The notes below the pieces were generated by a model, which searched no databases, had not been told where the DNA came from, and saw nothing but the letters and a program-made list of their open reading frames with translations. Positions 1 through 33,687 of a stretch of DNA of 33,687 nucleotides are shown here, in pieces; positions within the stretch are counted from its first letter, which is position 1, and the number at the start of each line of letters is the position of its first letter. The stretch spans positions 1-33,687 of the forward strand of contig JAISIF010000102.1 of NCBI GenBank assembly GCA_031262165.1. The letters run 5' to 3'. The position numbers and the translations under genes were made by a program. The stretch comes from Myxococcales bacterium (GTDB taxonomy: Bacteria; Myxococcota; Myxococcia; Myxococcales; UBA5297).

Positions 1-147
1 CTCTCTTCTTCCGTCGAAGTGACCTCACCAAGCGGCGGCGCGCTTCGGAAGGCCGTTTGAATTCAGTCTGAGCTGGAGGCAACCCCTCTCCGCGTCTTCG
101 ACCGTGGGAACGCTCTTCCAGACCAAACAGAGCAAGGAGTCACGCGC

Positions 148-702
148 ATGGCTGGCGGCATGGACATGGGGGGCGGTGGCAAGGGCAAGAAGAGGGCGCT
201 CGACGTTGCCATCAACCTGGTCCCCTGCATCGACCTCTTTTCCGTTCTCATTACCTTCCTCATCATGACGGCGGTGTGGAATCAGATCGACCGGCTCACC
301 GTCACGCAGTCGGGTGGTCCGAGCACGAGCGAACCGACGCCAGAAGAGAGCAAGACGCTGCCGCTGAACCTCCAGATTACAGAGCGCGGCTTCTTCATCA
401 CGACGGGTGAGATGAGTTTCGACATCGAGAAGAGCGACGGGAAATACGTCTATTGTCTGCGAGGGCAGCCCAAGGATGTCATCGAAGACCCGACCAAGTG
501 CGACGAGCACTCGCTCGTGGGCGCGCTGCGAAAGATCAAGGGCGATGGCCTGGTCGTGCAGCGCAACATCACGGTGCAGTGCAAGGACGACGTTCCCTAT
601 CGGGAGTTGGTCCGCGTCGTCGATGTCTGCAACCTGAAGGACTCTGCGAACAACCCGATCCTGTTCCCCGACGTGGCCATCAGCGCGTTGGATCCGAACT
701 GA
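148..702 (+). CDS. ExbD/TolR-family biopolymer transport protein (first of pair)
   Basis: 184 aa. A basic N-terminus is followed by one membrane segment at about residues 24-44 that contains Asp29 in the stretch VPCIDLFSVL. This is the conserved proton-path aspartate position of ExbD/TolR. The rest is a periplasmic domain. Family members work with an ExbB/TolQ/MotA-type channel to harvest proton-motive force for TonB- or Tol-type work at the outer membrane. The start is supported by AAGGAG 8 nt upstream. The periplasmic part contains several Cys residues (YCLRG, TKCDE, VQCKDD, DVCNLK), which suggests disulfides. A second ExbD follows 88 bp downstream, so the two are probably co-transcribed and may form a heterodimer. 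The ExbB partner would lie left of the window. The family call is firm; the specific transport system is unknown. Confidence 0.9.
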   Translation: MAGGMDMGGGGKGKKRALDVAINLVPCIDLFSVLITFLIMTAVWNQIDRLTVTQSGGPSTSEPTPEESKTLPLNLQITERGFFITTGEMSFDIEKSDGKYVYCLRGQPKDVIEDPTKCDEHSLVGALRKIKGDGLVVQRNITVQCKDDVPYRELVRVVDVCNLKDSANNPILFPDVAISALDPN

Positions 703-790
703 AGCTCGACCGCCGAATCGATTCGATTGAACCGATTGGATGGAGGGCGCGCGTTCTCGCGGCCCACATCACCTCTCCCCCAGGTTCCCC

Positions 791-1384
791 ATGCCCATCG
801 TCATTCCAGGAAAGCGGTTTTCCCCACGCCTCACCAAGAGCAAGCTCTTCGCGGGCGGAATCGCGGGCAAGAAGTCGGTCGCGGCCGACCTCCTCGTGAC
901 GCCGCTCGTCGATATGTTCATCATCATCGTCATCTTCCTGCTGCAGAACTTCTCGGCGACCGGCGAGATCCTCTTCATGTCCAAGGACGTCACCTTGCCG
1001 AACGCTTCGAACGGCACCGAGGTCGAGCGATCGCCGGTCGTGCAGATCTCCGCCGAAGGCGAGGACGAGCCGTTCGTCCCCAAGGCCATCCTGGTCGAGG
1101 GTGAGCAGGTCGTTCAAATCGCTGACCTCGCGCGCGACGAGTATTGGAACATCCCTGCGCTCGAAGAAAAGTTGCGCGACATCAAGAAGCGCTACGAGGC
1201 GCTCCATGGCGGCGATGCCTTCAAGGGCGACATCAACATCCAAGCGCACCACGGCATCCCGTTCAGCACCATCAAGCGCGTCATGTTCTCGTGTAATCAG
1301 GCGGGATTCACGAACATCAACTTTGCCGCCATGCGCGTGGGCGCTGCCGCGATGGCCGACAAGCCGGGCCTCTTGGCGCAATAA
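791..1384 (+). CDS. ExbD/TolR-family biopolymer transport protein (second of pair)
   Basis: 197 aa. A cytoplasmic N-terminus of about 35 residues is followed by a membrane segment (TPLVDMFIIIVIFLLQNF) with Asp41 at the ExbD/TolR key position, then a periplasmic domain. Its end (GIPFSTIKRVMFSCNQAGFT) matches the ExbD C-terminal fold, in which the last helix and strand mediate dimer contacts. An in-frame upstream ATG at 740 exists. The ATG at 791 gives a normal ExbD N-terminus and was preferred, although no strong ribosome binding site is visible before either. A strong terminator follows at 1437, so this is the last gene of its transcription unit. The two ExbD proteins differ clearly in sequence, so this is not a recent duplication. 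Confidence 0.88.
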   Translation: MPIVIPGKRFSPRLTKSKLFAGGIAGKKSVAADLLVTPLVDMFIIIVIFLLQNFSATGEILFMSKDVTLPNASNGTEVERSPVVQISAEGEDEPFVPKAILVEGEQVVQIADLARDEYWNIPALEEKLRDIKKRYEALHGGDAFKGDINIQAHHGIPFSTIKRVMFSCNQAGFTNINFAAMRVGAAAMADKPGLLAQ

Positions 1385-1436
1385 ACAAACACCAATCCAA
1401 CAAGACGAGAGCGCCTCACATCGAATCGAACAGAGA

Positions 1437-1465
1437 CCCGACGCACGCCAATGCGTCGGGTTTTT
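1437..1465 (+). terminator. Rho-independent terminator after the exbD pair
   Basis: A perfect 9-bp stem, CCCGACGCA / TGCGTCGGG, with a 6-nt loop is followed directly by TTTTT. It lies 52 bp after the second exbD stop codon and ends that transcription unit. Confidence 0.9.
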
Positions 1466-1529
1466 ATGTTTCGAAGACAGGCCCTCATGCCGAGAATGAA
1501 AATTCACTCTGGCGCGGTTGGAGCGCTCT

Positions 1530-1696
1530 CCTTAGGACTTATCCCTCGATGAGGACCGAGCAATGCGAAGGACGGGGAATGCCAGACTTTGGCGCGAGGC
1601 GGGCGCTTCCAGACGGAAGCGAAGAGCGAAGCAACGACGGCTGGCATTTCACGGACAAGCTTCGGCGACGGGATAATTGAGGGATAGATCCTCAGG
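1530..1696. repeat. 167-bp dispersed element, copy 1 (imperfect terminal inverted repeats)
   Basis: One of three related copies (also 2503-2669 and 12362-12526), with no credible ORF inside. The left end CCTTAGGACTTATCCCTC matches the reverse complement of the right end (CCTGAGGATCTATCCCTC) with few mismatches. Inside are a perfect 8-bp arm pair AATGCCAG / CTGGCATT and a 7-bp hairpin CGCTTCC-AGAC-GGAAGCG. The end of the element lies 33 bp before the ATG of the gene at 1730, on the same strand. It could be a MITE-like element or a structured RNA leader; I do not recognise a named family. Confidence 0.8.
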
Positions 1697-1729
1697 CCGC
1701 GCAGAGAGCAGCAGGAAGGATGGCCAATC

Positions 1730-2431
1730 ATGGAAAAAATAGACGCGAACTATGACTTCTCGATGGACTCGGTCGGGCAACCTTCACTGCCGCCGTCCAA
1801 CCCTCTGGCCATCGTGGCCCTCGTGCTCGCCATCATGGCCCTGCCTTTGAGCTTCGTTCCGATCGGTGGCCTTCTGCTCGCCATCGCCGCGCTCGTCCTG
1901 AGCATCGTCGCACACGGGAAGTCGCGCACCCGGCATGGCGCGGGCGCAGGCCTGGCCGTAGGCGGCATCACGCTCTCGATCCTCGCGCTGCTCCTCGGCC
2001 TGATGACGACTTCCTGCACGTTGCTCGTCGTCAAAAAGGCGCACAGCGATCTGAGCGGCACGGGCATGAACCTCAAGGACCTCTTCCAGCAGGCGCGCCT
2101 GTCGGCCATGGACGGCCCTGCCGCGGAGCGCCTCCGCGAAGAGATCCGTGGGCAGGTGCTCGATCCGTCGGCGCCGATCATGTTCGAGATGAACGAGGCT
2201 GAGCTGACCGAGCGCATCGACACGGCCAAGCACACGGAGCTCCTCCTCATGAAGACGCTCCTCCAGAAGATGAACGCCGTCCCGCTCGACCAGATCTCTC
2301 CTCAGGAGCGCGCCCAGCTGACCGAGCTCTTCCGTGGCCAGCTCCCAGGCCTGGCCACCCCCCAAGCCCTAGGCGCAGCTGATGAGAAGTCGTCGCGGAC
2401 GAGCGCGGCGCCTCCAGCCGTCGAGCAGTGA
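1730..2431 (+). CDS. DUF4190-like membrane protein
   Basis: 233 aa. Two hydrophobic stretches (about residues 25-60 and 75-102), with a short basic hinge HGKSRTRHG between them, have the Ala/Leu/Gly-rich pattern of DUF4190-type small membrane domains. The region after about residue 105 is soluble, largely helical and charged, with a low-complexity C-terminal tail. The start is supported by AGGAAGGA 9 nt upstream. Function is unknown; family members are usually annotated only as membrane proteins. The gene stands alone between two copies of the 167-bp repeat, which bracket it at 1530-1696 and 2503-2669. Confidence 0.7.
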   Translation: MEKIDANYDFSMDSVGQPSLPPSNPLAIVALVLAIMALPLSFVPIGGLLLAIAALVLSIVAHGKSRTRHGAGAGLAVGGITLSILALLLGLMTTSCTLLVVKKAHSDLSGTGMNLKDLFQQARLSAMDGPAAERLREEIRGQVLDPSAPIMFEMNEAELTERIDTAKHTELLLMKTLLQKMNAVPLDQISPQERAQLTELFRGQLPGLATPQALGAADEKSSRTSAAPPAVEQ

Positions 2432-2502
2432 GCTCAACTCACCGCATCATCCCATGGACCGCATGATCCCATGGACCGCACTTCCTCCCTCTCACCACAT
2501 CG

Positions 2503-2669
2503 CCTTAGGACTTATCCATTCATTAGGACCGAGCAACGCGAAGGACGTGGCGTGCCAGACTTTGACGCGAGGCAGGATCTTCCAGACGGAAGTGAAGCGC
2601 GAAGCAACGAAGAAAGGCGTTTCACGGACAAGCTTTGGCGACGGAACAATTGAGGGATGAGTTCTTAGA
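2503..2669. repeat. 167-bp dispersed element, copy 2
   Basis: Second copy of the element at 1530-1696, in the same orientation. The left end is CCTTAGGACTTATCC and the right end GAGGGATGAGTTCTTAG. The short hairpin CTTCC-AGAC-GGAAG is kept, while the internal 8-bp arm pair is partly lost (CGTGCCAG versus AAGGCGTT). It ends only 10 bp before the ATG of the peptidase gene at 2680, so the region where a ribosome binding site would lie overlaps the element. Confidence 0.8.
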
Positions 2670-2679
2670 AAGACCGACC

Positions 2680-4635
2680 ATGTCCAAGCTCCTCTTCCCC
2701 GTCTCCGCGCTCGTCCTGTTTGGCTGCAGCGCCCACGCCCATCTCGCCCCATCGACGACGAGCACGAACACCACTGCAAGCGTCGCCTCACAGAGCTTTG
2801 TCCCAGACGCCAACATGGATCGCGCCTTATTGCCCGCGGACAGCAAGTGGAACCTCGCCCCGCTCTTGGCGGACGACGCTGCGTTCGCTGCGGCCAGTGC
2901 ACAGGTCGAGGCAAACATCGCGGCGCTTGCGGCCTGTCAGGGCAAGCTCGGATCGCCTGACGAGCTCACGCGCTGCCTTGCGCTCTATTTCGACACGCGC
3001 CTGATCGCGAACAAGATGACGCTCTATGCGCAGACGCGGCTCGTCACCGACCAGAAGTCACCCGATCTCAACGCGATGAACGACGAGGCACTCAAGCGCT
3101 TCGCCGACTTCATGACTGCCACTGCCTTCATCCGTGGCGAGATCCTCGCGTGGGACAAGGCCCAACTCGACGCGGCCATCGCGCTGAATCCCAATCTCGC
3201 CACCTACGCGCCCTATCTGCACGGCATCCTTCGCCGCAAAGCGAGCGTGCGATCGCCCGAGACAGAGCGCGTCCTGGCGCTCGCTGGCGACAACCTCTGG
3301 GCAGAGATCGACCTGAACGAGCTGCCCTCGGGCTACGAGAAGACGTTCGACGCACTCCTCTCGGACATCCAGTGGCCCACCATCACCGACGCGCAAGACA
3401 AACAGGTCCAGCTCACGCTCTCGAACTATGCGGTCTATCGCGCCTCGCCCGACCGTCGCGTGCGCGAGGAGACGGTCGACAAGTTTTTCGGCACGCTGCG
3501 AAAGTTTCAGGACAGCTTCGCTGCCACGCTCGGCGGTCAGATCGGCCTCAACGTCTTCTTTGCCCGCGCTCGCGGCTACGACACAGCGCTCGACGCCTAC
3601 CTCGACAAGGACGACATCGACACGGCCGTCTACCGCTCGCTCGTCTCAGCCATCAACGCCAACCTCGCGCCACTGCACCGCTACGTGAGCCTGCGCAAGA
3701 AGGTCATGGGGCTCGACCAGCTCCACTTCTACGACCTCTACACGCCGATGATCGACAGTGCTCAAGTGACCTATCCATACGACGCAGCGCGCTCGATCCT
3801 GCCCAAGGCACTCGCCCCGCTCGGCGAGGAATACGTGCGCATCCTCGAAGACTCGCTCGACCCGAAGCAGGGCTGGATCGACCTCTACCCGCACAAGGAC
3901 AAACAGAGCGGCGCGTTCTCGTGCAGCGTCTATGGCGTCCACCCGTTCGTGAAGATGAACTACTTCAACGACCACGACGGGCTCTCGACGCTCGCGCACG
4001 AGCTGGGACACGCCCTGCACAGCGATCTGGCCATGAAGGCTCAGCCTTATGTGACGGCGAGCTACTCGATGCTCAATGCCGAGACCGCCTCGACGTTCAA
4101 TGAGAAGCTGCTCTCGACGTATTTGCTCCAGCAGGCCAAGACCAAAGACGAGGAGCTCTCCATTTTAAATAAATTGGCAGAGACGATTCGAGGAACCATC
4201 TATCGCCAGGCCATGTTCGCCGAATTCGAATTAAAGGCTCATGAATTGGTCGAATCTGGAAAACCCGTCACCGCGCAAGGCTTGAATGAAATCTATGGGA
4301 ATCTGGTGCAGGCATATTACGGCCCTGATTTCACAATGGGTCCCGATGACGCGGTCGAATGGGCTTACATTCCTCATTTCTATTACAAGTATTATGTCTA
4401 TTCCTATGCGCTCGGCTTGTCGGCGGGCATCGCGCTGGCCGAGAAGGTTGCCACCGGCGATGTCGCTGCGCGCGACGCCTATCTCGGGATGCTCAAGGCT
4501 GGATCATCCAAGCCGCCCGTCGAGCTCCTCAAGGACGCAGGCGTGGATCTGACGACGCCCGAGGCGGTCGTGGCTGCAGCCAAGCTGCTCGATGCAACCG
4601 TTGCTCGAATGGAAGAAATTATTTCTGGGAAATGA
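2680..4635 (+). CDS. Oligoendopeptidase F-like M3 metallopeptidase, lipoprotein
   Basis: 651 aa. The N-terminus MSKLLFPVSALVLFGC is a lipoprotein signal with Cys16 as the likely lipidation site, so the enzyme should be exported and membrane-anchored. Most PepF relatives are cytoplasmic. The M3 zinc site is intact: HELGH at residues 440-444, with the third ligand Glu468 in LNAETAS, 24 residues further on. The C-terminal helical region (MFAEFELKAHEL, YYKYYVYSYALG) is typical of PepF. An in-frame ATG at 2635 lies inside the upstream repeat and would hide the signal peptide, so 2680 was chosen; no strong ribosome binding site is visible there. Codons between about 4155 and 4405 are clearly more AT-rich than in the rest of the gene. 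Confidence 0.9.
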   Translation: MSKLLFPVSALVLFGCSAHAHLAPSTTSTNTTASVASQSFVPDANMDRALLPADSKWNLAPLLADDAAFAAASAQVEANIAALAACQGKLGSPDELTRCLALYFDTRLIANKMTLYAQTRLVTDQKSPDLNAMNDEALKRFADFMTATAFIRGEILAWDKAQLDAAIALNPNLATYAPYLHGILRRKASVRSPETERVLALAGDNLWAEIDLNELPSGYEKTFDALLSDIQWPTITDAQDKQVQLTLSNYAVYRASPDRRVREETVDKFFGTLRKFQDSFAATLGGQIGLNVFFARARGYDTALDAYLDKDDIDTAVYRSLVSAINANLAPLHRYVSLRKKVMGLDQLHFYDLYTPMIDSAQVTYPYDAARSILPKALAPLGEEYVRILEDSLDPKQGWIDLYPHKDKQSGAFSCSVYGVHPFVKMNYFNDHDGLSTLAHELGHALHSDLAMKAQPYVTASYSMLNAETASTFNEKLLSTYLLQQAKTKDEELSILNKLAETIRGTIYRQAMFAEFELKAHELVESGKPVTAQGLNEIYGNLVQAYYGPDFTMGPDDAVEWAYIPHFYYKYYVYSYALGLSAGIALAEKVATGDVAARDAYLGMLKAGSSKPPVELLKDAGVDLTTPEAVVAAAKLLDATVARMEEIISGK

Positions 4636-4665
4636 AATAGATTTTGGAACCAATTATAAAATTTT

Positions 4666-4844
4666 CGTAAGGGCACGGCGTGCCGTGCCCGCCATCAAAT
4701 AAAATGAATTGAATGATGAATTTGATTGCGTAGGGGCGTTGCGTGCAACGCCCTCTCTTAAATAAGAGGAATTCGTATCGGATCGACAAATAAAAACGTC
4801 ATTTCATTTAAGGTTTCGTAGGGGCGGCTCCCAGTGGCCGCCCG
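4666..4844. repeat. Three tandem REP-like hairpins of the GTAGGGGC type
   Basis: Three short palindromes in the same orientation lie at 4666-4693, 4729-4754 and 4817-4844. Each begins CGTA(A/G)GGGC, followed by a GC-rich hairpin: GGGCACGGC / GCCGTGCCC, GGGCGTTGC / GCAACGCCC, and GGGCGGC(..)GGCCGCCC. The spacers are AT-rich and unrelated. They lie directly after the peptidase stop codon and may act as terminators. Related GTAGGGGC sequences occur at 13947 and 24962. Confidence 0.75.
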
Positions 4845-4886
4845 CTTTCCAAATAAATTTGAATCGAATTAAACGCGAGGTCATTT

Positions 4887-5276
4887 TTATTTGGCGTCCG
4901 AATGAATCGCACGGCGGACGGCAAAATATTGGTGGTAGGCAGCCAGGATTTTTTGGTTTCCCGAAAAGCAAATGAAGTTTTTGAGAATGTCCAGGAGCCG
5001 TTCTTTGCAAAAGATGCCTTCGATGAAGGTGTCGAACCGGGCAAACTGTGTGTTTTCGTAGCTGCCGTCCGTGGTTTTCCATTCTATGAAGCAGTCTTCG
5101 CTGGCGGTGATGGTGCCCGCCTTGGTGATGGCTTGGTCGCTCATCACGCAGAAGGCGTTATAGACAAAAAGTGTCGGAATCTGGTGCATGTAATTGCGGA
5201 GCTGGCGGTAGGCTTCGCTGGCGTCTGTTTCTTCACGGGAGGGCGATTTGAGTTCCCAGACAACGAGGGGCCCCAA
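4887..5276 (-). pseudogene. hsdR: Fragment of type I restriction enzyme R subunit (HsdR)
   Basis: About 129 codons match the HsdR N-terminal nuclease region. PLVVWELKSP carries the ExK half of the PD-(D/E)xK nuclease motif. It is followed by EAYRQLRNYMHQIPTLFVYN, CVMSDQ, the FIEWKT stretch and ILAAYHQYFAVRRAI, the normal lead into the helicase motor. Both ends are missing: nothing upstream of GPLVV, and the frame stops just after AVRRAI, so the nuclease aspartate and the whole motor are gone. Intact HsdR is about 1000 aa. There is no ATG at the 5' end, only a TTG directly after the previous gene's stop codon. No hsdM or hsdS is in the window. It is a dead remnant marking an earlier restriction locus. 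Confidence 0.8.
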
Positions 5277-5277
5277 T

Positions 5278-6054
5278 TTATATTATCAAGTCAGAACTGA
5301 AGCTGTTTACTAGTACAATAGGTGAACCATAAATGGTTTTCTCCTTTTGTCCGCTTAACACAAAAAGAGCGTCAAATGTTGCGACAATAACACCTCTAAA
5401 AAAAAGATGGTTTCCAGAATGCGGCGCCACTACCCAAGTGTTAGAGTCAGCGTCTCTATGCCCTCCCATATCGCTGAAATACTTATACGAACAAGCGAGA
5501 GAAAGTGTATAGCCGCAAACTTTTGTCGACAATTCGGCAATCCGTCCAATGGTTTGCAATTTATTTTTGTTAGAACACTGAAATGAGTTAGCCTCACTAA
5601 CTTCCTTGGAAAAAAAATCGCAAGGTGACGGCGGTACGCACTTAAATTTACCGCTCAATGTATAGAGCAAAGGTTCATTAGATGGCAACGCATTATCCGA
5701 CAAACATTCGTTCAACGCTTGGATACAATGATGTTTTTCGCAATAATCTACTATCTCGCGTAACTTTTGGTAGTCGTTCGTAGGCCCTTCTTCTTTTAAT
5801 TGTTCAAATTTTCTTCGCCCACCAAAAGAGAAACCACCTTTAATCAATCCAGGAATAAAATATTCTGCTGAAGCCTCACCACTCAATTCCGTAGATTTAA
5901 TTCCCTGCTGTTTTGTAACATCAACGCCAGTCAATTTCAATTGTGAGTAGAGACTCTCAACTTTATGCGCAGAAAGGTAACATATATACTTTAATTTATG
6001 CGTAGATTTGCGCGCATGTGAATCTGCCCTGTCATAAATTTTGAGTGAACTCAT
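5278..6054 (-). CDS. Unrecognised soluble protein, DUF7019-like (candidate system gene 3)
   Basis: 258 aa, no signal peptide or membrane segment. The N-terminal stretch YICYLSAHKVESLYSQL and the late stretch YGSPIVLVNS resemble the strand-helix pattern of DUF7019-type proteins (Y-L-S-x-x-K-x-x-x-L-x-x-Q and a C-terminal GSP). This is a tentative, unaided comparison; DUF6414-type proteins are an alternative. The start at 6054 is chosen because AAAGGGG lies 8 nt upstream. The frame stays open to 6288, but that extension runs out of frame through an IS3 remnant. Its AT-rich composition is unlike the flanking chromosome. It is probably the third gene of the operon with the genes at 6986-7738 and 6343-6993, now separated from them by the insertion at 6073-6304. 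Function unknown. Confidence 0.6.
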   Translation of the reverse strand: MSSLKIYDRADSHARKSTHKLKYICYLSAHKVESLYSQLKLTGVDVTKQQGIKSTELSGEASAEYFIPGLIKGGFSFGGRRKFEQLKEEGPTNDYQKLREIVDYCEKHHCIQALNECLSDNALPSNEPLLYTLSGKFKCVPPSPCDFFSKEVSEANSFQCSNKNKLQTIGRIAELSTKVCGYTLSLACSYKYFSDMGGHRDADSNTWVVAPHSGNHLFFRGVIVATFDALFVLSGQKEKTIYGSPIVLVNSFSSDLII

Positions 6055-6072
6055 GGTAATGGCCCCTTTGGT

Positions 6073-6304
6073 TGGACTGTCCCCGCTTTTACGCACATCT
6101 AAATTTGAATCGGCTGGGGTGCATGATTTCCTTCTGAACACATCTTGAGCTCTTTTGAAAGCTGCCTCGTTGATTTGGAACTCTTTCGACACAGCTCCAC
6201 AACTTCGGAACGATACTCCTTGGAATAGTGCTTCTTCACCATGGTGGACTCCTCTAGAGAAAAGTGATTCATGATAAAGTGTGCGCAAAATCAGGGACAG
6301 TCCA
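6073..6304. mobile_element. Internally deleted IS3-family element (MITE-like) with 3-bp target duplication
   Basis: A 232-bp element. Its 25-bp terminal inverted repeats both begin TGGACTGTCCC and match at 22 of 25 positions (6073-6097 and 6280-6304). It is flanked by GGT at 6070-6072 and GGT at 6305-6307, consistent with the 3-4 bp target duplications of IS3-family elements. Inside, only the start of orfA survives (6099-6242). It sits between the stop codon of the gene at 6343-6993 and the start of the gene at 5278-6054. Removing it leaves a spacer of about 53 bp, so it probably split an operon. It could still be mobilised in trans by a full-length relative. Confidence 0.85.
6099..6242 (-). 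pseudogene. Truncated IS3-type transposase OrfA
   Basis: 47 codons starting MVKKHYSKEYRSEVVELCRK and continuing to RQLSKEL. This is the first helices of the HTH_Tnp_1 DNA-binding domain of IS3-family OrfA. The ribosome binding site GAGGAG lies upstream. After KEL the sequence leaves the OrfA pattern and stops, so the helix-turn-helix is incomplete and all of OrfB (the DDE integrase) is deleted. It lies inside the 232-bp element at 6073-6304. Confidence 0.8.
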
Positions 6305-6342
6305 GGTTTAGTTGTCTTTTACGTTCAGATTTTTTGCGTCCT

Positions 6343-6993
6343 CTATAATTCTCGTGTGTATTCAACATCACCCATATACATTGGTTTTCCATCGTCTTTT
6401 ATGCAATGATAAAATTTACCTTTCATTTTATTAGGTTTTTTTGTTGCGGGATCATGTGATGCAATACTCATTACCTCGTAACCAATGCGCTGGTCAGGGA
6501 ATTGGTCTCTTTGTTTTGGCTCATGATAGTCAACCGTATAGAAAATCATTAATCTACCATCACCTTTCCATTCGACAAAATTAGAATACCAAGTCAGATC
6601 ATCACTTGGTGAAGATTTTATCTCTATTCTTAAACCAGATTGTTTTATTTTTGCAATTCCATCAGATTTTTTTTGTGTTTCTTTAAAACCATCATCAGAT
6701 ATTTCTTTTGTATACTTCGTCACATCTTTCCATTTGCCTTCAATATCATATTGAGGAAATTTCTTTTTCCACCCCTTTGTCAAACAATGCGATTTGATTT
6801 TCCCGGAAAGTCCAATAGATATTGTCCCCAACAAAGAAAACGATCCACTTATAATCGATACCATACTACTAGAGTCAAAACTTAAAAATAATAAAATGAA
6901 AAGACTCAACCCTACAACGATAAGAGGCACTCTTACCGCGCAGACAGTTATTAATTTTTCTTTTTCTTTTAGATATTCTTCTAAATCAGTCAT
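6343..6993 (-). CDS. Two-TM plus beta-barrel protein, Cap15-like (candidate system gene 2)
   Basis: 216 aa. Residues about 15-40 (VRVPLIVVGLSLFILLF) and 45-65 (VSIISGSFSLLGTISIGL) form two membrane segments. A strand-rich soluble domain of about 140 residues follows, opening with YDIEGKWKD and continuing to AKIKQSGLRIEIKSS. The order 2TM, then a D-(I/L)-x-G-x-W strand, then an (I/V)-x-Q strand resembles the S-2TMbeta / Cap15 effector of CBASS, a membrane-disrupting STING-like beta-barrel; this is inference without a search. ATG 6993 is preferred over 7002 because GGGAG lies 9 nt upstream. It overlaps the stop of the upstream gene by 8 nt (ATGACTGA), which implies translational coupling. No CD-NTase gene is present nearby. 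Confidence 0.7.
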   Translation of the reverse strand: MTDLEEYLKEKEKLITVCAVRVPLIVVGLSLFILLFLSFDSSSMVSIISGSFSLLGTISIGLSGKIKSHCLTKGWKKKFPQYDIEGKWKDVTKYTKEISDDGFKETQKKSDGIAKIKQSGLRIEIKSSPSDDLTWYSNFVEWKGDGRLMIFYTVDYHEPKQRDQFPDQRIGYEVMSIASHDPATKKPNKMKGKFYHCIKDDGKPMYMGDVEYTREL

Positions 6994-7738
6994 TGTTATC
7001 ATCTCCCACTATTTTATTTCTATCATAATAGCTTTTATGATAGAATAAATGGCTATATTTTACCAAACTGATAGTGTTGCCGGTAGTATAAGGAGACATC
7101 GAATTTATTGTTTTGTACAATGTGTCAATCAAATCTTTCAAAGTCATATAACCATCCGAGAATTGTTCTGGCTTGGTTTGAATGACCTTGTCGGTTTTTA
7201 TTGAGGGCAAGGCAAATGAGTTAGCAATTATATTATGTTTTAGAACTTCGTTCGCAGTACACTTAATCAAGCACTCAACCGCTGCTTTGGCGGAAGTAAA
7301 TGCCGCCATATCTGGATAATTGTATTTGACGGAATTGCAACTAAATGCGACAATTTTACCGCCGCCAACATTTTTCATAATGGGTATCACAGTCTGCAAC
7401 ATTCCAAATAGGGTCACATAGTGGCTATTTATAATCCTCTTTACCTCATCAAAACCAGTAACACACAATGATTTATGCTCCCAAAAGTCTCCTACACTAT
7501 GAATAAAAGTAAATTTTGAATCAAAATGCTTAGATATTGTTTCACCAACCAGCGACAGACACTTGGATTTAGTTAAATCCATCTTATCAAGAACGATGCA
7601 ATTTTTTGGCAATGATCTTTCTTGCTCTGACCGAGAAATAAGGATGAGTTCGCAACCAGCCTTTATTAAATGGTCGGCAAGCACTGTTCCGATTTCGGAT
7701 TTTGCACCAGCAATCACATATTTTCCTTTTTCCACCAT
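6986..7738 (-). CDS. Degenerate short-chain dehydrogenase/reductase-like protein (candidate system gene 1)
   Basis: 250 aa, with a Rossmann-fold SDR layout from the first strand KYVIAGAKSEIG to the C-terminus. Three family signatures are altered. The TGxxxGIG motif reads AGAKSEIG (a glycine replaced by Glu). The NNAG motif reads IHSVG. The catalytic YxxxK reads FTSAK (Tyr to Phe, Lys kept). The fold is clear, but classical oxidoreductase activity is doubtful; it may bind a nucleotide or act as a sensor. The start at 7738 has AGGAG upstream, and an in-frame ATG at 7804 lacks one. It is the first gene of the minus-strand AT-rich operon and overlaps the 2TM gene by 8 nt. It could alternatively be a functional atypical SDR. 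Confidence 0.8.
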   Translation of the reverse strand: MVEKGKYVIAGAKSEIGTVLADHLIKAGCELILISRSEQERSLPKNCIVLDKMDLTKSKCLSLVGETISKHFDSKFTFIHSVGDFWEHKSLCVTGFDEVKRIINSHYVTLFGMLQTVIPIMKNVGGGKIVAFSCNSVKYNYPDMAAFTSAKAAVECLIKCTANEVLKHNIIANSFALPSIKTDKVIQTKPEQFSDGYMTLKDLIDTLYKTINSMSPYTTGNTISLVKYSHLFYHKSYYDRNKIVGDDNND

Positions 7739-8027
7739 AAACTCGCTCTCCTTTCCAAATTCAAATGCGTGAATTGATCGGTGCTCAAAGTCGCTCGAAT
7801 TCATTCAAATCCATCAACGAATCGACCAAGCATCCGATCAAGCAGGCGGGCGCTTCTCTGCTCCACCCCCTGAAAAGGCAAGGGATAAATTTTGCGCGCG
7901 GATAATTTTATTGAGGAATTCTTAAGAAAGAATGGAAATGCTTAAACTGTTTTCAAGAAAGAATACCCCCGCGTTGTCCACTATTTCTCGTCGCTCTCGG
8001 AGGGATTTGATCGACCTCATCAGACGC
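7739..8027. other. AT-rich spacer between the accessory operon and the tRNA genes
   Basis: I see no gene here. The promoter of the minus-strand operon should lie within it, but no convincing -35/-10 pair was identified. Around 7875-7925 a short stretch (GGATAATT, then ATTGAGGAA, then TTCTTAAG) resembles the right end of the 167-bp repeat and may be a decayed relict. Confidence 0.4.
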
Positions 8028-8062
8028 AAAAAGCCCCCGAAACCTAATGGTTTCGAGGGCTT
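8028..8062 (-). terminator. Terminator of the tRNA-Val/tRNA-Asp transcript
   Basis: A 14-bp stem with one mismatch, AAGCCCCCGAAACC / GGTTTCGAGGGCTT, has a TAAT loop. On the minus strand it ends in TTTTT, 18 bp beyond the 3' end of tRNA-Asp. Confidence 0.85.
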
Positions 8063-8080
8063 AAAGACTTCTACAAGAAT

Positions 8081-8154
8081 CGGGGTGGACGGGACTCGAA
8101 CCCGCGCCCTTCGGCGTGACAGGCCGACGTTATAACCGACTTAACTACCACCCC
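8081..8154 (-). tRNA. tRNA-Asp (anticodon GTC)
   Basis: The minus strand folds as a complete 74-nt cloverleaf. It has acceptor arms GGGGTGG / CCACCCC with discriminator G, D-stem GTTA / TAAC, anticodon stem TCGGC / GCCGA around loop CTGTCAC (anticodon GTC), and T-loop TTCGAGT. CCA is not encoded. It lies 28 bp downstream of tRNA-Val in the same direction and faces the AT-rich island with its 3' end. Confidence 0.95.
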
Positions 8155-8182
8155 TGATATTCAATTTTTTGCAGCTCTACTG

Positions 8183-8256
8183 TGGGCGGAACAGGTCTCG
8201 AACCTGTGACCCCCGGCTTGTAAGGCCAGTGCTCTAACCAACTGAGCTACCCGCCC
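8183..8256 (-). tRNA. tRNA-Val (anticodon TAC)
   Basis: A 74-nt cloverleaf on the minus strand. The acceptor GGGCGGG pairs with TCCGCCC (one G-T), discriminator A, D-arm GCTC / GAGC, anticodon stem CTGGC / GCCGG with loop CTTACAA (anticodon TAC), and T-stem ACAGG / CCTGT. CCA is not encoded. It is first in a two-tRNA transcript with tRNA-Asp. Confidence 0.95.
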
Positions 8257-8411
8257 GGTGGCCCGAGGGGCCGTCAACAGCGGGCGGCCTTTTAGTCTCG
8301 TGATCCTGGCCGGTCAAGACTTTTTTTACGGCTTTTGTCGAATTTTTGCTGCCAGCGCCGCGTATCAGATCTTCCCTTGCCGCGTCCGTTGTGGCTTGGG
8401 CCCGCGCGCCC

Positions 8412-10400
8412 ATGAGTCTCATCACCGCACAGAACCTCAGCCTGGCCTTTGGGCCGAAGATCATCCTCGACGAGGCCTCATTCACTCTGAATGCCCGCGA
8501 TCGCGTGGGCCTCGTCGGCCCCAATGGCACGGGCAAGTCCACGCTCCTCAAAATCCTGGCAGGCGCGAGAGAACCCGACAGCGGGACCTTCACCTCGATG
8601 CGCGGCACGCGCGTCGGCTACCTGCCTCAGGACATCCTGGAGATGCCGCAGGGCTCGCTCATCGACACAGTGCTCGCCGCTGTCCCGGATCGTGCCCGTC
8701 TGAGCCAGCGCCAGGCGGCGCTCGAGTCCGCACTCGCCGAATCCAGGGACGAAGACGAGGAGCTCCAACTCGACCTCGCCACGCAGCTCACCGCTGTCCA
8801 CGAAGAGCTGTTGGCCTTCGAGGAGCGCTATGGCCGACATCAGGCCGAGCGCATCCTGATGGGCCTCGGGTTTCGCGTGGACGCCTTCGATCGGCCCGTG
8901 TCGATCCTCTCGGGCGGCTGGAAGATGCGCGCGGCGCTCGCTGGCCTCCTCCTGAGTGGCCCTGATCTGCTCCTGCTCGACGAGCCCACCAACCACCTCG
9001 ATCTGACGAGTCTCGTCTGGCTCGATGCCTTCCTGCGGCGCAGCCCGCACGCACTCATGCTCGTCAGCCACGATCGCGACTTCCTCAACCGCCAGATCGA
9101 CCGCGTCCTCTCGTTCGAACCCGAGGGCCTGCGCGGCTACAGCGGCAATTACGACGACTACCGCCAGCAGCGCACCGAAGAGGAGGAGCAGCTCGCCGCG
9201 CGCGTCAAGCGCCAGACGGCCCAGCGCGCAGCGACCGAGGCCTTCATCGAGCGCTTTCGTTACAAGGCGACCAAGGCACGCCAAGTCCAGAGTCGCATCC
9301 GCCAGCTCGACAAAGAAGAGGTGCTCACGGTCCTCGAACGCCGCGCGGCCATCGCCTTCCGCTTCCCCGAGGTCGCCCGCTCGGGCCAGGACGTGCTCAC
9401 GCTCCAGGGCATCGACAAGGCCTTTGGCTCGAACGTCGTCTATCGCGACCTGACCCAGACGGTCCGCCGTGGCGAGCGCATCGCCATCATCGGCGCGAAC
9501 GGCGCTGGCAAGACCACGCTCCTCAAGATCGTCGCGGGCGAGCTGCCGCAGGATCGCGGCGAGGTGACGTGCGGCCTGAACGTGCAGATGGCCTACTACG
9601 CCCAGCACCACACCGAGCTGCTCGACCCGCGCAAGACCATCCTCGACGAGATCTGGTCGCTCGTTCCCGACAGGCCGCAGTCGTGGGTGCGCGGCGTGCT
9701 CGGCGCCTTCCTCTTCACCGGCGACGACGTGGACAAGAGGATCGCCGTGCTGTCCGGCGGCGAGCGGGCGCGCGTGGCCTTGGCGCGGCTGCTCGTCATC
9801 CCCTCGAACCTGATCCTGATGGACGAGCCGACGAACCACCTGGACATCGACTCGGCCGACCGGCTCATCGAGGCGCTGAAGGGCTATGGCGGCACGCTGC
9901 TCTTCGTCTCGCACAACCGCGCGTTCATCGACGCGCTGGCCACGCGCGTCTGGGACGTGCAGGGCGGCGGCATCGTCGATTGGCCAGGCAACCTGAGCGA
10001 CTACCTGCACCATCTGGAGGTGGCCTCGGCAGCGCAGGGTAGAGACGCCACGCCACGCTCTCCGACCTCGACCTCGACCTCGTCCGACGCGGGCAAGGAG
10101 AAGGAGACGGACAAGGAGCGGCGGCGGCGCGAGGCCGAGGCGCGCAACGCGATGAACGCGAAGCTCCGGCCCCTCCGAGAGGCGCGCGACAGGTGCGAAA
10201 AAGAGATTGCCGAACTCGAAAAAGAACAGGCCGAGCTCGAACCCAAGCTGGCCGACGGCGCGCTCTACGACGACTTCGCGACGGCCCGGGCCTTGACCGA
10301 GCGCTACGAGGGCAACGCGCAGGCCCTCGAAGATGCCATGGCGCGCTGGGCCGAGGCCCAGGAGACGCTCGAAGCGCTGGAGTCGGCGCTGAGCCGCTGA
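8412..10400 (+). CDS. ABC-F family ATPase (duplicated ATP-binding cassette protein)
   Basis: 662 aa, no membrane segments. Two ABC domains are present. The first has Walker A GPNGTGKST (residues 36-44), signature LSGGWKMRAALA and Walker B LLLLDEPTNHLD. The second has GANGAGKTT, LSGGERARVALARLL and LILMDEPTNHLD. The region between them is the charged linker typical of ABC-F proteins. A C-terminal helical coiled coil (ERRRREAEARN onward, and CEKEIAELEKEQAELEPKL) follows, as in Uup and some YheS proteins. ABC-F members act on the ribosome, in translation rescue or antibiotic protection, rather than in transport. The start at 8412 (MSLITAQNLSLAF) gives the standard N-terminus; an in-frame ATG at 8346 adds an unrelated leader. 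Whether it is Uup- or YheS-type cannot be settled by eye. Confidence 0.93.
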   Translation: MSLITAQNLSLAFGPKIILDEASFTLNARDRVGLVGPNGTGKSTLLKILAGAREPDSGTFTSMRGTRVGYLPQDILEMPQGSLIDTVLAAVPDRARLSQRQAALESALAESRDEDEELQLDLATQLTAVHEELLAFEERYGRHQAERILMGLGFRVDAFDRPVSILSGGWKMRAALAGLLLSGPDLLLLDEPTNHLDLTSLVWLDAFLRRSPHALMLVSHDRDFLNRQIDRVLSFEPEGLRGYSGNYDDYRQQRTEEEEQLAARVKRQTAQRAATEAFIERFRYKATKARQVQSRIRQLDKEEVLTVLERRAAIAFRFPEVARSGQDVLTLQGIDKAFGSNVVYRDLTQTVRRGERIAIIGANGAGKTTLLKIVAGELPQDRGEVTCGLNVQMAYYAQHHTELLDPRKTILDEIWSLVPDRPQSWVRGVLGAFLFTGDDVDKRIAVLSGGERARVALARLLVIPSNLILMDEPTNHLDIDSADRLIEALKGYGGTLLFVSHNRAFIDALATRVWDVQGGGIVDWPGNLSDYLHHLEVASAAQGRDATPRSPTSTSTSSDAGKEKETDKERRRREAEARNAMNAKLRPLREARDRCEKEIAELEKEQAELEPKLADGALYDDFATARALTERYEGNAQALEDAMARWAEAQETLEALESALSR

Positions 10401-10630
10401 GCTGCTGAGTGAGCCGTCGAGGCGCTCACCTCCGAGGTGGTCCGAGATAGTTGTCTGCATCTCTAGTGACTCTCACCTCGACTTCGGACCGACCCGTCCA
10501 CCCGACCTCCTTCCCCTTTGGGGCTGCCCTGAATTGCCGAGCTGGCGAGGCGACCCTAGCTTCAACGGAAAGGGGGAGTCTGGATTTGGGGGTGTCCATT
10601 TCGGTGGGCACCCATCGGGGGAGGCAAAGG

Positions 10631-11680
10631 ATGCGGGCTTGGCGTTGGGGTTGGCGGCGGAGCACGCGGCAGGCGCTGCTCGTCGGTGCCATTGGGATTC
10701 TGGGGATGGGGAGCGCCATGGCGCAGGCAGGCGCGGGGATCGTCTCCCGCGAGATGCGCTCGTCGCTGGAGGAGAAGGCACGCAGGACATCGATCGAATC
10801 ACTCGAAGCGCTGGCCTCTGGGGTGGAGGGGATGAGGGTGGCGACGGCGGTCGAGTCGAACGACAGACGCGCGCAACCACGCCTCACAGCGGGCGTTGCC
10901 ATTGCTCCGACGGCCACCTCCACGACACAGATGGATCCGAACGCCTGGGCGTTCGACGACAGCGACGAGGCGTTGAGCGCGGACGAGCTGTGGGCAGCGG
11001 AGCAACTCCAGCTCAGCGGGCGCTTTGCCGCGCCATTCCAGGGCGAGCACATCTACCCGCGCATCGGCCTGGGGAGCTCGTTCTTCATCGGGCAGGGCGT
11101 CGATGGTGGGCTCAACCAGTTCGTCGGCCAGTTCGATCTGTCGCTCTATTGGATCGACCTGCACGTGCCCTACAGCAACCTCATAGACGGCGAGCGCCTG
11201 CCGACCCGCATCCGGGTGGACATGAAGATCCCGATCCCGGTCCCGATCGACTCGGCCAGCCGCTTTGCCCTGATGGGCGGCGCGACCTTCTCCGACGAAT
11301 ACCCGCAGCTCATCGACAGCGTGCGGTTCCAGGTCGCCTGGGGCTACGGCGGCGAGGTGCTCTCGTTCCAGGTGCGCGGCGGCTATGGCTATCGAGACAC
11401 CTTTGACCAGAGCCAGATGAAGCAGGGCTTCCTGTATGGGTCGACGCTCGGCCTCAACCTCGGCCCGGTGCAGCCACTCCTTGAGATCGATGGCGTGCGC
11501 TTCGACGACCTCACGGGCCAGGTCGACTTCATCCCGGGCATCCGCTTCTACCCGCTCGACACGCCGAGCCTGCGGTTGGGCATCGCGGCCTTGTTCACCT
11601 TCACGCACGAGCCAGGGGACTCGACACTCAAGCGACGGCGCTTCGGCACGATGTTCCAGATGAGCTACGATTTCCTCTGA
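10631..11680 (+). CDS. Secreted hypothetical protein, possible outer-membrane beta-barrel
   Basis: 349 aa. The basic N-terminus MRAWRWGWRRSTRQALLVG and hydrophobic core lead to a likely signal peptidase site near AMA-QA (residue ~31). After about residue 130 the sequence is rich in alternating hydrophobic/polar strands with Gly and aromatic residues (FVGQFDLSLYWIDLHV, EVLSFQVRGGYGYRD, LYGSTLGLNLGPVQPLLEI). It ends ...FGTMFQMSYDFL, with a terminal aromatic/Leu as in many outer-membrane barrels. GGGAGG lies upstream of the ATG at 10631; the frame is open further upstream, but without a signal-like start. I do not recognise the family. A strong terminator follows at 11731, so it is monocistronic. 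Confidence 0.7.
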   Translation: MRAWRWGWRRSTRQALLVGAIGILGMGSAMAQAGAGIVSREMRSSLEEKARRTSIESLEALASGVEGMRVATAVESNDRRAQPRLTAGVAIAPTATSTTQMDPNAWAFDDSDEALSADELWAAEQLQLSGRFAAPFQGEHIYPRIGLGSSFFIGQGVDGGLNQFVGQFDLSLYWIDLHVPYSNLIDGERLPTRIRVDMKIPIPVPIDSASRFALMGGATFSDEYPQLIDSVRFQVAWGYGGEVLSFQVRGGYGYRDTFDQSQMKQGFLYGSTLGLNLGPVQPLLEIDGVRFDDLTGQVDFIPGIRFYPLDTPSLRLGIAALFTFTHEPGDSTLKRRRFGTMFQMSYDFL

Positions 11681-11730
11681 GGCAGGGGCCACGCCTGATT
11701 CCAGACGAAGCTGATGTGGCCTACCGATTC

Positions 11731-11764
11731 ACGCCGCTCGATGCGTCGAGTGGCGTTTTTTTTG
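11731..11764 (+). terminator. Rho-independent terminator
   Basis: Stem ACGCCGCTCGA / TCGAGTGGCGT (11 positions, one G-T), loop TGCG, followed by a run of eight T. It is 50 bp after the stop codon of the secreted-protein gene. Confidence 0.92.
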
Positions 11765-11969
11765 AGCAGCACTTGCCGCCTGAGCATTGCCTCCGATTCT
11801 TTCGAAGATTGGATAAATTCAATGATTCGCTGAATCTTCAATATTTTGGCAGCAATCGAATTCTATCGATTCCAATCGGAACTCCCATTTTCAGCGATGG
11901 TATCGTCAACGAAATATTTGAATAGCCAGTCGTTTTCCAAATGTCTCTACTTGGAAAAAACATCCTCTT

Positions 11970-12055
11970 TGTGAGGAGCGGAGACGAAGCAATCCCGTAA
12001 TGTTTGTGACGACGGACGAGCGCCTTGGATTGCCTCGCTTCGCTCGCAATGACGA
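11970..12055. repeat. REP-type inverted repeat (GAGGAGCGAAGCGACGAAGCAATCC class)
   Basis: The left arm GTGAGGAGCGGAGACGAAGC leads to AATCCC. The right arm starts GGATTGCCTCGCTTCGCTCG and ends CAATGAC. This is the widespread bacterial inverted repeat that translates as SLRAKRGNP in one frame. Open frames crossing it should not be called as genes. It sits in the gene-free 11765-12361 spacer. Confidence 0.75.
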
Positions 12056-12076
12056 GTCGCTGAAAGTGAATTGATG

Positions 12077-12194
12077 TGTTTCAAAACCGCATTCACACAA
12101 AACTTTCATCGCGTATGAACGCGATAAATCGCGCTCTCTATTCTCAATAGTTGAACCGAACAGGGAGTCATGAATGGCGCTGCTACAAGAAGAC
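12077..12194. repeat. 118-bp dispersed structured repeat, copy 1
   Basis: It matches 18182-18299 at roughly three quarters of positions over the same 118-bp length and in the same orientation. Shared blocks include CAAAACCG, CTCTATTC and GAACCGAACAGGG followed by CATGAATGG. It contains hairpin ATCGCGT-ATGA-ACGCGAT followed by GCGAT-AA-ATCGC. It lies between the terminator at 11731 and the third copy of the 167-bp element. No gene is evident; one frame is conserved between copies, but no more than the nucleotides. Confidence 0.65.
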
Positions 12195-12361
12195 ATCGCA
12201 TCAGCGAGATAGAGGTATTGGAATTGATCTAATAATTTGAAGACGAGGCTCTCGAGTATTTCATCGACACGGTCCGCACAGAGGGGGTGCGTCGAGTCAA
12301 TCGAAAACAAGGGCCACCCCGCGCTGCTCCCAGTGGCTCCTTGACCCAGGCACCACGGCCC

Positions 12362-12526
12362 CCTAAGGCCTTATCCCTCCATTAGGACCGAGCAACGCGA
12401 AGGATGGGGAATGTCAGACGAGGCGCGGGGCGAGATCTTCCAGACGGAAGTGAGCATCGAAGCGACGAAGGCTGGCGTTTCACGGATGAGCGGGGCGACG
12501 GGATAATTGAGAGATAAGTTCTTATT
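12362..12526. repeat. 167-bp dispersed element, copy 3
   Basis: Third copy of the element at 1530 and 2503, in the same orientation. The left end is CTAAGGCCTTATCCCTCC and the right end GAGAGATAAGTTCTTAT. The internal arms here are AATGTCAG and CTGGCGTT, which still pair as RNA through two G-U wobbles. The hairpin CTTCC-AGAC-GGAAG is kept. The end is 26 bp upstream of the ATG at 12553. Confidence 0.78.
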
Positions 12527-12552
12527 TCAAAACGATGATGACGAGGTGAAAC

Positions 12553-12807
12553 ATGGAGAAGTTTTGTCAGAGCTGCGGAATGCCAATGAAATCAGATCCC
12601 AATGGCTCTGGGACGAACGCCGATGGCACCAAGAGCGACATGTATTGTTCCTATTGCTACGAGGCCGGGAAATTCACCGCGGATTGCACCGCCAAAGAGA
12701 TGCAGGAATTCTGTAAAAACAAAATGAAAGAGCTGGGGATGTCGTCGTTCAAGGCATGGCTCTTCTCGCGCCCCATCCCATCGCTGAAGCGTTGGAAGCA
12801 GCGGTAG
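12553..12807 (+). CDS. Small zinc-ribbon protein
   Basis: 84 aa. Two CxxC pairs, CQSC (residues 5-8) and CSYC (32-35), lie around the stretch GTNADGTKSDMY. This is the pattern of the putative zinc-ribbon domain (Zn_ribbon_2 type, CQSCGMP...GTNADG...YCxYC). The remainder is a helical segment ending in a basic tail. GAGGT lies 6 nt before the ATG. Function is unknown; such proteins are usually stand-alone small metal-binding proteins. The third copy of the 167-bp element lies immediately upstream. Confidence 0.85.
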   Translation: MEKFCQSCGMPMKSDPNGSGTNADGTKSDMYCSYCYEAGKFTADCTAKEMQEFCKNKMKELGMSSFKAWLFSRPIPSLKRWKQR

Positions 12808-12923
12808 AGGCAGGCAATCGCCCCAATCATGCGCTGGCTGGACAATCGACCGCGACGCACTCTCCGCCGCCAATCGAAGGGTGACGGCGACAACGACGGT
12901 TTGGAAGGGATCAGGAGGCAATG

Positions 12924-13892
12924 ATGAAAGTTTTGGTGACCGGCGGCGCAGGCTTCATTGGTTCGCACGTCGTCGATGGCGCCCTGAGGGCAGGGCACGA
13001 GGTGGTGGTCCTAGACGATCTGTCGAGCGGGCGGCGCGAGAACCTCGACCCACGGGCCAAGCTGTACGTCCTGGACATCCGCTCGAAAGAGGCAGCCGAG
13101 CTCATCCTCGACGAGCAGCCCGAGGCCATGTTCCACCTGGCCGCACAGATGGACGTGCGTCGCTCGTGTGCTGACCCGCGCTTCGACGCGGACGTGAACC
13201 TCGGCGGCTTGCTCAATCTGATGGAGGCCTCGGTGCGCGCGGGGAGCGTGAAGCGCGTCGTCTTCTCCTCGACCGGCGGGGCCATCTACGGCGAGCAGGA
13301 CCATTTCCCTGCGGACGAAACCCACCCGACGCGCCCCTGCTCTCCCTATGGCGTGTCCAAAGCGGGCAGCGAGCTCTACCTAGGCTACTACCGCGCCCAA
13401 TTCGGGCTCTCCTACGCGGCGCTGCGCTACGCGAACGTCTATGGGCCGCGCCAGAACCCGCACGGCGAGGCGGGCGTGGTGGCCATCTTCTGCGAGCGCC
13501 TGCTCAGCGGCCGCGAATGCGTCATCTATGGCGATGGCGGGCAGACGCGCGACTTCGTCTTCGTCGGCGACGTGGTCCGCGCCAACCTGCTCGCACTCGA
13601 GAGCGACTACGTCGGCGCGCTCAACGTCGGCACAGGTGTGGAGACGGACGTGAACGCGCTCTACGCCGCGCTTGCCAGGGCCGTCGGGACAGACCGGCCC
13701 GCGCGCCACGAGCCCCAGAAGCCGGGCGAGCAGCGCCGAAGCGTCATCACGCCAGCTCTTGCCAAGCGGATCCTCGGCTTCGCGCCCGAGGTCAGCCTCG
13801 ACGAGGGGATTGCCCAAACCGTGGCCTTCTTCAGGGCGCGGCAGGCGGCGCTCAGCGAAAGCGAGCTCCTTTCTTCGACGCTCATTCAATGA
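12924..13892 (+). CDS. NAD-dependent sugar-nucleotide epimerase/dehydratase (GalE-like)
   Basis: 322 aa, extended SDR. The NAD-binding motif GGAGFIG is at residues 7-13. An Asp-Asp pair after the second strand (VVLDDLSSG) suits NAD binding. The catalytic set is FSSTGGAIYG with Y142GVSK146. The substrate region contains RYANVYGPRQ, and IYGDGGQTRDFVFVGDV is the usual lead to the second nucleotide-binding segment. Family members interconvert UDP-sugars (for example UDP-Glc/UDP-Gal) for surface polysaccharides. ATG 12924 is preferred over 12921 for spacing to AGGAGG. It is convergent with the squalene/phytoene synthase gene downstream. The substrate cannot be fixed by sequence alone. Confidence 0.9.
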   Translation: MKVLVTGGAGFIGSHVVDGALRAGHEVVVLDDLSSGRRENLDPRAKLYVLDIRSKEAAELILDEQPEAMFHLAAQMDVRRSCADPRFDADVNLGGLLNLMEASVRAGSVKRVVFSSTGGAIYGEQDHFPADETHPTRPCSPYGVSKAGSELYLGYYRAQFGLSYAALRYANVYGPRQNPHGEAGVVAIFCERLLSGRECVIYGDGGQTRDFVFVGDVVRANLLALESDYVGALNVGTGVETDVNALYAALARAVGTDRPARHEPQKPGEQRRSVITPALAKRILGFAPEVSLDEGIAQTVAFFRARQAALSESELLSSTLIQ

Positions 13893-13946
13893 ATTGCAGG
13901 GCGGTCGAATTCTCTGCCGACCTCGCTCTGGTTCGACGCGTTTTGG

Positions 13947-14070
13947 GTAGGGGCACGGCTTGCCGTGCCCGGTCGAACACCTTGCCGATAGACGCAAGAT
14001 GGCCGACCCAAGGCTCGCACCCAAGGGGCGCCCCGACACGTCAAGATTCGACACGAGGACCGGCCCCTAC
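13947..14070. repeat. GTAGGGGC-bounded palindromic element
   Basis: GTAGGGGC at 13947-13954 is matched by GCCCCTAC at 14063-14070. Just inside the left end is the hairpin GGGCACGGC-TT-GCCGTGCCC, itself framed by GTTCGAC (13931) and GTCGAAC (13972). It fills the gap between two convergent genes and could end transcription in both directions. Related sequences are at 4666-4844 and 24962-25059. Confidence 0.6.
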
Positions 14071-14084
14071 GAATGAAGCCGAGG

Positions 14085-15011
14085 TCAAATCCCATCGATC
14101 TCCGGGACGGGCCGCGCGTTGGTGTCGAGCGCGGACTGCAGTTCGAGCAGGGCCCGCGCAACGTCGTCGCGGCTGATCTTGTGGCCTGGGCCCTTGGCCT
14201 CGACCTGGCGCAGGGTGGCGATGGCGAGCTTCACCGGGAACGCGGTGAAGCCGAGGTAGCCGACAGGGGCGCCGTGTTTCTGGAGCGTGTCGATGTATTC
14301 GGCTGCCGTGCGCAGGTCACTGCGCGCGAGCTCGAACGCCTCGCTTCGCCGCGCCGCATCCTTCAGAAACGAGCGCCCTTCCTTGGCGTCAACGCCGCTG
14401 TCCTTGAGGATGTTCGTGAGCTGGAGCGCCTCGCCGAACAGGCGGGCCTTGGCGCGCAAGCTCGCCGCCGCGGGCAAGAGCTGCTCGGCATCGAGGAGCA
14501 TGAGCTCGGTGAGCATCTCGCCGACGAGGCCCGCGACGAAGTAGCAGTAGTCGCGCAGCTCGGCGAGCGACTCGATGACGATGGCGCCGTCGCGCCGCTC
14601 CGAGACGCGCAGCGTCTCCTTCATGCCGTCGATCATCTTCTGGGTGTAGAGGACGATCCGATCGCGTTGGGCGCGCCCCACGGTCGCGAGATCCGCGAGC
14701 AGGCCAGGCAGCTCGTGCAGGAGCTCCTGGTAGCCAGCGTGCGAGGAGGGCGGGTTGGCATCGAGCCGGGCGGCAAACGCCTGCGTTTCCGCCAAATCTG
14801 GATCGGCCTCGAAGTGGATGAGTCGCCCAAAGGCGTCGAGCGCCTCGCAGCGCGCGGCGGTGCTCCAGGTCTCCGCGTCCTCGAAGGTATCGACCACGCG
14901 CATCATCAGATAGGCAATGGCCACCTCGTGCCGCGTTGGCTCGGGGAGGAAGGGGATGGTCAGCGCGTAGGTGCGCGAGGTGCGTTCCAGCAGGTCGTCG
15001 AGGTCATACAT
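14085..15011 (-). CDS. Squalene/phytoene synthase family protein
   Basis: 308 aa. Both aspartate-rich motifs of head-to-head prenyl synthases are present: D41TFED45 following YLMMRVV, and D204SGVD208 in QLTNILKDSGVDAKEGR. The membrane-facing stretch YCYFVAGLVGEMLTEL (residues ~155-170) resembles squalene synthase (YCHYVAGLVG) as much as phytoene synthase. The enzyme would condense two prenyl diphosphates (FPP or GGPP) at the membrane face. No other carotenoid or hopanoid gene lies beside it, so the product, squalene or phytoene, is undecided. The ATG opens 13 bp after the stop of the upstream RDD gene, so the two are probably one transcript. Confidence 0.88.
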   Translation of the reverse strand: MYDLDDLLERTSRTYALTIPFLPEPTRHEVAIAYLMMRVVDTFEDAETWSTAARCEALDAFGRLIHFEADPDLAETQAFAARLDANPPSSHAGYQELLHELPGLLADLATVGRAQRDRIVLYTQKMIDGMKETLRVSERRDGAIVIESLAELRDYCYFVAGLVGEMLTELMLLDAEQLLPAAASLRAKARLFGEALQLTNILKDSGVDAKEGRSFLKDAARRSEAFELARSDLRTAAEYIDTLQKHGAPVGYLGFTAFPVKLAIATLRQVEAKGPGHKISRDDVARALLELQSALDTNARPVPEIDGI

Positions 15012-15024
15012 GGCGTCTGTTGTC

Positions 15025-16596
15025 TCAGGCTCGACTGGCGTTGGAGGTTTGGGCGCGCGGCGATGGCTGACGACGCCGACTCGCGTCGAGCAGGCGCACG
15101 ACGTAGGTGCCCGTCAACTTGTCGTGAAAGGCCTGGCGTCGGCGACTGAAGAGGGCCGCGGCAAACCCCAGGAAGAGCAGCGCGGCCGAGGCAAAGGCGC
15201 AGAGCGCGCGCACGGCCGATCTGATGAGCGATGGCGGCTGCCCGGTCGCGTCGAGCAGGTAGATGCCCGCCACCCATTTGCCGGGCGTGCGGCCATTGCC
15301 CAGCGCGTGGAAGAGCGCCGCGTAGGCGAACGTCAGCGCGCCGAGGAACCCGCAGAGCGGCAGCGCGAAGAGCCTCAGGCGGGGCAGGCTCATGAGCGAT
15401 TCACCAGTGGCGATCTCTGCCAGCGACAGGGTGAGCGCCATCAGGGCAGCGAGGCAGACGAGGTCGATGATCCGCGCCACGTTCCGCGAAAAGAGACCGG
15501 CCGGCGTGGCGTGAATCTCCTCGACCGTCTCGACGGCCCGTTCGAGATTCCGCTCCAGCTTGTGATCGGGTGTCGCTGCGGCCTTCGCCTCGCTCTTCTC
15601 GACGACGGCGGGACGGGGCGGCGAGGCAGCATCCTGTGCCCCGCATTCGAGAGTTGCCTGGTGGATTGGCACAGGCAGCAGGGCTGGCGGCGGAGCGGAC
15701 GACGGCGCGACGACGGGGCGAACGATGGCGGGCGTGCCCAGCGCTGGCTGTGGTGTCGGGACAGCGATGAGAGGCGCGGCGGGCGCAGCGCTCGGCGTTG
15801 GCGTCTGCTCGAAGTCGATGTCGATCATCGGCGCTGGGGTTGGGAGTGGCTCTGGCGCGGGCGTGGCGGGCGCCGTCGTCCTCGATGGATCGCGCGGGGC
15901 GATCGGCGACACCGCGGGCATCTCTTGGCGCGTGGGCGCGGCGCTCGGAGCCATGCCCATCGCCGGGCGGAGTGGCACCGAGGGCGCTGGCCCGATCGAC
16001 GCGCTCGACACTGGAGGTGTCGATGACGCCGTCGAGGTCGGTGGTAAGCGCCGTGGCGGCGTGGGCGGCAACGTGGGCCGTCCGAACGCCAGCGTGTTGC
16101 TGCGACCGGCAGATGCGGGCTGCCCAAACGTCGGCGTGTGCGTGCGGCCATCCGGTTCGGTGGCGGCCGGTGGCGGTGAAGGCGGTCGCGAGAGCTGAGT
16201 CGGGGTCGAGTTCGGGGCCGGAGTCGGAGGCGGCACAGGCATCTGCGGTGATGGTGGCTTCGGCGCCGCAGGAGGCGGCACCGGCCTCAGGAACCAGGCC
16301 GGCTCGGGCACATTCTCCACCTTTTTCAGCGGCTCGGCGTTCTTGGCCCACGCGGGCGATGGAGGTGGCGCGTGCGCGGGGGCGACGACTGCGATGCCGC
16401 CGCGCGGCTGCGCGTCGCGGGCGCGTAAACCCTCCTCCTGGTCGAGCCGAATCTCGCGCGACCGCACCGGCGAGGCGATCGGCGTCCGCGAGGCCTCGAA
16501 TGGCCTGGTGTAGCGGAAGGTGGCGCCACAGGAAGGGCAGCCCGCTGGCGCCGCGCGTTCGAAGCCACATTTGGGACAGACGATCGAATCAGACAT
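15025..16596 (-). CDS. Zinc-ribbon / RDD-domain membrane protein
   Basis: 523 aa in three parts. The N-terminus is a small zinc ribbon with Cys7-x2-Cys10 and Cys20-x2-Cys23 (VCPKCG, GCPSCG). Residues ~40-340 form a Pro/Ala/Thr-rich, probably disordered linker. The C-terminus is an RDD domain beginning ARIIDLVCLAALMALTLSL, with FHALGNGRTPGKWVAGIYLLD and the end motif RQAFHDKLTGTYVV; this part has several membrane helices. RDD proteins are of mixed function, and some members are ion/proton exchangers. ATG 16596 is chosen because AAGGAG lies 9 nt upstream; a GTG at 16602 is too close to it. The zinc ribbon plus long linker plus RDD arrangement recalls myxobacterial multi-domain membrane proteins. 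Confidence 0.85.
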   Translation of the reverse strand: MSDSIVCPKCGFERAAPAGCPSCGATFRYTRPFEASRTPIASPVRSREIRLDQEEGLRARDAQPRGGIAVVAPAHAPPPSPAWAKNAEPLKKVENVPEPAWFLRPVPPPAAPKPPSPQMPVPPPTPAPNSTPTQLSRPPSPPPAATEPDGRTHTPTFGQPASAGRSNTLAFGRPTLPPTPPRRLPPTSTASSTPPVSSASIGPAPSVPLRPAMGMAPSAAPTRQEMPAVSPIAPRDPSRTTAPATPAPEPLPTPAPMIDIDFEQTPTPSAAPAAPLIAVPTPQPALGTPAIVRPVVAPSSAPPPALLPVPIHQATLECGAQDAASPPRPAVVEKSEAKAAATPDHKLERNLERAVETVEEIHATPAGLFSRNVARIIDLVCLAALMALTLSLAEIATGESLMSLPRLRLFALPLCGFLGALTFAYAALFHALGNGRTPGKWVAGIYLLDATGQPPSLIRSAVRALCAFASAALLFLGFAAALFSRRRQAFHDKLTGTYVVRLLDASRRRQPSPRAQTSNASRA

Positions 16597-16656
16597 GTTC
16601 ACGCGCTCCTTCAGGATTCCGGGGCGGGGGGCGAACGGCGAAGGACGAAAACAGAG

Positions 16657-16686
16657 CTGCCTGTCCCCTCATTTCGGGACAGGCAG
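16657..16686 (-). terminator. Hairpin downstream of the lipoprotein gene
   Basis: A perfect 11-bp stem, CTGCCTGTCCC / GGGACAGGCAG, with an 8-nt loop lies 52 bp beyond the stop of the 16739-17992 gene. On the minus strand it is followed by CTCTGTTTTCG, a weak T-tract, so termination is likely but may be partial. Confidence 0.6.
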
Positions 16687-16738
16687 ACAGCGCTGGGAGA
16701 TCCAGCGGAGCTTCACCTCGGGTCGATCGCGCCGAGCC

Positions 16739-17992
16739 TCAATCGAAGACGAGCTTGACGACCTTTTCGAGGGAACTTGCCATCTGGAACACGTCGAGGA
16801 TCGTCCCCTGCCGCCCCGTGACGATGAGGTGATCCACGTAGGCGGCGGGCAGGTGAAGCTTCAGGAGGAAGTGGTTGCCCCTCTGCGTCAGCGTCAGGGG
16901 ATCTGGGGAGATCAGCCCCGTCGCATACGGGTCGTAGATCGACTCGAGCGTGAGGCCCGAGGCCAGAGCCTTGAGGCTCGCCGAGGCCTTCTCATCACTG
17001 GCGATGGCGCGCTGGGCGTTCTGGAGGGAGAGCGCCGTGGCCATGTCGAACTCGCGCTTGGCCTGGTCGCGGCTGGAGAGGAAGAGGGTGGATGCCATCG
17101 CGACCTGCTCGGCGCTCTCCTCGTCCGGCGCCTCGATCGAGACGCTCACGTCCAGGTCGGTCTTGCCGTCCACGATCAGCTCGATACGCGGGGCGCCCGG
17201 ATCCAGGATCGAGAAGCGGACGAAGTGGGGCGGCTGGGGCACGCTCGCCGCCGCGGGGACGCGGGCCTTGAGCACTTCGATCAATGACGGGGAGCCCAGG
17301 GCGTAGATGCCCTCGCTGCCCAACAGGCAGGCCACGGCCTCCTTGCTCTCCTGATCGATGGCGCAGAGCGCGTCGCCCTGGGGCGCGAGGACGAACGCGA
17401 CCGGCGTCTCGTCCTCCGCGATCAGGATTTCGTCGAGCGCTGGCTGCGCCGCGCGGGCGATCGCCGCGTAATCCGCCAGGAGTGCCTGGGCCTCGGCCGA
17501 CCCCATGTCCAAGCCGAGGAGCAGCACGCCCTTTTTCACGATCTCGTCGAAGTCCAGATCGTCGAAGTCCTCACCCTGGAAGAAGAAGCCCAGGCGCTTG
17601 ATGCGGGAGGCAGGGATCCTCCGGTCGAGGAGGGTGGCATAGACGAGCGTCTCGGAGAGCGGCTTGATCAGCGACGAGGAGAGCATGGCCAGCTCGCGCG
17701 TGAAGGGCGCGATGGTCTGGACCAGGGTGTAGCCGCCCTGGAGGTCCATCGGCGCCTTGCGCAGGCCGCGTTCGGTCAGAGCGTCGAGGTCGATGCTCAG
17801 CGTGATGCCCGGCTGGGTGAGCTGCGCCGCGGCGGCAAAGAGATCCAGCGCTGGCTTGGCGAGGGGCGTCCCAACCGGGCCACCGATCGAACTGGGCGGG
17901 CAGAGGGCGGAGGAGGATGAGGACGAGGTGCCCGTCGTCGATGCGCAGGCAGTCGTGAGGGCGAGCAGAGTGAACAGAACGAGACGCTTCAT
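16739..17992 (-). CDS. Hypothetical lipoprotein
   Basis: 417 aa. MKRLVLFTLLALTTAC is a lipoprotein signal with Cys16 as the likely modified residue. It is followed by a Ser/Thr-rich tether (ASTTGTSSSSSS). The body is an alternating helix/strand protein with no motif I recognise. Recurring patterns such as TLVYATLLDRRIP and PHFVRFSILD suggest a periplasmic or surface-anchored protein that is not obviously an enzyme. The start is supported by GAGGAA upstream; the frame stays open to 18175 without a signal-like start. It is transcribed divergently from the TPR gene at 18587. Similar large orphan lipoproteins are common in myxobacteria (inference). Confidence 0.75.
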   Translation of the reverse strand: MKRLVLFTLLALTTACASTTGTSSSSSSALCPPSSIGGPVGTPLAKPALDLFAAAAQLTQPGITLSIDLDALTERGLRKAPMDLQGGYTLVQTIAPFTRELAMLSSSLIKPLSETLVYATLLDRRIPASRIKRLGFFFQGEDFDDLDFDEIVKKGVLLLGLDMGSAEAQALLADYAAIARAAQPALDEILIAEDETPVAFVLAPQGDALCAIDQESKEAVACLLGSEGIYALGSPSLIEVLKARVPAAASVPQPPHFVRFSILDPGAPRIELIVDGKTDLDVSVSIEAPDEESAEQVAMASTLFLSSRDQAKREFDMATALSLQNAQRAIASDEKASASLKALASGLTLESIYDPYATGLISPDPLTLTQRGNHFLLKLHLPAAYVDHLIVTGRQGTILDVFQMASSLEKVVKLVFD

Positions 17993-18181
17993 GGAGGTTC
18001 CTCTTGTCGATGTCGTGGAGAAGGAGCGGCGAGCGCGAGCGCCCCAGAGAGAAGGCGGGCAAAAAAGCGGCGAGCTTTTAGAGGCCTCCCCCAATGTCCG
18101 CAACCCGACAGGACAAGAGCGTCCCTCTTTTTTCTTTGCGTTTCGTCGATCGCATTTCACGGGCGGAAAATTCATTCGACC

Positions 18182-18299
18182 TGTTCCAAAACCGAATCCG
18201 CACAGGATTTTTCATTGCGCAGTGGTGCGATTTATCGCGCCCTCTATTCCGAATCTTCGAACCGAACAGGGCGCCATGAATGGCCCGCCTACGAAAGAC
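18182..18299. repeat. 118-bp dispersed structured repeat, copy 2
   Basis: Partner of 12077-12194, same length and orientation. The first hairpin here reads ATTGCGC-AGTG-GTGCGAT, which still pairs through two G-U wobbles, and the second is GCGAT-TT-ATCGC. It lies in the 594-bp divergent spacer 17993-18586, the rest of which shows no gene. The promoters of both flanking genes must be in this spacer. Confidence 0.65.
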
Positions 18300-18586
18300 G
18301 TGTCGTTCAGATCCTTCGATAGAGATCGATCGCCCATGAGATCGACACTGCCCGTGCCCTCGCGCCAACGCCAGACGAAGAGTTGATTCCGCGTTGCAAG
18401 TGGATAGAAGGCGGCGCGTTTTTTTGGCCCTCTCATCGGGCCACTCCCAACGTCCCCCATCGACGGTCCACCAGTGCCCCTCTCGCCAGCCCGCGCCCAC
18501 CTATCGCCGCGCAAGACCCACGAGACGACATCGAGGCCAGGTTGCGCTTCACAGGGCTCCTTCGAAACCGTCAGGAGAAGAAGGCA

Positions 18587-20038
18587 ATGTTTCCAGCATG
18601 GCTCGTCCTGTCCGCGCTGCTTTCGCAGACCCCATCGATCCCGCCGCAGGCGCTCTTGGAAAAAGAGCGAGGTGACAACCTGGCCTCCTCCAACCAGTTG
18701 GACGCGGCGCTGCGGGCCTATGACGCGGCCATCAGCCAGGCCCCGGCCTTTGCCGAAGCCCTGAACCAGCGCGGCGTCACCCTGGTGCGCCTCAACAGGT
18801 TGGAGGAGGCGCTCACCTCCTTTGACCAGGCGCTCCAGATCGATCCCTCCTACACGATGGCCCTCTACAACCGTGGCCTGGCGTGCAAGCGGCTCGGGCG
18901 CCACGAGGAGGTCCTCCAGACGTTCACCCTCTACACGAATGCCGTGCAGGACGACGCGGGCGGCTTCTTCCACCTGGCCGAGAGCAACTACGTCCTGGGT
19001 AACGTGGCCGCCGCGCTGAGGGCCTACGAGCGTTTCGTCACGCTGGAGACCGAACCCAGCCAGGCCAACAGGATCGAGCACTCGAAGAAGCGTATCGCCG
19101 AGCTCGAGGCCAAGCTCTCCACGCTGGCCCAGACGACGCCAGTAGACACGACGCCGCCCCCGACGCCGACGCCCGCCGTCGAGAACGCGAAGGCCACGGC
19201 GGCGACCTCGTCGGCATCGGCGTCGGTCCTCATCGTCACTCCAGAGCGCGAGGCCCTGTGCAACGCCAAGCTCGCCGAAGGCATCGCGCTCAGGGCCAAC
19301 GGGCAGCTGCGCGAGTCGATCTTCGCGCTGCAGGACGCCGCGCAGGCCAACCCGCAGAACGCGCGGGCGCTCTATGAGCTGGGCGAAGCCTACGCGGCCC
19401 TGAATTATTTCGCTCAGGCGGCCACGCGCTGGGAGCGCGTCCTGACGCTGAACCCGCCCCCTGCCCTGCGCGCCCAGGTCGAGGAGCGCCTGCCCGAGGC
19501 CTATCGCCAGATGGACGCCCGCGGCATCCCGCGCGACGGTCATGCCGCGGCTGACGCGACGCCTGCCAACGTTCCGGTCAAGGCGCGGCAGAAGGAAGCG
19601 GTCACGGAGCTGGTGACCTCCAAGCCGATCTCGTCGCACGCCAAGGCGGCCTTCCTGAAGGGCACCGTCCTCTTTGCCGACCGCGACTACGCGGGCGCCG
19701 TTCGCCAATACGACATCGCCATCGTGATTCATCCAGACGTGAGCGAGCTCTATTCGGCGCGGGCCGCGGCATGGCTCGCGAGCAACGAGCCCATGCGCGC
19801 GCTGGCCGACTACACCCAAGCCCGCCGCTACGGTCCCGCGCTGGCGCTGCCTCTCTACGGGTTGGCCGAGGCGCATTTCGCGCTCCAGCACAATGCGGAG
19901 GCCAGCGAGCACTACAGGCTATTCCTCACCTCGACCGCGCCCGACGCGAAGCGTGAGATGATCGACCGGGCCCAGCGTCAGATCCAACTGCTCGAGCAGA
20001 AGAGCGCCGCTGGCCCCAAGCTCCAATTCGGCCAGTGA
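18587..20038 (+). CDS. Exported TPR-repeat protein
   Basis: 483 aa. A short hydrophobic N-terminus (MFPAWLVLSALLSQTPS) looks like a signal peptide. TPR repeats follow in two blocks, at residues ~25-190 and ~215-300, with a third near 355-460. Typical units are ALRAYDAAISQAPAFAEALN, ALTSFDQALQIDPSYTMAL and AVRQYDIAIVIHPDVSELY. A Thr/Pro-rich linker separates the blocks. Such proteins scaffold protein-protein contacts in the envelope; the partner is unknown. AGGAG and AAGG precede the ATG. An in-frame extension back to 18383 has no signal-like start. Confidence 0.82.
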   Translation: MFPAWLVLSALLSQTPSIPPQALLEKERGDNLASSNQLDAALRAYDAAISQAPAFAEALNQRGVTLVRLNRLEEALTSFDQALQIDPSYTMALYNRGLACKRLGRHEEVLQTFTLYTNAVQDDAGGFFHLAESNYVLGNVAAALRAYERFVTLETEPSQANRIEHSKKRIAELEAKLSTLAQTTPVDTTPPPTPTPAVENAKATAATSSASASVLIVTPEREALCNAKLAEGIALRANGQLRESIFALQDAAQANPQNARALYELGEAYAALNYFAQAATRWERVLTLNPPPALRAQVEERLPEAYRQMDARGIPRDGHAAADATPANVPVKARQKEAVTELVTSKPISSHAKAAFLKGTVLFADRDYAGAVRQYDIAIVIHPDVSELYSARAAAWLASNEPMRALADYTQARRYGPALALPLYGLAEAHFALQHNAEASEHYRLFLTSTAPDAKREMIDRAQRQIQLLEQKSAAGPKLQFGQ

Positions 20039-20215
20039 GCCGAGCGCGCGTGACGCGCGGTCTTCAGGGCAATCGACTTCTCTCGATTCCCGTGGCCAGG
20101 CCCCCTCCCTGTCGGCTTCGCCGACATCCCCCTCACGCTAAAGGGCTCCCTCTCAGAGGGGGGTGGGGCGGGGGCGGGACGCCGTAGAGCGTGGCCGTAA
20201 TGAAGGGGGCGATAT
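20039..20215. repeat. Gene-free spacer with a common palindromic repeat
   Basis: No gene here. At 20101-20160 the sequence holds the hairpin GTCGGC-TTC-GCCGAC flanked by C-rich and G-rich arms (CCCCCTCCCT before it, CAGAGGGGGG after it). This is a stock intergenic palindrome seen in many bacteria. It lies between two convergent genes. Confidence 0.5.
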
Positions 20216-20246
20216 GAAAGGGTGCGATCCGATCGCGCCCTTTTTC
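20216..20246 (+). terminator. Rho-independent terminator after the TPR gene
   Basis: Stem AAAGGGTGCGAT / ATCGCGCCCTTT (12 positions, one T-G) with loop CCG, followed by a TTTTT run. It lies between two convergent genes. The remaining 20247-20424 stretch shows no gene. Confidence 0.85.
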
Positions 20247-20424
20247 ATTTCTACATGCGCCCTCTCGCTCGTCGCTTCGCGTCGGTCCTCGCCCGCAAGT
20301 GGATGAGAGGGGTGGAGGGGCGAGCGTGGATCGTGTTCGAAGCGCTCTTCCCCGAAGGAAACAGCGCAGCCCTCCCCCTCCCCTCTACCGTTCAGGAAAA
20401 TCGCTGATTGGGAGAGGACATGCC

Positions 20425-21303
20425 CTATTCCTCACAGCTCTCCGTGCAGGACAGCGTCGCCTCCATGCAGATGGAATAATGGCCTTCGGAATAACGGCCA
20501 TCCTGCTTCGAGGAATTACTCGTCACGACGATGTAATAGGTCGCGCCTGCCTCGACGTGGAACAGGAGGTATTCGGGGACACCATTCGCCTCTTCGTCGG
20601 ACGCGGTGGCCTCCCCGGCGCCAGCGGGCAGCACGGTCGGTGATGGGGAGAGCCGAGAGAGGACGTAAACCGCCGGATCGAAGGAGCGCTCTGGGACGAG
20701 ACTTATCCAGACGTCATCCTCTTCCTGGGCCCTGTATTCGTAAATCTCCTCCGGGCCGTCGAATGCCTCGATGGCTTGGACGACCGTCGAGGCGAGCGTG
20801 GTGCTGCCCGTGGCAGAGCACCCCGTCAGCGGAATGATGCGTTTGCATGTGCCCGAAATGCATCTCTCGTCGTTTGCCGCGTCGCACGACGCCTCGCTCC
20901 CACAGCTCACATCCACCGAAACGCAGAGATTGCCCGTGCAGATGCCGCCGCCTTTGGCAGCGCAGTCGGCCGTGTTCTCACAGTAGTCCTCGTGCTTCAC
21001 GCACGAGTGCGTGGCGCCGCAGACATGGCCATTGGGACATTGGTCCTTCCCCAGGCACTCCACACAGATCCCCTGGGACGAACAGCTCTGAGCGGAGAGG
21101 CAGCCACCGCAGCTCTTCGTGTGGGTCATGTGACACGCGTCGGCGAACACGACGTCGCCGCACGCTCGGCTCTGGCAGAGCTCTGCCCGCTTGCGCTCGA
21201 TGTCCATTGGGTCTGCCGAGCAAGCGCTCTTCGATTCGCTGCACGCGGCGCACAACGACAGGCAGGTCAGCAGAGACATCGACAGGATCTTGGTTGACTG
21301 CAT
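20425..21303 (-). CDS. Cysteine-rich lipoprotein
   Basis: 292 aa. MQSTKILSMSLLTCLSLCAAC gives a lipobox ending at Cys21. Residues ~30-165 hold more than twenty further Cys in short, regularly spaced motifs (CGGCLSAQSCSSQGICVEC, CPNGHVCGATHSCV, CENTADC, CTGNLCV, CGSEASC). This is the disulfide-rich pattern common in myxobacterial surface lipoproteins. The C-terminal ~110 residues are a beta-rich domain (DDVWISLVPE, AVYVLSRL, EYLLFHVEAGATYYIVV) with the look of a pre-peptidase C-terminal (PPC-like) domain, plus a final Cys cluster. GAGGAG precedes the ATG at 21303. Function unknown; adhesion or protein binding is plausible. Confidence 0.82.
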   Translation of the reverse strand: MQSTKILSMSLLTCLSLCAACSESKSACSADPMDIERKRAELCQSRACGDVVFADACHMTHTKSCGGCLSAQSCSSQGICVECLGKDQCPNGHVCGATHSCVKHEDYCENTADCAAKGGGICTGNLCVSVDVSCGSEASCDAANDERCISGTCKRIIPLTGCSATGSTTLASTVVQAIEAFDGPEEIYEYRAQEEDDVWISLVPERSFDPAVYVLSRLSPSPTVLPAGAGEATASDEEANGVPEYLLFHVEAGATYYIVVTSNSSKQDGRYSEGHYSICMEATLSCTESCEE

Positions 21304-21362
21304 GGGTGTGGCTCCTCGTTCTGTTGGACTGAAAATGGGGAGAGGAAGAGGGACGGGCGACA

Positions 21363-22634
21363 CTACCTGTCGATGGGGAGATGGCCCAAAGGCCAGACGA
21401 GGGCATTCTCGACGCGCGCGCCCGCGGCGACTTGGACGCCAGGCAGGAGGACGGCGCGCCGAATCCGCGCGCCACTTCCGAGATGGACGTCAGGGCCGAC
21501 GATCGCGCCATCGAGCGTGACGGCGCGCTCCAGCACGGCACTTCGATCCACGAACGAGTGGGCGCCAGGCGCTCCCGAGATGGCGCCAGTGTTCAGGGGT
21601 GTGGCCGCGCCCAGCGGCGCGAGGTCGCACAGGCCGGTCAGGAGCTCCTCGCAGGCTTCGATGTAGCGGCGCGGCGTTCCCAGATCGGCCCAGGCGCCCA
21701 CGCGGACTGGCAGCGCCTCGACGAGCGCGCCACGCGCGATGAGGCTGGGATAGACCTCGCCGTTGATGTCGCACGGGCCTTTGCCAGGGATGGCGTCGAA
21801 GATGTCTGATTCGAGCACGTGGACGCCGAGGAAGTGCCATGGCGACAGCCCCACGCGCTCGGGGCCGATGCCGCGGATGCGGGCGACGCGGCCAGACGTA
21901 TCTGCCTCGATGGCGCGGAAGCTCTCGCCAGGGACGGGCGGCACCACGGCGAGCGAGGCGATGGCTCCCGAACGCCGGTGGCGTGCGATGAGCTCTGGCA
22001 GGTCGATCGAGATGAAGGCATCGCCGTTGACGAGGAGGAACGGCGCGTCGCGACCGATCAGCGCGCGCGCGTCGCGCAGGCCTCCTGCCGTGTCCTGGAG
22101 CGCTGGCTCACGTGAGACCTCGAGCGTGAGGCCGAGTCGCTCTGCCTCGTTGCGCGCCACCCGTTCCATGACGTCGGGCAGGTGGTGCGTGTTGATGACG
22201 ACACGCTCGATGCCGGCGTTTTGGAGCAGCGCCAGACTGTAGCGGATGAGCGGCGCGCCAAAGAACGGCACGGCAGGCTTGGGCAAGCGCGCGGTCAGCG
22301 GCCGAAGCCGCGTGCCCAGACCAGCGCACAGGAGCATCGCGGTGCGCACTCGGCCCGAGGACATCGATGGCGGCTGTGTCTGCGCGTCTTCGAATGCCCG
22401 AAAGGCGCGCGCTGCCCGGCGGCGCATCGCAAGCGTGCGCGCGGCAGGCAGGTCTTGGCCCAGGACGGTGAGCACGCGTGCGGGCCGCTGGATCGATTCG
22501 ACGTCGAGCACCTCCGAGGCGGGCCAAGGGATGGCCTCACACAGCGGCTCCGACGACGCATCGCCCCGAGGGACATCGAGGATCAGCAAGGGCGTGGGAT
22601 CCATTGCCGAGCGGCAGATCGCACCGAGGTTCAT
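21363..22634 (-). CDS. Sugar-nucleotide nucleotidyltransferase with N-terminal extension
   Basis: 423 aa. From residue ~95 it is an NTP-transferase: CAGLGTRLRPLT is the nucleotide-binding signature and LPKPAVPFFG the following Lys motif. LLVNGDAFISID supplies the metal-binding Asp and WADLGTP the end of the catalytic domain. A short left-handed beta-helix region (AVTLDGAIVGPDVHLGSGA) follows, so a hexose-1-phosphate nucleotidyltransferase (mannose- or glucose-1-P type) is likely. The first ~95 residues are not part of the standard fold and are unrecognised. The start ATG overlaps the stop of the PilZ gene (TGATG), which implies coupled translation. The frame continues open inside the PilZ gene but that is a shadow. 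Probable role: precursor supply for surface polysaccharide. Confidence 0.88.
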   Translation of the reverse strand: MNLGAICRSAMDPTPLLILDVPRGDASSEPLCEAIPWPASEVLDVESIQRPARVLTVLGQDLPAARTLAMRRRAARAFRAFEDAQTQPPSMSSGRVRTAMLLCAGLGTRLRPLTARLPKPAVPFFGAPLIRYSLALLQNAGIERVVINTHHLPDVMERVARNEAERLGLTLEVSREPALQDTAGGLRDARALIGRDAPFLLVNGDAFISIDLPELIARHRRSGAIASLAVVPPVPGESFRAIEADTSGRVARIRGIGPERVGLSPWHFLGVHVLESDIFDAIPGKGPCDINGEVYPSLIARGALVEALPVRVGAWADLGTPRRYIEACEELLTGLCDLAPLGAATPLNTGAISGAPGAHSFVDRSAVLERAVTLDGAIVGPDVHLGSGARIRRAVLLPGVQVAAGARVENALVWPLGHLPIDR

Positions 22635-23305
22635 CAGCGCCGCCGATCGAGTTTCGCGGCGGCCTGTTCGCGCAGCACGAAGAGTTGGATCGTGTCGCGC
22701 TGGGCAGGGCTCAGGTCCAGGAGCTTGAGCGCCGCGTTCGTCCGCGAGAGAGCGCCGTGGATCTTGACGCCGCGCCGGAGCACCTCGGCCTGGCAGCGCA
22801 GCGCCTCGCCGCCGAGCTCGAACTCGACCTCCACGCGCTCGCCCACGTTTGCCCGACTCTCGCTGACGACGAGCACACCTTCCGATGAGATGTTGAGCGT
22901 CCGCGTCTCGTCCCATCTCCCGTTGCCATCCGCGCCACCGACGAGGATGCGGCAGCGCGACGCGAGCCGGACGTCCATCCGCCGTGCCCGGCGCTCCGCG
23001 GTCAGGCAGTCCATATCGACCTCGACGAGCTCGAGCGCGCGCTCGGCGCGGCATTCGCGGACCTGGCCCTTGATCCAGATCACGGCGTTGTCGCGCGGCA
23101 GCTCGACGCGCACCTTGGCGTTCGGGTGCAGGCGCTCCAGATCCCCCTGCGCGCACACGACGAGGGCGATGAGGCGCTCCCCTTCGGTCATCACGACCTC
23201 GACCGGCAGCGTCGTGCCCGTCTTCTCGTGAATCAGCGCCCCGCGCTGGAGAGCCTGTCCGGGTCCGTGTTCCAGCGCCTCTTTGAGGATGTCGAGTTTG
23301 GCCAA
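22634..23305 (-). CDS. PilZ-domain protein (candidate c-di-GMP receptor)
   Basis: 223 aa. Two beta-rich domains are present. The C-terminal one has both PilZ c-di-GMP-binding signatures: R108-R109-x3-R113 in RRMDVR, and N138-x-S140-x2-G143 in NISSEG. The N-terminal ~95 residues (LIHEKTGTTLPVEVVMTEGERLIAL) resemble the YcgR-N accessory domain. The start is a TTG at 23305 with TGGAGG 7 nt upstream; an upstream TTG overlaps that ribosome binding site. Its stop overlaps the nucleotidyltransferase start by one base. The pairing suggests c-di-GMP control over polysaccharide precursor synthesis, which is inference. Confidence 0.88.
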   Translation of the reverse strand: MAKLDILKEALEHGPGQALQRGALIHEKTGTTLPVEVVMTEGERLIALVVCAQGDLERLHPNAKVRVELPRDNAVIWIKGQVRECRAERALELVEVDMDCLTAERRARRMDVRLASRCRILVGGADGNGRWDETRTLNISSEGVLVVSESRANVGERVEVEFELGGEALRCQAEVLRRGVKIHGALSRTNAALKLLDLSPAQRDTIQLFVLREQAAAKLDRRR

Positions 23306-23366
23306 ATGAGTGACCTCCAAAGGTGGAGCTACCGACGCGCGTCAGGCGAACGGTCGCTGGGAAAAC

Positions 23367-23717
23367 TCAGCCGAACGTCGTCCCGTTCCAGCCCCACGAC
23401 GCGGCGTCGAACTCGGCGAAGTTCAGGTAGATGCGCTCCGGCGCGATCTGCAGCGTGGTTTCGAGGAGCGCGCAGAGCGCCTGACTGAGGGCCTGGCAGG
23501 CGTCTGGCTCGATGCCGCCGATGCTGCGCAGATCGCAGAAGGCCGCTGGCCCACCCGCGGCCGACATGAGCATCGCGACCGGGGAGAGCGCGACCATCAC
23601 GTATTGCTCGGGCTTGTGGAGGAGGTCGGCGACGATGCGCGAGCTCTCTTGGAGCACACGCTCGACCTGGCGGTCGTCGTTCAAAGGGGCCGATGTCTCG
23701 ATCTTGAGGAGGGGCAT
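23367..23717 (-). CDS. MIF-like tautomerase
   Basis: 116 aa, close to the 115 aa of macrophage migration inhibitory factor. Pro2, the catalytic base after Met removal, is present in MPLLKIETS. The end ASWGWNGTTFG matches the MIF C-terminal signature (GWNGSTF), and IYLNFAEFDAASW matches the strand before it. MIF-superfamily trimers catalyse keto-enol tautomerisation; the substrate here is unknown. It is the most MIF-like rather than 4-oxalocrotonate tautomerase-like form, which is uncommon in bacteria. It lies between the M29 peptidase and PilZ genes with short gaps (64 and 61 bp). Confidence 0.92.
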   Translation of the reverse strand: MPLLKIETSAPLNDDRQVERVLQESSRIVADLLHKPEQYVMVALSPVAMLMSAAGGPAAFCDLRSIGGIEPDACQALSQALCALLETTLQIAPERIYLNFAEFDAASWGWNGTTFG

Positions 23718-23781
23718 TCGAGTTCTCGTTCGCGGGATTGGGGTGAGGCGGACGCGGTGAAGCGCGCCCCTATATGATTCA

Positions 23782-24900
23782 TCATGATTTGAGGTTTTCG
23801 GGGTTCAGGCCTTGGAGCGCGTCCAGGACGAAGCGGCCATCCTTTCGGACGAGCACGTCGTCGAACCAGAGCTCGCCGCCACCCATCGCCTCGGTCTGGA
23901 TGAGGACGAGGTCCCAGTGGACAGCCGAGCGATTGCCGTTGTCGCACTCGTCGTAGGCGTTGCCTGGCGTGAAGTGGATGGAACCAGCGATCTTCTCGTC
24001 GAAGAGCGTGTCGAGCATGGGCGCGGTGATGAACGGGTTCACGCCGATCGCGAACTCACCGACGTAGCGGGCGCCCTCGTCCGAGTCGAGGATCTGGGCG
24101 AGCCGGTCGGCGGGCTTGCCAACGGCCTCGACGATCTTCCCGTCCTTGAAAGTGAAGGCCAGGTCCTCGAACCTGGTCCCTTGGTAGAGCGAGGCCGTGT
24201 TGTAGCGGATGGTGCCGTTCACCGAGTCGCGCACCGGCGCCGTGAAGATCTCGCCATCCGGGATGTTCATCCGGCCATCGCACTTGATGGCGGGCAGGCC
24301 GCGAATGCTGAAGCGCAGGTCTGTGCCCGGGCCAATCAGGCGGACGCGATCGGTCCGCTCCATCAGCTCGACGAGCGGGTCCATGGCGCGCGACATCCGA
24401 CCGTAGTCCAGGTTGCACACGTCGAAATAGAAGTCCTCGAACGCATCGGTGGACTTGCCTGCCTGTTGCGCCATCGATGGCGAGGGCCAGCGCAACACGA
24501 CCCAGCGGGTCTTGGGCACGCGCACCTCCATGTGAACCGGTTTGAGCCAGTGCTTCTGGTAGAGCGCCATCTGCGCGGGCGGCACGTCGGAGAGCTCGGC
24601 GAGGTTCAGGGTGCCGCGCAGCCCGATGTAGGCCTGCATGTTCTCCATGCGGGCACGCTCGAAGAGGCCCGTCAGCTCCAGGCTCTCGGTCGTGCCGCAG
24701 GCGTAGAGCTCGCGCAGCACGCGGTTGTGCTTGAGGGTGACGAAGGGGCGAGCGCCCGCCTCGCGAATCTCGCGCACGAGCAGCGCCACCATCTCGTCCG
24801 GGATGTCCGTCGCCTCGACGAGGACGTTGTCGTCTGCCTGGACCTGGCAGGAATAGCGGACGAGGGAACGGGCCAAGGTCGTCATTCTGGAATCGTGCAT
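23782..24900 (-). CDS. M29-family aminopeptidase (AmpS/PepS type)
   Basis: 372 aa, the usual length for this family. The C-terminal half has the dinuclear metal site: Glu in NIPDGEIFTAP, Glu in GEFAIGVNP, His in IHFTPGNAY, and His/Asp in SAVHWDLV. The N-terminal half (QADDNVLVEAT and HWLKPVHMEVRVPKTRWVVLRWPSPSMAQQ, given here in parts) forms the substrate-entry domain. Cytoplasmic; it removes N-terminal residues from peptides using two metal ions. ATG 24900 has AGGAG 10 nt upstream; Met6 at 24885 is an alternative. It is followed at 64 bp by the tautomerase gene on the same strand. Confidence 0.9.
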   Translation of the reverse strand: MHDSRMTTLARSLVRYSCQVQADDNVLVEATDIPDEMVALLVREIREAGARPFVTLKHNRVLRELYACGTTESLELTGLFERARMENMQAYIGLRGTLNLAELSDVPPAQMALYQKHWLKPVHMEVRVPKTRWVVLRWPSPSMAQQAGKSTDAFEDFYFDVCNLDYGRMSRAMDPLVELMERTDRVRLIGPGTDLRFSIRGLPAIKCDGRMNIPDGEIFTAPVRDSVNGTIRYNTASLYQGTRFEDLAFTFKDGKIVEAVGKPADRLAQILDSDEGARYVGEFAIGVNPFITAPMLDTLFDEKIAGSIHFTPGNAYDECDNGNRSAVHWDLVLIQTEAMGGGELWFDDVLVRKDGRFVLDALQGLNPENLKS

Positions 24901-24948
24901 CGTGGAAGAGCTCCTGAGAGAGAGAAGGTTGAACCCCAAAACCTCTGT

Positions 24949-25072
24949 CGAAAATCGAATCGTAGGGACAGGCTCCTGTATCTGCCCGTCGTGTTTTGGT
25001 GTTCGACTCGTTCGACGTTCGACCGGACGGCCATGGGGGAGGGAGGGGGACGCCCCTACGATTCGATTTTCG
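24949..25072. repeat. 124-bp palindromic element with perfect 19-bp terminal inverted repeats
   Basis: CGAAAATCGAATCGTAGGG at 24949-24967 is exactly repeated in inverted orientation at 25054-25072. The interior has further palindromes (GTTCGACTCGTTCGACGTTCGAC) and a G-rich run. No ORF is credible. It lies upstream of the M29 gene and downstream of glgB, so it is positioned in the M29 promoter region. The GTAGGGNC ends link it to the elements at 4666-4844 and 13947-14070. Confidence 0.7.
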
Positions 25073-25106
25073 GGTTGAAACGCAACGTGATCTCCAAACT
25101 CAAAAC

Positions 25107-25145
25107 AAAACAGCCTCGCGACCGAAAATCGCGGGGCTGTTTTTA
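25107..25145 (-). terminator. glgB: Bidirectional terminator downstream of glgB
   Basis: Stem ACAGCCTCGCGA / TCGCGGGGCTGT (one T-G) with loop CCGAAAA. On the minus strand it is followed by TTTTGTTTTG, and on the plus strand by TTTTTA. It lies 42 bp past the glgB stop codon. Confidence 0.88.
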
Positions 25146-25186
25146 TTTTCATCGATGAAACAATCGATCATCCAAGCCATCTGGGC

Positions 25187-27388
25187 TCACCGCTGTGGCT
25201 TGAGCACTGTCACCGACAGTGGCGGCAGCGTGATCGCCATCGAGTTCTGGAAGGCCTGCCAGGGCTGCGGATCGGCCTGGACCGCACCGCCATTGCCCAT
25301 GTTGCTGCCACCGTAGATGCCTGCGTCCGAGTTGAGCAGCTCTGTGTAGAGACCGGCTTCGGGCACACCGATTCGGTAATTCTCGTGTGGCGTCGGGGTC
25401 AGGTTGCAGACGAAGATCGTGAAGTCGCGCCGGTCCTTGGCGTAGCGCACGAACGAATAGACCGAGCGATCCACATCGCTGCAGTCGATCCACTGGAATC
25501 CCTCGGGTTTGAAGTCCTGCTCATAGAGGGAGGGCTCGTCGCGATAGACCCGGTTGAGGTCACGCACCCAGCGCTGGATGCCCTTGTGGTCCTCGTAGTC
25601 GAGCAGGTGCCAGTCGAGGCTCGAATCATGGTTCCACTCGTTCCACTGACCGATCTCTGTGCCCATGAAATTCAGCTTCTTGCCCGGGTGGCCATACATG
25701 AAGCCGAGCAGCGATCGCAGGTTCGCCCGCTTCTGCCATGCGTCGCCCGGCATCTTGTCGAGCAGCGATCGCTTCCCGTGGACGACCTCGTCGTGGGAGA
25801 GCGCGAGCACGAAGTTCTCCGAGTAGGCGTAGAGCATGCTGAAGGTCAGCATGTTCGAGTGATACTTCCGGTAGATCGGATCCTTGCTGAAGAATTCCAG
25901 GATGTCGTGCATCCAGCCCATGTTCCACTTCATGGAGAAGCCGAGGCCGCCCAGATACACGGGCCGCGACACGCCAGACCACGAGGTGGATTCTTCGGCG
26001 ATGGTGAGCGCCCCTGGATACTTCTCGCCCACGACGCAGTTGAGGTGCTTGACGAACTCCACCGACTCCAAATTCTCCTTGCCGCCGTAGCGGTTGGGAA
26101 TCCATTCGCCATCCTTGCGCGAGTAGTCGAGGTAGAGCATCGAAGCCACGGCATCCACGCGCAGGCCATCGAAGTGATACTGGTCGAGCCAGAACAGGGC
26201 GTTGGCGATGAGGTAGTTCCACACCTCGGTGCGACCGTAATTGAAGACGAGCGTGCCCCACTCTGGGTGTTTGCCTTGGCGTGGATCGGCGTGCTCGTAG
26301 AGGTGCGTGCCATCGAACTCGGCCAGGCCATAAGCGTCGGACGGGAAGTGGGCTGGCACCCAGTCGAGGATCACGCCAATGCCGTTCTGGTGCATGGCGT
26401 CGATGAACGCGCGCAGCTCGTCGGGCGTGCCGTAGCGACCGGTGGGTGCGAAGAAGTTGACCGTCTGGTAGCCCCACGAGCCGTAGAAGGGATGCTCGGT
26501 CATGGGCATGAGCTCGATGTGCGTGTAGCCCATGTCCTTGACGTAGGCGGCGAGCTCGGCGGCCATCTCCGTATAGGACAACGAGCGGTTGCCATCTTCG
26601 AGCTTGTGGCGCCAGGAACCGAAGTGCATCTCGTAAATCGAGATGGGCGCTTCGAGGTAATTCCACTGCTTTCGGGCATCGAGCCAGGCTGCGTCCTTCC
26701 ACTCGTAGTCGTCGATCCGGGCGATGCGGGCAGCTGTCTTGGGCGGCACCTCGACCTGGAACGCCACGGGATCGACCTTGAGCAGGCAGACATCGCCCAC
26801 CGGCGGCAGGATCTCGTATTTGTAGTTCTGACCAAGCTCGAGGCCGGGGATGAACAGCTCCCACAGGCCATTGCCCTCGTGCTTGCGCATCGGGTGGCGG
26901 CGACCATCCCAGCTGTTGAAGTCACCGACGACGCTCACGCGGCGAGCGCTCGGGGCCCACACGGCGAACTCCACGCCGTCGACGCCATCGCGCGTGGTCA
27001 GGTGCGAGCCGAGCTTGTCCCACAACTTCTGATGCGTTCCCTCGCGCAACAGATGGAGGTCGTATTCGGTCAGAAGCGACGAGAAGGCGTATGGATCGTC
27101 GATCTCCCAGGTGCCGCCCTCGTTGAAGAGGCGCAGGCGATAGCGCTGTTTGAGATCGCTGATGCCGAGGTCGGCCTCGAAAAAGCCCGCCGGGTCGATC
27201 TTCTTGGCCTCGGCCAGGAGCTTTCCCTTAGCGTCGATCACCGCCAGGGCGGTGGCCTCTGGGTGAAAGCTGCGCACGACGATCGAGTTCTTGCCCTTGA
27301 TCTTCTCGACCTTGGCACCGAGCACGTCGAAGGGCTGACCGTGGGTGGCGTTGATGATGGCGCGCATGGCGTCCTGATTCAGCGGCAT
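25187..27388 (-). CDS. glgB: 1,4-alpha-glucan branching enzyme
   Basis: 733 aa, against 728 in E. coli. An N-terminal CBM48-type beta domain is followed by a second CBM48-like domain (GVEFAVWAPSARRVSVVGDFN). The GH13 barrel carries all catalytic residues: Asp412 (nucleophile, in DGLRVDAV), Glu465 (acid/base, in LTIAEES) and Asp533 (in LSHDEVVH). WDGRRHPMRK, MPMTEHPFYGSWGYQ and IDWVPAHFP-type motifs are also present (here ILDWVPAHF). It forms alpha-1,6 branches in glycogen in the cytoplasm. The start at 27388 (MPLNQDAM) has AGGAG upstream; the frame continues open to 27565 without a better start. No other glg gene is adjacent, and it appears monocistronic between terminators. Confidence 0.96.
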   Translation of the reverse strand: MPLNQDAMRAIINATHGQPFDVLGAKVEKIKGKNSIVVRSFHPEATALAVIDAKGKLLAEAKKIDPAGFFEADLGISDLKQRYRLRLFNEGGTWEIDDPYAFSSLLTEYDLHLLREGTHQKLWDKLGSHLTTRDGVDGVEFAVWAPSARRVSVVGDFNSWDGRRHPMRKHEGNGLWELFIPGLELGQNYKYEILPPVGDVCLLKVDPVAFQVEVPPKTAARIARIDDYEWKDAAWLDARKQWNYLEAPISIYEMHFGSWRHKLEDGNRSLSYTEMAAELAAYVKDMGYTHIELMPMTEHPFYGSWGYQTVNFFAPTGRYGTPDELRAFIDAMHQNGIGVILDWVPAHFPSDAYGLAEFDGTHLYEHADPRQGKHPEWGTLVFNYGRTEVWNYLIANALFWLDQYHFDGLRVDAVASMLYLDYSRKDGEWIPNRYGGKENLESVEFVKHLNCVVGEKYPGALTIAEESTSWSGVSRPVYLGGLGFSMKWNMGWMHDILEFFSKDPIYRKYHSNMLTFSMLYAYSENFVLALSHDEVVHGKRSLLDKMPGDAWQKRANLRSLLGFMYGHPGKKLNFMGTEIGQWNEWNHDSSLDWHLLDYEDHKGIQRWVRDLNRVYRDEPSLYEQDFKPEGFQWIDCSDVDRSVYSFVRYAKDRRDFTIFVCNLTPTPHENYRIGVPEAGLYTELLNSDAGIYGGSNMGNGGAVQADPQPWQAFQNSMAITLPPLSVTVLKPQR

Positions 27389-27464
27389 GGGAGGTCTCCT
27401 GAGTCGAAAACGAGGCGTGAGGGAATGGGGAAAGGATGGCGGGAGCGGGTCTTTTTTTCGAATG

Positions 27465-27499
27465 AAAAAGCCCGCCGGGGAGAGGAGCGGGCGGGGGCT
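27465..27499 (-). terminator. Second terminator between the TPR gene and glgB
   Basis: On the minus strand GCCCGC and GCGGGC pair around a pyrimidine-rich loop, followed by TTTTT. It backs up the hairpin at 27674. The spacer 27389-27741 also holds a short REP-like palindrome CGCAATGA / TCATTGCG near 27621-27640 and an AT-rich stretch (27535-27580) likely to contain the glgB promoter. No gene is seen. Confidence 0.7.
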
Positions 27500-27673
27500 A
27501 GCGCGGCACTTTGGGGAAGGCAACAGGTTTTTGGTTCGATTCAGAGCGCGGATAAATTTGTTCAATTATTAAACTTTTTCCCTCGATGCATATCTTCAAA
27601 TCTTTCATCTCAATGATGCGCGCAATGATCCGTCATTGCGAGCAAAGCAAAACAACATGCTTCGGTAAACCCA

Positions 27674-27701
27674 AAGAGCCACCCGATTTGGAGTGGCTCT
27701 T
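27674..27701 (-). terminator. Terminator downstream of the TPR membrane protein
   Basis: A perfect 9-bp stem, AAGAGCCAC / GTGGCTCTT, with a 10-nt loop lies 41 bp past the stop codon of the gene at 27742. On the minus strand it ends CTCTTTGGG, a short T-run. Confidence 0.75.
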
Positions 27702-27741
27702 CTGACTTCTCTCTCGATTTTCAGCGCGTCATCCAGAGCGC

Positions 27742-30111
27742 TCACTTGCCAGCGACGCTGATCAGGCGCTTGGCCCTCGCGGCGTGCTCACCATTCGGGG
27801 CCAGCTTCAGATAGGTCTGAAGCTGCTCCACGGCTACCTCGAGGTTCTTCGCGTCCTTGCTGGAGCTCAGCAGCCAACCCAGGAAGAAGTAGGGCGGGGC
27901 ATGGTTCGGGTCGGCCATCTGCGCATTGGCGAGGTATTCCTGCGCGTTGGCGAGGTCGCCGTTCTCTCTGTAGAGCAAGCCCTTCTGGGTCATCGCGATG
28001 GCCTGGAAGCGCTTGGAGCTGGTCGCCATCTTCTCTGCTGCCGAGTAGTGCTTCAGGGCGTCGTCCATCCTCTTCTGGAAGACAGCCAGGTTGCCCAGCT
28101 CGATGAAGACCTCGGCCTTCTCCTCGTTCTTGACGGCCTTCTGCTGCGCCTTCTTCAGCGTCTCGTCGGCCTTGTCGAACGCCTTGGTCGCCATCTGGGC
28201 CTTGCCGAGCAGGACGAGGAGCTTGATCGAGTTCGGCGACTGCAGGACGAGCTTCTCCAGCGTGGAGACAGCCTCTTGCGCACCGGTCCCGTTTGGCTGG
28301 CCCAGGAGCATGTCGGCGAGCTCGATTTGGAAGGAGGTCCGCGTCGGTTCGAGCTCGATGGCCCTCTTGATCGAGTCGAGCGCGCCCTTGGCATCGCCCG
28401 AGCGCTTCTGGCGGTTCGCCTTCATGATGTAGAGTTCGCCATTCAGCGGATCGGCGTTCATCGCCTTCATCTCCTCGGCATCGGCGTCGGACTTCTTGTC
28501 CTTACCGTCGAGGATGATGGCGTAGGCCAAGCGCGCCAGCGCAAGCTGCCGATTGGAGGGCGGCGGCTCGGCCTTGAGGAGCATCTCGATGTATTTCTCG
28601 GCCGTCTCAGGCTTGCCCGCATCGACCGCCATGAGGGCCACGCCCAGCTGGGCCTCGGCGTGGTTCTTCTCGTAGCGCAGCGCCTGTTCGTAGGCACTGG
28701 CCGCGAGCACGTCGTTGCCCCCCTGTCGGCGCAGCGCGTTGCCCATCCACGCCGAGATGCGCGAGTCGGCCGGAGCCGCCATCTGTGCCTTGCGCAGGTT
28801 GCCTATGGCGCTCTCCAAGCGGCCCGCGTGCGTCTGGATGATGCCCAGCGTGGACAGGAGCAGCGTGCTGTTTTGACCGCGCGACTCCTGGTTGGAGATC
28901 TCCTGTTCGAGGTTGCGGATCGCATCGTCTGTCTTGCCCTGGAAGAACTGGATGTATGCCTCGCCCGCGCTCAGATACGAATGAGGCTGACCAGCCTTCT
29001 TGGCCATCCGCAGGTGCTCCAACGCGGGCTCTCGGGCGCGGTCGCCCTCTCCGTGCTCGCCCCAGCGGATGGCGTAGGCATAGGTGAGGAAGGCGTGGGC
29101 CGAGAACAGATCGGGGGCGAGGTCCTGGGTGATGCGCTCGCCCAGCTCGCTCGCCCGCTTGTAGCTCGCGTAGTTGTCGCGCGAGAGCTCCTCCTGCATC
29201 TGCTTGAGGATCTTGGCGATCTCTGTCTCACGCTCGGCGCGCGCCTGGCGATACATAAAAAAGCCGCCGACCGAGGCAACCGCCGCGACGAGGCAGATCA
29301 GCGTGATGACCATGTTCCGGCCAACCTTGGCGCTCTGCGCGGCGAACTCGTCGACGTCATCGTCCGCGTATCTCGCGGCGAGCGCCTCGTAGTCCTGTTG
29401 CGCGTGCGCCGCATTCTGCCTCATGCGAAGCGCGCGAGGCGTGAGGGTCGGCGCTTCGGCCAGCCCAATGGGCATGTCTGGGCGAGGCGTGAGGCTCGTC
29501 TGCGGCTGATGCACGAGCTTCGACCCTGACTGAGGCGGCATCGACGCCGGTTGGCCGGGCATTGGCGGCTGACTCGCGGCAGGCTGGAGGTGACCAGGAG
29601 ATGGAGATGGAGAGGGAGATGGAGCGGGAGCAGGAGGGTCAATCATCGGCGCGGGTGCGGGCGCCGCAGGCTGGGGCACGGACACTTTGTGCTTGCGGCA
29701 CAGCGCGATGGTCTCCTCGTCCAAAGGATTGAGCTCGATGGCCTTCTTCAGGCTCTCGGTGCCCTCGGCATTCACCCCCGTCTTGAAGGAGAGCGTCGCG
29801 AGGTGGCGCAGCGCCTCGACGTTCACCGCGTCGAGCCCGAGCGCGGCCTTGAGCTCCTCGATGGCCTTCTTGTCCTTGCCCTGCTCGGCATAGATGCGCG
29901 CCATGAGCAGGTGGGGCGCCGACTTCTCTGGATGCGCCTTGACGCCCTTCTTACAGACGACCATGGCCTCCATGAAACGGCCCATCGAGAGGTAGGCCTC
30001 GGCCAGGGGATGGTAGGCCTCTGAGAGGGGATCGGCGGCGAAGAGCTGTTGGAGCTGGGCGAGTTCGGCGGACGAGGGAGGAGTCTTCGGGGAAGCAGAG
30101 GACATGGCCAT
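27742..30111 (-). CDS. Large TPR protein with one membrane segment
   Basis: 789 aa. N-terminal TPRs occupy residues ~15-135 (AYHPLAEAYLSMGRFMEAM, AIEELKAALGLDAVNVEAL, SLKKAIELNPLDEETIAL). A Pro/Ala/Ser-rich linker follows at 145-225. A single membrane helix lies at ~267-286 (NMVITLICLVAAVASVGGFF). Many C-terminal TPRs then run to the end. The topology is most likely cytoplasmic N-terminus and periplasmic C-terminal TPR array. Similar proteins serve as scaffolds in envelope assembly, secretion or motility in myxobacteria, but no specific role is visible. Two Mets open the frame (30111 and 30105) and neither has a clear ribosome binding site. It is bounded downstream by terminators. Confidence 0.85.
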   Translation of the reverse strand: MAMSSASPKTPPSSAELAQLQQLFAADPLSEAYHPLAEAYLSMGRFMEAMVVCKKGVKAHPEKSAPHLLMARIYAEQGKDKKAIEELKAALGLDAVNVEALRHLATLSFKTGVNAEGTESLKKAIELNPLDEETIALCRKHKVSVPQPAAPAPAPMIDPPAPAPSPSPSPSPGHLQPAASQPPMPGQPASMPPQSGSKLVHQPQTSLTPRPDMPIGLAEAPTLTPRALRMRQNAAHAQQDYEALAARYADDDVDEFAAQSAKVGRNMVITLICLVAAVASVGGFFMYRQARAERETEIAKILKQMQEELSRDNYASYKRASELGERITQDLAPDLFSAHAFLTYAYAIRWGEHGEGDRAREPALEHLRMAKKAGQPHSYLSAGEAYIQFFQGKTDDAIRNLEQEISNQESRGQNSTLLLSTLGIIQTHAGRLESAIGNLRKAQMAAPADSRISAWMGNALRRQGGNDVLAASAYEQALRYEKNHAEAQLGVALMAVDAGKPETAEKYIEMLLKAEPPPSNRQLALARLAYAIILDGKDKKSDADAEEMKAMNADPLNGELYIMKANRQKRSGDAKGALDSIKRAIELEPTRTSFQIELADMLLGQPNGTGAQEAVSTLEKLVLQSPNSIKLLVLLGKAQMATKAFDKADETLKKAQQKAVKNEEKAEVFIELGNLAVFQKRMDDALKHYSAAEKMATSSKRFQAIAMTQKGLLYRENGDLANAQEYLANAQMADPNHAPPYFFLGWLLSSSKDAKNLEVAVEQLQTYLKLAPNGEHAARAKRLISVAGK

Positions 30112-30686
30112 CCATCAGGAAAGAGGATTTGCTGCGCTGAAAACGACCCACACCGAGGACGACGACAGGAGCGCCGACCAAGGCCGAGGTCTTCGAAGGG
30201 GCATCAAAAAAGAGCCGGGCGGTTTAGTGCAGGCTCCCGGACCTGTCAATTCACGGCAACCCAGGAAACCTCTCGATTTCATTCAGGATTTCTCCTGATG
30301 GGGAGAACCCGTCAGGGATAGGCGCCGCGGCGTGAGACGGCTTCAACACGCCTGACACCCGAGATGTTTTCTGGGGCATGTCCTCGACCGCTCCTGTCGC
30401 CGCGCCGATCCGGGAAAAGCCAGGCATCGTTACTTCGCTTCATCGGTCACTTGCCTCAGCAGGCGCCCTCTTCAGGCCTGATCGGTCATTCCACGTCCTT
30501 CGCGCGGCTCGATCCGAAGTCGAGGAGACGCCCTATTCGACCTCCCAAAACAGAACTCGATTGCCCTGCTCTATCGAGGCAGGCATCTTGAGCGGCTTTC
30601 CGCCTGCCAGCCACTCTCCTCCCTCCCCTCCCCTCCCCTCCCCTCTCCTCACCTCACCTCTCCGCGATGGAAGAACTGGACGCCCC
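30112..30686. other. Divergent intergenic region
   Basis: 575 bp between divergent genes. Open frames crossing it are unconvincing, with composition unlike coding DNA nearby. It must hold both promoters, but no clear -35/-10 pair was found. It ends with the pyrimidine tract described at 30614-30650. Confidence 0.5.
30614..30650 (-). repeat. (GGGGA)n tract with G-quadruplex potential
   Basis: 37 bases with only C/T on the plus strand. The minus strand reads four consecutive GGGG blocks separated by single A, flanked by GGG and GAG. Single-base loops make this a strong G-quadruplex candidate. It lies 37 bp upstream of the ATG of the gene at 30687, on its template strand. Confidence 0.75.
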
Positions 30687-31709
30687 ATGACGCAATCGCC
30701 CGACGCCGCCCGACGCCGTCTCCGCCTCTCTCTCATCACCGCCCTCCTCGTCGTTTTGGCCAGCTCGACCGGCGTCAACATGGCCTTTGCCGCCACGACG
30801 CTCTCCCCGCTCTGTCAGCTCCAGGATGGCAAGCTCCTGTTCTTCGCGGAGGCCACCCGCTCGTGCCCAGGCGCCATCGCCTCGTGCCGCGAGACCTTCT
30901 GGTCCTATGCGACCCTCACGAGCCAGGGCCCGAACCACTGGTCGTTTCAACCCGCTGGCTCGGCCCGCTTGGACGAGAACGCCACGGCGCAGAGCAACGG
31001 GCTGAACGCCAAGCAGCTCTTTGCCGCGCCCAGCGACGTGCCCTGCGCCAACTTCTTCCGCGCGCCGCGCCTCCTCTCGCCCGACCTACCCGACGCCGAG
31101 GGCTGGTTCCGCTACTCGTTCGAGAAGGGGCAGATGATGATCCACTGGAAGACGCTCAAGCGCGCGATCCCCTTCCAGACGCGCTGGACCGTGGCGCTCT
31201 GCCAATCCAACTGCGGCCAAGGGGGACCCGGGCCGCGCGTCTCGCCTGTGGATCAGAAGAACCTGACGGACATCCCCGAGTCGGATCCCACGTTCGACCT
31301 GCACCTCGACGGTGTGGCCATCGTCGGCTTCCCACCGCCTGGGGTGAAGAGTGAGCGGAGCACGGGCTGGATCGCCTCGCTGCCCCTCGACTCCCTCAAG
31401 AAGGCCCAGGCAGATCTGCTCTATCGGGACGCGTTGAACTTCTCGCAGTCGGCGCGCGACGATCTGCTCGGCGGTTCGATGCTCGTCGGGCTGCTCGACG
31501 CGGCGCTCCAGCTCGACCCAGACAACCAGGCGATCCGACTCGACTACGCGCGCCACCTCGCCAGTCAGTCCTTGGCCGCGCTGGCCGTCCGCGAGCTCAA
31601 GCTGCTGCCCGTGACGCCGGACTTCAAAGCGCGCCTCGGCAAGGATGCGGCCTTCAGTCCCATCCGAGGCGACGCCATCTTCCAGAAGTTCATCGCCTCA
31701 CTGCCCTGA
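30687..31709 (+). CDS. Secreted hypothetical protein
   Basis: 340 aa. An arginine-rich start MTQSPDAARRRLRLSLITAL leads into a hydrophobic core and a likely signal peptidase site at AFA-ATT (about residue 36). The body holds paired Cys residues (SPLCQLQ, RSCPGAIASCRE, VPCANFF, ALCQSNCG), consistent with periplasmic disulfides. The last ~70 residues are a TPR-like helical repeat (LLDAALQLDPDNQAIRLDYA) ending in SPIRGDAIFQKFI. I do not recognise the family. The frame stays open upstream to 30378, but the signal peptide fixes the start. A terminator follows at 31752. Confidence 0.75.
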   Translation: MTQSPDAARRRLRLSLITALLVVLASSTGVNMAFAATTLSPLCQLQDGKLLFFAEATRSCPGAIASCRETFWSYATLTSQGPNHWSFQPAGSARLDENATAQSNGLNAKQLFAAPSDVPCANFFRAPRLLSPDLPDAEGWFRYSFEKGQMMIHWKTLKRAIPFQTRWTVALCQSNCGQGGPGPRVSPVDQKNLTDIPESDPTFDLHLDGVAIVGFPPPGVKSERSTGWIASLPLDSLKKAQADLLYRDALNFSQSARDDLLGGSMLVGLLDAALQLDPDNQAIRLDYARHLASQSLAALAVRELKLLPVTPDFKARLGKDAAFSPIRGDAIFQKFIASLP

Positions 31710-31751
31710 TGGATGTCGTTCGATTCAAATAGACATTCATTAGAATTCGAG

Positions 31752-31784
31752 AACCCCTCCGTCTGTTAGGCCAGAGGGGTTTTC
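31752..31784 (+). terminator. Rho-independent terminator
   Basis: Stem AACCCCTC / GAGGGGTT with a 14-nt loop, followed by TTTTC, 42 bp after the stop codon of the secreted-protein gene. Confidence 0.8.
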
Positions 31785-31800
31785 TGTCAGAGAAATGACG

Positions 31801-31939
31801 AATCAATCGTTTTTCCTTCGATGGCGAGGCCAAGCGATCGCTCGTCGTGGACAATCACCCTGGATTGCGTCGCTGCCTCGCGAGAACGATGAATTCTCTC
31901 GCCATCGAATCAATGGCGATTCGAACGATTTCGATTCGA
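31801..31939. repeat. 139-bp direct repeat, left copy
   Basis: It matches 32425-32563 at 129 of 139 positions, with no gaps and identical sequence over the last ~65 bases. Inside, TTCGATGGCGAG near the left end is the exact inverse of CTCGCCATCGAA near the right end, and CAATC-ACCCTG-GATTG forms a further small hairpin, so each copy can fold as a long hairpin. Together the two copies flank a decayed IS200-type transposase. Confidence 0.85.
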
Positions 31940-31941
31940 GT

Positions 31942-31972
31942 AAAAAGCCCCCAGCAAAGCAGGGGGCTTTTT
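31942..31972. terminator. Bidirectional terminator hairpin
   Basis: A perfect 11-bp stem, AAAAAGCCCCC / GGGGGCTTTTT, with a 9-nt loop and T-tracts on both strands. It lies at the 3' side of the transposase remnant. Confidence 0.88.
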
Positions 31973-31984
31973 GATTGTAAGCCG

Positions 31985-32280
31985 CTCAAGAAGATCTTCT
32001 ATTATTGTTGAAACGAAATACCCGCGAGCCTCCAAATACCCGATCAACATAAATCGAACTCTTTCTATTGATATAACCGACCACCGATGCCACCGAATGT
32101 TTCGGCGGTATCGATGACAATATGTGAACATGTTCGGGCATCAAACGCCCTTTCTCAATAACGCATTCTTTTGACATGAAATCTCTCTCATCACATTCAC
32201 AAGGTTTTTTCGAAGTTTTCCATAGAGTGCTTTCTTTCGATACTTTGGAATGAATAGCACGTGACATTTGCACTCCCATG
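31985..32280 (-). pseudogene. tnpA: Decayed IS200/IS605-type transposase TnpA
   Basis: Translated in shifting frames on the minus strand, it gives CHVLFIPKYRKKALYGKLRK, then after a frameshift GRLMPEHVHILSSIPPKHS and VVGYINRKSSIYV, then after a second shift ARGYFVSTI. These are successive conserved parts of TnpA of the IS200 type, including the HUH metal motif (HVH). At least two frame changes are needed. The C-terminal helix that would carry the catalytic Tyr is not recognisable, so it is inactive. It lies between the two 139-bp direct repeats. No TnpB is present. Confidence 0.82.
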
Positions 32281-32424
32281 TCGAGTGATTTTAAAATCTT
32301 ATATCATCCATGAATATCTTTTCATTTAATATTCTTGGCGGCTCACGAAATAGATTTCATGAATGTTCTATTGATAGGCCAAACCGTTTCAATCCCCCGG
32401 CAAAGCCGGGGCTTTGCCTTTAGA

Positions 32425-32563
32425 AATCAATTCTCTTTCCCTCGATGGCGAGGCCAAGCGACCGTTCGTCGTCGGCAATCACCCTGGATTGCTTCGCTAC
32501 CTCGCGAGAACGATGAATTCTCTCGCCATCGAATCAATGGCGATTCGAACGATTTCGATTCGA
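32425..32563. repeat. 139-bp direct repeat, right copy
   Basis: Same orientation and length as 31801-31939. It is preceded by a small hairpin CCCCGGC-AAA-GCCGGGG (32395-32411) followed by CTTT. It ends 114 bp before the glmS start, so it probably lies within or upstream of the glmS promoter region. No glmS ribozyme or other leader structure was recognised in the remaining gap. Confidence 0.85.
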
Positions 32564-32677
32564 ATCAAATCCCCCACCCGCCTTCCCCAAAAATCGCGTT
32601 GACGCATTCCTGCAATTTTTCGATGGACCCCTACCTTTGGCGTCACGTCTTTTCTCGAGGGAAGGAAGAGGTCGAAC

Positions 32678-33687
32678 ATGTGTGGAATCATTGGTTACGT
32701 CGGTGATCGCAATGCCGTTCCAGTGCTCATTTCCGGGCTCAAGCGCCTCGAATATCGAGGCTATGACTCGGCAGGCGTCGCGGTGCTTCAGTCGGGCGAA
32801 CTGCGTGTGCTGCGCTGCCAGGGAAAGCTCAAGAACCTCGAAACGCTCGTTGCCAGTGAGTCGCTCATCGGCAGCCCAGGCATTGGCCACACGCGCTGGG
32901 CAACACACGGGCGGCCCTCGGATGCCAATGCGCACCCACATGTCCACCAGGGCGTGGCCGTGGTCCACAACGGCATCATCGAGAACCATCTCGCGCTCAA
33001 GGCCGACCTGCAGAAGGCAGGTCACGTGTTCAAGAGTGAGACAGACTCGGAGATCTTTGCCCACCTCATCGCAAACGAACTCGGTCGCGCGTCTGATTCC
33101 AAAGATCTGAAAGACGCGGTGCGCGCCGCCCTCGAGCACATCCAGGGCACCTACGCGCTGGCAGTCCTGCTCGAAAGAGATCCATCCCGAATCGTCGTGG
33201 CCAAGAGCGCAAGCCCGCTCGTCCTGGGCCACGGTGAAGCTGAGAGCTTCGCGGCCTCGGACATCCCCGCGCTCCTCGAACACACGCGCGACGTGGTCTT
33301 TCTCGAGGATGGCGATTTGGCCGAGCTCACGCGCGAGGGCATCACCATCACCGACATGGCTGGAATGCCGGTGGAGCGCCCAACGCGCCGCGTCGACTGG
33401 ACGCCGATCATGGCTGAGAAGGGCGGCCACAAGCACTTCATGCACAAGGAGATCTTCGAGCAGCCTCGCGCCATCGCCGACACCATCCGAAGTCGGACCT
33501 CGGTCGAGGCTGGTGATCTCTATCTCGACGGCCTGGACGCCGAGGCGCTCCAGAAGATCGACAAGGTGACGATCGTCGCGTGTGGCACGAGCTATCACGC
33601 GGGCCTGTGCGGCAAGAGCTTCATCGAGGCGTTCGCGCGCCTGCCGGTCGAGGTCGATCTGGCCAGCGAGTTCCGCTACCGCGACCC
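32678..33687 (+). CDS. glmS: Glutamine-fructose-6-phosphate aminotransferase, 5' part
   Basis: 336 codons before the window ends; the full enzyme is about 610 aa. Cys2 of MCGIIGYVGDRNAVP is the N-terminal nucleophile of the class II glutaminase domain. RLEYRGYDSAG, HTRWATHGRPSDANAHPH and VVHNGIIENH are the standard glutaminase motifs, and TDSEIFAHLI follows. The first SIS (isomerase) domain opens at VTIVACGTSYHAGL with the CGTS motif. The product glucosamine-6-P feeds UDP-GlcNAc synthesis for peptidoglycan and LPS. GGAAGGAAGAGG lies just upstream of the ATG. No frameshift or missing residue is seen in the visible part. Confidence 0.97.
   Translation, partial: MCGIIGYVGDRNAVPVLISGLKRLEYRGYDSAGVAVLQSGELRVLRCQGKLKNLETLVASESLIGSPGIGHTRWATHGRPSDANAHPHVHQGVAVVHNGIIENHLALKADLQKAGHVFKSETDSEIFAHLIANELGRASDSKDLKDAVRAALEHIQGTYALAVLLERDPSRIVVAKSASPLVLGHGEAESFAASDIPALLEHTRDVVFLEDGDLAELTREGITITDMAGMPVERPTRRVDWTPIMAEKGGHKHFMHKEIFEQPRAIADTIRSRTSVEAGDLYLDGLDAEALQKIDKVTIVACGTSYHAGLCGKSFIEAFARLPVEVDLASEFRYRD

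What the first reader, a model, noticed from the sequence alone, without database searches (positions are those of the whole stretch)
1530..2669. Three-copy 167-bp non-coding element with inverted ends (third copy at 12362-12526)
All copies share the same length within two bases, matching inverted ends (CTTAGGACTTATCC type) and a hairpin around CTTCC-AGAC-GGAAG. No ORF is present. In copy 3 the internal arms AATGTCAG/CTGGCGTT keep pairing through G-U changes relative to copy 1 AATGCCAG/CTGGCATT, which hints at selection on an RNA fold, though copy 2 has lost part of it. I know no named family with these sequences.
Basis: seen in the sequence. Interest (0 to 1): 0.62.

Follow-up and report, generated by a model that had tools for sequence, protein, structure and literature searches.

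The report
Mobile hairpin repeat with conserved core
The repeat is a small non-coding jumping element that probably borrows a common transposase, and its middle folds into a hairpin whose design is kept across several bacterial phyla while its ends differ, which suggests a widespread parasitic DNA or RNA module that I could not find described.

Summary
The repeat is real. The window holds four copies: three as reported and a diverged fourth at 30374-30535 (-). The genome holds an estimated 300, about half full length. It is a MITE: precise ends GGACTTATCC...GGATAAGTCC, a 3-bp TNA target duplication, intergenic, randomly oriented, absent from two same-genus genomes. The same genome carries an IS5-family insertion sequence with the same ends and TAA/TAA flanks, the likely mobiliser.

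The surprise is elsewhere. A core model finds multi-copy relatives in 30 of 195 genomes of its phylum and 61 of 396 of a second (Acidobacteriota), plus two plasmid species and a Mu-like phage contig. Terminal arms are unrelated between families, yet the core (tandem G-A mismatches between single base pairs) and a length near 158 bp are kept. Base pairs covary strongly; one core pair occurs as GC, CG, AU and UA.

So this looks like an unrecognised cross-phylum superfamily of IS5-type MITEs whose fold is selected for the element's own spread. Rfam has no match. What the fold does is untested.

The parts
1532..1694 (+). copy 1 with flanking TNA (TTA 1532-1534, TCA 1692-1694); inner element 1535-1691
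   Evidence: ends GGACTTATCC / GGATAGATCC
1575..1656 (+). structured GA-rich core of copy 1
   Evidence: R2 E 1.8e-15; R3 E 3e-4
2505..2667 (+). copy 2 with intact target duplication TTA/TTA; inner element 2508-2664
   Evidence: synteny in same-genus genome G002 lacks it
2548..2629 (+). structured core of copy 2 (decayed)
   Evidence: R2 E 1.3e-9
12364..12524 (+). copy 3 (TAA left, TTA right); inner element 12367-12521
12407..12487 (+). structured core of copy 3
   Evidence: R2 E 1e-17; R3 E 2e-6
   Evidence: nhmmer E 5e-26, R2 E 4e-6, closest kin in L017, L015, L041, L048

Best explanation
The repeat is a non-autonomous transposon (MITE) of about 156 bp. Shown: it has short inverted ends GGACTTATCC, is flanked by a TNA duplication, and shares ends and target type with an IS5-family insertion sequence in the same genome. 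Inferred: that IS's two-frame transposase moved it in trans. Between the ends sits a conserved hairpin core that forms well on one strand only: a covarying stem, then single or double base pairs alternating with tandem G-A mismatches, then a covarying terminal hairpin. Shown: the same core, at the same total length (about 158 bp), lies between unrelated inverted ends (TNA|GG.. and CTAG|.. classes) in many genomes of Myxococcota and Acidobacteriota and a few other places. Inferred: the core is selected for the element's own multiplication, not for a host job, because inserted copies decay freely and sit at random. Which nucleic acid folds (RNA transcript or single-stranded DNA) is undecided; strand asymmetry and the excess of G-U over A-C favour RNA or one DNA strand over a symmetric cruciform.
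For: TSD: 48/113 copies have identical 3-mers on both sides (shuffled mean 24, maximum 37), none have identical 4-mers; among 69 with TNA on both sides the middle base agrees in 45, expected 27, p 1e-5. Partner IS at G000:C107 with TAA|GGACTTGTCC...GGATAAGCCC-TAAGTCC|TAA, the same extra heptamer as 11 MITE copies, DUF4096 and DDE_Tnp_1, IS5 family, second 88% copy and about 15 fragments. 0 of 124 copies in called genes, orientation 35:29. Cross-family covariation: score 0.485 against at most 0.151 when slid; 340 double-changed cells against 111 shuffled, 0/500; one core pair GC 33, CG 27, AU 4, UA 4; holds in 19 representatives under 75% identical. Spread. Fixed inner length 155-162, median 158. 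Plus strand folds better in 53/53.
Against: Only one arm family has a matched IS shown; for the rest the IS5 link rests on the duplication type and recalled IS5 habits. Full duplication identity holds in under half of the copies, as expected for old insertions. Alignment A5 was fitted to the model, which inflates pairing, though the MAFFT alignment A4 shows the same. No transcript or transposition data. Part of the covariation is shared ancestry within arm families.
Confidence: 0.8

Rival explanations
1. Ordinary IS5-derived MITE whose interior is an accidental hairpin, with no selection on the fold at any level.
For: Copies in this genome decay neutrally at paired and unpaired sites; RNAalifold finds no consensus fold among them; random orientation.
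Against: Cross-family covariation with all four Watson-Crick types at one core pair, core conserved between unrelated arms, constant length.
Confidence: 0.1
2. The core is a host-serving structured RNA or regulator that happens to be carried by mobile elements, like RNase III sites in Correia elements.
For: Strand-specific fold, G-U over A-C in the cross-family set (39:20, p 0.018), purine-rich loops.
Against: No orientation bias to neighbouring genes, no constraint on inserted copies, absent from same-genus genomes G001 and G002; no Rfam match.
Confidence: 0.06
3. The element moves as folded single-stranded DNA, recognised by structure like an integron attC site or a REPIN, and not by duplex IS5 cut and paste.
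For: The fold forms well on one strand only; tandem G-A mismatches are also stable in DNA (recalled); folding brings both ends together.
Against: 3-bp and CTAG-type duplications are DDE-type products (recalled); a DDE IS5 partner with identical ends is present.
Confidence: 0.06

Closest known systems
IS5-family insertion sequences (NCBIfam NF033580, Pfam PF13340 + PF01609)
   Same: Nearly identical end sequence, TNA duplication and right-end extra heptamer in the same genome
   Different: The repeat carries no transposase; only the terminal stretch is shared
MITEs such as Chunjie (Geobacter, 235 bp) and QMITE2 (Coxiella), review PMC10969869
   Same: Short, non-coding, inverted ends, target duplication, stable transcript hairpin, intergenic
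   Different: Here the interior is conserved across phyla while the ends differ; the review does not mention Acidobacteria or Myxococcota
ERIC and Correia elements
   Same: High copy, about 127-150 bp, intergenic, fold when transcribed (partly PMC10969869, rest recalled)
   Different: Sequence unrelated as far as recalled; not tested by alignment
REP/REPIN with RAYT transposase
   Same: Hairpin-forming mobile repeats
   Different: Those use a Y1-type transposase and leave no target duplication (recalled); here there is a DDE-type duplication
Solibacter-1 motif (Weinberg 2010, PMC2864571)
   Same: Listed as an ambiguous structured motif in an acidobacterium, without an Rfam entry
   Different: Its consensus is only in a supplement I could not read, so identity with this core is untested

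Membership tests
MITE | Non-coding, under about 500 bp, multi-copy | tested here: met
   156 bp, about 300 hits estimated, about half full length, no coding ORF
MITE | Terminal inverted repeats | tested here: met
   GGACTTATCC / GGATAAGTCC
MITE | Target site duplication | tested here: met
   3-bp TNA, 45 of 69 same middle base, p 1e-5
MITE | Empty sites in relatives | tested here: inconclusive
   G002 has the same gene order without copies 1 and 2, but the intergenic DNA is too diverged for base-level proof
IS5-family derived (IS1031-like TNA group) | Ends shared with an IS5-family IS in the same genome | tested here: met
   C107 IS and 88% copy at C50
IS5-family derived (IS1031-like TNA group) | Mobilised by that transposase | not testable with these tools
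   needs a transposition assay
Known Rfam RNA family | Match at gathering score | tested here: not met
   No match in the window, nor in L001, L164, L166, L220, L222 at permissive E
Structured nucleic acid with conserved fold | Compensatory changes above control | tested here: met
Host-functional RNA | Orientation or position bias, constraint on copies | tested here: not met

The most novel reading that the evidence does not exclude
A structured core of about 80 nt behaves as an independent selfish module that has repeatedly been fitted between the ends of different IS5-family transposons across phyla, with a fixed total length near 158 bp, and whose fold (RNA or one DNA strand) is needed for its multiplication.
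Probability: 0.45. Interest if true: 0.85.

Novelty: new variant of a known kind. Interest (0 to 1): 0.7.

Why it matters
In the usual picture a MITE keeps its ends and its interior drifts. Here the ends differ between families and the interior structure is kept across phyla, at a fixed length. That implies the interior does something for the element. It gives a testable system: many genomes, high copy numbers, at least one likely partner transposase, and a fold with clear compensatory pairs to break and restore. It also gives a covariance model that would annotate many now unlabelled repeats, some of which fragment assemblies.

Tried and rejected
RNA selection among copies within the genome: rejected. 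Rfam families: none. Plasmid and phage BLAST with several families: none except short core matches in one Halomonas and two Azotobacter plasmids. Relatives of this genome's IS5 transposase near the other-genome loci: none in 359 kb by tblastn, so other arm families have no shown partner. Three of the five viral matches to the loose pattern (L315-L317) have no core-model match and are not the element. Literature by sequence words and by topic gave no description. The weak 38-bp G002 match is not supported by the profile.

Full report
Observation. Three copies lie at 1532-1694, 2505-2667 and 12364-12524 (+), and a diverged fourth at 30374-30535 (-). The whole genome (3.02 Mb, 214 contigs) gave 43 BLAST matches. 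A profile found 176 hits, 114 full length, in 1.27 Mb; contigs chosen without regard to the element gave 98 hits per Mb, or about 300 in the genome, about half full length.

Ends and target. Aligning 113 copies shows TNA|GGACTTATCC ... GGATAAGTCC|TNA. Identical 3-mers flank 48 of 113 copies against 24 by shuffling (maximum 37), and identical 4-mers flank none. Where both sides are TNA, the middle base agrees in 45 of 69 against 27 expected (p 1e-5). Window copy 2 keeps TTA/TTA. Eleven copies carry an extra right-end heptamer TAAGTCC.

Partner. An IS on contig C107 has TAA|GGACTTGTCC ... GGATAAGCCC-TAAGTCC|TAA: near-identical ends, the same type of duplication and the same heptamer. It encodes two overlapping frames with DUF4096 and DDE_Tnp_1, IS5 family; a second 88% copy and about 15 fragments exist. 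That its transposase moved the repeat is inferred.

Age and placement. Copies are about 80% alike (median pairwise), nearest neighbour 87.5%, maximum 93.5%, which suggests an old burst. A crude ORF caller put none of 124 copies in genes and found no orientation bias (35:29). Two same-genus genomes have no copies, and G002 keeps the gene order around copies 1 and 2 without them.

Fold inside the genome. The consensus folds into one long hairpin (-83 kcal/mol), and the plus strand folds better than the minus (medians -67.5 and -48.5). But rare variants give G-U 49 and A-C 53, and paired and unpaired sites depart equally (0.108, 0.112). RNAalifold finds no consensus fold.

Fold across families. 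A sequence model of the repeat hit another genus of the same family, and a pattern scan of named genomes added a Baikal Myxococcales MAG and a Luteitalea MAG. These have the same core but different arms. A core model found 57 copies in the Baikal genome, 14 in Luteitalea and 12 in G003. A refined model matched 30 of 195 genomes of the window's phylum (inferred Myxococcota) and 61 of 396 of the phylum of the Luteitalea genome (Acidobacteriota), many at the scoring cap. Two copies sit in a viral contig with Mu-like portal and terminase genes, and weaker paired cores in Halomonas and Azotobacter plasmids.

Covariation. On a MAFFT alignment of 16 cores the score is 0.320 against at most 0.176 when slid, with 15 of 24 pairs double-changed. 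On 75 model-aligned cores it is 0.485 against 0.151, with 340 double-changed cells against 111 shuffled. One core pair occurs as GC 33, CG 27, AU 4, UA 4; neighbours flip GC to CG. The pattern holds in 19 representatives under 75% identical. The 2x2 loops of the inner core are GA opposite GA in about nine of ten sequences. G-U exceeds A-C 39:20 (p 0.018). Core identity is 0.80-0.83 against 0.54 in the adjoining stem and about 0.3, near chance, for the end 20 nt. Inner length is 155-162, median 158, in 26 elements with clear TNA or CTAG flanks, and a median of 156 in this genome.

Mechanism. Best reading: a superfamily of IS5-mobilised MITEs whose strand-specific fold is selected while the element is multiplying, and decays once inserted. 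Mobilisation, the RNA or DNA nature of the fold, and its role are inferred.

Limits. Only one arm family has a shown partner IS. Species names are known only for loci from named collections. The Solibacter-1 motif of PMC2864571 may be an earlier sighting and could not be checked.

Noticed in passing
window 12104-12186 and 18210-18292: A second dispersed repeat (about 83 bp, 76% alike here) with about 10 matches in 1.45 Mb of this genome, unrelated to the MITE.
   Followed up: partly
window 31801-31951 and 32425-32575: 151-bp direct repeat, 91% identical, 624 bp apart; only these two copies in the DNA held.
   Followed up: partly
window 6073-6304: 39-bp inverted repeat (TGGACTGTCCCC.../...GGGACAGTCCA, 154 bp apart), single copy; looks like a remnant of another transposon.
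   Followed up: partly
L313 3161-3344, L318 2491-2673, L319 2489-2671: In a Mu-like phage contig and in Halomonas and Azotobacter plasmids two cores sit head to head, a double-hairpin version.
   Followed up: partly
G003 contig ends (L164, L198, L200): Near-identical copies sit at contig ends, so the element is probably recent there and breaks that assembly.
   Followed up: no
right ends of 11 own-genome copies, and IS at L124 1927-1943: Extra terminal heptamer TAAGTCC between the end and the duplication, shared by IS and MITE.
   Followed up: partly

What the first reader, a model, noticed from the sequence alone, without database searches (positions are those of the whole stretch)
31801..32563. 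IS200 transposase relic bracketed by two 139-bp hairpin-forming direct repeats
The two repeats are 93% identical without gaps, and each has a 12-bp inverted pair at its ends. IS200 elements have no such long direct repeats, so these are more likely hairpin elements (PATE- or REP-like) that IS200-type TnpA can mobilise, or products of repeated insertion beside it. The 3' 65 bases are identical, which suggests recent spread or gene conversion.
Basis: partly seen in the sequence, partly recalled or inferred. Interest (0 to 1): 0.5.

Follow-up and report, generated by a model that had tools for sequence, protein, structure and literature searches.

The report
Jumping-gene relic between tandem palindromic repeats
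A dead copy of a common bacterial jumping gene sits at the joint between two neighbouring copies of a worn palindromic repeat; both parts are of known kinds and there is little sign that the jumping gene spread the repeat.

Summary
The repeats and the relic are real. The relic (tnpA on the minus strand) is a decayed IS200/IS605-family element at about 31940-32425, with ends placed from relatives; both subterminal hairpins remain, but tnpA is broken and no Y---Q motif is left. Leaving it out joins TTTCGATTCGA|ATCAATTC, which matches the uninterrupted right end of copy 2, TTTCGATTCGA|ATCAAATC. So the locus was most likely a head-to-tail pair of 138-bp units, and the IS inserted 3' of TTGAT at their joint. 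Its core resembles a worn CGTC-tagged REP dimer; the genome holds at least about 116 such places, nine with tandem neighbours. The units share no hairpin with the IS ends, so they are not PATEs. Two other IS200 copies here also lie within 45 nt of a CGTC REP (3 of 6), but 0 of 80 related loci elsewhere show a REP-profile hit within 60 nt (both flanks held in 72). Targeting is possible but weakly supported. Known kinds, unusual juxtaposition.

The parts
31802..31939 (+). Unit 1: 138-bp repeat with a degenerate CGTC-REP-dimer core
   Evidence: REP-dimer profile hit 31793-31897, 24.7 bits, E 8e-7 in the set; not listed at E <= 0.1 in the genome search
31940..32425 (-). Decayed IS200/IS605-family insertion sequence (486 bp); left in the window = RE, right = LE
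   Evidence: ends by homology to 31 copies with identical tnpA stretch, 29 in one Acidovorax strain and 2 in one Achromobacter strain, by the 83% match to L011 and by the junction test
31942..31972 (-). RE subterminal hairpin AAAAAGCCCCCAGCAAAGCAGGGGGCTTTTT; RE tip TTAC on the minus strand
   Evidence: I4; similar hairpin near the RE of L009, L010, L011 and L014
32395..32411 (-). LE subterminal hairpin CCCCGGCAAAGCCGGGG
   Evidence: resembles the RE hairpin (score 30, against 11-17 for units versus IS ends)
32034..32281 (-). tnpA relic: HUH region readable (MPEHVHIL), frame broken, no Y---Q motif in any minus frame
32426..32430 (-). TTGAT (ATCAA on +) flanking LE, probable insertion target; the same pentamer flanks LE in L011
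32426..32563 (+). Unit 2: 138-bp repeat, 128/138 identical to unit 1
   Evidence: profile hit 32447-32520, 23.6 bits, E 1.7e-6; R1 model hit 32430-32514, 23.8 bits, E 0.024
32553..32568 (+). Internal empty site: TTTCGATTCGA|ATCAA at the right end of unit 2, uninterrupted counterpart of the IS-carrying joint
11936..12068 (+). Well-preserved CGTC REP dimer in the same window, for comparison
   Evidence: 91.6 bits and 79.1 bits; it is one of the training sequences of both models (as L021), so these scores are by construction. Found independently by pattern with 1 mismatch

Best explanation
A 138-bp unit built round a degenerate CGTC-tagged REP head-to-head dimer was duplicated head to tail, as REP dimers are at several other places in this genome. 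An IS200/IS605-family element then inserted on the minus strand 3' of a TTGAT at the joint of the two units, without target duplication, and later decayed. Shown: the repeat pair, the IS ends and hairpins, the broken tnpA, the matching uninterrupted joint, the REP-like core, tandem REP dimers elsewhere. Inferred: the order of events, single-strand insertion (from the family's known mechanism), duplication by slippage or unequal recombination, and later conversion that made the last 64 bases identical.
For: IS ends from 31 copies with identical tnpA (29 Acidovorax, 2 Achromobacter) map to 31940 and about 32425. Of 961 boundary pairs tried, the longest continuation of the repeat across the joined flanks (8 nt) falls at 31940/32425 or its equivalent one base left; the next best is 5 nt. 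Chance per fixed pair 0.0003 in sequence of this kind; about 0.009 over 30 pairs that I judge compatible with the homology-derived ends. Full unit only at this site. Profile hits on both units (24.7 and 23.6 bits). Unit 2 against the C155 and L044 tandems exceeds 200 of 200 shuffles, unit 1 exceeds or equals all but 1 of 200. At least about 116 REP-dimer places (137 hits less 21 opposite-strand duplicates, my count), nine of them groups with same-strand neighbours starting 88-131 bp apart; C155 has period 117, 4.3 copies.
Against: No orthologous empty site: in G001, G002 and G003 the sequence upstream of glmS is not homologous, apart from about 100 bp in G002. Over all 961 boundary pairs an 8-nt match is expected about 0.3 times, so the junction match counts only because it lies where homology puts the ends. 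REP membership of the units is weak: E 0.024 for unit 2, unit 1 not listed at E <= 0.1; against the C157 array 60 and 54 of 200 shuffles reach the units' scores. The target pentamer rests on 2 copies. Duplication of unit plus IS followed by precise excision of the second IS would leave the same sequence.
Confidence: 0.78

Rival explanations
1. The 138-bp units are PATE- or REP-like non-autonomous elements moved in trans by an IS200-type TnpA, which inserted them on both sides of the relic.
For: Units fold as hairpins and are bounded by TTGAT on the minus strand; a tnpA copy with no stop in its 112-aa frame, cut by a contig end, exists in the genome (L009).
Against: Full unit found nowhere else in the genome or in 59 other genomes. 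Units share no hairpin with LE or RE (scores 11-17, against 30 for LE versus RE). In a tandem array any phase is equal, so the TTGAT border follows from where the IS sits.
Confidence: 0.05
2. IS200 elements of this subclade prefer, or are carried with, CGTC REPs: their position beside REPs is not random.
For: 3 of 6 IS200-type copies in this genome lie within about 45 nt of a CGTC REP: the window, L011 (43 nt from LE) and L012 (abutting). Binomial 0.0025 at a background of 0.052, 0.024 without the window. REPs as IS targets are reported for other IS families (PMC1525189, abstract and passages).
Against: 0 of 80 related IS200 loci in other genomes have a profile hit within 60 nt (both flanks held in 72 of 80; 29 of the 80 are near-identical copies of one strain, and REPs that differ from this genome's could be missed). 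With the background of 0.143 from selected stretches the figures are 0.042 and 0.15. L009 was seen on its RE side only. The copies may be related by descent.
Confidence: 0.12
3. A single unit with the IS beside it was tandemly duplicated together with the IS, and the second IS copy was then excised precisely.
For: IS200/IS605 excision is precise by the family's mechanism (recalled) and would leave the same joint.
Against: Needs an extra event; no trace of a second IS right of unit 2.
Confidence: 0.1

Closest known systems
IS200/IS605 family, tnpA-only (IS200 group)
   Same: Y1_Tnp/transpos_IS200 relic with HUH motif, subterminal hairpins at LE and RE, no target duplication seen, TTGAT flanking LE
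   Different: Broken frame, no Y---Q motif: a relic
CGTC-tagged REPs (Di Nocera et al. 2013, PMC3733652; abstract, sections 6, 14, 16 and the first part of 17 read)
   Same: Right arm TGGATTGCTTCGCT..CTCGC, a left arm like GATGGCGAGG, head-to-head layout, spacer end CAATCACCC as in good copies of this genome
   Different: Terminal CGTC and parts of the left arm and spacer lost; unit of 138 bp, against 117 bp in the C155 array and 114-131 bp in the C157 array
REPINs and RAYTs (Bertels and Rainey 2011, PMC3116915; search listings only)
   Same: Two REPs in inverted order forming one larger hairpin (definition recalled), dispersed in many places
   Different: No RAYT beside CGTC REPs was seen among this genome's 7 Y1_Tnp places; its one RAYT-like gene (L017) lies among GTAG-type palindromes
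PATEs (palindrome-associated transposable elements; PMC7290912, passages)
   Same: Short hairpin-forming repeat near an IS200-type gene
   Different: A PATE carries the IS ends; these units do not

Membership tests
IS200/IS605 (IS200 group) | Y1 HUH transposase related to TnpA of IS200 | tested here: met
   PF01797 1e-8, above its cut-off; NF033573 3.4e-8 for a 63-aa piece of the relic, 33.8 bits against a cut-off of 55; 94.1 bits for L009
IS200/IS605 (IS200 group) | Subterminal hairpins at LE and RE | tested here: met
   31942-31972 and 32395-32411
IS200/IS605 (IS200 group) | Insertion 3' of a fixed tetra- or pentanucleotide without target duplication | tested here: inconclusive
   TTGAT at LE in the window and L011 only; no duplication seen at the window joint
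IS200/IS605 (IS200 group) | Catalytic Tyr in a Y---Q motif | tested here: not met
   absent from the three minus frames of 31940-32310: a decayed copy, not an active element
CGTC-tagged REP | Terminal CGTC, 8-9 bp stem, 4-5 nt loop, CCA tail | tested here: inconclusive
   right arm kept, terminal CGTC lost; profile E 8e-7 and 1.7e-6 in a small set, 0.024 for unit 2 and none for unit 1 genome-wide
CGTC-tagged REP | Many dispersed copies | tested here: inconclusive
   met for the parent family (at least about 116 places); the 138-bp unit itself has 2 copies
PATE | Carries the LE/RE palindromes of the IS that moves it | tested here: not met
RAYT/REPIN system | Transposase of RAYT type beside the REPs | tested here: not met
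   the relic fits transpos_IS200 better than REP_Tyr_transpos (33.8 against 17.4 bits)

The most novel reading that the evidence does not exclude
In this lineage an IS200-type TnpA targets, or has spread together with, CGTC-tagged REP dimers, which would give the CGTC superfamily, reported to lack a dedicated transposase, its first transposase partner. REP dimers and Y1_Tnp genes are both present here and neither was found in the two sister genomes examined (89% complete).
Probability: 0.07. Interest if true: 0.55.

Novelty: new member of a known kind. Interest (0 to 1): 0.22.

Why it matters
It shows how a suggestive layout, a transposase gene bracketed by long hairpin repeats, can arise from two ordinary events. 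It also records a CGTC REP-dimer family with tandem arrays in one genome that was not detected in its two sister genomes. If the IS200-REP proximity proved real, the open question of what spreads CGTC REPs would become testable here.

Tried and rejected
PATE reading: rejected, no shared hairpins and single-site occurrence. Orthologous empty site upstream of glmS: G001 and G003 show no homology before the gene, G002 about 100 bp only; G004 gave no close glmS match. General IS200-REP association: 80 loci scanned; profile hits at E <= 1 in L077 (three, the nearest 416 nt past the tnpA match), L128 and L103, none within 60 nt. Of the 31 identical copies used for the ends, 29 are Acidovorax and 2 Achromobacter; the 29 alone give the same ends. 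Y1_Tnp genes of G003 look like another group; those of G004 are at or near the cut-off. Rfam at gathering thresholds: two tRNAs only. A first null for the junction match (0.0019) counted self-matches; the corrected figure is 0.0003.

Full report
Observation. Two ungapped direct repeats lie at 31801-31951 and 32425-32575 (91% over 151 nt). Bounded as 31802-31939 and 32426-32563 they are 138 bp each, 128 identical; the 10 differences are all in positions 7-74, for which an even spread gives probability 0.0015. The copies fold better than shuffles (z -2.66 and -3.07 as DNA; z -2.93 for copy 1 as RNA). Between them lies a relic of an IS200-type transposase on the minus strand (PF01797 1e-8). The genome has 9 Y1_Tnp matches at 7 places.

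The IS. A scan of public genomes gave 80 relatives of the L009 tnpA at 66-72% identity, the best of 469. In 31 copies with an identical tnpA stretch, 29 from one Acidovorax strain and 2 from one Achromobacter strain, conserved sequence starts at CTAGCTACC and ends at GGTTAC, with GC-rich hairpins just inside both ends. The own-genome copies L009, L010, L011 and L014 have a similar hairpin near RE, with GTAA or TTAA just outside it on the strand shown. The nearest relative of the relic is L011 (83% over 404 nt). Mapped on the window, the RE tip is 31940 and the LE tip about 32425, a 486-bp element. Its tnpA is broken: the N-terminal part is in one minus frame, the HUH part in another, and no Y---Q motif is found in any. 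Between two matching blocks L011 has 248 bp where the window has 16, so part of the 3' region is probably deleted.

The joint. With 31940-32425 left out, the flanks read TTCGAACGATTTCGATTCGA|ATCAATTCTC. The right end of unit 2 reads TTCGAACGATTTCGATTCGA|ATCAAATCCC without interruption. Of 961 boundary pairs tried, the longest continuation (5 nt right plus 3 nt left) is at this pair or its equivalent one base to the left; the next best is 5 nt. In sequence of this kind the chance for one fixed pair is 0.0003; about 0.3 such matches are expected over all 961 pairs, and 0.009 over 30 pairs that I judge compatible with the homology-derived ends. The match therefore counts because it lies where the homologues put the ends. 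The simplest history is a head-to-tail pair with period 138 into which the IS inserted 3' of TTGAT (minus strand) without target duplication. TTGAT also flanks LE in L011. Insertion 3' of a tetra- or pentanucleotide without duplication is how the family is described (PMC7290912, passages; PMC6006769, passages on the tetranucleotide flanking LE).

What the unit is. The full unit is found twice in the genome, both here; three further matches are core stretches of 23-31 nt. None of 59 other genomes of the order has it at E <= 1e-5. Its core CAATCACCCTGGATTGC.TCGCT..CTCGC is the spacer end and right arm of a palindromic family that fits the CGTC-tagged REPs of Di Nocera et al. (PMC3733652; abstract, sections 6, 14, 16 and the first part of 17). 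A strict pattern gives 35 places against 0 for the reversed control. A profile from 19 dimers hits unit 1 at E 8e-7 and unit 2 at E 1.7e-6 in the window plus loci. A covariance model from 17 sequences gives 137 hits at E <= 0.1 (150 of 2184 first-look candidates scored), which I count as 116 places after removing 21 opposite-strand duplicates; unit 2 is among them at E 0.024, unit 1 is not. Against the C155 and L044 tandems 0 or 1 of 200 shuffles reach the units' scores, but against the C157 array 60 and 54 of 200 do. So the units are probably, not certainly, worn REP dimers. Same-strand neighbours starting 88-131 bp apart occur at nine places in the list, among them C155 (period 117, 4.3 copies) and C157 (12 units), so tandem REP dimers are common in this genome.

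Is the IS linked to REPs? Of 6 IS200-type copies (window, L009, L010, L011, L012, L014; the RAYT-like L017 left out; L009 seen on its RE side only), 3 lie within about 45 nt of a CGTC REP: the window, L011 at 43 nt and L012 abutting. I took a background of 0.052 from 116 places of about 220 nt over an intergenic share of 30,292 in 188,484 bases (own arithmetic); the binomial is then 0.0025, or 0.024 without the window. With 0.143, measured directly on stretches chosen for hits, it is 0.042 and 0.15. In other genomes 0 of 80 related loci have a profile hit within 60 nt; both flanks are held in 72 of them. At E <= 0.001 REP dimers were found in G000 only, of 21 genomes (best 150 candidates each), and no Y1_Tnp match was found in the two sister genomes G001 and G002, both 89% complete. 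This is compatible with a link and with two separate acquisitions. Di Nocera et al. report that CGTC repeats are not associated with transposase genes (section 16). Tobes and Pareja report REPs as insertion targets of several IS families (PMC1525189, abstract); a machine-read table row there lists IS200 with 1/25 for Salmonella LT2.

Verdict. The mobilisation reading fails its own refuting test, the PATE reading fails for lack of IS ends in the unit, and insertion into a tandem pair explains the exact fit. What remains open is whether this IS200 subclade prefers REP-rich sites.

Noticed in passing
L017:1444-1965 (G000:C27): A 173-aa RAYT-like tyrosine transposase (REP_Tyr_transpos 5.8e-16, 58.7 bits, below the curated cut-off of 80) lies among GTAGGGGCG...CGCCC palindromes of GTAG-REP type; the genome thus seems to hold both REP superfamilies.
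   Followed up: partly
G000:C157:10696-12187 (in L158): An array of 12 REP-dimer units with start-to-start spacing 114-131 bp.
   Followed up: partly
L032:69-567 (G000:C155): Tandem array of a 117-bp REP-dimer unit, 4.3 copies.
   Followed up: partly
window 11936-12068: A well-kept CGTC REP dimer, inside a minus-strand ORF whose translation contains SLRAKRGNP.
   Followed up: no
window 27613-27654: A weak half-REP hit of 20.4 bits.
   Followed up: no
L061 (G002), upstream of glmS: Tandem repeats of about 45 bp (CCGCGACGCCTCTTCCTTGTCGCGTTGCG type) upstream of glmS in a sister genome, where the window has the REP units.
   Followed up: no
L067 (G003:C252): A Y1_Tnp gene flanked by long inverted repeats (GAGCTGGCTTCAGCCAGC), which recalls the TIRYT genes of Di Nocera et al..
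   Followed up: no
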